Assembly: GCA_016936535.1 (NCBI GenBank)
Contig: JAFGXP010000017.1
Location: forward strand, 1-64,000
Length of the DNA: 64,000 nucleotides
Direction of reading: 5' to 3'
Source of the DNA: Thiotrichales bacterium
GTDB taxonomy: Bacteria; Pseudomonadota; Gammaproteobacteria; Thiomicrospirales; Thiomicrospiraceae
The notes beneath the pieces are model-generated. The model saw only the letters and a program-made list of their open reading frames with translations. It searched no databases and was not told the DNA's origin. Of this stretch, positions 1-64,000 are shown one piece after another (within the stretch, counting starts at the first letter, position 1; each line of letters starts with the position of its first letter). Both the position numbers and the translations under genes were made by a program.

Positions 1-687
1 GTAGCGGCTGAGATAGAGAATCGGCAAATCGAGTAATTCGGATAACACCAAATAGAGGATATTGAGAATACGCCCTGTACGCCCATTGCCATCGTAAAAC
101 GGGTGGATGGTTTCAAACTGATGGTGGATGACGGCCATTTTAATCAGTGGGTCAATGTCATCCAGCTCCGCATCATTGATATAACGCTCCAAATTGCTCA
201 GCGCATTGCGAATGTCATCTTCGTATTGCGGTGGGACAAAAATCACTTCGCCCGTTTGGTCGTTTTTGAGATGGGTGCCGCCCTGTTTGCGAATCCCCGC
301 ATCGTTTTTTTCTAAGATCGACTGGATTTGAACAATGTCTTTAACCAGTAGGAGTTTGTTATGGGTAACAAGTTCAAAGCCTTTTCTGAGCGCTTCACCA
401 TAGTGGCGCACTTCTTTAACCGCCTGGGAAAGGTTGCTGGCATCAATACTGGAACGGTAGAGATCATCGTGGGTGGTAATGATGTTTTCGATTTCACTGG
501 AATCTTTGGCTTCTTGCAATACTAAGGAGTTGATGAGCACCGCTTGATTGGGAATGCGTGCTGTCACACCATTGAGTCTTGCCAAAGCGGTATTGGCGGC
601 AATCGCTTTTTTGAGCACAGCCTTGGTTTCTAATTCATGCTGCAGTGGCAAGCTTGGCGGTATATAGCCTTGGATACTTGTCATCAT
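1..687 (-). CDS. Fic family protein (putative AMPylating enzyme), C-terminus cut by window edge
   Basis: The 229 visible residues contain the Fic signature HPFYDGNGRTGR at about residues 195-206. It has the catalytic His195, Asp199, and the two arginines (203 and 206) that bind nucleotide phosphates. The N-terminus resembles the Fic_N domain. At residues 63-68 it reads SSEIEN, which fits the inhibitory helix motif (S/T)xxxE(G/N) of class II Fic proteins, whose Glu blocks productive ATP binding. The family transfers AMP from ATP to a target protein hydroxyl; the target here is unknown. Two tandem ATG codons (687 and 684) are possible starts, and the first overlaps the preceding small gene as ATGA, implying translational coupling. 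The reading frame stays open to base 1, so the rest of the Fic fold and any C-terminal DNA-binding domain lie outside the window. The family assignment is firm; the cellular role is not. Confidence 0.9.
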   Translation of the reverse strand, partial: MMTSIQGYIPPSLPLQHELETKAVLKKAIAANTALARLNGVTARIPNQAVLINSLVLQEAKDSSEIENIITTHDDLYRSSIDASNLSQAVKEVRHYGEALRKGFELVTHNKLLLVKDIVQIQSILEKNDAGIRKQGGTHLKNDQTGEVIFVPPQYEDDIRNALSNLERYINDAELDDIDPLIKMAVIHHQFETIHPFYDGNGRTGRILNILYLVLSELLDLPILYLSRY

Positions 688-869
688 TCTTTTCGCTTTG
701 TTTGGTTTAAAAAGGTTTTATCAAGATTGACGTTGAGATTGTAACGCTTCATTAAGTGCTTGATGTATTTCCTGCGCTCAGGTGAACTGTCGATTGTATA
801 GCCTTCAATCTGCATGGATACCGCGATGGATTTACGCATTTTGCTTCTGAGTTCCGGTGTTAATCTCAT
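684..869 (-). CDS. Small VbhA-like antitoxin candidate for the adjacent Fic protein
   Basis: This 61-residue, basic, probably helical protein sits directly upstream of the Fic gene and overlaps it by 4 bp (ATGA). It also overlaps the end of the DUF4391 gene by 4 bp. Residues 18-23 read SMQIEG, which matches the (S/T)xxxE(G/N) inhibitory motif carried by separate antitoxins of class I Fic toxins such as VbhA. A hydrophilic helix with DSSPERRKYIKHLMKRY follows, comparable to the segment after the motif in VbhA. Assignment rests on the motif, size and position; overall similarity is low by eye. If correct, it would clamp the Fic active site in trans. Alternatively it is an uncharacterised small protein that carries the motif by chance. 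Confidence 0.65.
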   Translation of the reverse strand: MRLTPELRSKMRKSIAVSMQIEGYTIDSSPERRKYIKHLMKRYNLNVNLDKTFLNQTKRKE

Positions 870-1714
870 TCAACCGCCCCTGCCTTTATCTGCTCAAGAC
901 GCTGCTTGTGGTTTTGTAATTTTATATTCAATGCCACTTTTTCGTTGAACTGGGCGCAGGTTTTGAGTTTGTTGGTGAGTTCGTCTATGTCTTTTTTGAG
1001 TTGTTGAATGTGTTTTAACTGGGCACGTTGTGCGGCGATGTCAGGTTCTGCGCCGCTGTTTTGATTCGTTGGAAGCCGGGTTGCGCCGGTTAAGCGTGCG
1101 GTTTGGTAGCGCGTGAATGTGTGGATTAGGCTTTGGTATAAGCGATAGAGGTTTTGTTGGTTTTGCCGGTCAAAACGCAGGGCGTTGTAAAAGTCTTGTT
1201 CTAAGCACATGCCACCAGCACCCTGAAGGGCATAAAGCCTGGTGGTTTCGCCGCTGTCTAGCCAGTCTGTTTGAATCAGCTCATTCATGATGAGTTTGTC
1301 GTGTTCGCTGTCGGCTTGGTGAACCGATTTTTCTGCTAATGACCATTGCACTTGTTGGTCGGCTTTGATTTCGAGCAGTATCGGGTAAGCGATGGCTTTG
1401 TGTACCAATTCGTGAAGGGTTTTTAGTTGCGAAGAATTAAGGCTTGACTCGGTTTTATGCCCGTCGGGGTGCGGGTTGTTTTTGAGTGTAACTTGAATCA
1501 CAAACAGTTCGAGATATTCGTGCTGTGCCGTTTGATAGGCGGGAATATTGCTGTTGTCTGGCGTGATATGCGCTTGGATCATAATGGTTTCGACCTGCTC
1601 TTGAAGCAAGCGTTGCGCACTCGCTGATAGCTGACCATTTTCGTAAAAACTCTTTTTGGTGAGTTTTTGGTTGAGGTGCAGTGCCGGCGGTAACTGAAGC
1701 GCTTCAAGTAACAT
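866..1714 (-). CDS. DUF4391 domain-containing protein
   Basis: This 282-residue soluble protein resembles the DUF4391 family, whose biochemical role I do not know. It has no signal peptide or membrane segment. The middle contains a Phe/Trp/Tyr-rich region (for example residues around LLEIKADQQVQWSLAEK), and the last 60 residues form a Lys/Gln/Leu-rich coiled coil. I chose the ATG at 1714 rather than an upstream start at 1738. The sequence GGGAAG lies five bases before it, and the gene then begins 2 bp after the helicase stop instead of overlapping it. From memory, DUF4391 genes often sit beside SNF2-type helicases and DNA methyltransferases in restriction-like loci, which agrees with the gene upstream. 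A methyltransferase, if present, would be to the left of the window. Confidence 0.75.
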   Translation of the reverse strand: MLLEALQLPPALHLNQKLTKKSFYENGQLSASAQRLLQEQVETIMIQAHITPDNSNIPAYQTAQHEYLELFVIQVTLKNNPHPDGHKTESSLNSSQLKTLHELVHKAIAYPILLEIKADQQVQWSLAEKSVHQADSEHDKLIMNELIQTDWLDSGETTRLYALQGAGGMCLEQDFYNALRFDRQNQQNLYRLYQSLIHTFTRYQTARLTGATRLPTNQNSGAEPDIAAQRAQLKHIQQLKKDIDELTNKLKTCAQFNEKVALNIKLQNHKQRLEQIKAGAVE

Positions 1715-1716
1715 GG

Positions 1717-4700
1717 TTACTTCCCATCTACCAAACACAGGTAACTGATAACTTCAAAATCGCTGTTGGCGTTAAACGCGTCTAATTGCGTGCCCCCTCG
1801 ACTGAACAGGCTGTTTATGCCCTCCTCGACCTTTTTACCTTGGATATGTGCTATCGCTTGTTTTAAATGGCTTTGGTATTGCGTGCTACTGCCGAGTTGC
1901 TGGAATAATGCACTATCGGGATGCGAACGACCTAAGCTGTGTTTTTTGAGGATGTCTAAGGTTTTTTTGGCTTGGGTATAGGGTAGCTGGATGGCTTGTT
2001 GTTCGGTAACGTAAACCAAGAAATACGGGTACAAAGCGTAGGGTTCTTGGGTTCGTTCATTTTCGGGTTTAAATTCGCGCGCAAGACTTTTTAAACAAAA
2101 AAACACGCCGGGTTGCAGGCCTGCATTTTTTAAAGCCTCGTCCAACTTGACTACGGAATATAGCCCATTCGGTGATTGCTCAAGGGTGTTTAGGTGCGCT
2201 TTCATGTAGTTAGACAAATCCATTTTAAAGTCATTGAGCGTAAGGTCGGTAATCGACAGACCGCCGGAGATGTCTTCTAAATCGAGCACGGTATCTTGCA
2301 GTTCTTTAAGTTGTTTTTTACGGTATTCTAAATCGCGCATTCGACCGGCATTGGTTTCGTCGATAATGTTTTCCTCGCCGGTGGCCGACACATCAAGCAA
2401 AACCATGCGTCCGGAAACGCGGGCTTCGAGGTCAATGTATTCATCGAGTTCCATATTTGGCCAGAAGTTGACCAGTTGGATTTTGGTATTTTTGGAGCCG
2501 AGACGGTCGATACGGCCAAAGCGCTGGATAATGCGCACCGGGTTCCAGTGAATGTCGTAATTGATTAAATAATCGCCATCTTGAAGGTTTTGCCCTTCGG
2601 AAATACAGTCGGTGGCGATGAGTAAATCGAGTTCCGCTTCCGCTGGCAAACCGGTTTTATCGCGCTCTTTGGAAATCGGCGAAAAGGCGGTCAGTAGTTC
2701 GTTGAGTTCGGCGCGTAATTTGGGTTGCGTGGTTTTATTAGCACCTGAACCAACAATCAACGCACTGTGAACGCCTTGGGTTTCAAGCGCCCAGGTGGAT
2801 AGGTGTTTGTAAAGGTATTGAGCGGTATCGGCAAACGCGGTAAAAATAATAATTTTACGATTACCGGGATTGAGCGGGTGTGCTATTTTTTGCTGAATTT
2901 GCTGCTTGAGTAAAGCTAGCTTTTGGTCACGCTCCGCACTCACGCTGGAGGCCATATTGACGATTTCCGTCAAGTAACGCTGATCTTCTTTGAGGTCATA
3001 TAGCCATTGGGCTTGATCCATATCCTGAATCAACACTTTGACCTTTTTACCGACCATTAGGCTTTCCAGTTCGGGGGAATCCATGTCGGTTTCTAAAATA
3101 TCCATCTCTTCAACTTCACCTTGGGCATGGTGTTCAAGCTTTTTAATGGTGCGTTCGACATCAGCTAACAGGCGTTGCGCTGTTAAATGAAATGAATGCA
3201 CCGAGCTTTCAAGGCGTTTGAGCAGATTAACTTTAATCAAGCCAATAAGACTTTTTTCGCGGTCTAGTTGGGAAAAAACCGACTGACTGCCTTTGAGTTT
3301 GGTGTCGTATTTTTGCTCATAAAGTTTGCGTTTTTCCAGCGCCACGTATTTAAGTGGTGCAAAGGTACTGAGATTCAGGCGACTAATGGTTTTATTGATT
3401 TCACGCAGGGATGGAAATTCAGCTCTGGTATCAAAATCCGCTTGGATGTTAATCGGCTTGAGTCGGGTTGGAAATTGGCCGATTTCTTCGAGGTTGTAGT
3501 ATTTTTCGATATGCTTACGTGAACGTGCAATGGTGAGCAAATCGAGCACTTTAAAATAGTCAAAGTTTAATGAGTTGAGCAGTTGATCGGTAGTGCGCAA
3601 ATCATCTGGGTTTTTCAACCAGTCATTGAACTTGCCCTGCGCACGTTTAAGCGTTTGCGAAATATTGTTAATGCCTTGATCGGCTAAGGCGTAGTCATCG
3701 CCTTCTGTTACAAACGCGATTTGATTTTTAAGATCATTGAGCCGGTTATTGACTGGTGTGGCGGATAACATCAGCACTTTAGTTTTAACACCGGAGCTGA
3801 TAATTTCCTCCATCAGCTTCGAGTAACGTGTATGTTTTTCATCAGAACTACTCGCGTTACGGAAATTGTGCGATTCATCAATCACCACTAAGTCGTAATT
3901 GCCCCAGTTGACGGTTTCAAGGTTAATATCGCCGGACTGACCTTTGGTGCGGGTAAGGTCGGTATGATTCAAAACATCGTAACTAAAGCGGTCGCCGGAT
4001 AGCAGGTTGCGCTTGTCGTTTTGGGTGTATAGCGTCCAGTTATCGCGCAGTTTTTTAGGTGCGAGCACTAATACACGGTCGTTGCGTAACTCGTAATATT
4101 TTACGACTGCAAGCGCTTCAAAGGTTTTTCCTAGCCCCACTGAGTCAGCCAAAATACAACCGTTATAACGCTCTAATTTATCAATTACGCCAAGCACACC
4201 GTCTTTTTGAAATTGATAGAGTTTGTTCCAAACGGCGGTTTGTTTAAAGCCGGTTTTGGTTTTAACAATCGATTCCTCATCAATCTCATCCAGCAAATCG
4301 TTAAAAATACGGTAAAGCGTTAAAAAATAAATCGCTTCCGGTGATTGGTCTTGAGCAAGAAATGAAAGTGCTTCAAGTAATTTCGGCTTTATGTCTGTGG
4401 ATACTTGATTGTCTTGCCAAAGTTGATCAAACCAGGCCTGAATCATTTGCGCCTGTGCTGGCTCATCTCCGCCAATATTCATATCAAGTTGACTTGATTG
4501 AGCTAACCCTAAACCTGATGCTGTAAAAGGTGATGAGCCTTGTAAGAATAATGATTCACTGGCGTTTTTAATATGGATTAGGTTTTGCGGCACTCGTTGT
4601 TGATCTATCCCCCTAACCTCAGCTTTATTTTGCAGCCACTTCAAAAACCGTTGTGCTAACTCTTTTTGATTAAGCCTGTTAAGCAGCTTTTCTTCACCCG

Positions 4701-4914
4701 GCGCTGATGCAATGCTTTTTGATAGAGGTAAGTCACCTGTTGACAGAATAAGGCGCGTATTCGAATTATTTAGGCTTTTTTCTAGGGCCTCAAAACCAAT
4801 CAGCGTAAAAGCACGCAACAATAGAGACAGTGCAGAATCTTTATCAATCTTGTCGCTAAGAAATGCACCGAGCTTTTCAGATGTCCGGTTATCAATTGTA
4901 AAGTTCGAGGCCAT
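1717..4914 (-). CDS. SNF2-type DEAD/DEAH helicase with PLD-like N-terminal domain
   Basis: This 1065-residue protein is a superfamily 2 helicase or translocase. Walker A is ADSVGLGKT at about residue 258, and the DEAH-box equivalent is DESH near residue 345. The C-terminal RecA domain holds the SEGQNLQ and QRFGRIDRLG motifs near residue 800. The N-terminal 200 residues look like a phospholipase-D-type domain: HIK near residue 114 is followed by GSSPFTASGLG. However, the Asp expected in HxKx4D is a Ser here, so nuclease activity is doubtful. A segment rich in acidic residues sits between the two motor halves. Helicases of this architecture are typical of bacterial defence and restriction-like islands. 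It is the first gene of the left-end cassette and begins about 110 bp after a terminator. No convincing promoter was identified. Confidence 0.9.
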   Translation of the reverse strand: MASNFTIDNRTSEKLGAFLSDKIDKDSALSLLLRAFTLIGFEALEKSLNNSNTRLILSTGDLPLSKSIASAPGEEKLLNRLNQKELAQRFLKWLQNKAEVRGIDQQRVPQNLIHIKNASESLFLQGSSPFTASGLGLAQSSQLDMNIGGDEPAQAQMIQAWFDQLWQDNQVSTDIKPKLLEALSFLAQDQSPEAIYFLTLYRIFNDLLDEIDEESIVKTKTGFKQTAVWNKLYQFQKDGVLGVIDKLERYNGCILADSVGLGKTFEALAVVKYYELRNDRVLVLAPKKLRDNWTLYTQNDKRNLLSGDRFSYDVLNHTDLTRTKGQSGDINLETVNWGNYDLVVIDESHNFRNASSSDEKHTRYSKLMEEIISSGVKTKVLMLSATPVNNRLNDLKNQIAFVTEGDDYALADQGINNISQTLKRAQGKFNDWLKNPDDLRTTDQLLNSLNFDYFKVLDLLTIARSRKHIEKYYNLEEIGQFPTRLKPINIQADFDTRAEFPSLREINKTISRLNLSTFAPLKYVALEKRKLYEQKYDTKLKGSQSVFSQLDREKSLIGLIKVNLLKRLESSVHSFHLTAQRLLADVERTIKKLEHHAQGEVEEMDILETDMDSPELESLMVGKKVKVLIQDMDQAQWLYDLKEDQRYLTEIVNMASSVSAERDQKLALLKQQIQQKIAHPLNPGNRKIIIFTAFADTAQYLYKHLSTWALETQGVHSALIVGSGANKTTQPKLRAELNELLTAFSPISKERDKTGLPAEAELDLLIATDCISEGQNLQDGDYLINYDIHWNPVRIIQRFGRIDRLGSKNTKIQLVNFWPNMELDEYIDLEARVSGRMVLLDVSATGEENIIDETNAGRMRDLEYRKKQLKELQDTVLDLEDISGGLSITDLTLNDFKMDLSNYMKAHLNTLEQSPNGLYSVVKLDEALKNAGLQPGVFFCLKSLAREFKPENERTQEPYALYPYFLVYVTEQQAIQLPYTQAKKTLDILKKHSLGRSHPDSALFQQLGSSTQYQSHLKQAIAHIQGKKVEEGINSLFSRGGTQLDAFNANSDFEVISYLCLVDGK

Positions 4915-5024
4915 TAAACCCTATCCAATGAAGTTTCAAAATAAAACTCATAATACTGCAGGGGCAGCAAACGCCGGACAATAAAGTGCAGAATTTCAGA
5001 AATAGATCGCGGGGCGAAGACCAG

Positions 5025-5052
5025 AAAAAAAGCCGGTCAAACAACCGGCTTT
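5025..5052 (-). terminator. Rho-independent terminator
   Basis: A stem AGCCGGT / ACCGGCT with a 6-base loop is followed on the minus strand by a run of seven T. It ends the M16 protease transcript before the helicase cassette. Four thymines on the other side are too few to make it clearly bidirectional. Confidence 0.85.
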
Positions 5053-5064
5053 CTGAAGGTGCCC

Positions 5065-5168
5065 ACGCTTTTACGCTTTTACGCTTTTACGCTTTTACGC
5101 TTTTACGCTTTTACGCTTTTACGCTTTTACACTTTTACACTTTTACACTTTTACACTTTTACACTTTT
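5065..5168. repeat. Thirteen tandem 8-bp repeats (8 x ACGCTTTT, 5 x ACACTTTT)
   Basis: Thirteen octamers run without interruption: eight copies of ACGCTTTT from 5065 to 5128, then five of ACACTTTT from 5129 to 5168. The minus-strand stop codon of the M16 protease lies at 5169-5167, inside the last unit, and the last coding bases resemble the repeat. The array is therefore in the 3' untranslated region of the protease transcript, before the terminator. Changes in copy number would not shift the protease frame. The two blocks differ at one position, which suggests separate expansions of a founder and a variant unit by replication slippage. Confidence 0.95.
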
Positions 5169-8079
5169 ACAGCGTAAAGCTGCTGTAACCCTGATCCTCT
5201 AATAACGCTTGTTGGCTCGCTTGGGTTAAGACCGCATACGAGGCCAGCTCTGGTTTAAAGTAACGTTCTGCAAGGATACGCAAATCCTCTAGAGTCGTCG
5301 AAATCACTCCTTGACGATAGGCCATACGCACATCATAACCACGTCCATACAGATCTTGATAAAACGCCTTTTTCATCTCTCCTGCAGGCGAACCCGGTTT
5401 ATCCATCGCCGAAATCACATTTAAAATGGCCTCATCCACTTTAGCCTGAGTCGCCTCATGCGACATCAACCAATCGGTCGCTCGGTGAAAATCGGCAAAG
5501 GTCTCAAGCAAACGAGGATCGCGATAAGAATAAAAAACGAAACCTCTCGACTCTCCTTGATAAGACGCTCCACCACCATATGCACCGCCCTTTTCGCGAA
5601 TCGCGGAATGCAAGAAACCATTGCGCAAGCAGGCACCTAAGACCGCCAGTTTTGGTGCATCCGCATGCCCATTCGGCACGGCGGGGAAAGCCATGGCACA
5701 AAAGTTTACTTGCGTACTGGTAAGCCAAGCTTGTTTTACTGCTTGGTGACTGGCCGACAAATGAAATCCTGCTGCGGTCTTCACTGCACTCGTCTGATCA
5801 GCCCAATGCGATGTGACCGCCTTAAGCGCCGAATCGATTCCCGCAGAATCACTGACCACCAAGGCTTGCTTAGGTGCACTGGAAATTTTGTGCGCAATGG
5901 TCTCCAGCTCATGAGCTAAGCTTTCGACCGCCTCCGTGCTTTTCTGTAAATCGGAATAAGCCTCTTTAACAAAACGTACTCCGGCAAAGCCGCTACGATT
6001 AAATTTCCAATGCGCTATGGGCGAAAAATGCTGCATGGCGGCCATCATCGCATGCGAGTGTCCGCTACCCGTAATGCCTTGATCAATACCGGCACGCATC
6101 TGAGCCAATAAATCTTGCAGACGTTTGGTTTCGGCAAAATTCGGTTGATAAAGAGTTTGTGCTAAAAGTTCGCTCATGGCATCGACGTTGCGCTGAAGCG
6201 CTTTTGAACTCAAGATATAGTGACTGTGGATGCCATCGACTTGATTCAAATGATCGCGTAAGGCGGTACGCGCGCCAATTCCCCCACTCACCTCGGCTTG
6301 GTAGTTTTGCGTTTGCAAATAATCGCGTCCACCTGAGCCAATTTCGCTTAAGAAGCTGCTAAAAAACGGCATGATGGCTTGCTCGCGCGGACTTAGATCC
6401 GGTAGCTCAATCACCATTTGCTGATAACTGATGCCATTACTTCCGCAGACAAAATCCGTTACTGGCAAACTGCCGAGCGTTTGTTGGCGTCCTTGTGGAT
6501 TTTTAATATCCACAGGAATATCCGCTTTTGTGACTTCCGGCAAAATATTTGGGTCATCCTGCTGTGCCTGACGAGCCTCTAACGCCTGTGCCTGCTGGAC
6601 AATCAGATGTTGTTGTTGCGGCGTAAGCTGAGCTTGAATCTGATCTAACTTTTCCCGTTCTGCTTGCGCTTTTTGCGCAGCCAGGTCACGATCGGGCACC
6701 AACGTTAAGGTCACTCGATGTGGGTTTTCCAATAGCCAACTGCGAATCAAATTCGGGATAAAGTTGGGGTCTTGGATTTCTGCTTCTAACGCTTTTAAGG
6801 CACTGTCCACATCCAATAAAGCAATCGGATCACCGCCATGCATCGCGCCTGGCAAGGCGTGCAGCATCAGTTGTAAACCATAGGGATAAGAATCACCGCC
6901 GACTTCGCGCTGACCTAATTCTAACTGATGCAACATCGCGGCTAATTGGCGCGAATCAATCCCTTCCTCAGCAATTCGTTGTAACGACTGCAGAATCAGC
7001 GCTTCTATCGCCTCAGTCTGTTCCGATTCTGAACCCTGTACACCCAAGACAAAGGCCATTTCTTTGTTGGAGTCTTCCAGCCCACAGAGAGGGGAAGGCG
7101 CTTCAGCCAAATCGGTCTCTTCGAGCACTTGACGCATTGGCGATGCCGAATTATCCAAGAGCACAGCACTGAGCAAATGCCCTTTTAAGACTTGTAAAGG
7201 ATCTCGATTTTCGCCTAACAACCAAGCAACATTGATGTAGGTTTTCTGGCTGAGCGTCTCCTCATCCAGGGCATAGGCACGCTGCACCCGCACCGGCGTG
7301 GTAAGACGCTGCTCTTTAGCCACTTCAATGACAGGTACCCGCTCTTGAAAACGCGCCAACGCCAAGGATTCAAATTGTTGCTGATGCGCTTGCGCGGGAA
7401 TGTCTCCATAGGTCATAAACACAGAATTTGAGGGGTGATAATGCGTCTGGTGAAACGCCTTAAGCTGGGCATAGCTGAGATCGGGAATAGCTTCCGGTTC
7501 ACCGCCCGAGTTGTAATGATAAGTACTGCTTGGATATAACTCACTGGTTAAGGTTTGCCATAGTACGGAAACCGGTGAACTCATCGCGCCTTTCATTTCA
7601 TTAAAGACCACGCCCTTGTAAGTCAAAGGGGTGCTTGGATCATCGGCTTGAGTAAACTCAAAACGGTGACCTTCTTGCGCAAAGTCCAGTGGATCTAAAT
7701 TCGGAAAGAACACCGCATCGAGATAAACCTGCAGCAAATTCTGAAAATCCTTGCGATTCTCGGTAGCAAACGGGTACGCCGTCCAATCACTTGATGTAAA
7801 GGCATTCATAAAGGTATTGAGTGAGCGGCGAATCATCATAAAAAACGGATCGCGTACCGGATATTTTTCACTCCCGCACAGCACGGTATGTTCCAAAATA
7901 TGGGCCACGCCGGTCGAATCCATTGGCACAGTACGCAATGCCACCATAAAAACATTCTGAGGGTCTTCCGCCGACAAGTGATAATGCTCGGCACCGGTTT
8001 TTTTATGACGGTAATGTTCAACCGTTAAATTCAAAGTATCAATTGGTGTGGAGCCTAAAAATTCAAACGCTGGGTGCAC
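5167..8079 (-). CDS. M16C (presequence protease-like) zinc metalloprotease
   Basis: This 970-residue protein belongs to the insulinase-like M16 family, subfamily C, which degrades unstructured peptides inside a clam-shell chamber. The inverted zinc motif HILEH is at residues 60-64, where the two His bind zinc and Glu63 is the base. The third ligand is expected in the NEMKG segment further on. The length and the later AMDKPGSPAGEMKKAF and GGAYGGG segments fit PreP-like enzymes. I chose the GTG at 8079 because AGAGGA precedes it by eight bases and the encoded start VHPAFEFLG fits the family. A longer frame back to 8160 has no such signal. There is no signal peptide, so it should be cytoplasmic. 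It stands alone between terminators. Confidence 0.9.
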   Translation of the reverse strand: MHPAFEFLGSTPIDTLNLTVEHYRHKKTGAEHYHLSAEDPQNVFMVALRTVPMDSTGVAHILEHTVLCGSEKYPVRDPFFMMIRRSLNTFMNAFTSSDWTAYPFATENRKDFQNLLQVYLDAVFFPNLDPLDFAQEGHRFEFTQADDPSTPLTYKGVVFNEMKGAMSSPVSVLWQTLTSELYPSSTYHYNSGGEPEAIPDLSYAQLKAFHQTHYHPSNSVFMTYGDIPAQAHQQQFESLALARFQERVPVIEVAKEQRLTTPVRVQRAYALDEETLSQKTYINVAWLLGENRDPLQVLKGHLLSAVLLDNSASPMRQVLEETDLAEAPSPLCGLEDSNKEMAFVLGVQGSESEQTEAIEALILQSLQRIAEEGIDSRQLAAMLHQLELGQREVGGDSYPYGLQLMLHALPGAMHGGDPIALLDVDSALKALEAEIQDPNFIPNLIRSWLLENPHRVTLTLVPDRDLAAQKAQAEREKLDQIQAQLTPQQQHLIVQQAQALEARQAQQDDPNILPEVTKADIPVDIKNPQGRQQTLGSLPVTDFVCGSNGISYQQMVIELPDLSPREQAIMPFFSSFLSEIGSGGRDYLQTQNYQAEVSGGIGARTALRDHLNQVDGIHSHYILSSKALQRNVDAMSELLAQTLYQPNFAETKRLQDLLAQMRAGIDQGITGSGHSHAMMAAMQHFSPIAHWKFNRSGFAGVRFVKEAYSDLQKSTEAVESLAHELETIAHKISSAPKQALVVSDSAGIDSALKAVTSHWADQTSAVKTAAGFHLSASHQAVKQAWLTSTQVNFCAMAFPAVPNGHADAPKLAVLGACLRNGFLHSAIREKGGAYGGGASYQGESRGFVFYSYRDPRLLETFADFHRATDWLMSHEATQAKVDEAILNVISAMDKPGSPAGEMKKAFYQDLYGRGYDVRMAYRQGVISTTLEDLRILAERYFKPELASYAVLTQASQQALLEDQGYSSFTL

Positions 8080-8202
8080 AGATGGATTCCTCTTTATTGT
8101 TTTTTTGCATTGTTCAGTCACTCTATAATTGCCGTATCCTACCCCAACTTGAGGCGGCAACGCTTTAAATAACCTTAAAAAATAGCCTTAAAAAATAACC
8201 TT

Positions 8203-8232
8203 AAAAAAAAAGCCATTCTGAGGAATGGCTTT
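8203..8232 (-). terminator. Rho-independent terminator of rpsO-pnp
   Basis: A 10-bp perfect stem AAAGCCATTC / GAATGGCTTT with a 4-base loop is followed on the minus strand by a run of T. It lies 19 bp after the pnp stop. Just beyond it, three imperfect copies of an A-rich 13-14 bp unit containing CCTTAA occupy 8165-8205. Confidence 0.9.
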
Positions 8233-8250
8233 AATCTAGAACATGAAATC

Positions 8251-10341
8251 TTATTCTTCAACTGCAGTGATTGACAACTTCACGCGACCTTGTTTATCAA
8301 TTTCCGTTAATTTCACTCGAATGGCTTGGCCTTCTTGGAGATAGTCATTGACATTCTCCACTCGCTCTTTAGCAATTTGAGATACGTGTACCAAACCTTC
8401 ACGACCAGGCATATAAGCGACAAAGGCGCCAAATTCCACAATCTTTTTCACCACCGCATCATAAACGCGGCCAATTTCAGGTTCGGCGATAATCTCATTG
8501 ATTTTATCAATTGCAATCTGTGCCATCTCGCCATCTACCGCCGCGATTTTCACATTGCCATCATCGTCCAACTCAATGGTGCAACCACTGGCCTCGGTAA
8601 TCGAGCGAATGGTTGCTCCCCCTTTACCAATGATTTCTCGTACTTTTTCGGGCTTAACTTTCATTATGAAGAAACGCGGTGCCGTATTCGCCACTTCTTG
8701 ATTTGAATGCGTAATTGCTTTGGCCATTTCTGCCAAGATATGCAAGCGTCCCGCTTTGGCTTGGTCTAGGGCAATGCGCATAATCTCTTCGGTAATACCA
8801 TTGATTTTGATGTCCATCTGCAAAGCGGTCACCCCTTGCTCGGTTCCGGCAACCTTGAAATCCATATCACCCAGATGATCTTCATCGCCCAGAATATCCG
8901 AAAGCACCGCAAAGCCAGACTCTTCCTTAATCAAGCCCATTGCAATCCCAGCAACCGGTGCCGCAATCGGAACACCCGCGTGCATCAATGCCATCGAAGT
9001 ACCGCAAACCGTTGCCATAGAACTGGAGCCGTTTGACTCGGTAATTTCTGAAACGACTCGAATCGTGTACGGAAACTCCTGTGCATTTGGCAACATAGCC
9101 GCCACACCGCGACGCGCCAACATACCATGGCCAATTTCACGACGACCAGGGCTGCCAATACGCCCACACTCTCCCACTGAAAAAGGCGGGAAGTTGTAAT
9201 GCAGCATAAAACGGTCTTGATAAGAACCGGTCAACTCATCGACCATCTTCGCATCTTTTTCGGTTCCTAAGGTCGTGACAACCAAGGCCTGAGTTTCACC
9301 ACGAGTAAACAAGGCTGAACCATGCACGCGCGGTAAAACGCCGACTTGGCAATCAATTTGACGGACCGTTTTTGTGTCACGACCATCAATGCGTTTTTCG
9401 CCTTTAATAATGCGTCCACGGACAATTTTCTTTTGCAGTTTGCCAAACATCGCTTCGATGGCTTTGCCGTCAAAGCCTTCTGGATTGCTTTCGCTCAAAC
9501 AAAGCACGCTCATGGCTTTTTGCTTAGCCGCATCCAGTGCAGCATAACGCTCCATCTTGTCAGAAATTAAATACGCGTTGGCCACATCCTGCTCAATCAA
9601 GCCATAAACCGCTTCTTTCAGAGCCGTATTTTCCGCAGGCGCTTGCCAATCCCAAACAGGTTTACCCACCTGCACCGCAAAATGTTCAATCGCTTCAATC
9701 GCCGTTTGCATCTGCTGATGACCATAAACCACCGCGCCAAGCATAACCGCTTCGGGTAATTCAGAGGCTTCCGACTCTACCATCAAGACTGCTGTTTTCG
9801 TTCCAGCAACGCTCAACTCCAAATCTGAACTTTGTAATTGCTCACGACTTGGGTTCAACAGATATTCGCCGTCTTGATAACCAATAATCGCCGCACCAAT
9901 CGGCCCACTAAACGGGATACCAGAAATCGCCAAAGCCGCTGAGGTGCCAAGCATTGAGGGAACCTCGGTTCCCACTGCGGGATCCAAAGCCAATACCGTC
10001 GCAATGACTTGCACTTCGTTATAAAAACCTTTTGGAAACAGAGGGCGAATCGGGCGATCAATTAGACGTGAAATCAGAGTTTCAGTTTCAGAGGGACGGC
10101 CTTCGCGCTTTAAAAATCCTCCCGGAATCTTACCCGCCGCGTAGGCTTTTTCTTGGTAATTTACCGTGAGTGGAAAAAAATCTTGGCCGGCTACCGCAGT
10201 TTTAGCAGCGACTACCGTGACCAAAACACGAGTATCGCCCATGCCAATCATAACGGCCGCATCCGCTTGACGCGCAATCTCGCCCGTTTCTAATGTGACC
10301 TGATGTTTACCGTATTGAAACCCAACTGTGATTTTTGACAT
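8251..10341 (-). CDS. pnp: Polyribonucleotide nucleotidyltransferase (PNPase)
   Basis: This 696-residue protein degrades RNA 3' to 5' by phosphorolysis and is a trimer in the family, often part of the degradosome. Two RNase PH domains flank an alpha-helical linker. A KH domain with GKGGATIRS lies near residue 560, and an S1 domain ([18 protein letters not shown]) fills the C-terminus. The acidic active-site segment [11 protein letters not shown] is present in the second core domain. It follows rpsO in the conserved rpsO-pnp arrangement. The 400-bp leader carries a long hairpin (separate entry), consistent with the known RNase III-dependent autoregulation of pnp in enterics. Confidence 0.98.
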
Positions 10342-10377
10342 GCAATATCCTTTCTAGACCTGTACAGGAGTCTGAAA

Positions 10378-10432
10378 CCTGAATCCTTAAATCGACCCTC
10401 AAGCGCGCTCAGTATTGACTTAGGGATTCAGG
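10378..10432 (-). promoter_or_regulatory. Long hairpin in the pnp leader
   Basis: The arms CCTGAATCCTTAA and TTAGGGATTCAGG form a 12-13 bp imperfect stem about 40 bases upstream of the pnp start. Its position matches that of the RNase III-cleaved leader hairpin that mediates PNPase autocontrol in E. coli; the function here is inferred. The rest of the 10342-10743 gap holds the rpsO terminator and minor hairpins such as AGCC-TCA-GGGCT. I see no gene in it. Confidence 0.55.
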
Positions 10433-10661
10433 CTTATCACACCAAACTAATCGGTTTACAGACTCAATAAAATTGAATAAAAGTGACTGAACGAAATCCA
10501 GAATCCGCCCAAAGGGCTCTGGCGTTTCCTGAGCGCCTTCTGTCAAATCGGTAACAATTAGGCGCTGTTCACACGGGCTACATTCTACTGACTTTGCTGA
10601 AACAGTAGGAAAAGAAAATGCTTTTTTTACAGAGCCTCAGGGCTTCACCCATGCGTTTCAG

Positions 10662-10692
10662 GCATAAAAAAACCCGCATCACTGCAGGTTTT
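10662..10692 (-). terminator. Rho-independent terminator after rpsO
   Basis: On the minus strand the arms AAAACCTGCA and TGCGGGTTTT form a stem with one G-U pair, followed by T residues. It sits about 50 bp after rpsO. Full termination would separate rpsO from pnp, so partial read-through or a separate pnp promoter is likely. Confidence 0.75.
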
Positions 10693-10743
10693 CTTATCAA
10701 ACAAGAAGACGGATAAATCCGCTTCCTTGTATACACCACTGGA

Positions 10744-11010
10744 TTACTTACGTAGGCCTAGGCGCTTGATCAATGAAAGATATCTTTCACCGTCTTTTTT
10801 GTGCAAATAATCTAAAAGCTTGCGACGACGGCTAACCAAACGCAATAAACCAGTACGAGAATGGTTATCGTGCTTGTGTGATTTAAAGTGTTCAGTTAGG
10901 TAAGTAATACGGTGCGTTAGCAGTGCAACTTGTACTTCTGGTGAAGCAGTATCATTTTCGCAAGTTGCGTATTCGGCAACAATTTTTGCTTTAGTTTCAG
11001 CATCAAACAT
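10744..11010 (-). CDS. rpsO: 30S ribosomal protein S15
   Basis: This 88-residue protein binds 16S rRNA in the platform of the small subunit and is needed for its early assembly. The segments [40 protein letters not shown] and LIKRLGLRK are diagnostic. I chose the ATG at 11010 because GGAG lies six bases upstream and the length matches the family. A start four codons earlier would add an unusual MENP extension and lacks a ribosome site. S15 usually represses its own translation through its leader. The leader here has several CCGATG/CATCGG segments that could pair, but I did not model them. Confidence 0.98.
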
Positions 11011-11080
11011 GGGATTCTCCATTACATCGGTTCAATTAAGTCAATCTATTTCCACAACCGATGGCAGAAATAGGCCGATG

Positions 11081-11108
11081 ATTTTAATCTTTTTTAGAAA
11101 AAAATCAA
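11081..11108 (-). promoter_or_regulatory. Sigma70-type promoter for rpsO-pnp
   Basis: On the minus strand TTGATT (11108-11103) and TAAAAT (11086-11081) are separated by 16 bp. The pair lies in the short gap after the cyclic-nucleotide-binding-like gene and gives rpsO a leader of about 65 bases. Confidence 0.6.
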
Positions 11109-11125
11109 GTTGTTAACTGCAAAAA

Positions 11126-11617
11126 CTATTGGCGGCCAAAACCATGCATATAGTGGCTTAAGGCCGTAATGTCTTCTCCCATATGGCGGACAAGGTTATC
11201 GAGACTTACAATCGCGTTTTCGAGAATATTTACCGCAATAAAAGGCTCTTCAATTTTGAGACGATCGTACATGGCGCGCGTCAACATCAGAATTTTGACA
11301 CCTTGTTTGCTACAGGCACACATCTGTAAATCGCGTGGCTTACGATCAAAGAACGACATCTCACCAACCAAGGTCCCGGTTTCCTGAGTGCCAACAGGCA
11401 CATCCCCTTGATCTGAGCCCATAAACTGCACACGACCGCTGATAATAAAACCGAGAGAGTCGCCAATTTCACCCACATCGTAAATGACTTCACCCTGCTT
11501 AAAAGTTTTCTCCTGCAGGTAAACCATCAAACGCGCTACCTCATCTAAGGTTAGCGACTCACAGATCAGATGCTCCTGAAAAAAGGTAAACAACTCTTTT
11601 GCGGTCAGGGTAATCAT
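11126..11617 (-). CDS. Cyclic nucleotide-binding (Crp-like) domain protein without DNA-binding domain
   Basis: This 163-residue protein is essentially a single cNMP-binding fold. The jelly-roll glycines (GEVIYDVGEIGDSLGFIISGRV) are followed by the phosphate-binding cassette GEMSFFDRKPRDL. The Glu and Arg expected to contact cyclic nucleotide are present, so ligand binding is possible but not shown. A helical tail of about 50 residues replaces the usual helix-turn-helix, so it probably acts through protein contacts. The chosen ATG at 11617 has AAGGAG five bases upstream and overlaps the stop of the preceding methyltransferase by 4 bp. It is the last gene of the rbfA-truB operon. Its partner is unknown. 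Confidence 0.8.
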   Translation of the reverse strand: MITLTAKELFTFFQEHLICESLTLDEVARLMVYLQEKTFKQGEVIYDVGEIGDSLGFIISGRVQFMGSDQGDVPVGTQETGTLVGEMSFFDRKPRDLQMCACSKQGVKILMLTRAMYDRLKIEEPFIAVNILENAIVSLDNLVRHMGEDITALSHYMHGFGRQ

Positions 11618-12519
11618 AGGCACTCCTTGTGGTCATTTTTGCAACGGCCTTCGCATTTTTGCGCCAAAAACTGGTTAATTGGCCGCCCGTCATCTAAACG
11701 CACTATTCTATCAATAATCCTATCCCAGCCAGAAAAAACTTCTGCTAACTCGCCTGGTTTCAAAAGAAAATTGGGGTTCTTTGGAGAGCAGAGTGGCTCG
11801 CCCAGATCGACAAAGGTTTCCCAGAGTAGGTAGCCTTTTTCTGACAACCAATCCGGCAAGTGTGACCAAAGAGTACGATTAAGATAACGAACACCTAAAA
11901 TGCCATCAAAATGTCCTGAAAACTCGCTTAAAACGGAGAATACATCCTCGGACTTGTTGAGGTCGCCGCATCGAAACGCTACCGATACCCCATGGGTCTG
12001 CGCCAAATGTCTAGCCCGTTCCAAAACGCGAATTTCCTTGTCAATCGCCACGACCTCGGCACCTTGCAAAGCCAAATAGACCGCATCTCGCCCGCCACCG
12101 CAACCTAAATCCAAAAAACGGGGTTTGGTTTGATTGAACTGATACCCTGGAAAATAGTCACGGACAAATTCTGCCACCAGAGCACTGGGCTGCCATAATC
12201 GTTGCGAAGTCATTCCTGTTTGCGTGGCGAGACCATGGGCTTGCGCCAACGCTGGCCAAGCCCACTCATCGGCTAACAATAATCGCCCTGACACCCGATC
12301 GCCCCGCTCGACAAGGCAGACATCCGCCTGTTCAATCTGAGCTGCGGTACCCATTAAGAACAGTTTGGCGGGAGCCGCAGGAAGATGATTAAGGCGAACC
12401 GCGAGCTGGTCTGCAGGTAACCAAGTGGCCTGAGGGAGATGACCGGCAGAATAAGCAGCCGCGCTGCGCAAGTCTAAAATGCCTTGTGCTTGTGCAAGCG
12501 CTTCATGCACCGCATTCAT
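11614..12519 (-). CDS. Rhodanese-like / SAM-dependent methyltransferase fusion protein
   Basis: Residues 1 to about 105 resemble a rhodanese domain (ILDLRSAAAYSAGHLPQATWLP). The position of the catalytic Cys reads LFLMGTAAQ, with no Cys, so sulfur transfer by this domain is unlikely. Residues from about 130 onward form a class I methyltransferase with the SAM-binding FLDLGCGGGRDAVYLA and the acidic residue at the end of strand 2 (VVAIDKE). The second half is similar in style to TehB-like enzymes. The substrate is not known. The start ATG overlaps the truB stop as ATGA, so translation is coupled to truB. That placement hints at RNA- or translation-related work, but this is inference only. Confidence 0.8.
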   Translation of the reverse strand: MNAVHEALAQAQGILDLRSAAAYSAGHLPQATWLPADQLAVRLNHLPAAPAKLFLMGTAAQIEQADVCLVERGDRVSGRLLLADEWAWPALAQAHGLATQTGMTSQRLWQPSALVAEFVRDYFPGYQFNQTKPRFLDLGCGGGRDAVYLALQGAEVVAIDKEIRVLERARHLAQTHGVSVAFRCGDLNKSEDVFSVLSEFSGHFDGILGVRYLNRTLWSHLPDWLSEKGYLLWETFVDLGEPLCSPKNPNFLLKPGELAEVFSGWDRIIDRIVRLDDGRPINQFLAQKCEGRCKNDHKECL

Positions 12520-13448
12520 ACCGATTCGCCAGCCTCTTGCGCAAAAGTATCGACAAAATTAAACAGGCGTTTCGGTTTAATGCGTTCACTGACGGCGTGC
12601 CATTCACCAATCCCAAAAAAGCGCCCATTCGCATCATAAAAGCGCACCCAATCGTGTGGAAGTTTAGGCAACGCTAACATTCCTCCTTGTTGCAGCAGGC
12701 GAGTCTGTTTCAGATCAAGATCCAAGCGAGGTAAATGCTGTAACGCTAAATCCAAAGGCTGCAAACAAGCGGTTTTTTGTATCTCAATCTGTTCAAGGGT
12801 TAGCATTTGCTCGCCCCGAATGCTACCGGTTTGCGTACGGTGCAAGGCAATGAGATGTCCCAGTGTTCCTAGGGCATGGGCAATGTCTTCGCCCAGAGTT
12901 CGCACATAGGTGCCTTTTGAACAAAGCACATCAAAAACAATCACATCTGCTTGCCAAGAAATTAACTGAAGGGAAAAAATCGTTACCGGACGGGCCGGAC
13001 GTTCAATCTCAATCCCTTGGCGAGCGTAAGCATAGAGTGGCTTACCTTGATGTTTCAGCGCCGAGTACATCGGCGGAACCTGTAAAATCGGCCCGCAAAA
13101 CTGTGCGAACACCTGTTCAATTTGTGCCACGCTCAGTGTGGGAATCGGCGCTTGAGCAAGAACTTGTCCATCCACATCGCCGCTGTCCGTCTGCACGCCT
13201 AACTTAAGTGTCGCTGTATAACGCTTTTCGGCATCGAGCAATAAACCCGATACCTTCGTCGCCTCGCCTAGGCAAATTGGTAAAAGCCCACTGGCAAAAG
13301 GGTCAAGCGCACCGGTATGTCCTGCTTTTTCTGCATTAAAAATACCGCGCACTTTTTGCAAAATACCGTTGGAAGAAACCCCAACGGGCTTATTGAGAAG
13401 GACAATGCCATCGATTTTTTGGCGAGGAGCTCTGCGAAATTGACTCAT
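12516..13448 (-). CDS. truB: tRNA pseudouridine(55) synthase
   Basis: This 310-residue enzyme converts U55 in the T-loop of tRNAs to pseudouridine. The catalytic motif GHTGALDPFASGLLPICLGEATK contains the nucleophilic Asp (shown here as key residues HTGALDP). KGTYVRTLGEDIA is the second conserved block. A C-terminal PUA-like segment follows. The gene starts 3 bp after the rbfA stop and overlaps the next gene by 4 bp, so it belongs to the rbfA operon, as is typical. Confidence 0.97.
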   Translation of the reverse strand: MSQFRRAPRQKIDGIVLLNKPVGVSSNGILQKVRGIFNAEKAGHTGALDPFASGLLPICLGEATKVSGLLLDAEKRYTATLKLGVQTDSGDVDGQVLAQAPIPTLSVAQIEQVFAQFCGPILQVPPMYSALKHQGKPLYAYARQGIEIERPARPVTIFSLQLISWQADVIVFDVLCSKGTYVRTLGEDIAHALGTLGHLIALHRTQTGSIRGEQMLTLEQIEIQKTACLQPLDLALQHLPRLDLDLKQTRLLQQGGMLALPKLPHDWVRFYDANGRFFGIGEWHAVSERIKPKRLFNFVDTFAQEAGESV

Positions 13449-13451
13449 ATT

Positions 13452-13817
13452 CTATTTTTTATTTAAGGCTTTATTAATCAAATCTTCCATATATTGGACG
13501 CGCTCTGGCACTTGGTCAAAATAGAAGCGCAAATCGGGCACAATCCGCAGATTGAGTTGCTTACCAATTTCCGAGCGTAAAAAGCCTTTCGCTCGCTCCA
13601 GTGCTTTTAAGGTTTGTTCAACCTCTGGATCCGCCGCATTATGCCCAATCAGCGAAAAATGAATTTTCGCAATGCTTAAATCTTTAGACACCTGACAATC
13701 GGTCAAGGTCATTTTTTGAAAACGGGGATCCTTAGCTTCCTGCAGCAACAGGGTAGCCAGCGTTTTACGCACTTCTTGCGCAACGCGTACTGGACGACTC
13801 ACGGGTAAATTCGCCAT
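13452..13817 (-). CDS. rbfA: 30S ribosome-binding factor RbfA
   Basis: This 121-residue single KH-type protein assists late maturation of the 30S subunit and 5' processing of 16S rRNA. RVAQEVRKTLATLL near the start and the segment DLRFYFDQVPERVQYMEDLINKAL at the end are characteristic (key residues FYFD and DLI). The ATG at 13817 has AAGGAA six bases upstream and gives the normal length. A longer frame from 13838 would read through that ribosome site. A terminator separates it from infB, so the usual nusA-infB-rbfA operon is split here. Confidence 0.95.
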   Translation of the reverse strand: MANLPVSRPVRVAQEVRKTLATLLLQEAKDPRFQKMTLTDCQVSKDLSIAKIHFSLIGHNAADPEVEQTLKALERAKGFLRSEIGKQLNLRIVPDLRFYFDQVPERVQYMEDLINKALNKK

Positions 13818-13877
13818 GATGGGTTCCTTTTTTATCATTGAAAAGCTCGCCTTGCTTCGATCACAAAGCCGCGCTTA

Positions 13878-13913
13878 TAAAAAACAAAAAGCCCCAATGT
13901 AAAACACTGGGGC
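13878..13913 (-). terminator. Rho-independent terminator after infB
   Basis: A 10-bp stem GCCCCAGTGT / ACATTGGGGC (minus strand, one G-U pair) is followed by TTTTTGTTTTTT. It lies between infB and rbfA. Confidence 0.88.
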
Positions 13914-13970
13914 ATCCAGACAAACACACTGTTTTGCGTGACAAGCGATGCTTGCCAAGCGCTTCAGGGT

Positions 13971-16478
13971 TTAGGCCAGTGTGCGTTTGACTTCAATGCG
14001 TTCATAGCACTCAATCTGATCACCAACCCGCACATCGTTGTAGTCTTTTACGCCGATACCGCACTCCATGCCTCTTTGCACTTCGTTGACATCGTCTTTA
14101 TAACGTCGTAGCGATTCTAAAACACCTTCGTAAATCACCACGTTATTGCGCAGTACACGAATCGGATTATTACGCTTCACATTTCCTTCAATGATCATAC
14201 AACCGGCAATCGCTCCAATTTTCGGAGCCTTAAAGACGTCACGAACATCGGCCACACCCAAGATCTGCTCGCGGAATTCTGGGGCCAACTTGCCTTCAAC
14301 CGCACGCTTCACTTCATCAACAATTTCATAGATGATGCTGTAGTACTTCAAGGCAATGCCTTCGCTGTCAATAATGCGCTTGGCTGAAGAGTCGGCACGC
14401 ACGTTAAAGCCGAAAATCAATGCTTCCGAGGCCAATGCTAAGTTTGCATCGGTTTCAGTAATGCCACCCACACCGGTTGCAATCACATTCACTTTGACTT
14501 CCTCGTTTGACAGCTTGGTCAACGCATCGGCAATCGCTTCAATAGAACCTTGAACATCCGCTTTCAGGATGATGTTGATATTCTGCACATCCCCTTCGGT
14601 CATTTTGTTGAACATATTGTCCAACTTAGACTTCTGTTGACGAGCAATCTTCAACTCTTTGTGCTTGGCTTGACGGAAAATCGCGGCTTCACGGGCTTTA
14701 CGTTCAGACTCAACCGTAATCATCTCATCGCCAGCGACCGGAACACTCGAAAGCCCCAAAATCTCTACCGGAATCGAAGGACCCGCTTCATCAACATTTT
14801 CTCCGGTATCGCTGATCAGTGCGCGAACTCGGCCATACTCCATACCACACAGGGCGATATCTCCCTTGCGCAGCGTTCCCGACTGCACAAGCACGGTCGC
14901 AACTGGCCCACGCCCTTTATCCAAGCGAGACTCAATAACCACGCCTTTCACTGGACCTTGGGTTGGCGCTTCCAATTCTAGAATTTCTGCCTGTACCGAA
15001 ATCGCATCCAAAAGATCATCTACGCCCATACCGGTTTTAGCCGACACGGGAACAAACTGGACGTCTCCGCCCCACTCTTCAGGCACCACTTCTTCAGCCA
15101 CTAACTCTTGCTTAACGCGCTCAGGATTTGCCGCTTCTTTGTCCATTTTGTTAATGGCAACCACAATCCCAACACCGGATGCCTTAGCGTGTTGAATGGC
15201 TTCTTTGGTTTGTGGCATGACGCCATCGTCCGCTGCAACCACAATCACCACCACATCGGTTACTTTCGCACCGCGGGCACGCATCGCGGTAAAGGCGGCG
15301 TGACCTGGGGTATCAATAAACGTTAACCCACCCATGCGGGTATCGACATGGTAAGCGCCGATATGCTGGGTAATGCCACCGGCTTCACCATGCGCAACTT
15401 TTGCGTTACGGATGTAGTCCAAAAGCGAGGTTTTACCATGGTCAACGTGGCCCATAATCGTCACAACCGGAGAGCGTTTGACCGTTGCCCCTTGGTAGTT
15501 CTGAGAAGTGACTTCATCTTCGATGGTAGTCTCATCATACGACACCGGTTTATGGCCCATCTCTTCCACAATCAACATCGCGGTTTCGCGATCCAAGACC
15601 TGGTTGATAGTAGCCATGGTCCCGAGCTGCATCATCATATATTTGATGATTTCGCCCGATTTAACCGACATGGCATCCGCCAAAACCGCAAGGGTGATGG
15701 TTTCTGGAATCAAGACTTCGCGCACAACAGGTGCGGTAGGCTTTTGGAAAGCGTGTTCATTGTGTTTTGATTTGTGGCGTTTGCCAGCACGGCCAAGACG
15801 TGATGGTCCAAGCTCATCGTCCACAACAAGTTGCTTGCCAACTTTTTTCTTAACCACCGCGACCTTTTTGCCTTTAGCGCCGTCTTTTTCTTGTGACAGC
15901 TCTCGCAGCTCTTGGTGCTTCTTGTCTTTTTTCTTTTTCGTGGCTTTGGAGTGATCCTCTTTCGGAGGTAAGGGCGCAACAACCGCCTCACCACTCTCTG
16001 CCGACCCTTGGGGTCCTTTTTCCTTCAATTCAGGTGCCTCGTCAGTTGAACTGAGCGCCTCGCTTGGCGCGGGGGAAGTTTGGGCATCCTCGATAAGAAT
16101 AGGATCCGGTGTGTTTAAGTGAGGCTCAGTTACCGCTTCTACTTCTAACTCAACCGCCTCTTCTGTCGGGGCATGCTCCTCTTTTTTGACATAGGTACGT
16201 TTTTTGCGTACCTCGACATTCACGGTGCGTTTACCACTACCGGAACCGGTAGATAAGTTTAAGGTTTGTTTGCGGCGAATGGTAACTTTTTTCGGAGCCC
16301 CTTCCGCACTCTCACCATGCAAACTCTTTAAATAGTTTAACAAGGTCAATTTTTCGTCTTCGGTAATCGAATCGCGTTCGGTTTTGCCTTTCACTCCAGA
16401 CTCATTCAACTGGGCCAGTAATTTTTCAACGGAAAGGTTGAGTGTTTCTGCAAATTTATTTATCGTCACTTCAGCCAT
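13971..16478 (-). CDS. infB: Translation initiation factor IF-2
   Basis: This 835-residue GTPase brings fMet-tRNA to the 30S subunit and promotes subunit joining. A short IF2_N domain opens the protein, followed by a long charged low-complexity linker to about residue 240. The G domain then shows GHVDHGKT near residue 344, DTPGH and NKMD. The C-terminal IF2 domains 2-4 complete it, including [11 protein letters not shown]. Charged-linker composition varies strongly in the family, and nothing here is abnormal. The gene starts 17 bp after nusA. Confidence 0.98.
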
Positions 16479-16495
16479 TAAGCACTCCCTTCTTT

Positions 16496-17983
16496 TTATT
16501 CAAACCAAGGCGCGCGGGCTTTCAAAATCAGCTCGGCCGCTTGGGCTTCATCCATGTCTAAGATATCCAGCAACTCTTCGGTCGCCAACTCAGCCAAATC
16601 TTCCTGGGTAATAACACCCTTCGCGGCCAGTTTTTTCGCCATCTCCATGCTCATGCCTTCAAGTTCAATCAGGTCTTGTGCGGGTTCGGCTAAGGCTTGC
16701 TTCTCTTCCTCGGCAATCGCCATCGTTAAGAGCGCATCCTTGGCACGTTGCTTAAGCTCCCCAACAATTTCTTCATCAAAACCGTCAATATCCAGCATTT
16801 CCGCCGCAGGAACATACGCAATCTCTTCCAAAGAAGTAAAGCCTTCAGCCACCAAGACTTCAGCAATCTCTTGATCCACATCCAAGTTATTAATAAATAC
16901 TTCCATCTGATCACGAGATTCCAACTCATGCTTCTGCGCCATTTCACTTTGCGCCATCACATTCAGTTCCCACCCAGTGAGTTCTGAGGCCAAACGCACG
17001 TTCTGGCCATTTTTACCAATCGCTTGCGACAATTGATCATCTTCTACCGCCAAATCCATGGTATGACGATCTTCATCGACCATAATCGAAGTCACCGCTG
17101 CCGGTGCCATTGCATTGATGACATATTGCGCATCGTTAGCATTCCAAAGAATGATGTCAATTCGCTCGCCATTGAGCTCATTGGTCACCGCTTGCACACG
17201 GCCACCGCGCATTCCCACGCAGGCACCAATCGGATCCAAACGTGGATCATTGGCACGCACCGCAATCTTGGCACGGAAGCCGACATCACGCGCCGCACTC
17301 ATCACATCGATTAGCTCATCGGCAATTTCTGGCACTTCAATCTTAAAGAGTTCAATAAGCATCTCTTTGCAGGCACGAGACATGAACAACTGTGGACCGC
17401 GAGGACGGAACTCAACCAATTGCAAATAGCCGCGAACACGATCGCCCATACGGAAATTTTCACGACCCACTAACTCATTACGTGGAATCACAGCATCCAC
17501 GTTATCGCCCATGTCCAAAATCACATCGCCGCGATCAATCCGCTTGACTTGACCGGTTAAAATTTCACCAACGCGCTTCTGAAAGGTTTCGACCACTTTT
17601 TTGCGTTCAGCTTCGCGGACTTTTTGGATAATGACCTGTTTGGCGGTTTGCGCGCCAATGCGGCCAAAATCAATGGATTCGATTTCTTCTTCAATAAAGT
17701 CGCCTACTTCTGAACCGGGCTTCTCATCCACCGCATCCATATGACGAATGTACCAGCCGACCTTGTCTTCAATGTAAACGTCATCTTCAATCACTTCCCA
17801 GCGACGGAAGGTTTTGTAATCACCGGTATGTCGATTAATTTCAACGCGGGCATCAATTTCATCATCGGTGTTGCGGCGAGTCGCAGTCGCCAGCGCACTC
17901 TCGATTGCTTCAAAAATGATCTCTTTGTCAACGCCCTTTTCGTTGGCCATAATCTCAACAACGGCTAATACTTCCTTGCTCAT
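16496..17983 (-). CDS. nusA: Transcription termination/antitermination protein NusA
   Basis: This 495-residue protein binds RNA polymerase and RNA and modulates pausing, termination and antitermination. The N-terminal polymerase-binding domain, an S1 domain ([17 protein letters not shown]), the KH domains ([14 protein letters not shown] and [16 protein letters not shown]) and two acidic C-terminal repeats ([15 protein letters not shown] and [15 protein letters not shown]) are in order. The tandem acidic repeats are typical of gammaproteobacterial NusA. It lies between rimP and infB in the conserved operon. Confidence 0.98.
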
Positions 17984-18109
17984 TCTCGTTCGCCTTACTT
18001 AAAAAACTTATTTATTTAATGAATTTAGATATTGCAAGCGGTGTAAAGGCGCTCGCATTTATGCCATGCATCGCCCAATCCTCTCGAAAATCTACGAACC
18101 CTTAAGGGC

Positions 18110-18562
18110 TTAGAATTTCGGGACTAGGGTCGCTTTTTCGATCTGATCGAAGGCAATTGTGTAAATTTCACCATCCACTTCCAATTCAATCTGTTGAGCA
18201 TCAACCTTCAACAGCTCACCCTTAAAGCGTCTACGCCCAAGGATGTCGGTGACGGTACGGACCTGAACCACTTGTCCTTGATACAGCGTAAAATGCACCG
18301 GTTTAAACAGCTGACGATCCATGCCGGGAGAGGAAACTTCAAGATGATAAGCACCGCTAATTGGGTCTTCCACATCCAAAATGGCACTGACTTGATGACT
18401 CACCTTTGCACAGTCATCTACCGTAATGCCACCGTCTTTTTCGACAAATACTCGCAGAGTCGAATGACGCCCTGCCGAGATAAACTCCAGCCCCCATAAA
18501 TCAAAGCCCATGGCTTCAATGGCAGGCGTGATTGCATGTTCTAATTTTTCTTCTAGTCTCAC
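18110..18562 (-). CDS. rimP: Ribosome maturation factor RimP
   Basis: This factor is needed for efficient 30S maturation. GRHSTLRVFVEKDGGITVDDC and SGAYHLEVSSPGMDR are the family blocks (key residues STLRV, DDC, EVSSPGMDR). I place the start at the GTG at 18562, which gives 150 residues, the usual length, and aligns its start with E. coli RimP. An in-frame ATG at 18616 or TTG at 18637 is possible. The latter lies in the T-run of a terminator and is very unlikely. The ribosome site is weak for all candidates, so the start is the uncertain part. Confidence 0.93.
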   Translation of the reverse strand: MRLEEKLEHAITPAIEAMGFDLWGLEFISAGRHSTLRVFVEKDGGITVDDCAKVSHQVSAILDVEDPISGAYHLEVSSPGMDRQLFKPVHFTLYQGQVVQVRTVTDILGRRRFKGELLKVDAQQIELEVDGEIYTIAFDQIEKATLVPKF

Positions 18563-18633
18563 CGAGGCTATCCATCTAGGGTTAAAAAAGCGATTCAAAA
18601 GTGCTTTTAAGGCCATTTCATTAGAGCCTAATA

Positions 18634-18716
18634 ACAAAAAACCCCGTAAAAACGGGGTTCTTTTAGGGTTTGAACGACTCCGAAAAGGAGCCGTTCAAGG
18701 CACTTTTAAAAAGAAT
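18634..18716 (-). ncRNA. Predicted short terminated RNA / attenuator leader of rimP-nusA-infB
   Basis: A near-consensus promoter (18723-18751) would start RNA near 18716. The first 25 bases are A/U-rich. A 12-bp hairpin follows at 18698-18670 (TTGAACGGCTCC paired with GGAGUCGUUCAA, one G-U). A second, intrinsic-terminator hairpin at 18659-18640 (ACCCCGT / ACGGGGT) ends in six T. The product would be an RNA of about 80 bases. If polymerase reads through, the same transcript would enter rimP about 75 bases later, so it could equally be an attenuator controlled by NusA level. I see no open reading frame in it. Both readings are inference from the sequence layout. Confidence 0.6.
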
Positions 18717-18722
18717 GCAAAG

Positions 18723-18751
18723 AGCATAGCCCCAAAGCAAAGACTTGTCAA
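18723..18751 (-). promoter_or_regulatory. Strong sigma70 promoter upstream of rimP
   Basis: TTGACA (18751-18746) and TATGCT (18728-18723) are 17 bp apart on the minus strand. The -35 box is a perfect match and the spacing is ideal. It is the best promoter seen in the window and begins directly after the exonuclease gene. Confidence 0.8.
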
Positions 18752-18775
18752 GCCTTGACGCAAGCGATTGTAGCC

Positions 18776-19423
18776 TCAGCATCGCTCATCCCCAAGCCGT
18801 TGCAGTTTGCAAAAAATCAGCGCTGTCATTAACGCATCATTAAAAGCCTGATGCTGCCCCAAATTAGGCAATTGTAAATCCGCTAAAATCGCAGAAAAGC
18901 GCAAATCCACACTTGACTGATAAATACCATGCCGCCAGTGCTTCGCTTTATGCCGATAATAAAGCTCGGAAACATCCAGTCGCGGATTGGGCAAACGCAC
19001 CCCGAGCCAGGGCTGAACAATTCTTTCAACCAGAGCAATATCAAAGGTTACATAGTAGCCGACCAAGGTCGCACCCTGAATAAAGTGCAAAAATTGGCTC
19101 ATGGCTTCTTGCTCACTGAGCAATGGCCCTTCCTGTAGCTGCAAATCCTGATTTCGAATTTGATGCACCTTAATGCTCTCCGGCGCAATTCTCTGCGGTT
19201 GCGCCAGCCACAACTCCAGTGCTTGACTACTGAGAATTTCACCCTCGCGGATTCGCAAGGCACTAAGTGTAATAATCCGATCCGTTCTTGGATTAAGACC
19301 GGTGCTTTCACAATCAAAACACACATAATCACCTGGAACGGTGGGCGTAAACAGGAAGGCGTAATTAGAATCTTTTAGCGACTTTATCTTGGGTAATTTC
19401 ATCAATCTGTGCCAAAACGCCAT
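18776..19423 (-). CDS. DnaQ-like 3'-5' exonuclease (DEDDh family)
   Basis: This 215-residue exonuclease shows YVCFDCESTGLNP near residue 35, where D-x-E binds metal. LVGYYVTFDIALV supplies the second Asp. HQAFNDALMTA near the C-terminus gives the H and D of the DEDDh set. It resembles the epsilon subunit of DNA polymerase III but lacks a polymerase-binding tail. It follows the DUF294 gene by 16 bp. From memory, this exonuclease commonly pairs with a DUF294 signalling protein in Proteobacteria. Substrate and role are not known. Confidence 0.9.
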   Translation of the reverse strand: MAFWHRLMKLPKIKSLKDSNYAFLFTPTVPGDYVCFDCESTGLNPRTDRIITLSALRIREGEILSSQALELWLAQPQRIAPESIKVHQIRNQDLQLQEGPLLSEQEAMSQFLHFIQGATLVGYYVTFDIALVERIVQPWLGVRLPNPRLDVSELYYRHKAKHWRHGIYQSSVDLRFSAILADLQLPNLGQHQAFNDALMTALIFCKLQRLGDERC

Positions 19424-19439
19424 CTTACTAATCCTTTTT

Positions 19440-21326
19440 CTACAACAAGTCTCGCAATTTAAAATGCAGCTGCAACCACTGTTTAAACTGCTTCACCACT
19501 TCCAGTGCTTGCTTAAGAATATCCTGCTGTAAATGCGTTAAGTCCGCCACGGCCAAATCTGATTCGCCCAAGGGCTCTGCTTGGGTTGCACCGCGTAACT
19601 GGGCATCTAAACGCAGGGCATGCAAATAATTAAGCGATTCACCTAACTCCACGCCTTGTTCTTCCGAAAAAATCCCAATATCCATTAAGGCTTTAATTCG
19701 GCGATGGGTATTGGTATGAGGAATCTGATGCTCCAGTGCCAAGACTCTTACGCCATGCACAATTGGAAAAATGGCACCCTTTTTTAAATCGATTACCGCA
19801 CCCTTGGCACTTGCACGAGTGACAAGACCCCCAAAAAAACCAACTGGGGTTGTAAACTGCATCGCGCCCTTAGCGAAATGTCGTAAAAATAGGGGATTCT
19901 CTTCTAAGCGCTGCCAAATGAGCGACTGGAGTGATTGCAGCAAGTCGGCGTCACCAAACAGCACTTGTGCATCGGCAAAAATCGCCAAGTGCAGAAAGCC
20001 CGCTTCAGTCGGCTGTTCCAACCAAACCCGTAACTGACGATACCAAGCCTGATGTGACTGTCGCCATTGCGATTGATTGAGCATTACACCACCCGGACAA
20101 GTGGGAAACCCCAAACGCAACATGGCTTGACTGAAAGCATCGCTAAACTCAATGAGCGCCTGCTGCTGTTGGGCGTTTAAACCATCTGCATAAATCAGTG
20201 CATTATCTTGATCGGTACGTAACAGCTGCTCAGCCCGTCCTTCAGACCCCAGCAACAGCAGGGCAACATGGTTCTGCAAATCTTCTGGCAATAAGAGCCC
20301 AACCAGACGCCGTAACAATTTTTGGTGCAACTCACTTACCAGCTTGGCAATGTAGTGCACTTTTATTCCTTTTGCATGCAGTGTGGCCACCAGTTTATCC
20401 AGCTGTGCCGAGCGCTCGACCAACTCATCGACAGAGTGCGCCTGTTCAATATTTAACCAGACTAGGGTGGATTGATGAGCAAAGACTGCCATTAAATCCT
20501 TAAGGTGCAAAAAACCAAGATAGTCACCGCTGCGGGAAGGCTGTGATGAACGGACAACCAATCGATCAATTTGATAACGGGTCATTTTTAACAACGCATT
20601 AAATAAATACTCCTCATCACTGACCGTGTAAAGCGGCCAATTCGCCAAGGTCAAAGCAGGGGTCGTGTCGGCAGAAACTGGTGTTGACTGCCGTTGCGCC
20701 GTAAAACGCAAAATATCCGTTGAAGTTAAAATCGCATGGCTGTTTTGCGGTCTGGCTGGATGCTCAAGTGGCAGAACCACCAAACAGGCGTCGGTTTTGT
20801 GCGCCACCATCTGTTGCGCGGCTTTCGCTACGCTGGCCTCAGCCTCAACGGTGACCAACCCCAATAGTGGGGTGGAATAAACTGGTTCCATCATGATCTC
20901 AGCCGCCGCAAGTTGTTGACGACTCAGGTACAAAGCTTCAAGCTTTTGCACAACACTGGCATAAAAGTAGGCATGAAACTGGGGAAAAGCTTCAAGAGTT
21001 TGCTGAAAAACGGCTGCGTCAATCCGGTAAAGAATCGATTCTTCGACAACCGAATAATGCCCCGCTAGGCGTGCCGTATTCTTTAAAAGAGAAGCCTCAT
21101 TGAAGTAACTGCCCTCGCTGTAACGAGCGACCACTTCTGCATTTTGCGACTCTTGAATTAATCCTTTTACAACCAGAAACAAAGCAGGAGCCTTAGGAAC
21201 AAAACGTTCCGCTGGGGTCAAATACAATACATCAAAGTTCGCGGCAATCTTGCGTCTTTGCGTTAAGGGCAACCGATCAAATGGCGCAATATTTTCTAAT
21301 AAAAAAGCCTGTTGCTCCATTCCCAT
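19440..21326 (-). CDS. cNMP-binding / CBS / DUF294 nucleotidyltransferase-like protein
   Basis: The protein of about 628 residues has four parts. A cyclic-nucleotide-binding fold lies at about residues 10-130 and a CBS pair at about 145-300. A nucleotidyltransferase-like domain holds GSEGRAEQLLRTDQDNALIY near residues 356-376, and a helical DUF294 C-terminal domain ends it. The GS and DxD-like TDQDNA residues of the transferase fold are kept. The layout suggests a sensor that couples nucleotide ligands to nucleotidyl transfer, but its target is unknown. I prefer the ATG at 21326; ATG at 21320 and a TTG at 21344 are alternatives. No clear ribosome site decides between them. Confidence 0.88.
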   Translation of the reverse strand: MGMEQQAFLLENIAPFDRLPLTQRRKIAANFDVLYLTPAERFVPKAPALFLVVKGLIQESQNAEVVARYSEGSYFNEASLLKNTARLAGHYSVVEESILYRIDAAVFQQTLEAFPQFHAYFYASVVQKLEALYLSRQQLAAAEIMMEPVYSTPLLGLVTVEAEASVAKAAQQMVAHKTDACLVVLPLEHPARPQNSHAILTSTDILRFTAQRQSTPVSADTTPALTLANWPLYTVSDEEYLFNALLKMTRYQIDRLVVRSSQPSRSGDYLGFLHLKDLMAVFAHQSTLVWLNIEQAHSVDELVERSAQLDKLVATLHAKGIKVHYIAKLVSELHQKLLRRLVGLLLPEDLQNHVALLLLGSEGRAEQLLRTDQDNALIYADGLNAQQQQALIEFSDAFSQAMLRLGFPTCPGGVMLNQSQWRQSHQAWYRQLRVWLEQPTEAGFLHLAIFADAQVLFGDADLLQSLQSLIWQRLEENPLFLRHFAKGAMQFTTPVGFFGGLVTRASAKGAVIDLKKGAIFPIVHGVRVLALEHQIPHTNTHRRIKALMDIGIFSEEQGVELGESLNYLHALRLDAQLRGATQAEPLGESDLAVADLTHLQQDILKQALEVVKQFKQWLQLHFKLRDLL

Positions 21327-21407
21327 TCTCAATAGTCCCGACAAATCTAAAAGACCCTTATCTTATCGAAAAAGTAAGCGAGCGGTAACTCAGTGCAACT
21401 TTAAAAA

Positions 21408-21444
21408 CAAAAACCCCCGTTAAACGGACTGTTTAACGGGGGTT
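21408..21444 (-). terminator. Rho-independent terminator of the tRNA-Lys transcript
   Basis: A 14-bp perfect stem (AACCCCCGTTAAAC with GTTTAACGGGGGTT, loop of five) is followed by a T-run on the minus strand. It lies 7 bp after the second tRNA-Lys. Confidence 0.95.
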
Positions 21445-21450
21445 AAAATA

Positions 21451-21526
21451 TGGTGGGTCGTGGGCGATTCGAACGCCCGACCAATTGATTAAAAGTCAAC
21501 TGCTCTACCGGCTGAGCTAACGACCC
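21451..21526 (-). tRNA. tRNA-Lys (anticodon UUU), copy 2
   Basis: The 76-base gene folds into a full cloverleaf. The acceptor stem GGGTCGT pairs with ACGACCC, the anticodon loop is CTTTTAA with anticodon TTT, and the T-arm is GGGCG-TTCGAAT-CGCCC. CCA is encoded. It is identical to the copy at 21611-21686 and very close to E. coli tRNA-Lys. Confidence 0.98.
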
Positions 21527-21610
21527 CTAGTTTTAAGCTTAACGCTTATAGGGTTTGATTTGGTTTCAACACCTAATCAGAGCCTTTTTATTAAGGCAAA
21601 TTTTATTCCA

Positions 21611-21686
21611 TGGTGGGTCGTGGGCGATTCGAACGCCCGACCAATTGATTAAAAGTCAACTGCTCTACCGGCTGAGCTAACGACCC
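21611..21686 (-). tRNA. tRNA-Lys (anticodon UUU), copy 1
   Basis: Promoter-proximal copy of the tandem pair. All 76 bases match the second copy, including the encoded CCA. The 84-bp spacer between them shows no other gene, so both are probably cut from one precursor. Confidence 0.98.
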
Positions 21687-21702
21687 TCTTGGAATGCGGC
21701 GT

Positions 21703-21730
21703 ATTATACAATTCTTGAACTTTGGCGCAA
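21703..21730 (-). promoter_or_regulatory. Promoter of the tRNA-Lys pair
   Basis: TTGCGC (21730-21725) and a perfect TATAAT (21708-21703) are 16 bp apart. A GC-rich discriminator (ACGCCGC) follows, as in stringently controlled stable-RNA promoters. The remaining stretch to queC holds nothing else that I recognise. Confidence 0.75.
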
Positions 21731-21910
21731 GCTCTTTTCTCATTTTTTTGATTTTTTTATCTCGCCAAGCCGCACCAAATCAGGCTTTGCATCAATATCA
21801 CTTCGGCTTAGCCGCGCAACACCTAGGCATACCGACAGATAAAGGGTAAATAAGTGATTGTTATTACAGGAGGATTTTTTTAAATAACAGACTGAATATC
21901 AAAGCCGGAT

Positions 21911-22609
21911 TTAAGGGGTTCCCGCAACTTGATAAACCGTTGGATCGGCGACACCCGCTTCAACAAACCCTTGCTTGCGTAAGCGGCAGGAATCGCACAT
22001 CCCGCAAGCGCGCCCTTCGGCATCCGCTTGGTAACAAGAGACCGTCAAAGCGTAATCCACCCCTAGACCGATTCCCATCTGAATAATCTGTGCCTTAGAA
22101 AGCGTCATTAAAGGCGTTTGAATTCGTAAAGCGCGCCCTTCAACCGCTGCTTTGGTAGCGAGATTAGCCATCTTTGCAAAAGCCTCAATAAATTCAGGAC
22201 GACAATCCGGATACCCAGAATAGTCAACCGAATTTACCCCAATAAAAATATCCTGCGCCTCAATGACTTCCGCTAACGCCAGGGCATAAGAAAGAAACAC
22301 TGTGTTACGGGCGGGTACATAGGTAATCGGAATTTGCTGCGATTGCACACCGGTAATCGGCACAGCCAATTGCGAATCGGTTAGGGCAGAACCCCCAATC
22401 TGGCGCATATCAATATTCATAACTCGATGGCTGGCAGCACCAAGTCGCGTTGCCAAACGCACAGCCGCATCCAACTCGACACCATGACGCTGGCCGTAGT
22501 CAAAAGAAATGGTATGACATTCAAAACCCTGCGCTTTGGCAAAAGCCAACACCGTAGCCGAATCCAATCCACCGGAGAGCAAAATGATAGCTTTTGAAAC
22601 AGAAGACAT
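21911..22609 (-). CDS. queC: 7-cyano-7-deazaguanine synthase
   Basis: This 232-residue ATP-dependent enzyme turns 7-carboxy-7-deazaguanine into preQ0, on the route to queuosine in tRNA. The PP-loop [12 protein letters not shown] binds ATP. Near the C-terminus, C-x7-C-x2-C-x2-C residues in [17 protein letters not shown] bind zinc. It follows cpoB by 51 bp; queE, which is often beside it, is absent here. queD is elsewhere in this window (36025). Confidence 0.97.
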
Positions 22610-22660
22610 TACCGATTTCTCATGTTATTTGAACGACGCCAAGCACAGCGGTTGGCTGTT

Positions 22661-23542
22661 TTAAAACTTTTCTAAACGCTTTTGTGCATTGGTTGCTGCA
22701 CGGCTGCCGGCAAACTGCTTAACCACCTGCTGGTAAAGCGCTTTTGCCTCTTCTAAGCGCGTTAACTTATCTAAGGAATCTGCAGCACGCAACATGGCAT
22801 CCGCCATTTTGGCCGACTGAGGATACTGTTGATAGGAAGCTTGAAACGCTTGATAAGCCTGTTCAAACTCATCTTTAATAAAGTGCCCTTCGCCTTTCCA
22901 ATAATAAGCGTTAGCCGCGAGATCACTCTCTTTTGCACTTTCAATAAACTGTGCAAAAGCTTGAATCGAACCGTCATAATCTGAATTGCGCATCAATGCA
23001 AACGCCTGTTGATAAGCCTGTTGCTCCGCTGCAGTAGCAGGACGGGTGCGAAGAGTCGGCAAGGCGTTACTCGCGGTTGCTGGCACCACTGGGGTTGTTG
23101 GAACCGAGTTCTGCGCGACAGGGGTAGAATTGGGCACGGTAGCTTGTTCCTTCATTTGTCGCAAATCACTCTCCAAGAGCACAATCCGAGCGCCTTGTAC
23201 TTCAAGGGTTTGCAGCGCTTTTTCCAAACGAATTTGCAACTCAGCCACGCGCTCAGAATCTACCGCATCGCTTTGGGTTGGTGCATTCGTTTTCCCGAGA
23301 GTTTCGCCGGCTACCTGAGCATTGTTCTGCAAACGATCAAGGCGATCTTGTAGCGATTGAATTTCGCGTTCCTGATCATTCATTTTGCGAGTCATCTCTA
23401 AAAGCAACGGATTGTTGGCCATGCGTTCCAAGCGCTCAAGGCGTTGTTCCAATGTTTGCGCTTGGGCTTGTGAGGCAAACACACCCGCACTCAATGCCAA
23501 GAGCAACAGCGATTTCGGGAAAACAGAGGACAGTAGCTTCAT
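22661..23542 (-). CDS. cpoB: Tol-Pal associated periplasmic protein CpoB (YbgF)
   Basis: This 293-residue periplasmic protein starts with a signal peptide ending in ASQAQA. A coiled-coil trimerisation segment (LEQRLERLERMANN and the following heptads) and a Pro/Thr/Val linker follow. Three TPR-like repeats (for example YYWKGEGHFIKDEFEQAYQAF) form the C-terminus. In E. coli CpoB coordinates peptidoglycan synthesis with outer-membrane constriction. It closes the tol-pal cluster in its usual place after pal. Confidence 0.93.
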   Translation of the reverse strand: MKLLSSVFPKSLLLLALSAGVFASQAQAQTLEQRLERLERMANNPLLLEMTRKMNDQEREIQSLQDRLDRLQNNAQVAGETLGKTNAPTQSDAVDSERVAELQIRLEKALQTLEVQGARIVLLESDLRQMKEQATVPNSTPVAQNSVPTTPVVPATASNALPTLRTRPATAAEQQAYQQAFALMRNSDYDGSIQAFAQFIESAKESDLAANAYYWKGEGHFIKDEFEQAYQAFQASYQQYPQSAKMADAMLRAADSLDKLTRLEEAKALYQQVVKQFAGSRAATNAQKRLEKF

Positions 23543-23588
23543 ACAACAACCTTAAAAGTCAGGATTTATCAATCGGGCAGTCAACAGA

Positions 23589-24203
23589 CTATTTCAATTC
23601 AATTTGCACACGGCGGTTTTTAGCCCAAGCCGCGTCATTGGCTCCAAGTTCAGTCGGATACTCCTCTCCCATGCTAACGGCTTCTAACCGCTCGGGAGCG
23701 ACACCAATCAGAATCATCGCTTTTTTTACCGCCGCCGCGCGTTTCTCGCCCAAAGCCAGATTGTATTCCGTCGAACCCCGTTCATCAGTATGCCCTCGCA
23801 ACAGAGCGCGACGCTTAGGATTGGCAATTAAAACCTCTGCATAGTAGCTGACAATCTGCATGGATTCCGCATCCAGATCAAACTGATCATAAGCAAAATA
23901 GATCACCGGTTGAAACTTTGCATTTTCAAGCTCAAATGTCGGTAGGCGCGGGTCGAGTAAATCCACGTCCTGCATTCCTGAAAGCGGATCGACCGTCCCT
24001 ATTGGCGTTCCATCGGCACTGATAATTTGCACGCCCGGCATACCTTCAACCTGAACTCCCTGTTCATTAAAACGATAGCCATTTAAACCGGGAGCCGAAT
24101 CTTGACCATCAAGCGCCTGATCGACATCACGTTGCGGCGGAGTGCTGCACGCCACCAGAGAAGCACTGAGCGCCAGTAAAGCCAACTTGGAAAAAGTTTT
24201 CAT
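23589..24203 (-). CDS. pal: Peptidoglycan-associated lipoprotein Pal
   Basis: This 204-residue protein carries the lipobox LVACS, so the Cys is lipidated and anchored in the outer membrane. The C-terminal OmpA-like domain (YFAYDQFDLD, then LLRGHTDERGSTEYNLALGEKRA, key residues GHTD and R) binds diaminopimelate in peptidoglycan. It is about 30 residues longer than typical Pal because of an extended linker with GMPGVQIISADGTPIG after the lipidated Cys. It is encoded between tolB and cpoB. Confidence 0.96.
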   Translation of the reverse strand: MKTFSKLALLALSASLVACSTPPQRDVDQALDGQDSAPGLNGYRFNEQGVQVEGMPGVQIISADGTPIGTVDPLSGMQDVDLLDPRLPTFELENAKFQPVIYFAYDQFDLDAESMQIVSYYAEVLIANPKRRALLRGHTDERGSTEYNLALGEKRAAAVKKAMILIGVAPERLEAVSMGEEYPTELGANDAAWAKNRRVQIELK

Positions 24204-24265
24204 AATGTTTCCTCAATAGGCCCAAACGGGCCTTAGACAAATCAAAGCGTTAGAGATTGACGAAA

Positions 24266-25585
24266 TTAAGGGTTCGCATTGCTGGCAGAAGACTTTAAAT
24301 AAGGCCCCCATGCCGACTCGCGCACCTCAGCATTTTTTACCTGCAGGGTCTGAGAAGACTTACCGTCTAGGGTTACCACCGCCAACTGACCGCGCCCGCC
24401 TTTGTTCATGGCATACAAAATCAGCTCACCATTTGGCGAGAAACTTGGCGACTCATCCAAGTAGGTTTTGGTAATGACCTTAAAGCGTTTGCTCTGAAGG
24501 TCCATCAGACCGATATGGTATCCGTTGCCGCCGTGGACCACCGCCATGTGACGTCCATCCGGCGAAATTTCCGGATTGGAATTGTATTTGCCTTCAAAAG
24601 TCACGCGCTGCTCTTGTTTTGAATCCAAAAACAACTGAAACACCTGCGGTTGACCCCGACGATCCGAATTAAAATAAATGGAACGGCCATCTGGCGCCCA
24701 AGCGGCTTCCGTTTCGATTGCACGATCAAAGGTGACTTGCTGCAGATCACGGGTAAATACATCCATGATATAAATATCGGGGTTGCCGTTCTTCGATAGC
24801 GTCAATGCCAATTTTTTACCATCTGGTGACCAGGTTGGCGAACTGTTAATCCCACGAAAACCGGCTACTTTTTGACGGAAACTGCCATCCAAGCTTTGGA
24901 TATAAACCTGTGAACGATTCTCTTCAAAAGACACATAAGCAAGCTTGCTGCCGTCCGGCGACCAACTTGGCGACATAATCGGCTGATTAGAACGTAAAAT
25001 TGGCTGAGGATTGTAGCCATCGGCGTCGGCAACCTCTAGCGTATAAAAACGTTTACCAGCACGTCTTTCCAAAGTGACATAGGCAATTTGCGTATTAAAG
25101 GCCCCGCGAACGCCGGTTAACTCTTCATAAATTGCATCACTGATTTGGTGTGCAACCTGACGCAAACTCGATTCCGGTATATTATTCCAGCGCTTCCCCA
25201 TGACCTGCTCTTTACGCAAAACATTGACCAAGCGCATTTCAACTTGATAAAGGCCGTTGCCGGTCGGAATGACTTTGCCAATTACCATATTATCGATATT
25301 AAAAGTGCGCCACTGGTCATAAGCAATCTCACTCAATTCAGACGGCTGACTTGGCATCTGGCGAAGATCAAGAGGCTTAAAACGCCCACTGCGTTTTAAA
25401 TCGGCTCCAATGACTTCAGAAACTGGCTGACTGATTGCGCCCTGTCCTTGAAATGGAACCACCGCAATCGGCAATGCATTATCAAACCCTTCCGAAATTT
25501 CGATGGTCAGGGCGGCTTGGCTTGGTGTCATCACCAAGCTCATGAACACCGTCAGGCTAAAAGCTAAAAAATGTCGAAAACCCAT
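24266..25585 (-). CDS. tolB: Tol-Pal translocation protein TolB
   Basis: This 439-residue periplasmic protein has a signal peptide ending near TPSQAA. An N-terminal alpha/beta domain is followed by a beta-propeller with repeated SPDG motifs (SPSWSPDGSKLAYVS, SSPTWSPDGKKLALT and others). TolB binds Pal and is released by TolA during envelope constriction. The ATG at 25585 has GAGGAAC upstream and the encoded start is a clean signal peptide. The frame stays open back to 25864, but that part overlaps tolA and does not look like protein. Confidence 0.96.
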   Translation of the reverse strand: MGFRHFLAFSLTVFMSLVMTPSQAALTIEISEGFDNALPIAVVPFQGQGAISQPVSEVIGADLKRSGRFKPLDLRQMPSQPSELSEIAYDQWRTFNIDNMVIGKVIPTGNGLYQVEMRLVNVLRKEQVMGKRWNNIPESSLRQVAHQISDAIYEELTGVRGAFNTQIAYVTLERRAGKRFYTLEVADADGYNPQPILRSNQPIMSPSWSPDGSKLAYVSFEENRSQVYIQSLDGSFRQKVAGFRGINSSPTWSPDGKKLALTLSKNGNPDIYIMDVFTRDLQQVTFDRAIETEAAWAPDGRSIYFNSDRRGQPQVFQLFLDSKQEQRVTFEGKYNSNPEISPDGRHMAVVHGGNGYHIGLMDLQSKRFKVITKTYLDESPSFSPNGELILYAMNKGGRGQLAVVTLDGKSSQTLQVKNAEVRESAWGPYLKSSASNANP

Positions 25586-25604
25586 AATGAGTTCCTCTCT
25601 GCGA

Positions 25605-26768
25605 TTAAGGTTTAAATTTGATGATGATTTCCGGTTCAAACACATCCGGATCGGGAGCGATCGGAAGAGGAGCCGCACGATAGACCGCATTGACAGTGGC
25701 GTCCCGGAATTGCTTGGTGGCCGAGGCATTACAATTGAGAACGTTGGCGCTGATAATGGTACCGTCTCTGCGCTGCTGAATCCGCAAATCGCATTGAGCG
25801 GTCTCCGAGACATTGGCAGGCGTCTGCCAGTTATTTCGAATGACTGCCGAAATTTCACTGACATAACTTAGCTTCAGGTTGCTCATTTGCTTGCTTCGCT
25901 GCGCTTCTAATCGAGCATTTTCTTCGGCTTTTAACTGGCTTTGCAACTCTGCTTCGCGAGCGGCTTGTTCGGCTTTCAGGCGTTCTTGTTCTTTACGCTT
26001 AATTTCGGCTTCTAATTCACGCTTACGTTTCTCTTCCGCTAAGCGTTTCTTTTCAGCTTCTTCCGCTTTGCGCTTTTCTTCAGCGGCGCGTGCTTTTTCC
26101 GCTTCTGCCCGCTTAAGCTCTGCTTCGGCCTGCTTTTTGGCTTCCAACTCTTTTTTGCGCTGTTCTTCAGCAAGACGCTTAGCTTCCTGGGCTTTACGCT
26201 GCTCTTCAGCGGCCCGCGCCTTTTCAGCTTCTGCACGCTCGCGTTCTGCCTCGGCACTTTGCTTGGCTAAAGCGGCTTGCTTACGCTCTTCATCCGCCAA
26301 GCGCTTTGCCTCATCGGCTTTACGCTTTTCTTCCTCGGCTTGTTTTTTTGCCTCAAGCTCCTGACGCTTCTGCTCTTCTGCTTGCTGCTTGGCCTGCTCT
26401 GCTTTGCGTTGTTCCTCTTGCGCTTTCTGGCGTTCTAACTCGGCCAGCTGTTTGGCTTCCTCTAGACGCTGCTGCTGTAAAACCGCTTCTTCAGCGAGAC
26501 GGGCTTTCTCGGCCAAACGTGCTGTCTCAGCCGCGCGAATTCGCTGCATCTGCTGCTCGATGACGGCAGCATCGACCGTTTGCGTTTGCATCGGTTGGGT
26601 TGCCGGGGATAAATCGGTCTCAACCGAAGACCCGCCACCCGCGTCAATCCGGATTGGCACCGCATCGCTGAACAGGTTCCATTTAAAAAACAGTAAAAAC
26701 ACAATCAATAGGTGTAAACCTAAAGCGGCCGCAAAGGACTTGGGATACTGCTTAATAAAGTTAAGCAT
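25605..26768 (-). CDS. tolA: Tol-Pal protein TolA
   Basis: This 387-residue protein spans the periplasm. An N-terminal membrane anchor lies at about residues 12-32 (FAAALGLHLLIVFLLFF). The long Ala/Lys/Glu/Arg helix of about 230 residues is built of repeated AEEQRKAEEAKRLA-like units. The C-terminal domain of about 90 residues (ISAVIRNNWQTP, CDLRIQQRRDGTI) contacts TolB. The repetitive helix is normal for TolA and can vary in length by recombination. It starts 4 bp after tolR. Confidence 0.95.
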   Translation of the reverse strand: MLNFIKQYPKSFAAALGLHLLIVFLLFFKWNLFSDAVPIRIDAGGGSSVETDLSPATQPMQTQTVDAAVIEQQMQRIRAAETARLAEKARLAEEAVLQQQRLEEAKQLAELERQKAQEEQRKAEQAKQQAEEQKRQELEAKKQAEEEKRKADEAKRLADEERKQAALAKQSAEAERERAEAEKARAAEEQRKAQEAKRLAEEQRKKELEAKKQAEAELKRAEAEKARAAEEKRKAEEAEKKRLAEEKRKRELEAEIKRKEQERLKAEQAAREAELQSQLKAEENARLEAQRSKQMSNLKLSYVSEISAVIRNNWQTPANVSETAQCDLRIQQRRDGTIISANVLNCNASATKQFRDATVNAVYRAAPLPIAPDPDVFEPEIIIKFKP

Positions 26769-26772
26769 TGGC

Positions 26773-27234
26773 TTAAGGCTCCTGATTATCAGGTTGTGTA
26801 ATCAAAGCGACATTGGTTACCCCATTCGCCTGTAACAAAGTGAAAATTTGAATAACCTTTCCATAGGGCGCGGCCCGATCGCCTTGAATATAAAAACGTT
26901 GATCCGGATTTAATTGTGCCCGTGCGGCAACTTCGGCAATCAAGCTCTCTACTTCGCGGTCACTGATGACCACTTCTGGCTCGACTGAGGTGCGGTACAG
27001 ACCATCTGCGGTAATGCTAATTACAAAAGGAGGGGCCGCGTCTGAGTTTGTTTCTTCATTCGTTTCCAGTTGAGGAGTTTGTGGCAAATCCACGCTAACC
27101 GCCTGTTGCACAATCGGAGCCGTCACCATAAAAATAATCAGCAGCACTAGGGTGACATCAATGTAGGGAACCACATTAATTTCCGCCATGAGGCTACGTT
27201 TTTTGCGGTTACTGCGAAAACCATCACTAAACAT
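26773..27234 (-). CDS. tolR: Tol-Pal protein TolR
   Basis: This 153-residue ExbD/TolR protein has one membrane helix (YIDVTLVLLIIFMVTAPIV). The Asp in that helix is the proton-conducting residue of the TolQR motor. The periplasmic domain ends with FYIQGDRAAPYGKVIQIFTLLQ, a conserved block. AAAGGA precedes the ATG. It is encoded 35 bp after tolQ. Confidence 0.97.
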   Translation of the reverse strand: MFSDGFRSNRKKRSLMAEINVVPYIDVTLVLLIIFMVTAPIVQQAVSVDLPQTPQLETNEETNSDAAPPFVISITADGLYRTSVEPEVVISDREVESLIAEVAARAQLNPDQRFYIQGDRAAPYGKVIQIFTLLQANGVTNVALITQPDNQEP

Positions 27235-27269
27235 ATTGATTCCTTTGCTCGTCTAAAAACCCCGACGAA

Positions 27270-28019
27270 TTAAACATTGAGTGAGTCTGCAGCCGCAAAC
27301 TGAGCGACATTTTCGGACTTCACTTCTGTTTTTGGTTTGGTTTTGGCTTCCAACAGATGCGCTTGACGCTGCAAAATGCTCATAAAGCCTTCGGCAAAGT
27401 TTTCGTAGTCGCCAAGCAGGCGGTCAACGCGTGCGCTCATGCGATTGTAGGCGATAACCGCTGGAATCGCTGCAAACAAGCCTAATGCCGTTGCAATCAA
27501 GGCTTCAGAAATCCCTGGGGCGACGGTGGCCAGAGTCGCATTCTGAACATTTCCGAGGGATTGAAACGCATGCATCACCCCCCAAACCGTACCAAACAAA
27601 CCGATATAAGGGGCAGAAGATCCGACCGTTGCTAAAAAAGGGAGGCGATTTTCTAGGCTGTCGGCTTGACGGTTAAAGGCAATCTTCATCGCTCGCTGTG
27701 CACCTGCCAGTAAATCAGAAGAGTGAGTCACGCCCTGCTTTTGTAACCGCATAAACTCTTTGAATCCATCGGCAAAAATAACTGCCATACCTTCTGCCGA
27801 ATCACGCGTCGCTTCAACTCGGTAGTAAAGATTGGTTAGGTCGTGCGCTTCCCAAAATTCGCTTTCAAAATGCCGCGCTCTATCGGCAGACTTTCGCACT
27901 TGATAGGATTTGGCAATCGCGACGGTCCACGCAGCAATCGACATAATGGCCAAAATCAACATCACAATTTGCACAACTGGGCTGGCCATTAAAATCAGGT
28001 CTAAAATACCGCTGTCCAT
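27270..28019 (-). CDS. tolQ: Tol-Pal protein TolQ
   Basis: This 249-residue MotA/ExbB-family protein has three membrane helices: one near the N-terminus and two around ATVGSSAPYIGLFGTVWGVM and ISEALIATALGLFAAIPAVI. Thr and other polar residues in these helices line the proton path with TolR. The operon lacks the thioesterase ybgC that usually precedes tolQ; ruvB lies upstream instead. Confidence 0.97.
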   Translation of the reverse strand: MDSGILDLILMASPVVQIVMLILAIMSIAAWTVAIAKSYQVRKSADRARHFESEFWEAHDLTNLYYRVEATRDSAEGMAVIFADGFKEFMRLQKQGVTHSSDLLAGAQRAMKIAFNRQADSLENRLPFLATVGSSAPYIGLFGTVWGVMHAFQSLGNVQNATLATVAPGISEALIATALGLFAAIPAVIAYNRMSARVDRLLGDYENFAEGFMSILQRQAHLLEAKTKPKTEVKSENVAQFAAADSLNV

Positions 28020-28109
28020 ATTTTTATAATCCTACGTAAAGTATGAGTTTTTCGGGTGATTCAGTTTCAAATATGGGCGTTTTTTACCCATACGTTTTTG
28101 CCATGCACT

Positions 28110-29123
28110 TTACCGATTCGGTTGCGGTTTTTCAACACCCAAGTGTGCGTAAGCCAGTGAAGCCGCCATTCGTCCGCGCGCGGTACGAGTGACAAAGCCT
28201 TGTTGCACCAAAAAAGGCTCAATCACCTCCTCAAGGGTGCCACGCTCTTCTCCTAAAGCGGCCGCCAGCGTCTCGATACCAACAGGGCCGCCGTTAAATT
28301 TATGAATCAACGCCTCAAGAAAACGCAAATCCATCTTATCTAAGCCGAGTGCATCAACCTCCAGCAAATTTAACGCTGCCTTGGCAATCGTCAAGGTGAC
28401 CACACCGTCGCCCCTTACTTGGGCAAAATCGCGCACTCGGCGCAAAAGGCGATTGGCGATGCGTGGGGTGCCGCGGGAACGTCGAGCTATTTCCATAGCG
28501 CCTGCTTCATCACTGTCCAAACCCAATATCTGCGCTGAGCGCTGGACAATCTGACATAGCTCCAAATCGGTGTAGAACTCCAAGCGCTGAACCAAACCAA
28601 AACGATCGCGCAATGGCGAGGTCAACAAGCCAGCGCGAGTGGTTGCACCCACAAGAGTAAAAGGTGGTAAATCAATTTTGACACTTTGCGCAGCCGGCCC
28701 TTCCCCGATCACAATGTCAATTTGAAAGTCTTCCATCGCTGGATAGAGAACCTCTTCAACAACTGGGCTAAGTCGATGAATTTCATCAATAAATAAAACA
28801 TCATGTGGTTCAAGGCGAGTCAAAATAGCTGCCAAATCGCCCGGCTTTTCCAAGACAGGCCCAGAACTCTGGCGCAGGGTAACGCCCATCTCTTGCGCAA
28901 TGATATTGGATAAGGTCGTCTTGCCTAAACCCGGTGGGCCATAGAGCAAAACATGATCTAAGGGTTCGGCGCGCATTTTTGCCGCTTGCATTGACAAACT
29001 GAGCTGCTCACGCACTGCCGTCTGACCAATATACTCAAACAGCTGCTGTGGGCGGACCGATGGCATATGATAAATATCGTCTTCTAGCGCTTGCGCACCA
29101 ATAATGCGATCGGTTTCTATCAT
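28110..29123 (-). CDS. ruvB: Holliday junction branch-migration helicase RuvB
   Basis: This 337-residue AAA+ motor drives branch migration with RuvA. Walker A is [12 protein letters not shown], Walker B is LFIDEIHRL, and sensor 1 is [11 protein letters not shown]-terminal winged helix (GVEKP tail) follows. It abuts ruvA with no gap, as usual. Confidence 0.98.
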
Positions 29124-29777
29124 TTAAATCTTCACTCCACGCAAGGCGGCTTTAATCAGGGCTTCAAGACTCATACCTGGGGTATAAGCCTCTTTCAGCA
29201 GGCTTTCTGCTTGTGCCGTTTTATACCCTAATGCCATCAAAGCTTCCAGCGCCTTTTGCTGAACTCGCCATTCATCGCCTGTTTCGCTCGCCGATAGGTT
29301 TTTGCTTAGACGGCCGGAAGCGGTTAGCGCAAACTCACTGGGATTCCCCAGTACACCGGTTTCAACCAATGGTTTAAGGCGATCGCGAATTTCGATTTGT
29401 AAACGTTCTGCCGTTTTTTTTCCGACGCCAGGAATCCGCATCAACGCACTATGATCTCCCTGCTCTACCGAATGGCAAAACTCGTTGACCGACATACTCG
29501 ATAAGACCGTAAGCGCCATCTTGGTTCCAATCCCGTTTACTTTTAACAAGGTTTTAAAGAGCGTTCGCTCTGCCTCACTGGCAAACGCATACAACTGAAT
29601 GGCATCCTCACGGACGTGCATATAGGTCAGCAATAAAACCGATTGGTTGTCTGTCGTGGTTTGCAGCTGGGCAAAGGTCGAAATCGGTGCTTCCATTTCA
29701 TAGCCTACCCCTTGGACATCCATCCACAACCAAGGGGGTTGTTTTTTTACCAAGTTTCCTTTTAAAAAACCGATCAT
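29124..29777 (-). CDS. ruvA: Holliday junction DNA-binding protein RuvA
   Basis: This 217-residue protein binds four-way junctions as a tetramer. The N-terminal OB fold (MIGFLKGNLVKKQPPWLWMDVQGVGYEM, key GVGYE) is followed by two helix-hairpin-helix motifs (VNGIGTKMAL and IPGVGKKTAERL). The C-terminal domain (ALEALMALGYK) binds RuvB. Confidence 0.97.
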   Translation of the reverse strand: MIGFLKGNLVKKQPPWLWMDVQGVGYEMEAPISTFAQLQTTTDNQSVLLLTYMHVREDAIQLYAFASEAERTLFKTLLKVNGIGTKMALTVLSSMSVNEFCHSVEQGDHSALMRIPGVGKKTAERLQIEIRDRLKPLVETGVLGNPSEFALTASGRLSKNLSASETGDEWRVQQKALEALMALGYKTAQAESLLKEAYTPGMSLEALIKAALRGVKI

Positions 29778-29798
29778 AACAAATGGATTCCTTTAAGT

Positions 29799-30320
29799 TT
29801 AAAAGCTTGAACCCTTGGCAATGAGCTGTGGATCAATCCCCAGAGTCATATAACGGTCATGGCATAGAGCGCAAGCCAGAGCATCGGCCGCATCTTCTTG
29901 GGGCGCTTGACTTAATTTAAGCAGATGTTGAACCATAAACTGTACCTGCGTTTTCTGAGCATGGCCCTGGCCAACAATCGTGCTTTTGATTTGGGTCGGT
30001 GTGTACTCCATAATCGCCACATCTTTTAAGGCGGCCGCACACAAAATTACCCCGCGTGCTTGCCCTAAAGTAATGGCTGATTTTGGATTTTTATAGACAA
30101 AGACCTTTTCAATCGCCATCACATCCGGCTGATATTGATCAATGATTTGACAGACCGCTTCAAAGATATTTTTTAGCCGTTGGGCCCCACTGAGTTTTTC
30201 GACACGAATCACGCCACTGACCAAATAATTTGGCGTAAAGCGCCCAGATTCAATCACACCAAAACCGGTTTTTCGAGAACCTGGGTCAATACCAAGAATG
30301 CGCTTAGGCGAAATGGACAA
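29799..30320 (-). CDS. ruvC: Crossover junction endodeoxyribonuclease RuvC
   Basis: This 173-residue resolvase cuts Holliday junctions symmetrically. The four acidic catalytic residues are visible: Asp in GIDPGSRKTGFGVI, Glu in IEKVFV and two Asp in EDAADALA. The start is a TTG at 30320, supported by AAGGAG six bases upstream. The gene usually follows yebC, but here nadA lies upstream. Confidence 0.97.
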   Translation of the reverse strand: MSISPKRILGIDPGSRKTGFGVIESGRFTPNYLVSGVIRVEKLSGAQRLKNIFEAVCQIIDQYQPDVMAIEKVFVYKNPKSAITLGQARGVILCAAALKDVAIMEYTPTQIKSTIVGQGHAQKTQVQFMVQHLLKLSQAPQEDAADALACALCHDRYMTLGIDPQLIAKGSSF

Positions 30321-30359
30321 AACACACTCCTTTTATTGAGTCGGCGGCGGCAAAACGAA

Positions 30360-31451
30360 TTAAGACGATGGCGATGGCGCTGCCGAGACTAAACCCGTCT
30401 GGCGAGAAAAGTCGAGCATACGTTGCACCGACGCCAAGGCTTTTTGACGAATCGTTTCATCCAACTGAATTTGAGGTGCTTGATTGAGCAGACAATCCCG
30501 AAGGTTTTGCAAGCCGTTCATAGCCATCCAAGGGCAATGCGCACAACTTTTGCAGGTTGCACCGTGACCACCGGTAGGCGCAACCAACAATTGTTTGTGT
30601 GGGGCTAATTGCTGCATTTTGTAAAAAATATTGTAATCCGTGGCGACAATAAATTGCGCATCGGGCAAAGTTTGTACAGCGTTTAGCAGAACTTTGGTTG
30701 AACCCACGACATCGGCTTGCGCTACCACGGCTGCCGGCGACTCTGGATGAACCAAAACCTTCGCCTGAGGATGCTGTTCACGCAATGCTTGCAACTCATA
30801 ACTTTTAAACTCGTCATGGACAATGCAATGCCCTTGCCAGCGCAGCATCTCAATGCCGGTCTGCTGTTCAATCCAATTTCCCAGATGCCGATCCGGAGCC
30901 CAAATAATTTTATGCCCCTGTTCTTTAAGATGCCGCACGATTTGCAAGGCATTACCGGAGGTCACCACCCAATCTGCAAGGGCTTTCACTTCAACACTGG
31001 TGTTGGCATACACCACTACCTTATGTTGCGGATGTGCGGCGCAAAATTCGCCAAACTCTTTGGCCGGGCACCCCACATCTAACGAACAAGTCGCCTGTAG
31101 GTCAGGCATCAGCACCGTTTTTTCCGGACTGAGCATTTTTGCCGTTTCGCCCATAAAGCGCACCCCACAAACCACTAATGTTTTCGCAGAAGTGTGGGCG
31201 CCAAAGTTAGCCATCTCCAAAGAGTCCGCCACAATGCCGCCGGTCTCTTCCGCTAGGGACTGTAGTTCATCATCAACATAATAATGTGCCACCAGCTGCG
31301 CGTTCTGGGTTTGCAACAGCTGCTTAATTTCCGCTCGCAAAGCCTGCTTCTGCTCACGCCCCAGCCACGGCTGGGTTGGCGCATCGGCAGCAAGTTGGGC
31401 AATGCGGGCTTCAAGTTGCAGTGGAATCTGTTGCGCGGCGGATGATGACAT
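30360..31451 (-). CDS. nadA: Quinolinate synthase
   Basis: This 363-residue [4Fe-4S] enzyme condenses iminoaspartate with dihydroxyacetone phosphate, the second step of de novo NAD synthesis. Cluster Cys candidates are in [20 protein letters not shown] and [23 protein letters not shown] near the start is another conserved block. It lies 12 bp after aspS and 40 bp before ruvC. No other nad gene is nearby. Confidence 0.97.
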
Positions 31452-31463
31452 AGATAATCCTTA

Positions 31464-33248
31464 TTACTCTTTGGTCGCGCTTAGCTGCGGCTTACGGAAA
31501 CGCAGCGCCAACTCTTGTAGTTGTGCATCTTCCACATAACCTGGAGCCTCGGTCAATGGGCAAGCTGCCGATTGGGTTTTAGGGAAGGCGATAACATCGC
31601 GAATTGAAGGAATATCTCCCAAGATCATAATCAAGCGATCTAAACCAAAAGCCATGCCCGCATGCGGAGGACACCCGTATTTCAATGCATCAAGCAAGAA
31701 TCCAAATTTCTCTTGCGCAGCTTCCGCATCAATCCCTAACAATTTGAAGACCGCCGCCTGCATTTTGGTATCGTGAATACGCACTGACCCGCCCCCAACT
31801 TCTAGACCATTAATGACTAAGTCATAAGCGCGAGCCAGCATTTGCTCTGGAGCATGATGCGACAGAATCTCTTCTGTACTGGCTTTAGGCTGGGTAAAAG
31901 GATGGTGTACAGCAACCATTCGTGCGGCCTCTGCATCCGCCTCAAACATTGGAAAATCAACCACCCAGACCGGCTTAAACCGTTCTTGAATCATCCCCAT
32001 GTCTTCACCGATTTTGCAGCGCAAGGCACCCATCGAGTCATTGACTACCTTAGCGGAATCTGCGCCAAAGAAGACGATATCGCCATCTTGTGCGCCCACA
32101 CGCGCCAAAATTTCCATTGCCTGATCTGGGAAGAACTTAACGATTGGCGACTGCAATCCATCTAATCCAGCAGACAAATCATTGACCTTAATGTACGCCA
32201 AGCCTTTGGCGCCATAAATCGAAACGAACTTGGTGTATTCGTCAATTTCTTTACGCGACAAGCGGCCGCCTTGTGGAACACGCAACGCCACAACCCGCCC
32301 TTTTGGATCTCGTGCAGGGGCTGCGAAAACCTTGAAATCAATTTCTTGCAAGAGATCGGCCACATCGACCAGCGTCATATCAATACGCAAATCAGGACGA
32401 TCAATACCGTATTTTTGTACCGCTTCAGCATAGGTCATATGCGGGAAGTCGTAATCAAACTCATAGCCAATCGCTTCTTTAAAGATATGCTTTGCCAAAC
32501 CTTCCATCATCGCCATGACCTGCTCTTGGTCCATAAACGAAGTTTCCATATCCAGCTGAGTAAACTCAGGTTGACGGTCGGCACGCAAATCCTCATCACG
32601 GAAACAACGCGTAATTTGATAATAACGATCAAAGCCAGACATCATCAACAGCTGTTTAAACAATTGTGGTGACTGCGGCAAAGCAAAGAATTTATTGGGA
32701 TGCGTGCGACTTGGAACCAAGTAATCGCGTGCGCCTTCTGGCGTGGATTTGGTCAAAATTGGAGTTTCCATATCCATAAAACCATTTGCGTCCAGATAAG
32801 CACGCATCGCTTTGGTAACGGTGTAACGCAATTTAAGGTTTTTCTGCATCTCGTTACGACGCAAATCAATGTAACGATATTTCAGGCGTGTCTCTTCGCC
32901 CACATTCTTTTCATCCAATTGAAAAGGGATCGGTTCAGCCATACTTAACACATCAAGACTTTGCGCGACAATTTCAATTTTACCGGTGTTCATATTGGGG
33001 TTTACGGTTTCGGGGCTGCGAGCGATGACCTTACCACGAATACTCAAAACGCACTCAGAACGCAATTTCTCTGCCTTAGCAAGTTCAGCATTTTCAGGGT
33101 TAACAACAATCTGCACCACCCCTTCGCGATCGCGCAAATCAATAAAAATCACCCCACCATGATCACGACGACGGTGCACCCACCCAGCCACTTGTACGGT
33201 TTGTTCGATCAATGTCTCTGTAACTTGCCCACAATAATGCGTACGCAT
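31464..33248 (-). CDS. aspS: Aspartyl-tRNA synthetase
   Basis: This 594-residue class IIb synthetase charges tRNA-Asp. It has an N-terminal OB anticodon-binding domain ([24 protein letters not shown]), motif 2 ([20 protein letters not shown]) and motif 3 (GLDRLIMIL). A bacterial GAD insertion domain lies between them. It precedes nadA and the ruv genes, and no yebC is present between them. Confidence 0.98.
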
Positions 33249-33310
33249 ATCTTTTTAACCCTTTGCTATCACTTGCTAATACGGAATTTAAAACAGTGTT
33301 TGCTGAACCC

Positions 33311-33970
33311 TTAAGCCTTCTCGGTCGAAACCAACTGCGCTTGTTCAGCACTGGAATTTTTTGCCGGTAATATGTCCGGTGCTACCACCCCGCCGGAAAT
33401 TACCATTTTCAAGGCGTCATCAACGTTCATATCCAGTTTTATGGCTTCACTTTTATCCACCATAATAAAAAAACCTGAGGTGGGATTTGGCGTAGTCGGC
33501 ACAAAAAGATTTAACACATTTGGCAAACCCGTCTTGATTTGTGGCTCAGCCAAGTTTTTTCCGGTTTGAAAAGCCAAGGTCCACATCCCTTTGCGTGGAT
33601 ACTCAACCAAATAGACGTTTTGAAAGGTCTGATCACCCGAACCAAACACCGCTTCGGCAATTTGTTTGACCGCCTTATAAATACTTCTTACCAACGGAAT
33701 CCGTGCCAGTAATGATTCCCACAAACCGACCAGCTTACTGCCCAAGAGGTTGGCCACAAGAATTCCGGTTGATAGTATCAGCACAAAAGACAATAAAATC
33801 CCTAAACCGGGGATGTCCATGCCAAACAACACTTCTGGACGATACTGCATCGGCAGCAGCAATAAACTGCGATCAAACAGATCAACCAAAAACTTGATGA
33901 CCGCCAAGGTCACACCTAAAGGCAACCAAACTAACAGACCGGCGATCAAATAACGCTTAAGCCAAGACAT
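33311..33970 (-). CDS. DUF502 inner-membrane protein
   Basis: This 219-residue protein has two N-terminal membrane helices (YLIAGLLVWLPLGVTLAVI and GLGILLSFVLILSTGILVA). A cytoplasmic domain with LVRSIYKAVKQIAE and FVPTTPNPTSGFFIMV follows, the conserved DUF502 blocks. Its function is not known. The ATG at 33970 is preferred: a GTG at 33997 lies at the predicted transcription start. It is first in the transcript that includes aspS, a pairing seen in other gammaproteobacteria. Confidence 0.9.
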   Translation of the reverse strand: MSWLKRYLIAGLLVWLPLGVTLAVIKFLVDLFDRSLLLLPMQYRPEVLFGMDIPGLGILLSFVLILSTGILVANLLGSKLVGLWESLLARIPLVRSIYKAVKQIAEAVFGSGDQTFQNVYLVEYPRKGMWTLAFQTGKNLAEPQIKTGLPNVLNLFVPTTPNPTSGFFIMVDKSEAIKLDMNVDDALKMVISGGVVAPDILPAKNSSAEQAQLVSTEKA

Positions 33971-34000
33971 GAGGACCACCAACGCAAAATTAAGCACATC

Positions 34001-34030
34001 ATTATATAGGAATCGTTAGCGATTTTGAAA
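34001..34030 (-). promoter_or_regulatory. Putative promoter of the DUF502-aspS transcript
   Basis: A perfect TATAAT sits at 34006-34001 on the minus strand. The -35 region is poor (TTCAAA-like at 18 bp). A small hairpin AATCG-TTAG-CGATT at 34012-34025 lies in the spacer. The rest of the gap to 34211 shows nothing recognisable. Confidence 0.45.
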
Positions 34031-34211
34031 AAGGAAAGCGGCCGAACACGAAGCAAATAATGAATGGCCAGAATGGCGGTTAAGATTGCGCAGAATCGAA
34101 CTTATTCAATAAGTTCTCTAAGAATTACTAAGAAAGCGCTGAACAAGGCTTGCATTTTCGTCTTGAAGGCGCGTACTCACGGAGGCTAATCAGGGCGTGT
34201 TTCCCGCCTTG

Positions 34212-34835
34212 CTAAACATAGAGCTCAATGGGAGGGTCTTTGGCAAGGCGCTTGATCAAATCGCCGCGGGTAATAATCCCAACAGGCTGTTCATTCTGAT
34301 TCATGACCACCAAGGCACCGACCCGATAAAAGCTTAAAACCTGAGCTACCTGTCGAATATCCGTAGTGCGCTGCGTACTGACCACCTGCTTGAGCATGGC
34401 TTGCTGTACCGTCCGCTCTGCGCCAAATTCAATTTGGCCTTTTTCATCGATTAGCAACTTCTGCAATAGGGCCTCACGTGTCAATAGCCCTACCAGTACC
34501 GCTTCTCGAACGACCGGCAGATAGTCAATTTGCAAGCGATTCATCCGCTCATAGGCTTGGGCTAAACTGGCTTCTTGATTGATCGTAATAATCGGCTCGG
34601 ACATAATCTCTGCCACCTGTACCACTTGCCGCCGTTGATTCGAATGACGAACACCTTGATAGGCTTGCAGCGCTTTTTGGCCAGGATTAGCTGTGCGCCC
34701 TTCATCCGGCTTCAATGCATCTAAGCGCGTATCCTCTACCTGATTCACGCGTGTAGCTGGGTCCACTTTTAGCATCGGTAACTGCTGTACCGACATTGCC
34801 AACGATTGCCCTTCTGGCGTGTAAACGATAAACAT
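34212..34835 (-). CDS. CBS-domain pair protein
   Basis: This 207-residue protein has a variable N-terminal part of about 75 residues. Two CBS motifs follow (VAEIMSEPIITINQEASLAQAYERM and the segment ending GALVVMNQNEQPVGIITRGDLIKRL, key residues D and PVGIITR). Such pairs bind adenine nucleotides. No effector domain is attached, so it probably regulates a partner. The ATG at 34835 is preceded by GGAGG at about five bases, which decides against a longer frame to 34967. It is divergent from ispA. Confidence 0.8.
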   Translation of the reverse strand: MFIVYTPEGQSLAMSVQQLPMLKVDPATRVNQVEDTRLDALKPDEGRTANPGQKALQAYQGVRHSNQRRQVVQVAEIMSEPIITINQEASLAQAYERMNRLQIDYLPVVREAVLVGLLTREALLQKLLIDEKGQIEFGAERTVQQAMLKQVVSTQRTTDIRQVAQVLSFYRVGALVVMNQNEQPVGIITRGDLIKRLAKDPPIELYV

Positions 34836-35024
34836 CACCCCTCCCCAACCGTTTTTTTTCAGCGGTAATACTTTATCGGCCGAACAGAGAAAGTATAAAG
34901 AGACCTTTGCACGAGTCAACGCATGAATAATAAAGGAAAAAACCCACGCTAAAATCACTGACTGCATTTTGCTCAGCCCTGCTTGCGTATTTTCATTAAA
35001 ATACGTTCTCTAATTTGCTCACGG

Positions 35025-35915
35025 ATGAACCTCTTGCACGCTCAACTTCGTATTTACCAAGAACGCATTAATCACTACTTAGAAGAGAAACTGGCCGACC
35101 TTAGCGCCCGTTATTGCCCTGAAAAGTTGGCGCAAGCCCTTGCCTATGCCACACTGGATCAAGGCAAGCGCCTCAGACCCGCACTGGTTTACGCAATCGG
35201 GGAGGCGCTGGAACTCCCCGTCGAACAACTGCACGCCCCCGCTGCGGCCATCGAATTGATTCACTGCTACTCTCTGGTGCACGATGACTTGCCAGCGATG
35301 GACGATGACCATTTACGCCGAGGCAAACCCACAACGCACATCCAATTTGATGAGGCAACGGCGATTTTAGTAGGCGATGCTCAACAAAGTCTCGCCTTCC
35401 AAATCTTGGCAGAAGACCCACAGATCAGCGACTCAGCCAAAATTGAGATGGTCAAAATCTTGGCGCACGCAGCAGGCCCATCAGGCATGGTTGGCGGCCA
35501 GCAAATCGATATGGACTGCGCAGGAAATTTACCAGACCAACAAGCGCTGCAGCAGATGCACCTCATGAAAACCGGAGCCTTGATTGAAGCCGCTCTCCTA
35601 TTAGGGGCTTGCCAAACCCCTCAATACCCGCAAATCAAAGCCCTACTTAGTCAGTATGCCCAAGCGATTGGACTGGCTTTTCAAGTGCAAGATGACATTT
35701 TAGATATTGAATCGACCACAGAAACGCTTGGCAAACCCCAAGGTTCGGACCTCAATGCGGATAAATCCACCTACCCTAAACTACTCGGGCTGGCACAATC
35801 TAAACAGTTGCGCGACCAACTGATTGCCCAAGCTCTAGAACGGTTGCAACAACTTCCTAGTCAAAGTTCTTTTCTTGAGGCGCTAACACATTACATTGGT
35901 CAGCGTGATAAATAA
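35025..35915 (+). CDS. ispA: Polyprenyl (farnesyl) diphosphate synthase
   Basis: This 296-residue enzyme adds isopentenyl diphosphate to allylic primers, giving farnesyl diphosphate for quinones, undecaprenol and other isoprenoids. The first Asp-rich motif is DDLPAMDDD and the second is DDILD, both binding magnesium. GKRLRP is the substrate-binding block. The ATG at 35025 gives the normal family length; the ribosome site is weak. An ATG-like start at 34983 would add 14 residues. No dxs or xseB neighbour is present. Confidence 0.92.
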   Translation: MNLLHAQLRIYQERINHYLEEKLADLSARYCPEKLAQALAYATLDQGKRLRPALVYAIGEALELPVEQLHAPAAAIELIHCYSLVHDDLPAMDDDHLRRGKPTTHIQFDEATAILVGDAQQSLAFQILAEDPQISDSAKIEMVKILAHAAGPSGMVGGQQIDMDCAGNLPDQQALQQMHLMKTGALIEAALLLGACQTPQYPQIKALLSQYAQAIGLAFQVQDDILDIESTTETLGKPQGSDLNADKSTYPKLLGLAQSKQLRDQLIAQALERLQQLPSQSSFLEALTHYIGQRDK

Positions 35916-35961
35916 CAAAATGCGTTGAGATGAAAAAGACAATTCATTTCAGCGACTTACC

Positions 35962-35990
35962 TTTAAAAGCCTCACTCAATTCAGTATAAT
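35962..35990 (+). promoter_or_regulatory. Promoter upstream of queD
   Basis: A perfect TATAAT (35985-35990) is 17 bp after TTTAAA (35962-35967). Transcription would start near 35997, which supports the start at 36025 rather than an upstream codon. Confidence 0.55.
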
Positions 35991-36024
35991 TGTGTGTTTA
36001 TTTTTGTTTGGCAGGACCCTTTTT

Positions 36025-36402
36025 ATGGCGCAAACCTTTGTTTTAAAAACCGTGCTGGATTTTGCCGCGGCGCACACGCTCAAAGATTACCCTGGGGATT
36101 GTGCCAAGTTACACGGCCATAACTGGAAAATCGAGGTGCAAATTGTCGGTAATCAGCTCAATGAAATTGGAATGGTCGTCGATTTTAAAGACATTAAACG
36201 TCATGCAAAAGAAGTGGTAAAAGCACTGGATCACACTTATCTGAACGATCACCCGCACTTTCAGCACCGTAACCCGACGGCTGAAAACATTGCACAATTT
36301 TTGTTCCAGCAAATTCAGGCCAGAATTGCCACCCCACAGATCCAAATGCACTCCATCACCGTTTGGGAAAATGACCGCAACTGCGTGATTTACAGTGAAT
36401 AA
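36025..36402 (+). CDS. queD: 6-carboxy-5,6,7,8-tetrahydropterin synthase
   Basis: This 125-residue enzyme converts dihydroneopterin triphosphate to 6-carboxytetrahydropterin, the first committed step to queuosine. The CAKLHGHNW motif has the catalytic Cys and zinc-binding His, with another zinc His in FAAAHTL. DFKDIK and LDHTYLND are further conserved blocks. The ATG at 36025 gives MAQTFVLKT; a start 33 bases upstream would fall near the transcription start. It complements queC elsewhere in the window. Confidence 0.95.
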   Translation: MAQTFVLKTVLDFAAAHTLKDYPGDCAKLHGHNWKIEVQIVGNQLNEIGMVVDFKDIKRHAKEVVKALDHTYLNDHPHFQHRNPTAENIAQFLFQQIQARIATPQIQMHSITVWENDRNCVIYSE

Positions 36403-36452
36403 CCCAAACCCTTCAACCGGAAGGGTTTGAGCTTCTCAATGAGACAAGATCC

Positions 36453-37271
36453 ATGGACAGCCCAATCATCCACCTAACGCAACCGTTGTTTGAGCTCCCC
36501 TTCGGTCTCACACTCTTCATCGCTCTTATCCTTGGCTTGATTGTAGGCAGCTTTCTCAGCATGCTAACCTACCGCTTACCCCGCCAACTGCTGGAAGCCG
36601 ATGCAAATACCCCGCACTACCAGATTTTAAGTAAAGGCCGTTCACACTGCCCACACTGCCACAGTCCGCTTCCATGGTACCGCTTAATTCCGGTTTTCAG
36701 TTGGCTTGCCAGTCGTGGGCGCTGCCATCACTGCAAGCAAGCCATTTCAACGCGCTATCCATTAATTGAACTGAGCAGCGCGGCTTTAACTATGGCGGTG
36801 GTTTGGCAATTTGGCTTATCGATTACCGGTCTGGCTGCCCTAGTATTTGTATGGATACTGCTGGCCATTAGCGTTATAGACTGGGAATTTCAACTGATCT
36901 TAGACTCTCTCAGTCTGCCTTTGCTCTGGCTTGGCCTTTTGCTCAATACGCAAACGCTGTTCACTTCTCTTGAATCTGCCGTATGGGGAGCCGCCTTGGG
37001 TTACCTGATTTTATGGCTAGTTTTTCATGGTTTCCGTTTGTTCACCGGAAAAGAAGGAATGGGATATGGTGACTTTAAAATGCTAGCGGCACTGGGCGCC
37101 TGGTTTGGCGTCGAAACTTTGAATCAACTCATTTTAATTGCCGCGCTCAGCAGCTTGGTCATTACTTTGCTACAGGTTTGGCTTGCCGGCAAAAAACAAA
37201 GCAGCCCTTTCGCATTTGGACCTTTCCTTGCCCTAGCTGGGCTCGTCACCTTATTCTTTGGCCCAATCTGA
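36453..37271 (+). CDS. pilD: Type IV prepilin leader peptidase / N-methyltransferase
   Basis: This 272-residue polytopic membrane enzyme cleaves and methylates type IV pilins and related pseudopilins. The N-terminal methylase region has two CxxC pairs (CPHC and CHHC) around WYRLIPVFSWLASRGRC. The catalytic aspartates are in VIDWEFQLILD and GYGDFK. At least seven hydrophobic helices are visible. The usual neighbours pilB, pilC and coaE are not in the window. Confidence 0.93.
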   Translation: MDSPIIHLTQPLFELPFGLTLFIALILGLIVGSFLSMLTYRLPRQLLEADANTPHYQILSKGRSHCPHCHSPLPWYRLIPVFSWLASRGRCHHCKQAISTRYPLIELSSAALTMAVVWQFGLSITGLAALVFVWILLAISVIDWEFQLILDSLSLPLLWLGLLLNTQTLFTSLESAVWGAALGYLILWLVFHGFRLFTGKEGMGYGDFKMLAALGAWFGVETLNQLILIAALSSLVITLLQVWLAGKKQSSPFAFGPFLALAGLVTLFFGPI

Positions 37272-37304
37272 TTGACCAAACGGGGCGGCATTTTTCAATA
37301 TCCA

Positions 37305-37336
37305 ATAAAAAAACCGGAAATTTCCGGCTTTTTTAT
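37305..37336. terminator. Bidirectional terminator between pilD and DUF3579 genes
   Basis: The palindrome CCGGAAATTTCCGG is flanked by A-rich sequence on the left and a T-run on the right. It can terminate both convergent genes. Confidence 0.8.
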
Positions 37337-37362
37337 CAAGACAAACCAAATGAAAATGTTTG

Positions 37363-37656
37363 CTAACTACCGATCTTTTCGGCATTCTCTTTGCAAACCT
37401 CTACCATCTTCAATCCATTACTCTTGGCAAAGTTCATCACATACTGGAACATAATTGGATTTTTAACCTCCAACTCCGTATCAAGGATTAAGCACTTTTC
37501 CCCTTCGTAAAGTTCTGGATGCAGCAAATCCGAATAGACCAAGCGATGTGAATCACCAAAAGTGGCGCCCATCGATGAGATTCGATCTATCCAATCACTG
37601 GGTCTAAACTTGCGACCGTCTTCAGTCACCCCTTGAATCACGTATTTACAGTACAC
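37363..37656 (-). CDS. DUF3579 domain-containing protein
   Basis: This 97-residue soluble protein matches the DUF3579 pattern (YVIQGVTEDGRKFRPSDWIDRIS, key GRKFRPSDW). Function is unknown. The frame begins with a GTG at 37656 and the ribosome site is weak. The 270-bp gap to the DAHP synthase gene shows no other gene; promoter candidates there are poor. Confidence 0.8.
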   Translation of the reverse strand: MYCKYVIQGVTEDGRKFRPSDWIDRISSMGATFGDSHRLVYSDLLHPELYEGEKCLILDTELEVKNPIMFQYVMNFAKSNGLKMVEVCKENAEKIGS

Positions 37657-37928
37657 TTCTACTCTTGCCTATCTAGCCATCTAAAAAACTGCGTGGGATT
37701 TTAACATAACTCCTTAAAATTCCGAGGGGTCAATCCATTATTTTTAGGCCAGCGCCTAATCCTTCAATCTTCGCTTGAGATGGGCACAAATCTGCCAAAT
37801 CCCACTCAATTGCGGCGCAAAAAATGGCATAATACCCTACTTTGTATGCGTCCTTTGGCGCTGTTAAACTGTATAACCTAATTCTGCCGCCTTTTTCGGT
37901 GGCCGGTTACGAGAAAAAGTTACTTATC

Positions 37929-39011
37929 ATGAGCCATTATCAGACTGACGATTTACGGATTAAAAACATTACCGAAGTTCGCTCGCCACGTGAATTACAT
38001 GAACTCTATCCGATTACCGAAACCGCCGCACAAACGGTGTATGACACCCGTCAGCAAATTCATAACATCCTCGTTGGACGAGACGACCGAATTCTTGTGG
38101 TCATTGGCCCTTGCTCAATCCATGATCCGATTGCAGCACGCGATTATGCTGCGCAGTTAAAAGGCCAAATTGAAACCCATAAAAACGATCTGCTGATTGT
38201 TATGCGCGTGTATTTCGAAAAACCGCGCACCACGGTTGGTTGGAAAGGATTGATTAACGATCCAAACCTGGATGAGTCGTTTGAAATCAATAAAGGTCTT
38301 GGTCTGGCGCGCAAACTGCTCTCCGATGTGAATAACATGGGGGTTCCCGCCGCTACCGAATTCTTGGACCTCATTTCGCCGCAATACATTGCCGATCTGG
38401 TGGCTTGGGGCGCGATTGGTGCCAGAACCACTGAAAGCCAAGGACACCGTGAACTGGCCTCCGGTTTATCTTGTCCAGTTGGCTTTAAAAATGGAACCGA
38501 TGGGAGCTTCCGAGTTGCTGTTGACGCCATCCGCGCAGCCAATAACCCGCACATTTTCATGTCTTTAACCAAAGAAGGCCATTCTGCCATTTTTGAAACC
38601 ACTGGCAACCAAGATTGTCACGTCATCTTGCGTGGCGGCAACCAAGGGCCAAACTATGAACCGCAATTTGTTGAAGAAGCGGTCAAACAACTCGCCCATG
38701 CTGGAGTGCAAACACGGTTAATGGTCGATTGCAGCCACGCGAATAGCAATAAAGACCATAAGCGCCAGATGTTAGTTGCCCGCTCAATTAGCGAACAACT
38801 CACCGCCGGTTCCGATGCTATTATGGGTGCGATGGTCGAAAGCCATCTCGTCGAAGGCCGCCAAGAGGTCATGCCTGGCAAACAACTCACTTATGGTCAA
38901 AGCATTACCGATGCCTGTATTGATTGGGATGAAAGCCTTGAATTGCTGGGATTGCTGGCCGAAGGTGTTCGCGCTCGCCGCGCTCTACGCCAAACCCTTT
39001 CCGACGACTAG
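37929..39011 (+). CDS. 3-deoxy-7-phosphoheptulonate (DAHP) synthase, class I
   Basis: This 360-residue enzyme condenses phosphoenolpyruvate and erythrose 4-phosphate, the first step of the shikimate pathway. VIGPCSIHDP, MRVYFEKPRTTVGWKGLINDP (key residues EKPRT and GWKG) and MVDCSHANSNKDH are diagnostic. It belongs to the AroF/AroG/AroH group; which feedback type it is cannot be read reliably by eye. The ATG at 37929 gives the usual N-terminus; the frame extends back to 37842 without family-like sequence. Confidence 0.96.
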   Translation: MSHYQTDDLRIKNITEVRSPRELHELYPITETAAQTVYDTRQQIHNILVGRDDRILVVIGPCSIHDPIAARDYAAQLKGQIETHKNDLLIVMRVYFEKPRTTVGWKGLINDPNLDESFEINKGLGLARKLLSDVNNMGVPAATEFLDLISPQYIADLVAWGAIGARTTESQGHRELASGLSCPVGFKNGTDGSFRVAVDAIRAANNPHIFMSLTKEGHSAIFETTGNQDCHVILRGGNQGPNYEPQFVEEAVKQLAHAGVQTRLMVDCSHANSNKDHKRQMLVARSISEQLTAGSDAIMGAMVESHLVEGRQEVMPGKQLTYGQSITDACIDWDESLELLGLLAEGVRARRALRQTLSDD

Positions 39012-39032
39012 ACTCGCGCTAGATATATGGAT

Positions 39033-39064
39033 AAAAAAACCCTGTCTGCGTACAGGGTTTTTGG
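39033..39064 (+). terminator. Rho-independent terminator after DAHP synthase
   Basis: Stem AAACCCTGT / ACAGGGTTT with a six-base loop is followed by T residues. The A-run on the other side allows some activity for thiL from the opposite strand. Confidence 0.88.
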
Positions 39065-39107
39065 TTTAAAACGGAACCAAATTTAACAGCCTTATTCGTT
39101 TACTAGA

Positions 39108-40121
39108 CTAAAAATGATCATAACCGTGATAGTTTTCCACTGAGAACGGCTTGCCAAACCATAAAACCTCGGTCACTCCGCTGTCAGTTATCTGCCCAAT
39201 TTGACTCAATGAAACTCCCATCCTGCGCGCCAATTGCTGAAGTTGCGGCCATCGTTCTGGAGCCACACTTAAGCAGAGCTGATAATCATCCCCGCCACTC
39301 AGAGGCAAACGCCAATAATCCGGTTGCTTATCGCAAAGCAGGCGTAAAGCGCGAGAGCAAGGCACCGCCTCAAGTTCAATCCGCGCGCCAAATGACTGCC
39401 CCGACATTTTTGAAGAAGCCTTAAGTAAATGCCCTAGGTCTTGCAATAAACCGTCGGAAACATCAATAGCCGACCGTACCAACGGAAAAAGACTTTGCGC
39501 AAAACCTACTTGTGGCCAAGGTCGATTTAAAGCCAGTATGGCATCTTTTTGTTGCATCTCCGTCAGCAAGCTTCTCTCATCTTCCGGCAAACGATTCAAC
39601 GCCAAAAGCAAACCCAAGGCCGCATCCCCCAGCTGTTCAGTCACTACAATCAAATCACCAATCTGAGCTGAGGAACGCAACAATGCTTGTCCAGAACGCA
39701 CCAGCCCTTTTGCACTGACCGTCAAGGTTAGAAGTGAAGAGCGCGTGGTATCCCCTCCAACGAGCGGAATAGGCAATCCCAGCTTCGCGATTAAATCAGC
39801 AAAACCTTGGCTGAACGCACTCATCCAAGCTTCATTCTGAGCAAGATTTGGAGGCAGACTGACCGCCAACGAAAACCCAAGCGGCGTCGCGCCCATGGCA
39901 GCTAAATCACTGAGATTCACCGCCAATGCCTTCCAAGCAATATCTGCCGCTGCGGTTTCCTCTGGAAAATGCACGCCACAAACCAAGGTATCAGTGACCA
40001 CAACCAACTGATGATCGGGCGCAATGCTAATTAAAGCCCCATCGTCACCAATTCCTAAATCCCCGGCTGGCAGGCCAGCTCCTAGCGGAGCAAAATAACG
40101 TTCGATTAAATTGAACTCCAT
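39108..40121 (-). CDS. thiL: Thiamine-monophosphate kinase
   Basis: This 337-residue enzyme phosphorylates thiamine monophosphate to the active diphosphate. It belongs to the PurM-like superfamily: GIGDDGALI and the following VVTDTLVCGVHF bind ATP and magnesium. AAMGATPLG and SAIDVSDGLLQDLGHL are conserved. It follows nusB after a terminator, in the common nusB-thiL order. pgpA, which often comes next, is absent. Confidence 0.96.
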   Translation of the reverse strand: MEFNLIERYFAPLGAGLPAGDLGIGDDGALISIAPDHQLVVVTDTLVCGVHFPEETAAADIAWKALAVNLSDLAAMGATPLGFSLAVSLPPNLAQNEAWMSAFSQGFADLIAKLGLPIPLVGGDTTRSSLLTLTVSAKGLVRSGQALLRSSAQIGDLIVVTEQLGDAALGLLLALNRLPEDERSLLTEMQQKDAILALNRPWPQVGFAQSLFPLVRSAIDVSDGLLQDLGHLLKASSKMSGQSFGARIELEAVPCSRALRLLCDKQPDYWRLPLSGGDDYQLCLSVAPERWPQLQQLARRMGVSLSQIGQITDSGVTEVLWFGKPFSVENYHGYDHF

Positions 40122-40155
40122 CCCTAACCTCTTGCTTCATGCGCACTCGATAACG

Positions 40156-40180
40156 AAAAAGCCCTCAAAATGAGGGCTTT
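40156..40180 (-). terminator. Rho-independent terminator after nusB
   Basis: A 10-bp perfect stem AAAGCCCTCA / TGAGGGCTTT with a three-base loop is followed by a T-run on the minus strand. It ends the riboflavin-nusB transcript before thiL. Confidence 0.85.
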
Positions 40181-40205
40181 CACCAAACTCTGACTAGGCT
40201 GCGTT

Positions 40206-40700
40206 CTAATCAGCAGTGCGAGCTTGATACTCTTGTGGCCGCGCTTGTTGCGCCACTCGGTCTAAGATGCCATTGATAAACTTATGACTCTCATCGGCAC
40301 CAAATACCTTGGCCAATTCGACCGCTTCATTGATAACAACTTTATAAGGAATTTCGATCTTATCGCGCAATTCGTAGGTGCCAATCCGTAAAATGGCTTT
40401 TTCAACCGGATCCAAACGCTTGAGGTCGCGATCTATAAAATCAACGAATAAGGCATCCAAGGCCTCACTTTGCAGAATAATTTGGCTTAAAAGCTCTTTA
40501 AACAACTCAAAATCGAGATGCTGTAAGTAGCCATCCTCACTAAACTGCTTCATAATCTCAAGCGCGGATGCTTGCGTCAGTTGCCACTGATACAACCCTT
40601 GTAAAGCGGCACGGCGCGATTGACTACGCGGTGAAACCGGCTGACTTTTTTCTACTACTTCTTCGCCTTTTCCAGGCTGAATCGAATCGGAAATATTCAT
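40206..40700 (-). CDS. nusB: Transcription antitermination factor NusB
   Basis: This 164-residue helical protein forms the NusB-NusE complex that binds boxA RNA in rRNA antitermination. RRAALQGLYQWQLT, LDPVEKAILRIGTYEL and VVINEAVELAKVFGADESHKFINGILD (key NEAVELAK and FINGILD) are diagnostic. An extra N-terminal tail of about 27 residues precedes the fold. Its start overlaps the ribH stop by one base (TAATG). Confidence 0.97.
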   Translation of the reverse strand: MNISDSIQPGKGEEVVEKSQPVSPRSQSRRAALQGLYQWQLTQASALEIMKQFSEDGYLQHLDFELFKELLSQIILQSEALDALFVDFIDRDLKRLDPVEKAILRIGTYELRDKIEIPYKVVINEAVELAKVFGADESHKFINGILDRVAQQARPQEYQARTAD

Positions 40701-41161
40701 TAGATTTGCTTCAACACATTAACCATTTCAATTGCCGCAAGCGTGCACTCCACGCCTTTATTACCTGCTTTGGTGCCCGAACGTTCAATCGCTTGTTCAA
40801 TACTATCAACCGTCAAAACACCAAAAGAAACCGGCACGCCCGTTTGCAACTGAACTTGACCAATTCCCTTGACGCACTCGCCAGCCACATAATCAAAATG
40901 GGGAGTACCACCACGAATCACTGCGCCAATGGCAACAATTGCATCAAATTCACCGGATTGCGCCAGTTTGTTCACGGCCAATGGAATTTCAAAGGCACCC
41001 GGAACCATGACCTTGGTAATGTTTTCAGCCGAACCACCATGACGCACAACGGTGTCAATGGCGCCCGCCACAAGATGATCAACCACAAAGCTGTTAAAAC
41101 GACCTACCACTAAACCAATTTTCATGCCTGATGCGGTCAAATTTCCTTCAATTACTTTCAT
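40700..41161 (-). CDS. ribH: 6,7-dimethyl-8-ribityllumazine synthase
   Basis: This 153-residue enzyme joins the aminouracil intermediate with dihydroxybutanone phosphate, the penultimate step of riboflavin synthesis. It assembles into icosahedral or pentameric shells. [33 protein letters not shown] and [11 protein letters not shown] are the substrate-site blocks. It lies after the ribBX gene with a 170-bp gap that shows no clear gene. Confidence 0.97.
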
Positions 41162-41330
41162 GTTTCCAGAGCCTCTTCTGCTTTCTTCTCTTGTTAAGCC
41201 ATCGCCGTCAGAACGGTTTTGCTAAATAGCCGCATATTGTGCCACAAAAAACTGCTTTTAAGCAGCAAAGCCAATATGGATTCACCATGCAAACCCAGAA
41301 CACGGTATTTAAACGGGTTTTCTGACCTTT

Positions 41331-42449
41331 TTAACGGTTTTTCTTGGCTAACACCTCAACAATTTCCAAGCCAAAACCGCTTAACGCCGTCATCTTCATT
41401 GCCGAACCAATCACCTTGAGTTTTTTTATGCCCAAATCTGAAATGATTTGTGCGCCTAAACCGTAGGTTTTGGTATCGTCAGGGTTTTGGGTCTCAGGTA
41501 CCTTAATACCTCGATCTTGCATTTGATAACGCTGGATTTTATCCAATAATGCTCCAGGCTCTTCATGTTTTCGCAGAACCACAATCGCGCCACTGCCTTC
41601 AGCGGCAATTTGTGCCATCGCCGCTTGTAGCGACCAACCGCATTCACGACGTTGTGACCCAAACACATCACACAAAGTATCAAGCATATGCACTCTTACC
41701 GCAGTGGGCGTTTGGGCATCAATTTGCCCATATACCAACGCAAAGTGCGCTTTCTGATCGAGCGTATCCTGGTAGCCAACCAAACGAAAATCGCCGAACT
41801 CAGTGGGCAGTTGACATTCGGAAACGCGCTCAATGGTTTTCTCATTTTGCAGGCGATATTCAATTAGATCCGCAATGGTTCCAATTTTAATACCGTGGAT
41901 TTGAGCATAAGCCTCCAGGTCATCACGTCGAGCCATGGAGCCGTCTTCATTCATGATTTCAACAATCACGGAAGCAGGTTCAAAACCGGCTAAACGAGCC
42001 AAATCACACCCAGCTTCCGTATGTCCCGCTCGGGTTAAGACTCCACCCGGTTGAGCCATGAGCGGAAAAATATGGCCAGGGGTAACAATATCTTGCGGCC
42101 CCGCGCCTTTGGTGACGGCTGTACGAACAGTCACCGCACGATCAGCGGCAGAAATCCCCGTTGTGACCCCCTTAGCTGCTTCAATCGACACCGTAAAATT
42201 AGTTCCGTGCGGATCCGTGTTATCGCGAACCATTAGCGGCAAATGCAGCTGATTGCAGCGCTGACGCGTCATTGTCAAACAAATCAAACCCCGTCCATAT
42301 CGAGCCATGAAATTGATATCTTCGGCGGTAACCGTTTCCGCAGGCACCAAAAGATCACCTTCATTTTCACGATCTTCGTCATCCATCAAAATGACCATCT
42401 TGCCTTGCTTGTAATCTTCAATCAGTTCTTGAATTGTATTTAATGCCAT
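41331..42449 (-). CDS. RibBX-type: DHBP synthase fused to a degenerate GTP cyclohydrolase II domain
   Basis: Residues 1 to about 200 form 3,4-dihydroxy-2-butanone 4-phosphate synthase (RibB), which makes the four-carbon riboflavin precursor from ribulose 5-phosphate. [11 protein letters not shown] and GHTEAGCDL are active-site blocks. Residues from about 205 resemble GTP cyclohydrolase II (RibA), but the zinc site is broken. Where RibA has Cys in HSEC and RCDC, this protein has Asp257 and Arg268; only Cys270 remains. Cyclohydrolase activity is therefore unlikely. Such RibBX hybrids are known in Proteobacteria, and a separate ribA is expected elsewhere. It ends a tight ribD-ribE-ribBX cluster. 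Confidence 0.93.
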
Positions 42450-42451
42450 CT

Positions 42452-43108
42452 TCAGTTGTATCCGTGTTGAGCTAAAAAGTCTTCCGTGATTGCGGGTTGT
42501 TTTGCGCCTGTTGAGCCCTCTGCCTGCAACATCCGCTCAAGATAACGAGCCAGTAAATCCACCTCTAGGTTCACTTCACTGCCCACTTCGAGCGTTTTAA
42601 TGGTGGTTTCTTGCCGAGTATGGGGCACAATATTGATATCAAACTGACAGTCATGCACCGAATTTACCGTTAGGCTGATGCCGTTCACACAGATAGATCC
42701 CTTCGCGGCAATGTATTTGCATAGGGCGTCTGGAGCTTGAATCTGATAGCGCCAAGAACGCGCTTCTTGTGCAATCCCCTTAACGACCCCAACGCCATCA
42801 ACATGTCCGCTGACCAAGTGACCGCCAAGCCGATCTTGCAATCGCAAGGCCTTTTCCAAATTCACGAGATAACCAACCTGCCAGCGCTGAGCAGTGGTCA
42901 CTTTTAGGGTTTCAGCAGAAACATCGGCCACATAATAATCTGCACCCAACTCAATCGCGGTGAGGCAGATGCCATTGGCCGCAATCGAATCGCCAATTTG
43001 CACATCGGCTATCGGCAATTTTCCCGTACCGATTGTCACCCGCCAATCCCCTGATTGCACTTCGATTTTGCGGATTTTTCCTTCCGCTTGAATAATTCCG
43101 GTAAACAT
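42452..43108 (-). CDS. ribE: Riboflavin synthase, alpha subunit
   Basis: This 218-residue trimeric enzyme dismutates two lumazines to riboflavin and the pyrimidine. MFTGIIQAEGKI starts the first lumazine-binding barrel, and a second, similar barrel begins near GHVDGVGVV. GQHLVSGHVDG-like and NGISLTVNSV blocks are present. It lies 1-2 bp from both neighbours, in the middle of the operon. Confidence 0.97.
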   Translation of the reverse strand: MFTGIIQAEGKIRKIEVQSGDWRVTIGTGKLPIADVQIGDSIAANGICLTAIELGADYYVADVSAETLKVTTAQRWQVGYLVNLEKALRLQDRLGGHLVSGHVDGVGVVKGIAQEARSWRYQIQAPDALCKYIAAKGSICVNGISLTVNSVHDCQFDINIVPHTRQETTIKTLEVGSEVNLEVDLLARYLERMLQAEGSTGAKQPAITEDFLAQHGYN

Positions 43109-43109
43109 C

Positions 43110-44297
43110 CTATTTCCTCTCTTCGATTTCTGGTTTGGACTGGCTCTGCGTCACAGGCAGCAACTGCAAATGCAAATCCTCTCCACAGCGCTCAACATCT
43201 TGCAGTTGCCAAACCAAACGCTGAGCCATCGTGTCTAAACCGGGTAGTACAAACATCGGCTTAGCCAGATCACCCATTAACACCGGTGCAATAAAAACAT
43301 GCAATTCGTTCACCAAACCCGACTGCATAAAGGCGCCAGCCGCTATGGCACCACTTTCTACCAATACATCGTTTATCTGCTCTTCTTCAGCTAGATAACG
43401 CAAGATCGCTTCAATTTCTAGACGATCCTCCTGTGCGGCAACCGCAACTAAGTCAACCCCTTGCTGTAGAAACTGTTCAACAATCTCCGGACTTGCTTCT
43501 ACAGCTTGCCGAGTGGTCATCACCAAATTTCGGCCTCCGCTTTGCAGCAACTTTGCATCAAATGGCAAACTGAGATGAGGATCCAACACCACTTTTAAAG
43601 GGTGTGCGTCCAACTCAGTGAGATGTAAGCGCGTCAGCTCAGTTGGCGACAAACGAACATTCATTGAAGGGTCATCGGCCAGCACCGTGCCAATCCCTAA
43701 GACAACCGCCCCGGCTTGAGCGCGCATTTGATGCACTTTTTCGCGCGCCGCGGCACCGGTAATCCACTGGCTCTCTCCACTGGCCATGGCCGTGCGACCA
43801 TCGAGACTGCTGGCCATTTTTAGACGGACATAGGGCAAGCCTTGACGCATTCTCTGCAAAAAGCCACGATTGAGTCTCTCCGCTTGCTCCGCCTTCAATC
43901 CCACCTGAACATCCACGCCCGCTGCCTTAAGACGCGCCACGCCGGTTCCCGCAACCAACGGATTGGGATCGGTCATCGCCACCCAAACTTTCGCCACTTG
44001 CGCATCAATTAAAGCATCGCAACACGGCGGCGTGCGCCCATAATGTGAACAGGGTTCAAGAGTGACATAAGCGGTTGCCCCCTGCACAGACTCTCCGCGA
44101 GCACTGGCATCTGCCAAAGCTTCTTTTTCTGCATGTGGCTGCCCAGCTTTCTTATGCCAACCTTCACCAATAATGCGCCCTTCCTTTACCAGAACACACC
44201 CCACACAAGGATTGGGCTTGGTGCTGTAACGGCCTTGCTCAGCCAGTTCGAGCGCGCGTTCCATAAAACGGCTATCGTTATCATCCCAAGCATTCAC
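43110..44297 (-). CDS. ribD: Bifunctional pyrimidine deaminase/reductase RibD
   Basis: This 395-residue enzyme deaminates and reduces the early riboflavin pyrimidine. The N-terminal deaminase has the zinc motif HAEKEAL with PCSHYGRTPPC. The C-terminal reductase starts near YVRLKMASSLDGRTAM. The GTG at 44297 is preferred: GGGAG lies eight bases upstream and the product starts like RibD. No FMN riboswitch sequence is present in the leader. A MITE-like element separates it from nrdR. Confidence 0.95.
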   Translation of the reverse strand: MNAWDDNDSRFMERALELAEQGRYSTKPNPCVGCVLVKEGRIIGEGWHKKAGQPHAEKEALADASARGESVQGATAYVTLEPCSHYGRTPPCCDALIDAQVAKVWVAMTDPNPLVAGTGVARLKAAGVDVQVGLKAEQAERLNRGFLQRMRQGLPYVRLKMASSLDGRTAMASGESQWITGAAAREKVHQMRAQAGAVVLGIGTVLADDPSMNVRLSPTELTRLHLTELDAHPLKVVLDPHLSLPFDAKLLQSGGRNLVMTTRQAVEASPEIVEQFLQQGVDLVAVAAQEDRLEIEAILRYLAEEEQINDVLVESGAIAAGAFMQSGLVNELHVFIAPVLMGDLAKPMFVLPGLDTMAQRLVWQLQDVERCGEDLHLQLLPVTQSQSKPEIEERK

Positions 44298-44316
44298 TCT
44301 CTAGACTCCCGTATTG

Positions 44317-44589
44317 TTAAGGAATACGCAGAATAAGTCCCCATTGACTTCAGCGAGGATTTGCAAGGAGCAAATTCTAGGCTTGCCTCGAAATGCTTAG
44401 CCAAAGCGAGGGGTGAGAAGCGTAACAACGAAGTTGTCCTTGCCAGCCTCGCCCGTTGGGGCTTTGAAGAATTTAGCTGTGCTGTGTTGCCTGTTCTTGT
44501 CAGGTCTAGACATGACTGCGAACAGTCGCCTTGCTCAGCCAAATTCTTCTGTGCCTGAAGCCATTTGGATTTGTTCTGCGTTTCCTTAA
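44317..44589. mobile_element. MITE-like structured inverted-repeat element in the nrdR-ribD junction
   Basis: Imperfect terminal inverted repeats of 35-37 bp bound the 273-bp element: 44317-44353 on the left and 44555-44589 on the right. They share TTAAGGAA, ACGCAGAA and CTTCAG, matching at about 30 positions with two one-base gaps. Both ends are TTAA, and removing the element while leaving one TTAA gives nrdR's stop followed 19 bp later by ribD's GTG, an ordinary operon spacing. The interior is highly structured: CGAGG(44354)...CCTCG(44390) around TTTGC-GCAAA; GCGAGG(44406)...CCTCGC(44452) around ACAAC-GAA-GTTGT; and GAAGAATTT(44466)...AAATTCTTC(44549) around two small hairpins. Short frames through it look non-coding. 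No transposase is present, so any movement would need one in trans. Origin is inferred, structure is directly visible. Confidence 0.75.
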
Positions 44590-45053
44590 GTCTTTGCTGT
44601 GGTCGAAACCATTAGGCGCTCAATCTCTTCGCGAAACGCATTCACATCCTGAAAAGAACGATAAACTGAGGCAAAACGCACATAGGCTACCTGATCCAAT
44701 TCGCTGAGCTCATCCATCAACCATTCACCAATTTGACTTGAAGAGAGCTCGCGCACCCCTTCCGTCATCGCTCGCTTAATAATTTTATTGACCACCTGAT
44801 CCATCGACTCGCTGGCCACTGGGCGCTTTTCCAAGGCCTTTATTAATCCTCGACGAATCTTTTCCTCATCAAAACGCTCGCGATTACCGTCGCTTTTGAT
44901 AATGCGCGGCAGTGACAACTCAGCGGATTCGTAAGTGGTAAAACGCTCACCGCAATGGATACATTCTCGACGCCGACGAACCTGCACCCCTTCCGTGGCT
45001 AAGCGCGAATCGACAACTTTCGTATCCGGTGCATTACAAAATGGACAGTGCAT
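44586..45053 (-). CDS. nrdR: Transcriptional repressor NrdR
   Basis: This 155-residue repressor controls ribonucleotide reductase genes. The N-terminal zinc ribbon MHCPFC and ECIHCGERF has four Cys, followed by an ATP-cone domain ([21 protein letters not shown]). Its TAA stop lies in the TTAA that ends the MITE-like element; the coding sequence looks complete. It is the first gene of the riboflavin cluster. Confidence 0.97.
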
Positions 45054-45095
45054 GTAACTCCTTAAGCATTTGCTTATTTAGTTGCGCTCTAAATG

Positions 45096-45126
45096 TGAAA
45101 AAACCACCAGATATGGTGGTTTTTTA
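45096..45126 (-). terminator. Rho-independent terminator after glyA
   Basis: A stem of AAAAAACCACCA with TGGTGGTTTTTT around a four-base loop has T-runs on both sides. It ends glyA on the minus strand. Confidence 0.92.
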
Positions 45127-45186
45127 TTTTCAGGGGTGTTTATAACACAGGGCGCTGCTTGGTGCTAGCATCATCCAAAATCACGC

Positions 45187-46458
45187 TCACTTGTAAACGG
45201 GTTTGCGTGCACAAAGCTCGCTGACTTTAGCGCGAACTTCCGCAACCACCGTTTCATCCCAAGATTGCGCGCTTTGATCACAAGCATCAATCACGTCGCA
45301 CATCCAATGGGCAAGCTGCGTACAATCGGCAACATCAAACCCACGAGTCGTGGCCGCTGGCGTACCGACACGAATCCCCGAAGTCACAAACGGCGACATC
45401 GGATCGTTTGGCACCGAGTTCTTGTTAATCGTGATATGCGCTGCATCCAGTGCGGCATCGACCAACTTACCGGTCAGCCCCTTCTTAATTAGGCTGACAA
45501 GAAACAAATGGTTTTGGGTACCACCAGACACCACATCACAACCCCGCTCAACAAAGACCTGTGCCATTGCTTGCGCATTTTTAACAACATCTTCACAGTA
45601 GGTTTTCCAAGAAGGCTCTAAACACTCTTTGAAAGCCACTGCTTTGGCCGCCATCACATGCACCAAAGGCCCGCCTTGACCACCTGGAAAAATCGCCGAG
45701 TTAAATTTCTTTTCCAAATCGGGGTTTGCCTTTGCCAAAATCAAACCGCCACGTGGACCGCGCAGCGTTTTGTGAGTGGTCGTGGTGACCACATCTGCAA
45801 ATGGCACTGGATTGGGATAAACACCACCGGCAACCAAACCGGCAACGTGCGCCATATCCACAAACAAATAGGCGCCAACCGAATCGGCAATAGCACGGAA
45901 GCGTGCCCAATCGATAATCTGTGAATAGGCAGAGAAGCCAGCAATAATCATTTTCGGCTTGTGTTCAGTAGCAAGCGCTTGCACTTCGTCATAATCAATT
46001 TGGCCGGTTACTGGATCAATTCCGTATTGCACGGCATGGTACATTTTGCCGGAAAAGCTAACGTGCGAACCGTGCGTTAAATGCCCGCCATGCGCCAAAC
46101 TCATGCCAAGAATGGTATCGCCCGGCTCGCACAACGCCATATAAACCGCAGCATTCGCCTGTGAACCCGAGTGTGGCTGAACGTTAGCGTAATCGGCGCC
46201 AAACAACTGTTTAGCGCGATCAATGGCGGCCTGCTCAACAATGTCGGCAAATTCACAGCCACCGTAATAACGTTTTCCGGGATAGCCTTCCGCGTATTTA
46301 TTGGTGAAATAAGAACCTTGAGCTTCCATAACGCGCGGACTGGTATAGTTTTCGGATGCAATTAACTCAATATGCGACTCTTGACGTTGTTCTTCGTTTT
46401 TAATCGCTTCTGCAATTAAATCGTCATATCCGGCAATCGTCATGGATTTGGTAAACAT
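45187..46458 (-). CDS. glyA: Serine hydroxymethyltransferase
   Basis: This 423-residue PLP enzyme interconverts serine and glycine and supplies one-carbon units to tetrahydrofolate. The Schiff-base lysine is in [32 protein letters not shown] and [12 protein letters not shown] are conserved near the N-terminus. It precedes nrdR, with a terminator between. Confidence 0.98.
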
Positions 46459-46549
46459 TCTTTAGCTCTCCGTAAGGTTCCAAAAGCAGCGGTCACTTTC
46501 GCACTGCAACTGCCGCAACGCGGACCGGCTCGGTCAAATTAAAGCGCAA

Positions 46550-46578
46550 ATTTTAATCTTTTTGCTCGGCTTGGGCAA
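46550..46578 (-). promoter_or_regulatory. Putative glyA promoter
   Basis: TTGCCC (46578-46573) and TAAAAT (46555-46550) are 17 bp apart on the minus strand, about 90 bp upstream of glyA. I see no riboswitch-like sequence in the leader. Confidence 0.5.
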
Positions 46579-46655
46579 ATTTATGCCAGAAATTGTCTTT
46601 TGCTCGTCAAAAGCCGAATGATAGGGCTTTCCCTGCTTGGGGATTGTCGGTAAAC

Positions 46656-46683
46656 TTGCGCTCATTCAATTTATATTCATACT
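46656..46683 (+). promoter_or_regulatory. Putative ettA promoter
   Basis: TTGCGC (46656-46661) and CATACT (46678-46683) are 16 bp apart, about 65 bp upstream of the ettA start. It is divergent from the glyA promoter. Confidence 0.4.
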
Positions 46684-46746
46684 TATTTTGAGCCCTAAGA
46701 CCGATTATGGTGAGGCTCCAACACGACTCGTAACAGGATGAACTGC

Positions 46747-48423
46747 ATGGCGCAATTTGTATACACCATGAACCGCGTGGGCAAGGTAGTCCCACCTAAT
46801 CGTCATATTCTTAAAGACATCTCCTTGTCGTTTTTTCCAGGCGCGAAAATCGGCGTTCTGGGCCTTAACGGTTCGGGTAAATCCACCCTATTGCGCATTA
46901 TGGCGGGTGTGGACACGGACATTGTCGGCGAAGCGCGTCCGCAACCCGGCATCAAAATCGGCTATTTGGCACAAGAACCTCAACTTGATGAAACGAAAGA
47001 CGTTCGCGGCAACATTGAACTGGCCGTTATGCAGGTAAAAAATGCGTTGGCCGAATTGGATGCCGTCTATGCAGCCTATGCGGAGCCCGATGCGGATTTT
47101 GATGCGCTGGCCAAAAAGCAGGGACAAATCGAAGACCTCATTCAAGCGATGGACGGCCATAATCTTGATCGCAATCTTGAAATTGCCGCCGATGCATTGC
47201 GCCTCCCGCCATGGGATGCCGATGTCTCAAAACTTTCTGGCGGGGAAAAACGCCGAGTTGCTTTGTGCAAACTGCTGCTTGAAAAGCCGGATATGCTGCT
47301 ACTTGACGAACCGACTAACCATCTCGATGCCGAATCTATTGCTTGGTTAGAGCGCTTTTTGTGTGAATTCCCGGGTACTGTTGTCGCCATCACGCACGAC
47401 CGTTACTTTTTAGATAATGCGGCAGAATGGATTCTTGAACTCGATCGTGGAGAAGGCATTCCCTATCAAGGAAATTACTCTTCTTGGTTAGAGCAGAAAG
47501 AAAAACGTTTGGAACAGGAAGCAAAAACCGAAGCAGCACGAATGAAGACCATTCAAAGCGAATTGGAATGGGTTCGTCAAGGCGCCAAAGCACGGCACGC
47601 CAAATCAAAAGCGCGCCTAGCTCGCTTTGAAGAACTCAGCTCGCAAGAGCATCAAAAGCGTAATGAAACCAATGAAATCTTTATTCCGGTGGCCGAGCGT
47701 TTGGGTGAAAAGGTGATTGAAATTGAGCACCTCTCTAAATCCTATGGTGACCGCCTACTGATTGATGACCTTTCTTTCCGCTTACCACAAGGGGGGATTG
47801 TCGGAATTATTGGTGCCAACGGTGCTGGTAAATCAACGCTTTTTAAAATGCTTACCGGGAAAGAACAACCCGACTCAGGCTCAATCGAATTTGGTGAAAC
47901 GGTTAAACTCTCTTTTGTGGACCAGAGCCGCGATGCGTTGGATGACAAAAAAAGCGTTTGGGAAGAGATCTCAGAGGGTAATGATATTTTTATGGTGGGC
48001 AACATTGAGGTCAACTCACGTGCCTATTGCAGCCGCTTCAACTTTAAAGGCGGTGACCAACAGAAAAAAATTGGTCAACTGTCTGGTGGTGAACGCAATC
48101 GAGTACACCTCGCCAAGATGCTGCGCAGCGGTGGCAACGTTCTCTTACTCGATGAGCCAACCAACGATTTGGATGTTGAAACCTTGCGTGCTCTTGAAGA
48201 AGCCCTGTTGGAATTTGCCGGCTGTGCCGTCGTTATTTCCCACGATCGCTGGTTCTTGGACCGAATTGCAACCCATATTCTGGCATTTGAGGGGGATTCG
48301 CATGTCGAGTGGTTTGAGGGGAACTTCAGCGATTATGAAGCCGATCTTAAGCGACGTAAGGGAGCCGATGCCTCTCAACCTCATCGCATCAAATACAAGC
48401 CGATTAGCAAAAAAGGCGCTTAA
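46747..48423 (+). CDS. ettA: Energy-dependent translational throttle protein EttA (ABC-F)
   Basis: This 558-residue ABC-F ATPase binds the ribosomal E site and gates the first elongation step according to ATP/ADP. The two ABC domains show Walker A GLNGSGKST and GANGAGKST, and signatures LSGGEKRR and LSGGERNR. The linker between them is the charged PtIM arm (LEQEAKTEAARMK). The N-terminus MAQFVYTMNRVGKVVPP is nearly that of E. coli EttA, which sets the start at 46747, with AGGA upstream. No membrane domain is present. Confidence 0.97.
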   Translation: MAQFVYTMNRVGKVVPPNRHILKDISLSFFPGAKIGVLGLNGSGKSTLLRIMAGVDTDIVGEARPQPGIKIGYLAQEPQLDETKDVRGNIELAVMQVKNALAELDAVYAAYAEPDADFDALAKKQGQIEDLIQAMDGHNLDRNLEIAADALRLPPWDADVSKLSGGEKRRVALCKLLLEKPDMLLLDEPTNHLDAESIAWLERFLCEFPGTVVAITHDRYFLDNAAEWILELDRGEGIPYQGNYSSWLEQKEKRLEQEAKTEAARMKTIQSELEWVRQGAKARHAKSKARLARFEELSSQEHQKRNETNEIFIPVAERLGEKVIEIEHLSKSYGDRLLIDDLSFRLPQGGIVGIIGANGAGKSTLFKMLTGKEQPDSGSIEFGETVKLSFVDQSRDALDDKKSVWEEISEGNDIFMVGNIEVNSRAYCSRFNFKGGDQQKKIGQLSGGERNRVHLAKMLRSGGNVLLLDEPTNDLDVETLRALEEALLEFAGCAVVISHDRWFLDRIATHILAFEGDSHVEWFEGNFSDYEADLKRRKGADASQPHRIKYKPISKKGA

Positions 48424-48455
48424 TTCGTAAGCTTTCGTGCCCCAAAGGAGTTCAC

Positions 48456-49370
48456 ATGCGTACCGCCTTAGACCAAAGTCATTCGCATCTTGAAGCCATT
48501 GCCAATGCCATGCCTGACCCTATTTTTATTATGGGCCAGGATGGTACCTATCTTGATATCATTGGCGGGCAAGAGCGCACACTCTACGCCGATGGCCGTG
48601 GGTTAATTGGCAAAAACTATCGCGATGTGCTGCCAGAAAAAATGGCAGAACGCTTTTTAAGAGTTGTGCAAAAAGCCATCGCCAGCAATCACTTGCAAGA
48701 AATCGAGTACCAACTGGCCAATGAAGAGGTCAGTGGTATTGCCGAAGGCCCAAGCGGCGGTCAGTGGTATGAAGCACGAGTTTATCCGGTAAACAGTGAT
48801 CACTACGGTCAACCTGCCGTAATTTGGCTGGCGATTAACATCACTGGGCGCAAGCATATGGAAGAGCAGATTGAGCATCTCTCGGCCAATGACCCCTTAA
48901 CCAACTTGTACAATCGTGATTTTTTCTTAGACCTGTTGAATGAAGAAATTCAACGCAGCAAAATGAACAACCAGGCACTTTCGCTGATTAAAATCAATTT
49001 GGATTGTTTTAAAAACATTACTGACGGTTACGGTCATGAAATGGGCGACAAGGCCATTCTCGGTGCCGCTCATGCGATTCAAAGCGTGGTAAAAGAAATG
49101 GGGCCGATTGGTCGTCTTAGCTGCGATCAATTTATGATTGCCTTACCTGAAGTAAAAGGCGTTGATGCCTTACGCATCGGCAAGTTAATTCAAGAAAAAA
49201 TTGTGGCGCACAAAATTAAACTGGATGCGGAGCAAAGTACTCGTTTAACCAGTCATGCTGGCGTTACCGAATTGCGTAGCCCAGAAGAAGACAGTTATCA
49301 ACTGTTAAAAAGGGTAAACCAAGCCATTCACTCTTTGGCAGCTAGCCGAGAAATTATCCGTATTGCTTAG
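48456..49370 (+). CDS. PAS domain protein with degenerate GGDEF domain
   Basis: This 304-residue protein has a PAS sensor at about residues 10-130 and a GGDEF fold at about 140-300 (NDPLTNLYNRDFF, then YGHEMGDKAI). The signature reads SCDQF at residues 222-226 instead of GGDEF, so cyclic-di-GMP synthesis is very unlikely. It may bind GTP or act as a protein-interaction or regulatory module. There is no membrane helix or EAL domain. AAGGAG precedes the ATG, and the gene starts 32 bp after ettA, so the two may be co-transcribed. Confidence 0.88.
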   Translation: MRTALDQSHSHLEAIANAMPDPIFIMGQDGTYLDIIGGQERTLYADGRGLIGKNYRDVLPEKMAERFLRVVQKAIASNHLQEIEYQLANEEVSGIAEGPSGGQWYEARVYPVNSDHYGQPAVIWLAINITGRKHMEEQIEHLSANDPLTNLYNRDFFLDLLNEEIQRSKMNNQALSLIKINLDCFKNITDGYGHEMGDKAILGAAHAIQSVVKEMGPIGRLSCDQFMIALPEVKGVDALRIGKLIQEKIVAHKIKLDAEQSTRLTSHAGVTELRSPEEDSYQLLKRVNQAIHSLAASREIIRIA

Positions 49371-49452
49371 AAAAACGAGCGTAAAAGAAACGATCGTAAA
49401 AACGACAATCCAAAACGTGTAAACAGGCTCAAACCCGTACAGACAATCCGTG

Positions 49453-49482
49453 ACAACTGTTTTGTATTGACAAAACAGTTGT
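49453..49482. promoter_or_regulatory. Perfect 12-bp inverted repeat upstream of the DsrE-family gene
   Basis: ACAACTGTTTTG and CAAAACAGTTGT are separated by six bases and end 23 bp before the ATG at 49506. It is not followed by a T-run on the plus strand, so it is not a plain terminator. It could be an operator or a leader hairpin covering part of the translation start region. The 135-bp gap holds nothing else. Confidence 0.6.
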
Positions 49483-49505
49483 CCCCACACTCAAAGGAGA
49501 GACTC

Positions 49506-49997
49506 ATGCGCCCTATCCAAAAACTCGGTCAACTGCTCATTCTCGCACTGGCTTTTTTCGGTTGGCACACCCATGCCCTTGCCGCAGACGATGGAGCGAA
49601 AGTGGTCTATCACGTTGACTTTGCTGACCCCACTCGCTATTCGGCTACCCTAACGTCCATCAACAATATTCTTAATTTTTATGAAAATGAGTTGATGAGT
49701 GCCGATGTGCATCTGGTGTTCGTGGGTCAAGGCCTGCGTTTTAGCACAGACGATGCGCTAAAAGGAACCCCCTATCAGCATGATGCGCCCTTGCTAGAAC
49801 GACGTGATGAACTCAAGGGTCGTTTAGACGCACTGATCAATGTCCGCGGGGTAAAAGTCCATTTATGCGACAAAACCCGTGAAGAAGTAGGATTAGAAGG
49901 GGCGAAGGTTTATAAAGGTATCGAACTCACCTCTTCCGGCGTAGCAAAAATTGCCATTTTGCAATCGGAAGGCTATGCCTACTTAAAAATTCAATAG
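49506..49997 (+). CDS. Periplasmic DsrE-family protein
   Basis: This 163-residue protein has a signal peptide (LLILALAFFGWHTHALA, cleavage near ALA-ADD). The mature part is a DsrE-like fold: VVYHVDFADPTRYSATLTSI and VHLCDKTREEVG, where the single Cys sits at the position of the sulfur-carrying Cys in DsrE relatives. A role in periplasmic sulfur handling is plausible in a sulfur oxidiser, but not shown. GGAGAG precedes the chosen ATG at 49506; a longer frame from 49467 has no ribosome site. Confidence 0.82.
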   Translation: MRPIQKLGQLLILALAFFGWHTHALAADDGAKVVYHVDFADPTRYSATLTSINNILNFYENELMSADVHLVFVGQGLRFSTDDALKGTPYQHDAPLLERRDELKGRLDALINVRGVKVHLCDKTREEVGLEGAKVYKGIELTSSGVAKIAILQSEGYAYLKIQ

Positions 49998-50058
49998 AGG
50001 CACTCGCTGGTTTTTTAGCACCATTGAAGTGCAAATTGCCCGCTGCCTGCCCCACATC

Positions 50059-50089
50059 CGCCCAAGTAAAATTGCCTTGGGCGTTTTTT
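50059..50089 (+). terminator. Rho-independent terminator after the DsrE-family gene
   Basis: Stem CGCCCAAG / CTTGGGCG with a nine-base loop is followed by TTTTTTATT. It isolates this gene from the pot operon. Confidence 0.9.
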
Positions 50090-50227
50090 ATTCTTTAACC
50101 GAAATTTTTCTTTTGTTTTACTCGTTTTTCCAGTAAATTTTGCCTAGTTTTTCGCGTTAGCAACAGCGTTTTGCGCTGCCAATAATGTCTTGAATTCTCC
50201 CGCTACCTTTTATCTTGGAGTTCGGTC

Positions 50228-51346
50228 ATGTATCCATTTACCAAAAAAACTGTTTTGCTCAGCCTAAATGCCACCTTTTTGGCGGCCGCCACCGCATTCA
50301 GTGCGAGCGCAAATGCGCAAGAAACCTTGCATGTTTATAACTGGTCTGACTACATTGCCGATGAAACGGTTGCGAATTTTGAAAAAGCGTCTGGCATTAA
50401 GGTGGTCTATGACGTTTATGATTCCAACGAGGTGCTTGAGGCCAAGCTATTAGCAGGAAAGAGTGGCTATGATTTGGTTTTCCCTACCGCCCGTCCTTTC
50501 GTTGACCGTCATATCAAGGCCGGCATCTATCAAAAGCTAGACAAGGCGGCTCTGGTCAATTATCAACACCTTGATGGTGATATTCTGAAATCGCTGGCCG
50601 ATATCGATCCCGACAATGCTTATGCGGTTCCTTATATGTGGGGGACGACCGGAATTGGGATTAACGTTAAAAAAGTCAAAGCGATTCTGGGTGATGAGAT
50701 GCCATTAGACACCTGGTCTTTGATTTTTGATCCAAAAATCTCTGCCAAATTGGCTCAGTGCGGTATCAGCTTAATGGACGATGCCACCGAAGTCTTTGCC
50801 GCAGCACATGCTTACAAAGCCGAAAACAATAACGACTTTAGCAATAAATCAATTGATGCCGCTGCTGAAACGGTTCGCGCGGTTCGAGGGAATATTCGTT
50901 ATTTCCACTCCTCTCAATATATCAATGATTTGGCGAATGGGGACTTGTGCGTCGCCCATGGCTACTCTGGTGATATTCTACAAGCGCGTGATCGCGCTGC
51001 GGAAGCGAACAATGGCAACGAAGTCGCCTACTTTGCACCAAAAGAAGGGGCTGTAGTTTGGACCGATGTTATGGTTATTCCAAAAGATGCACCCAATCCA
51101 AAAGCAGCGCATACCTTTATCAATTACCTTTTGCAACCTGACGTTATTGCCCCGATTACCAACTATGTCGCTTATGCAAACGCGAATAAAGATGCAACGG
51201 CTTTAATTGATGAAGGCGTGCGCAACGATCCGGGCATTTACCCACCTGCAGAAACCCGCGCTAACTTTATGGTTCTCAAAACGCCGACCGATAAGCAGGC
51301 CCGCACCATGAACCGTGCTTGGACACGCTTGAAAACCGGTCAATAA
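50228..51346 (+). CDS. potF: Polyamine ABC transporter substrate-binding protein
   Basis: This 372-residue periplasmic protein has a signal peptide ending in SANAQ. The mature start TLHVYNWSDYIADETVANFEKASGIKVVYDVYDSNE (key residues YNWSDYI) and YAVPYMWGTTGIG are typical of putrescine- or spermidine-binding proteins. Ligand preference cannot be told by eye. It leads a four-gene importer operon, and its start has GGAG upstream. Confidence 0.93.
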   Translation: MYPFTKKTVLLSLNATFLAAATAFSASANAQETLHVYNWSDYIADETVANFEKASGIKVVYDVYDSNEVLEAKLLAGKSGYDLVFPTARPFVDRHIKAGIYQKLDKAALVNYQHLDGDILKSLADIDPDNAYAVPYMWGTTGIGINVKKVKAILGDEMPLDTWSLIFDPKISAKLAQCGISLMDDATEVFAAAHAYKAENNNDFSNKSIDAAAETVRAVRGNIRYFHSSQYINDLANGDLCVAHGYSGDILQARDRAAEANNGNEVAYFAPKEGAVVWTDVMVIPKDAPNPKAAHTFINYLLQPDVIAPITNYVAYANANKDATALIDEGVRNDPGIYPPAETRANFMVLKTPTDKQARTMNRAWTRLKTGQ

Positions 51347-51370
51347 TTTTCACTCTTACAGAAGCGGCCT

Positions 51371-52471
51371 ATGTCTTTAGAACAAACCCCTATTGTTGAG
51401 ATTCAAAACGTTAGTAAACAATTTGGCTCTCTGTATGCAGTCGATGACATCAGCCTAAGCATCTATCCGGGAGAGTTTTTCTCTCTGCTCGGTGCTTCAG
51501 GCTGCGGCAAAACCACTTTGCTGCGTATGCTCGCCGGTTTTGAAACCCCCACAACGGGACGAATTTTTATTGATGGACAAGACATAACCGATTTGCCGCC
51601 TTACAAACGGCCAATCAATATGATGTTTCAGTCTTATGCTTTGTTTCCTCACATGAGTGTTGCCGACAATATCGCTTTTGGTTTACGCCAAGAAAAAATG
51701 CCGAAAGCGGAACGTGACCAACGCGTTGAAGAGATGATGCAGCTGGTACAAATCAGTAAGCTCGCAAAGCGCAAGCCCCATCAACTCTCAGGGGGGCAAC
51801 GGCAACGTGTTGCGCTGGCGCGCGCGCTGGCCAAACACCCCAAAATTCTGCTCCTTGATGAGCCGCTTGGCGCCTTAGACAAAAAGCTGCGCGAGCAGAC
51901 CCAATTTGAGCTGGTAAACCTGCAAGAACGCTTAGGGATTACCTTTATCGTGGTCACCCATGACCAAGAAGAGGCCATGACCATGTCTTCTCGGATTGCG
52001 CTCCTCCGCGAGGGCCGCATTGTGCAAGTCGATGCCCCGCGCCGTCTCTATGAATATCCAAATTGTCGTTATTCTGCTGACTTCATCGGCTCCATCAATT
52101 TATTGGATGCCGAAGTCATTTCTCAAGACGAAGATCTGGTGACCTTAAAAACCGATGCCTTTGAACAACCCTTACAGGTCTATCATGGCCAACCATTGAT
52201 TGCTGAGATGGATGTCACTGTCGCAATCCGGCCAGAAAAAATTCGCGTGGTGAACTCATCAGGCACGCATAACGCCAATACGATTGAAGGGGTAATCAAA
52301 GAAATCGCCTACCTTGGCGATGTCTCGATTTACCATGTCGAATTACCCAGCGGCAAACGTATTCAGTTTACTCAGTCCAATATTCAAGCCCTTGCCGAAC
52401 AGCCCCTAACTTGGGAAGACAAGGTTTGTTTAAGCTGGCAAGCCGATTCTTGCAACCTTTTACTGGAGTAG
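51371..52471 (+). CDS. potG: Polyamine ABC transporter ATP-binding protein
   Basis: This 366-residue ATPase powers the importer. Walker A is GASGCGKTT, the signature is LSGGQRQRV and Walker B is ILLLDEPLGALD. A C-terminal TOBE regulatory domain lies from about residue 280. The group also resembles PotA; the order potF-G-H-I decides the name. Confidence 0.94.
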   Translation: MSLEQTPIVEIQNVSKQFGSLYAVDDISLSIYPGEFFSLLGASGCGKTTLLRMLAGFETPTTGRIFIDGQDITDLPPYKRPINMMFQSYALFPHMSVADNIAFGLRQEKMPKAERDQRVEEMMQLVQISKLAKRKPHQLSGGQRQRVALARALAKHPKILLLDEPLGALDKKLREQTQFELVNLQERLGITFIVVTHDQEEAMTMSSRIALLREGRIVQVDAPRRLYEYPNCRYSADFIGSINLLDAEVISQDEDLVTLKTDAFEQPLQVYHGQPLIAEMDVTVAIRPEKIRVVNSSGTHNANTIEGVIKEIAYLGDVSIYHVELPSGKRIQFTQSNIQALAEQPLTWEDKVCLSWQADSCNLLLE

Positions 52472-52473
52472 CG

Positions 52474-53391
52474 ATGAACCCTTCTTTATCGGGAAACAAC
52501 CCTTTGGCTAAACTGTCCGGTCGGGGGTTGTTAATCGGCGCGCCCTGGTTCTGGATGGGCGTGTTTTTTTTGTTGCCCTTTCTGTTTATCATCAAACTTA
52601 GCCTGTCAGAAGCCGCCTTAATGCAGCCGCCTTATCTCCCTTTTATTCGGGAAATAGAGGATGGATTGGTGACCCTAGTGGTCAATTTTGGCAACTATTC
52701 GCTGCTGTTTGAAGACCCTCTTTATTGGAAGGCCCTACTCAGTTCTATTGAAATTGCTGCGATTGCCACACTAGTTACCCTGCTGATTGGTTATCCCATG
52801 GCCTATGCCATCGCCAAAGCCCCAAAAGCCTGGCGCTTGCCTTTGCTCATGCTGATTATCCTGCCATTTTGGACTTCGTTTTTAATTCGAGTCTATGCCT
52901 GGATTGGTATCCTCAAGACCAATGGGATTTTAAATGACGCCCTTTTGGGTTTAGGTCTTATTGATCAACCTCTCGAGATTCTCTATACGCCAACGGCGGT
53001 TTATATCGGCATTGTGTATTCCTATTTGCCTTTTATGATTTTGCCGCTCTATGCCACCTTAATTCGCCTGGATGATACCCTATTAGAGGCTGCGGCCGAT
53101 TTAGGTTGCCCGCCTTGGAAACAATTTTTAACCGTCACTCTTCCTCTTTCCTTACCGGGAATTATTGCTGGCTCGATGCTGGTCTTTATTCCGGTCATGG
53201 GAGAATTTGTCATTCCAGACCTGCTGGGTGGCCCAAATACGCTCATGATTGGTAAATTGATGTGGACGGAGTTCTTTAACAATAAAGACTGGCCACTCGC
53301 CTCGGCCTTAGCGGCAGTACTGTTGGTGGTCTTGATTATCCCGTTTGTGCTGTGGCAGCACTTTGAAAAGCGATTGGAGATGCGGCAATGA
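52474..53391 (+). CDS. potH: Polyamine ABC transporter permease
   Basis: This 305-residue inner-membrane protein has about six helices. The EAA loop that docks the ATPase is EAAADLGCPPWKQFLTVTLPLSLPG (key EAAADLG). The ATG at 52474 follows potG by 2 bp; a longer frame overlaps potG and is not used. Confidence 0.93.
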   Translation: MNPSLSGNNPLAKLSGRGLLIGAPWFWMGVFFLLPFLFIIKLSLSEAALMQPPYLPFIREIEDGLVTLVVNFGNYSLLFEDPLYWKALLSSIEIAAIATLVTLLIGYPMAYAIAKAPKAWRLPLLMLIILPFWTSFLIRVYAWIGILKTNGILNDALLGLGLIDQPLEILYTPTAVYIGIVYSYLPFMILPLYATLIRLDDTLLEAAADLGCPPWKQFLTVTLPLSLPGIIAGSMLVFIPVMGEFVIPDLLGGPNTLMIGKLMWTEFFNNKDWPLASALAAVLLVVLIIPFVLWQHFEKRLEMRQ

Positions 53392-54206
53392 ACAAACGGC
53401 TCTCTCTGCCCTTAATCACGCTATTAGTCTTTGGCTATGCGTTTTTATATGGCCCCATCGCAAGCCTGATTATCTACTCATTTAATGAGAGCAAATTGGT
53501 GACGGTTTGGGGTGGCTGGAGCACCAAATGGTATGGTGCTCTATTAGAAAATCAGCAAATTTTGGACGCCGCTTGGCTAAGCATTAAGATTGCCACCGTG
53601 AGTGCGACCTTTGCGGTCATCATCGGAACCCTCGCGGCTCTGGCCTTGGTTAAGTTCAAGCGATTTCGCGGACGCGGCAGTCTCAGTCTCATGCTGGCCG
53701 CGCCCCTGGTCATGCCAGAAGTTATTTTAGGTTTGTCTTTGCTGCTTCTCTTTGTCAGTATGGAAGAGTTGTTGGGTTGGCCTGCTCGCGGTCAAACCAC
53801 GATTATTTTGGCGCATATGACCTTTGCCATTGCTTATGTCACTGTGGTGATTCGCTCGCGTTTGGCACATTTTGATTTCAGCTTGGAGGAAGCCGCTATG
53901 GATTTAGGGGCTCATCCAGTTAAGACTTTTTTCTGGATTACCCTCCCCCTAATTGCCCCTGCGCTGGTGGCTGGGTGGCTTTTGGCTTTTACCTTATCGC
54001 TGGATGATCTGGTCGTTGCCAGTTTTGTCTCAGGCCCAGGAGCCACTACACTACCAATGGTGGTTTATTCCAGCGTTCGTCTGGGTGTCAGCCCAGAAAT
54101 AAACGCCCTTGCAACCATTATTGTCGGCTTAGTCAGTCTGGCGGTATTGATTGCTGGTTTGGTCATGTATCGCCAAGAAAAACAACGCCTAAGAGAGATG
54201 AATTAA
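53388..54206 (+). CDS. potI: Polyamine ABC transporter permease
   Basis: This 272-residue inner-membrane protein is the second permease. Its EAA loop is EAAMDLGAHPVKTFFWITLPLIAP (key EEAAMDLGA). The start overlaps the potH stop by 4 bp (ATGA). The 54207-54489 gap after it holds an AGAGAT hairpin near 54222-54243 without a T-run, and no gene. Confidence 0.93.
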   Translation: MNKRLSLPLITLLVFGYAFLYGPIASLIIYSFNESKLVTVWGGWSTKWYGALLENQQILDAAWLSIKIATVSATFAVIIGTLAALALVKFKRFRGRGSLSLMLAAPLVMPEVILGLSLLLLFVSMEELLGWPARGQTTIILAHMTFAIAYVTVVIRSRLAHFDFSLEEAAMDLGAHPVKTFFWITLPLIAPALVAGWLLAFTLSLDDLVVASFVSGPGATTLPMVVYSSVRLGVSPEINALATIIVGLVSLAVLIAGLVMYRQEKQRLREMN

Positions 54207-54247
54207 AAATCGTTAGAAGGTTAGAGAGATAGGGAATCTCTCTCGAT
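54206..54247 (+). terminator. Weak hairpin after potI
   Basis: GAGAGAT / ATCTCTC with a five-base loop lies inside an outer AATCG / CGATT pair. No T-run follows, so it may be a processing hairpin or a Rho-dependent end. Confidence 0.3.
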
Positions 54248-54462
54248 TGAGTTTCAGCATGTTCTTTCCAAGAAAAAATGCAAGACGTCCTTAAGACTCG
54301 CGAATTCAATCATTTCTATTATCTTGCATTATCTTGTTAATAAGTTTTATTTGAAGGCAGAGCCTCCCGCACAAACGCTAAATCATAGAGGCGCTGCGGA
54401 AGGCAAAATGAGATGCGCATGGAAGAGATGGATCGACTCCATGGCCAGAGGGATAAAGCGTA

Positions 54463-54489
54463 AAAACAACAATACGGCGACTTAGCCGT
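54463..54489 (-). terminator. Possible terminator after the 99-aa gene
   Basis: On the minus strand ACGGC / GCCGT with a six-base loop is followed by ATTGTTGTTTTT, directly after the stop codon. The stem is short. Confidence 0.5.
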
Positions 54490-54789
54490 CTAGTTAAGCT
54501 CGGTTAACAACAACTCGGTAACATACTTTTCGGTAAAACTCCCCGCCTTAATGTCTTCAATCCAATCCGGTTGAGGATCTTCAGTTTCATAATAGGCAAA
54601 CCCAACTTTCAGCTCATCACCTAATTTGGCAAGGGTAAAACGAAACTGCTTAGCGTTCTTAAGGTTTTTGACCACAAAAGATTTATTCTCTGCAACACTA
54701 AACTGGAACTTAGCCCCTTTGCGAGTGGCATTCAGTTTTTCGGTTACTTTTTCGAGTAAAGCTTGAAGTTCTTGATAATTATTTGCCAT
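54490..54789 (-). CDS. Uncharacterised 99-residue protein
   Basis: I do not recognise this protein. It is soluble, has no signal peptide or Cys, and has a Lys-rich N-terminal helix (LQALLEKVTEKLNATRKG). A beta-rich middle (KFQFSVAENKSFVVKN, QFRFTLAKLGDELKVGFAYYETEDPQPDWIEDIK) suggests a small compact fold. It lies 34 bp after the soxB terminator. The reading frame is long for its surroundings and lysine- and phenylalanine-rich in a coding-like way, so I accept it as a real gene with moderate confidence. Confidence 0.65.
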   Translation of the reverse strand: MANNYQELQALLEKVTEKLNATRKGAKFQFSVAENKSFVVKNLKNAKQFRFTLAKLGDELKVGFAYYETEDPQPDWIEDIKAGSFTEKYVTELLLTELN

Positions 54790-54819
54790 AAGCGTCCCAA
54801 CAAATTGTGTGCTCTCAAA

Positions 54820-54851
54820 AGAAAACCCGGCTCAGTAAACTGAACCGGGTT
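54820..54851 (-). terminator. Rho-independent terminator after soxB
   Basis: A 12-bp stem AACCCGGTTCAG / CTGAGCCGGGTT (minus strand, one G-U) with a four-base loop is followed by TTCTTTT. Confidence 0.85.
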
Positions 54852-54885
54852 CCTGCAGAATTATAACGTAATTAGGCGAAAGAAA

Positions 54886-56799
54886 TTAAGCCAATTCACC
54901 TGCATAATCTGTCAGACCTGGGTTGTCTTTGACCCCAATCAGCTTCGGATGATTGACTTTCTTCAGTTTCATGTTGGCTTTGTTGCGACGTAGGTAATCC
55001 GCTACCACATCCCAAATTGGACGACCAGGACCTGTCGTTTCTACTTGAGCCCAGCCAGCAACCGTGTATTTTTCTTCTGCCTTAACCGGAGTACCATCAT
55101 CCAAACGAATGTTTGAAATACGTGCACCCATTTCTGCGTTTGGCTCACAAGCGTAATCCAAACCACCAATACGCACCATGTCTCCCCCTGATTGCAAGTA
55201 AGGGTCTTTTTGGAAGATGTTTTCACAAACGGCTTCCATCATGTCTTTGATCTGCGCACCGGTCATTTCGGTTTTGTAGGTTTCGCCATAGGTCATTGAG
55301 GTTTCGTCTAGAACACGTTCCATCGTAATAGTTTCGCCCGCTAGGATTGAAGTCCCCCAGCGCACACCCGCTGATAAAGCGATTTGTGTTTTGTATTCTT
55401 CACGCAGGGCGTTCACAATAATTTGATCCCAAGTCCCCATGAAATTGCCGCGACGGTAAAGTACATCTTCCGCAACCGCCAGCTCTTCCGACAGAATTTC
55501 TCCGTAGGTTTTGCCCAAACGAGATTTATTGACAGCAAATTCAGGATTACGCGATTCAACGACCTTGTCGTCATAAACGGTTTTTTCTAACTGATCAATG
55601 TACTTCTGCATTTCTGGATCAGCAGCAAGGATGTTCGAGAACACCGGTAACAGGGTGTAATCCACTCCTTTTAACTTGCCATCCTGGATATCCAAGTCCA
55701 TCACCCCGATAAACTTGCCATTTGAACCCGCGTTAGTAACATAGCAAGTGCCACCATCTGGACGTTTGATGTTGATGGTAGAAGGCATACCGTCATGAGT
55801 GTGACCACCAAAAATCGCATCAATGCCTGGAACCTGTCCAGCCATTTTGATATCTACATCCATACCGTTGTGCGAAATCATAACGATCGCCGCAACTTTT
55901 TCAGTTTCTTGAATTTTAGCGACCGTGTCTTTCAAATCATCGACACGCAGACCAAACGACCAATCCGGGAAGTTTTCTTGTGGGTTTGCATTAGCTGTAC
56001 GTGGGAAGGCCTGACCAATAATGGCTACGCGCTCACCATTAATAACTTTAACGGTATAAGGTTTGAATGCACGTGCTTCGTCTTCGTTGAACAAACCAAT
56101 ACCATTGTTTTTCTCAACCATTTCTCGGTATGCATCGCCAAACAGAGAATCTTCTTTAACGCGAATGTTTTGAGCCAAAAACTCGCCTTTAAACAAGCCA
56201 AGGTTTTTCAGAACCTCTTCTTGTTTGTAGGTAAATTCCCAGTGACCTGTCAAAATGTCTAAGCCCAATAAGTTTGAGGCTTCAACCATACACTGGCCAC
56301 GAGTCCACAAGGCGACACCTGAACCGTGCCACAAATCGCCACCATCCATCAAGACTGTATTCTGACGACCGCCGGCTGCAGTACGCAGCATATCCAAGGC
56401 TGTTTTAAGATGCGCAAAACCACCGACCTTGCCATACTGTTCCGCTGCTTTTTGGAAATCAATATAGGTAAACGCATGGGCTTCAGGGGTATTCGGTTTG
56501 ATGTTCAGCTCTTTCAAAAGATTTTCACCAACAACGTGTGGCAATTTACCAAACGCAGGTCCGATCCCAAGGTTCACATTAGGCTCACGGAAATAAATTG
56601 GCTTTAATTGCCCGTGAATATCTGTGACGTGCAACAAACGCACCTTGCCTTTGAGTGGGCGCTTATACATTTCGGCGCTGGCTTTGGCCGCGGCAGCCTT
56701 ATCGGCACCGCCTGACATGGCAGAAGCCATACTTGGCAACATTCCTGCGGCAGCAGCCATCGACATGACATGTAAAAATTCTCGGCGATTTAAAGACAT
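54886..56799 (-). CDS. soxB: Thiosulfohydrolase SoxB (Tat-exported)
   Basis: This 637-residue periplasmic enzyme releases sulfate from thiosulfate bound to the SoxYZ carrier. The N-terminus NRREFLHVM plus a hydrophobic segment is a Tat signal. The 5'-nucleotidase-like fold shows the dimanganese-binding motifs LLHVTDIHGQL, LMDGGDLWHGSG, SHNGMD and GGHTHDG. Length and motifs fit SoxB well. No soxA, X, Y, Z or CD gene is within the window, so the sox system is scattered in this genome, as in Thiomicrospira relatives. A promoter lies about 110 bp upstream. Confidence 0.96.
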   Translation of the reverse strand: MSLNRREFLHVMSMAAAAGMLPSMASAMSGGADKAAAAKASAEMYKRPLKGKVRLLHVTDIHGQLKPIYFREPNVNLGIGPAFGKLPHVVGENLLKELNIKPNTPEAHAFTYIDFQKAAEQYGKVGGFAHLKTALDMLRTAAGGRQNTVLMDGGDLWHGSGVALWTRGQCMVEASNLLGLDILTGHWEFTYKQEEVLKNLGLFKGEFLAQNIRVKEDSLFGDAYREMVEKNNGIGLFNEDEARAFKPYTVKVINGERVAIIGQAFPRTANANPQENFPDWSFGLRVDDLKDTVAKIQETEKVAAIVMISHNGMDVDIKMAGQVPGIDAIFGGHTHDGMPSTINIKRPDGGTCYVTNAGSNGKFIGVMDLDIQDGKLKGVDYTLLPVFSNILAADPEMQKYIDQLEKTVYDDKVVESRNPEFAVNKSRLGKTYGEILSEELAVAEDVLYRRGNFMGTWDQIIVNALREEYKTQIALSAGVRWGTSILAGETITMERVLDETSMTYGETYKTEMTGAQIKDMMEAVCENIFQKDPYLQSGGDMVRIGGLDYACEPNAEMGARISNIRLDDGTPVKAEEKYTVAGWAQVETTGPGRPIWDVVADYLRRNKANMKLKKVNHPKLIGVKDNPGLTDYAGELA

Positions 56800-56909
56800 T
56801 CGGTCTCTCCGTTGTTATTGGTTTTTGAATCAGCGTTCGCCACCTGCTGTTGGCAGGGAGCGCCTAATTGTAAGCATTTTGCGCCAGTGGTCGCAAAAAA
56901 ATTTGGGTC

Positions 56910-56938
56910 AATTTAAGGGCCTACCCCAGTAAAGTCAA
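56910..56938 (-). promoter_or_regulatory. Putative soxB promoter
   Basis: TTGACT (56938-56933) and TAAATT (56915-56910) are 17 bp apart on the minus strand. The A/T-rich stretch upstream of it (about 56940-57010) could act as an UP element. No activator site was recognised. Confidence 0.55.
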
Positions 56939-57041
56939 ATAAAGTAATGTTATTTGTACTTAGAAATAACTTATTAGAAAACACTGAAATTCACTTTTTC
57001 TAATTTTTAATAAAACCCATTTTATTTCGCCGCAATCAAAA

Positions 57042-57071
57042 GCATTCAGCCCGAAAATTCGGGCTGAATGC
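57042..57071 (-). terminator. Rho-independent terminator after purL
   Basis: A 14-bp perfect stem (GCATTCAGCCCGAA with TTCGGGCTGAATGC, two-base core) is followed by TTTTG on the minus strand, 11 bp after the purL stop. Confidence 0.85.
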
Positions 57072-57082
57072 TTAATAAAATC

Positions 57083-60000
57083 TTAGCCAACCCACTGACG
57101 GGCGTTACGGAACAGACGCATCCAAGGCGCGTCCTCCTGCCAATCATCTGGATGCCAAGAATGTTGAACGGTGCGGAACACGCGCTCAGGATGCGGCATC
57201 ATAATCGTTACGCGGCCGTCTGGCGTGGTCAAACCGGTCATACCCGCTACGGTACCATTGGGATTAAACGGATAAGCTTCGGTTGCCTGTCCCTGAGCAT
57301 CGACATAACGCACCCCGACCAAACCAGCCACTTGAGATGCCTCGCCGTGACCAAAATCCATACGCCCTTCGCCATGCGCAACCGCGACCGGAATACGAGA
57401 GCCCGCCATGCCTTTCAAAAGAATCGAAGGTGACTCTTCAATCTGGACTTGCACAAAACGCGCTTCAAATTGCTCTGACGTATTACGAACAAAAGCAGGC
57501 CAATTTTCTGCGCCAGGAATAATCTCTTTTAGGTTAGACAACATTTGACAACCATTACAGACCCCTAGCGAGAAAGTATCTTCACGCTTGAAGAAGCTTT
57601 CAAATGTAGAGCGCGCGGTCTCATTAAAAAGAATCGAATTTGCCCATCCACGGCCAGCGCCAAGTACATCTCCGTAAGAAAAACCGCCACAGGCAACAAG
57701 ACCGCGGAAATCATCAAACTTGACTTGACCCGAAAGCACATCGCTCATGTGCACATCAATGGCATCAAACCCTGCTTTGGTGAATGCCGCCGCCATCTCT
57801 TGTTGACCGTTAACGCCCTGCTCACGCAAAATCGCCACTTTCGGGCGAGTCTGGCCTGCAAACACCGCCGTAATATCGTCATTGATATCGAACGTTACGA
57901 CCGGAAAAAGATGCGTATTCTCATCATTTTCAATCGCTGAAAACTCTTGTTTCGCGCAATCTTCGTTGTCACGAATTGCCTGCATACGGTAAGACGTCTC
58001 AGACCACCACTGCTGTAGTTGTTTACGCGGCATCTTGAAAATTTCTGTTCCGTTTGACGAGATCGAAATCGCATCGTCCGCCGAAACCGAACCGATAAAG
58101 TGCGACATGGCGGTTAGATTATGTTTAGCCAAGACATCTTCAACCACAGCCTTGTCCGCAGATTTAATCTGCAATACCACCCCAACCTCTTCCGCACACA
58201 ACGCCGCAACAGGCTCTGCACCCAAAGCAGAAATATCGACTTTGATTCCGGTGTGGCCGGCAAACGCCATTTCCGCCAACGTGACGAACAACCCGCCGTC
58301 GGCACGGTCGTGATACGCAACCATCTTATCGTCCGCCAGCAACGCTTGAGTGGCATTGAACAAGTTTAGAAGGTCGTCTGCAGAATCCAAGTCAGCCGTA
58401 TTTTCACCGACTTGACCGTAAACCTGTGCCAGACAGCTCGCACCAACACGGTTTTGCCCTTTACCGAGATCAATCACTAGCAATTCCGTGGCACCTAAAT
58501 CGGTACGCAGTTGCGGCGTTACGGTTTTACGCACATCTTCGACTGGCGCGAAAGTGGTGATGTTCAACGACATCGGCGAAATAACCGCTTTGTCTTGATC
58601 ACCGTCTTTCCACACAGTCTTCATCGACATAGAATCTTTACCAACCGGAACCGCAATACCCAGTGCTGGACATAGCTCCATACCAACTGTTTCCACCGCT
58701 GCATAGAGAGCTGCGTCTTCACCCGGATGACCGGCTGCGGCCATCCAGTTGGCCGAAATTTTAATATCCGACATCTGGCGAATTTTGGCGCAAGCGATGT
58801 TGGTAATCGCCTCGGCAATCGCTAAACGCGCCGACGCCTTTGGATTAATCAACGCCACGGGCGGACGCTCGCCGGAAGCCATCGCTTCCCCCGTGTAACC
58901 GTTGTAATCCGATGCGGTAATCCCGGCGTTAGCAACCGGAATTTGCCAAGGCCCGACCATCTGATCGCGCGTAACCATCCCCGTGATGCTCCGATCACCG
59001 ATGGTGATTAGGAAATTTTTCGAGGCAATGGTCGGCAACTTCATAAGACGCTCAGCCACTTCGTTCAAATCCAAATTGGCGGTCTCAAAACCCGCTTGCG
59101 GAACGGTGCGCGTTTCAGCCGTACGATGCATTTTGGGCGGTTTGCCTAGCAATACATTCAACGGCATATCGACTGGATTGTTCTCAAATACGGTGTCATT
59201 AACCACCAATTGTTGTGCTTTGGTTGCCTCGCCGACGATGGCGTAAATCGCGCGTTCACGCTGGCAAATTTCGATGAACTGGTCGATTTTGTCAGGATAG
59301 ACGGCAATGACATAACGTTCCTGGGACTCGTTCGACCAAATTTCCATCGGCGACATCCCCGGCTCATCGTTTGGCACCGAACGCAGATTAATCTTGCCAC
59401 CGCGTCCAGCATCGTTTACCAACTCAGGGAAGGCATTGGAGATCCCCCCGGCACCCACATCATGAATCGACGCGATGGGTGAGTCTTCACCTAAATAAGT
59501 ACAGCGGTCAATAACCTCTTGCGCGCGACGTTCCATTTCTGGGTTTTCACGTTGCACTGAAGCAAAATCCAGAGCCTCAGAACCAGAGCCCGTTTCTACC
59601 GATGAAGCCGCCCCACCACCCAGACCGATTAACATCGCAGGACCACCCAAAATCACCAGCTTAGCGCCAACTGGAATATCGCCTTTTTTAATGTGCATAT
59701 CACGGATGTTACCGAGACCACCAGCCAACATAATCGGCTTATGGTAACCACGCATCTCTTCACCGTCATGGGTGATAAGCGCGTTTTCGTAGGTACGGAA
59801 GTATCCGTTAATGGCAGGACGACCAAATTCGTTATTGAATGCCGCAGCCCCCAAAGGACCTTCAATCATAATTTCCATTGGTGTAACAATGCGCCCTGGC
59901 TTGCCGTAAGGCTTTTCCCAAGGCTGTTCAAAACCCGGAATATTCAAGTTGGAAACAGTGAAGCCGGTTAAACCTGCTTTAGGTTTAGAACCTCGGCCTG

Positions 60001-60952
60001 TCGCCCCTTCATCACGAATCTCACCGCCGGAACCTGTCGCCGCGCCAGGCCAAGGCGAAATAGCAGTTGGATGATTATGCGTTTCGACTTTAATTTGAAA
60101 ATGAACCGGCTCTTCTGAAAACTCATATTGACGGGATTTCGGGTTCGGAAAGAAACGCATAGCTATCGGCCCTTCAATTACCGCTGCATTATCGCTGTAG
60201 GCAGAAAGCACTCCTTCAGGGCTCTTTTGAAAGGTGTTGCGAATCATACCGAACAGGGAATGAGGTTTGTCTTGACCATCGATTGTCCAGTCTGCATTAA
60301 AGATTTTATGGCGACAGTGTTCAGAGTTAGCCTGTGCAAACATCATCAATTCCGCATCGCTGGGATTGCGGTTCAACCCCTTAAACGCCTCAACCAAATA
60401 ATCGATTTCATCAGAACTGAGCGCCAAGCCCATGCGCTGATTGGCAACAACCAGAGCTTCACGCCCACCACCCAGTACATCGACGCGAGTCAAAGGCTTT
60501 GGCGATTGGTGCGAAAACAGATTCTCCAATCCCGCAAAGTCATGGGCAACCGTCTCCATCATGCGGTCATGAACCAAAGACTCCAAGGTTTTTTTATCTG
60601 CGGCTTGGGCCCCGACAAAATGATAAACAATGCCGCGTTCAATACGGAGCACCTGGTCGATGCCACAGGTATGCATAATATCGGTCGCCTTGGACGACCA
60701 AGGGGAGATTGTTCCGAGACGGGGCGTGACAATACAACTGTCTGCCGATAACTCACCCGACTTACCCGCTGCGTCTTTGTTTAAGAGCACATTCAAGCGC
60801 GTGATTTCCTCTGCACTTAAGCCAGCAGAAGCCTCAACAAAATAAACAAATTGCGAGCTGATAGCGTCAACATTCGCTACTTTTTGCAATTTTTGAAGCA
60901 ACTGCTTGCTGCGGTACGCTGAATGTGCGGGATTTCCCCAAATAATCTGCAT
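57083..60952 (-). CDS. purL: Phosphoribosylformylglycinamidine synthase
   Basis: This 1289-residue single-chain enzyme converts FGAR to FGAM in purine synthesis using ATP and glutamine. The N-terminal PurS-like domain, two PurM-like halves (GCIPHNHPT-like [22 protein letters not shown], and [19 protein letters not shown]) and the C-terminal glutaminase are present. The glutaminase has the nucleophile Cys in GVCNGCQML and the catalytic His in [10 protein letters not shown]. The large single-polypeptide form is normal in gammaproteobacteria. Confidence 0.98.
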
Positions 60953-60974
60953 TTTTTAATCCTTTGACAAAAAA

Positions 60975-61034
60975 CAAAAGCCCTAGGCTGCAAGCCCAAT
61001 TTTGTTCAAGCTGGCTGCATCCAGGGCAAATTTT
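60975..61034 (-). terminator. Possible terminator after bamC
   Basis: On the minus strand GCCCT and AGGGC form an outer pair, with GCAGCC/GGCTTGC segments inside, followed by TTTTGTTTTTT. The fold is irregular. Confidence 0.45.
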
Positions 61035-61046
61035 TTAGCGACTGAT

Positions 61047-62171
61047 TTACTTCGTCAACAAACCTAAACGCTCAAATACATAACGTTTTTGGCTTGGCGT
61101 GAGCGGTTTTTCACCCTCTAAAGCACTGACCGAAACCAAAACACTCTGATCGGCATTTTCCTGCAAACGAAACGCTAAGCGTTCAGGCAAGTTCGTTTTA
61201 TCTTCTGTGTTCCAAAAAGCAAAAGCACTGAAAAAGCTCTCCGGCTGGCGCAGTGCTTCAGGTACATCCACCTGCATGGTGTAAGCAGCATTATTGCTCT
61301 TATGCAGGTTCCAATTGGCACGATAGACCATCGATTTCAAATAATCCCAAGATGCTGGCATCGACGCCTGTAAACGTAGCCCACCAAATTCTTCACCTTC
61401 AACGACTTCAATATTTTGAACACTGGCTTGTAGCTGCGCTAAGGCAATCTCTTCGGTTGAACCAAAGAAGACCATTGCTTGCAGAAGTTTTTCCGCCTCC
61501 AGCACCGGGCTGTAAGGACGAACCTGCCAAGCATTACCACCAACAGAAGAATCACCGCGATTCGTCGGTTCGATCATTTCGTGATGATTGATGTAAATTC
61601 GAGTCACCCCTGCGGTCCCATCGGTCGCCACGCGAAGAATAAATTTGTCATAAGCACCCTTGGCAACTTCAGGACGCCAACTGTTTAACAATCGCGTTAA
61701 AGTACCATCGTAACGATCGACTGGGGCAAGTTCGCTTCGACTTAAATAATCAGTTTTTAACAAACCAATGTCTTGGCGTTCTTCCGCAATCGCAAAGCCT
61801 TGGTCGGTTAAAAAGCGCTTCAAGCTATTCCAAACCAACAGGCTGTCGGTTGATTGCAGCTCTAACCAACGCTCAGACAAATTTGATTTAAGTGCCACAT
61901 TTTGCGCACGAAAGGTCGGAATTTCTACGCCGCTTGGATTTTGACTGGCCAAGACCGCTTTCTGCGCTTCTTTTAACGCCGGCGCAAGTTGATTATCATT
62001 TTTACCTGGGTTAAACAAGTTGGGCGGCATTTCTAAATTTTCGACCATTTTATTTTCTTCTTCGCGATAACGGTCGTCTGAACCAAACAGACTGCTAAAG
62101 GTAGAACAACCGCTCAAAGTGAAGGTCATGGCAAGGGTAGAAGCTACCAGCGTTTTTTGTGCAAAGCGCAT
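61047..62171 (-). CDS. bamC: Outer membrane assembly lipoprotein BamC
   Basis: This 374-residue lipoprotein is a non-essential part of the Bam complex. The signal peptide ends in the lipobox LSGCS. An unstructured N-terminal segment (VENLEMPPNL) precedes two helix-grip domains, where WLELQSTDSLLVWNSLKRFLTDQGFAI (key WNSLKRFL) and the later ASMPASWDYLKSMVYRANWNL mark them. It follows dapA, as in E. coli. Confidence 0.92.
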   Translation of the reverse strand: MRFAQKTLVASTLAMTFTLSGCSTFSSLFGSDDRYREEENKMVENLEMPPNLFNPGKNDNQLAPALKEAQKAVLASQNPSGVEIPTFRAQNVALKSNLSERWLELQSTDSLLVWNSLKRFLTDQGFAIAEERQDIGLLKTDYLSRSELAPVDRYDGTLTRLLNSWRPEVAKGAYDKFILRVATDGTAGVTRIYINHHEMIEPTNRGDSSVGGNAWQVRPYSPVLEAEKLLQAMVFFGSTEEIALAQLQASVQNIEVVEGEEFGGLRLQASMPASWDYLKSMVYRANWNLHKSNNAAYTMQVDVPEALRQPESFFSAFAFWNTEDKTNLPERLAFRLQENADQSVLVSVSALEGEKPLTPSQKRYVFERLGLLTK

Positions 62172-62261
62172 AGTCTATTGAACCTTAATAGTGAGGTGAC
62201 TCGAGTTAAATGCAGGCGGCGGCGAGAGGACGAAACCAAGTCGTCTCGCCCAACCGATAAA

Positions 62262-63134
62262 TTAAATTCCGGCGCTTGCCATCGCTTGACGAACGATTGG
62301 CTGGACCAATTCGGAAAGCGGCGTTAAAGGAAGGCGAATCGCTCGACCAATCAAGCCCATTTCGGCTAAAACCCACTTTACAGGAATTGGATTGGCCTCA
62401 ATAAACAGATGCTGATGAAGCTCTGTTAAGGGAGAATCCAACTGGTGAGCACGCTCGGCGTCTCCAGCCAAAGCCGCCGCATAAGCATCATGAACGCGCT
62501 GCGGGGCAACGTTCGCGGTTACAGAAATTCCGCCATGCCCGCCAAGCAAGATAAAGTCGATGGCTGTGGCATCATCCCCGGTATAAAGTGCAAAATCGGC
62601 TGGAACACCCGCTCGGATTTGGGCCAAACGACTCAAATCGCCAGTCGCTTCCTTAACACCAATAATATTTTCAATCTGCGCCAAACGAATAATGGTTTCT
62701 GGCTTTAGGTCTACCGCAGTGCGCCCAGGAACATTGTAAAGAATTTGTGGGATATCAACCGATTCAGCCACTTTCTTATGATGCAAAAAGAGGCCTTCCT
62801 GAGTGGGCTTATTGTAATAAGGCGTGACCAGTAAACAGGCGTCAGCACCGGCGTCTTTCGCACACTGCGTCAACTCAATGGCTTCGCGCGTTGAGTTGGC
62901 ACCCGTGCCGGCAATCACCGGAATTCTTCCTGCCACCTTCTCAACAACAAAACGAACCACCGCACAATGTTCTGCAAAGTCTAGGGTGGCCGATTCTCCG
63001 GTAGTGCCAACCGCCACAATCGCATCAGTTTGCGCCGCAATGTGAAACTCAATCAACCTTTCCAGAGCCGGATAATCAACCGATTCATCCTCTAACATTG
63101 GCGTGACCAAGGCCACCATACTGCCGATAAACAC
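62262..63134 (-). CDS. dapA: 4-hydroxy-tetrahydrodipicolinate synthase
   Basis: This 290-residue TIM-barrel enzyme condenses pyruvate with aspartate semialdehyde in lysine and diaminopimelate synthesis. The Schiff-base lysine is in GVKEATGD, and the Tyr of the proton relay is in [21 protein letters not shown] is the substrate-binding block. The GTG at 63134 is chosen: GGAG lies upstream and the start [12 protein letters not shown] fits. An ATG at 63161 lies inside a probable -10 box. Confidence 0.97.
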
Positions 63135-63161
63135 AGTAAAACTCTCCAATTCTGAACGCAT

Positions 63162-63167
63162 AGTATA
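63162..63167 (-). promoter_or_regulatory. Probable -10 box of dapA
   Basis: TATACT lies 28 bp upstream of the GTG start, with no good -35 box. The 63135-63448 gap otherwise holds a weak plus-strand pair TTGCGC (63335) and CATACT (63356), 15 bp apart, that may serve the bcp gene. No gene is seen in it. Confidence 0.4.
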
Positions 63168-63448
63168 AAGGTCGTAATCTTAACCTTTCCCCTAGGACAC
63201 TTCAACAAATTAATCGGCGGAATCCTAGGACCGCTTGCCGACAAGATGCGCGTATTAACAAGCTCGCACACACTCGAATTTGCACTTTTTTAAAGGGACA
63301 ATTAGTATCACACAAGAAAACACCCTACATCCATTTGCGCTGGGTTAAAAGATGGCATACTGACTGCCGCTGCGTAACACAAGGCTTTAAGCAAAGGCGC
63401 GGCTTTGTGTGAATACACCTAATCCCCCTCAACTTCAAAGGAGCTGCT

Positions 63449-63919
63449 ATGACCGTGCAACTTGGCACACCCCTCCCTGCTTTCAGTTTGGCAACCACTG
63501 GACAAAAAACGCTCACCCATGCTGATTTTATTGGACGCTACAGTGTGCTTTACTTCTACCCTAAGGATGCCACTCCTGGCTGCACGACCGAAGGCCAAGA
63601 CTTTAACCGTCTCTTGCAAGAATTTGCCAAACAAAACACCTCCATTTATGGAGTCTCTTTAGATTCGATTGAAAGCCATGAGCGCTTTAAATCTCAGCAA
63701 GGATTTACCTTTGAACTGATCAGCGACCCTCAAGCCGAATTAAGCAGTGCGTTGGGTGTTTACCAGTTAAAGAAAAACTTTGGCAAGGAATATATGGGAA
63801 TTGTTCGCTCAACCTTTGTGATTGACCCTACCGGTACAATCTGTGCGCTTTGGAGCCCGGTAAAAGTTGATGGCCACGCGGCTGAAGTGCTTCAAACAAT
63901 ACAACAACTCCAACCATAA
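63449..63919 (+). CDS. bcp: Thioredoxin-dependent peroxiredoxin (Bcp/PrxQ family)
   Basis: This 156-residue enzyme reduces hydroperoxides. The peroxidatic Cys is in YFYPKDATPGCTTEGQDF. The resolving Cys found five residues later in E. coli Bcp is absent (Glu-Gly-Gln-Asp-Phe follow), so it may act as a 1-Cys enzyme or resolve with another partner. GGAG precedes the ATG. It is divergent from dapA. Confidence 0.95.
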   Translation: MTVQLGTPLPAFSLATTGQKTLTHADFIGRYSVLYFYPKDATPGCTTEGQDFNRLLQEFAKQNTSIYGVSLDSIESHERFKSQQGFTFELISDPQAELSSALGVYQLKKNFGKEYMGIVRSTFVIDPTGTICALWSPVKVDGHAAEVLQTIQQLQP

Positions 63920-63921
63920 AA

Positions 63922-63956
63922 CCGCTATGCATGATGCATGGCGGAGGCTACCGCCA
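63922..63956. other. Overlapping hairpins after bcp
   Basis: CCGCTATGCA / TGCATGGCGG (63922-63944) and TGGCGG / CCGCCA (63939-63956) overlap and exclude each other. Neither has a T-run on the plus strand. The first is followed by TTTTATGG on the minus strand, so it may end a gene lying right of the window. Confidence 0.4.
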
Positions 63957-64000
63957 GTGTTAAATCACCCCTTAGTTTGCATAACTAAGGCGCCCTCAAA

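Follow-up and report, generated by a model that had tools for sequence, protein, structure and literature searches.

What purpose is served by a promoter that is followed, some 80 nt later, by an intrinsic terminator when the next gene is rimP? The arrangement lies on the minus strand of the window (the whole 64,000-nt stretch of contig JAFGXP010000017.1 from a Thiotrichales bacterium that was analysed here), between the gene for an RNase T-type exonuclease (18776-19423) and rimP. The original prediction, made from the letters of this stretch, offered an independent small RNA or a NusA-responsive attenuator of the operon that makes NusA. Pfam identified the downstream products as RimP, NusA and IF2, in agreement with the rimP-nusA-infB operon named in that prediction, and our analysis indicates that the interval is probably a cis-acting transcription-attenuation leader of this operon. 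The features are listed in Table 1.

Table 1. Features of the rimP leader and its operon in the window
Feature	Position	Strand	Basis
-35 element TTGACA	18746..18751	-	sequence and promoter scan
-10 element TATGCT	18723..18728	-	sequence and promoter scan
Predicted transcription start, A	18716..18716	-	inferred from sequence, 7 nt after the -10 element
P1 5' strand UUCUUUU (5' U-rich box)	18709..18715	-	pairs unbroken with 18664-18658
P2 hairpin, 12 bp, loop of 5	18670..18698	-	fold; covariation across the genus
P1 3' strand AAAAGAA, doubling as partner of the terminator U-tract	18658..18664	-	pairing analysis
Terminator stem-loop CCCCGTTTTTACGGGG	18642..18657	-	fold; CCCCG/CGGGG stem in 61/61 family genomes
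Terminator U-tract T6	18636..18641	-	sequence
Partial match to RF01770 rimP leader (model 34-99 of 102)	18597..18661	-	34.1 bits, gathering score 47
rimP (GTG start at 18562), proposed regulated gene	18110..18562	-	ORF and Pfam
nusA	16496..17983	-	ORF and Pfam
infB	13971..16478	-	ORF and Pfam

The promoter had been called the best in the window. This holds for its complete TTGACA element, as the pattern TTGACA-N16..18-TATRNT occurs once in the 64 kb where 0.14 occurrences are expected (the spacer is 17 nt), but not for its score, since the 10 of 12 points are equalled by a plus-strand site at 17925 in a 15-kb scan. The hairpin and the complete terminator ahead of rimP were both found as described. 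P2 consists of 12 pairs, one of them G-U, and a transcript from A18716 to the end of the T6 tract is predicted to be about 82 nt long. A pattern-based terminator scan did not return the terminator at 18657-18636, which is seen instead in the sequence, in the fold and in the cmscan alignment. The fold of the 89-nt RNA has an energy of -36.1 kcal/mol against -15.9 +/- 3.4 for shuffled sequences (z -6.0; none of 200 shuffles was as stable). In the window's minimum-energy fold, AAAAGUGC and GCACUUUU also paired over a long range and so enclosed the entire leader; we rejected this as a shared feature because the downstream partner GCACTTTT is present in only one of 61 intervals, that of the window.

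The family was sampled with 62 genomes. Among named RimP proteins the closest comes from Thiomicrorhabdus marina (72% identity). The window represents a Thiomicrorhabdus-like genus, sampled here by the window genome and 31 others. The region before rimP was fetched from the 61 genomes with a rimP match (G079 has none). All 61 contain the CCCCG/CGGGG terminator stem followed by T6, at 23-140 nt from rimP (median 44; at most 46 nt from terminator to start codon in 41 genomes); in the four genomes of genus g28 these distances are about 3 nt off, because the start codon used is one off and an ATG lies just upstream. A TTGACN-16..18-[CT]ANNNT site is present upstream in 54 of the 61. The U-rich box and the helix that it forms (P1) were found in 53 genomes from five genera, and 52 of these 53 also carry P2. 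In these 52, the window included, a -35/-10 pair at the same place scores 10-12 of 12 points, with the full 12 in 19 genomes. The original prediction had staked itself on relatives keeping hairpin or terminator, and the family genomes retain both to this extent. The recurrence of the layout in relatives is the strongest evidence that it is not a product of chance. Within the genus, 23 of 32 genomes share one and the same 27-nt sequence at rimP, running from CCCCG to GTTAT, whereas the infB-rbfA terminator, taken as a control at 30 loci of the genus, differs greatly in both stem and loop (judged by eye). Many genus members also have a palindrome around CCAGGCCTGG between infB and this variable terminator before rbfA (L183, L191, L193, L194, L195, L198, L200 and others).

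Not every part of the leader is equally constant. In genera g2 and g28 (8 of the 61 genomes) the terminator is kept and no P1 or P2 is recognisable; the box was judged by eye, and both genera were left out of the P1/P2 analyses. In g2 the -35 element lies only 46-49 nt before the terminator, which begins about 10-15 nt past the predicted start. The P1/P2 switch is therefore not essential for the role of the terminator. The gene upstream of the leader varies as well. A relative of the exonuclease was found within the 1.0-1.5 kb fetched in 41 of the 61 genomes, and 12 of the 20 without it still keep a P1-type leader, so that the leader travels with rimP rather than with the upstream gene.

P2 was found in all 52 genomes examined, and its stability lies at a z below -2 in 48 of them, measured against mononucleotide shuffles; the shuffles used for P2 stability and for the terminator comparison keep single-base content only. 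Among the 32 leaders of the genus (g1; 31 distinct), 13 of 14 P2 pairs have changes on both sides, and covariation over the whole structure is 0.287 against 0.121 in shuffled and at most 0.105 in slid alignments. In half of the P2 hairpins (26/52), though not in that of the window, one unpaired G bulges out of the 3' side 4-7 pairs up the stem. Compensatory changes are present in P2 and also in P1.

P1, which the original prediction had missed, is an uninterrupted helix of 7-11 bp between the 5' U-rich box and an A-rich strand just before the terminator, and it is found in 53 of the 53 P1-type genomes. The A-rich strand is the same one that zips with the terminator U-tract. Its sequence differs between lineages while the pairing is retained: UUCUUUU/AAAAGAA in the window and in genomes G019 and G026, UUUUUUAAAA/UUUUAAAAAA in most of the genus, UUUUCAA/UUGAGAA and UUUUCUGA/UUAGAGAA in genus g5, and UUUUUUAAG/CUUGAGAAA in genus g4. 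The change to UUCUUUU/AAAAGAA counts as one event, because the three genomes that share it form one clade in the RimP tree, and by inspection there are about five independent double changes in P1 overall. Cognate strands pair with a mean of -4.34 kcal/mol against -3.27 +/- 0.15 for permuted strands (0 of 10,000 permutations reached this value, with 35 distinct pairs and kinship ignored). An alignment made on sequence only (A2) comprised 49 of the 53 leaders; it left out G063, G064 and G068, which have a long P2, and G076. In this alignment double changes fall in 14 P1 cells, where shuffling gives 4.1, and the P1 score of 0.144 exceeds by a moderate margin both the 0.088 of shuffled alignments and the 0.114 of the best slide. 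The RNAalifold consensus of the 32 genus leaders did not predict P1 and assigned the A-rich strand to the U-tract, which fits a competition of P1 with the U-tract yet gives P1 itself no support. In G076 P2 is lost and P1 persists as a small hairpin; its strands were cut by hand and this genome was excluded from the P2, promoter-score, P1-alignment and strand-permutation counts. Upstream at this locus (L155) there is a sequence resembling a tRNA, which has a terminator of its own.

A triple helix of the 5' U-run, the A-rich strand and the 3' U-tract was considered and rejected. Such a triplex would need a parallel third strand, whereas UUCUUUU/AAAAGAA in three genomes fits antiparallel pairing.

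Calculated energies place P1 and the terminator in the order expected of an attenuator. Before the terminator is made, P1 is predicted to be formed (mean probability 0.76, range 0.21-0.94), and once it has been made the extended terminator is more stable than P1 plus the terminator core in 53 of 53 leaders, by 0.2-6.3 kcal/mol in model energies. We propose the following route. The strong sigma-70 promoter would start a leader RNA that opens with the U-rich box, and this box would pair with the A-rich strand before the terminator, so that P1 closes over P2. Transcription of the terminator would let its CCCCG/CGGGG core form, and from then on the 5' box and the U-tract would compete for pairing with the A-rich strand. 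Capture of this strand by the U-tract would complete the terminator and release an RNA of about 82 nt, whereas persistence of P1 would keep the terminator short and allow more polymerases to pass into rimP. P1 would thus act as an antiterminator, and readthrough would be regulated.

Several observations count against this reading. The CCCCG/CGGGG core is not touched by P1, which may therefore weaken termination only slightly, and the terminator of the window looks strong and intact rather than tuned. P1 is also A-U rich and weak, its match of a U-run with an A-run is of low complexity in most of the genus, and a large share of the covariation comes from genomes that are related to each other. 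Attenuation is preferred over a small RNA because strong matches of the leader occur only at rimP, a -35/-10 scan shows no credible promoter behind the terminator and g2 has no RNA body. When a covariance model was run on the 53 P1-type genomes, its 53 top matches all lay just before rimP (E up to 3.4e-5), and the next match anywhere had 1.1e-4. The model was built from 32 of the 53 leaders, which match by construction, and the other 21 had no part in it; coordinates were compared by eye. In a class sample of 369 genomes it produced no strong match outside the family (best 4.2e-4), with filters strict enough to lose weak matches. A -35/-10 scan of the 61 intervals between terminator and rimP found no promoter-like site of at least 10 of 12 points, and sites of 8-9 points in 10 of them.

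The regulatory input is a separate question. By analogy, autoregulation by NusA is our first candidate, held tentatively; what is known from Bacillus and E. coli makes this plausible, and another protein that reads P1/P2 would be the alternative. One such variant, which overlaps in probability with the attenuator itself, has the same device read by a cold-shock or ribosome-assembly protein and not by NusA. We consider it possible, at lower confidence than the NusA input. The infB operon of E. coli is cold-induced, with terminators t1 and t2 upstream of rimP (PMC6511841), and the bulged G in half of the P2 hairpins resembles a protein site, though the window P2 lacks it.

The other half of the original prediction, a small RNA, is little favoured as the primary role. 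Here the gene of about 82 nt would have its own promoter, a 5' end closed by P1 and a terminator tail for Hfq, and its product would act in trans, the position at rimP being incidental. The promoter and terminator, the compact fold and the presence of Hfq in the genome are compatible with this, and the enteric rimP leader is itself listed among the ProQ-associated small RNAs derived from attenuators. A ProQ gene was not found in the genome, however, and strong matches of the element occur at rimP only. Furthermore, P2 is free to vary in sequence as long as its pairing is kept, so that a conserved seed could lie only in the box or the terminator, and the four g2 genomes keep promoter and terminator in a space too small for an RNA body. 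An independent small RNA is thus unlikely. A short terminated RNA would nevertheless arise as a by-product of attenuation, and a stable leader RNA may in this way exist.

Slightly less probable still is a plain terminator that insulates the operon from the upstream gene, combined with a strong promoter that is mostly read through, where P1 and P2 would just protect the 5' end of the mRNA or serve RNase III. The closed 5' end would suit such a role, and an RNase III site is indeed known from the rimP-metY interval of E. coli. An insulator would not be expected to stay where the upstream gene has changed, as this terminator does, and with the promoter upstream of the terminator the operon's own transcription would be stopped too.

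The predicted start in the family, a purine followed by a U-run (six in 39 of 52 genomes), resembles the UTP-dependent slipping starts of E. coli pyrimidine genes. The run measures 4-7 in all 52 and begins 8-11 nt after the -10 element, the starts being predicted. That the box is kept for UTP-sensitive slippage, as in the reiterative transcription at E. coli carAB (start GUUUGC) and upp (which requires a long T-A tract), is the least probable explanation, as the window, G019 and G026 have an interrupted run (UUCUUUUU) to which the partner strand has changed correspondingly, single interruptions abolish the carAB effect according to a review, and the pairing of P1 is left unexplained.

Attenuation in front of this operon is known from other bacteria, and the leader can be compared with these systems. 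At the gathering threshold Rfam returned two matches in the window, both tRNA, and at a loose threshold 17, of which only the minus-strand match to RF01770, the rimP leader, appears meaningful. The window minus strand carries two tRNA-Lys (TTT) genes at 21451-21526 and 21611-21686, 160 bases apart and with equal Rfam score, accompanied by a terminator at 21444-21412. The RF01770 match covers just the terminator part of the window leader and stays below the gathering score; only one of 62 family genomes reaches the cut-off, and the model also scores at many other sites in the same genomes. What is shared is the position directly upstream of rimP-nusA-infB and the intrinsic terminator CCCg...cGGG, present in 61 of 61 family genomes, which Naville and Gautheret (2010; PMC2965389) describe as the upstream terminator motif of the complex gammaproteobacterial rimP leader. 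The second, downstream GGGc...gCCC-U terminator next to rimP is found in none of the 61, in contrast to 13 of 18 genomes from other families of the class, and an initiator tRNA gene before rimP, present in 15 of these 18, is likewise found in 0 of 61. (The outside set comprised 18 of 21 genomes, as two had no rimP match and one was at a contig edge.) The same account calls the rimP leader the most widespread transcription attenuator, gives its general form without an antiterminator and proposes NusA as effector (PMC2965389). No larger conserved element is reported there for the general form, whereas the family leader has P1 and P2 as one. The leader would thus work like a rimP leader, to which it is related, yet it lacks two of its defining features.

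In B. subtilis, nusA (ylxS-nusA) is described as autoregulated by attenuation in its 5' leader (PMC12288461). There, too, a terminator lies between the promoter and the operon encoding NusA, but phylum and sequence are different, and the response to NusA has been demonstrated in B. subtilis whereas for the family leader it is proposed by analogy. The metY-rimP-nusA-infB operon of E. coli has promoters, then the t1/t2 terminators, then rimP, and its level depends on NusA (PMC6511841). The order is the same, but the E. coli leader includes the initiator tRNA gene metY, a further promoter (P2) and sites for RNase III, and the family has a structured RNA in the place of the tRNA. We also drew on PMC5391140, PMC6245113, PMC5955585 and PMC5371410; a search of the open-licence literature found no paper on this leader in relatives of Thiomicrorhabdus.

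A more far-reaching interpretation, which we offer as a rather speculative possibility, is that an ancient rimP attenuator was rebuilt in one family as an RNA switch not described before. It would have dispensed with both the initiator tRNA and the usual second terminator and would use its own first bases as the antiterminator strand. P2 would gate it by binding a ligand, be it NusA, a ribosome-assembly protein or some other molecule, and the 5' U-run might add sensitivity to UTP. Most likely, we are dealing with a real, family-wide leader of the attenuator type, the lineage's own version of a known valve for transcription and ribosome factors. As the competing helix is visible here with its compensatory changes, paired mutations would offer a simple test of the switch. 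The sensor of the rimP leader has so far been putative, and sensing by the rimP-nusA-infB operon becomes directly testable in this lineage.
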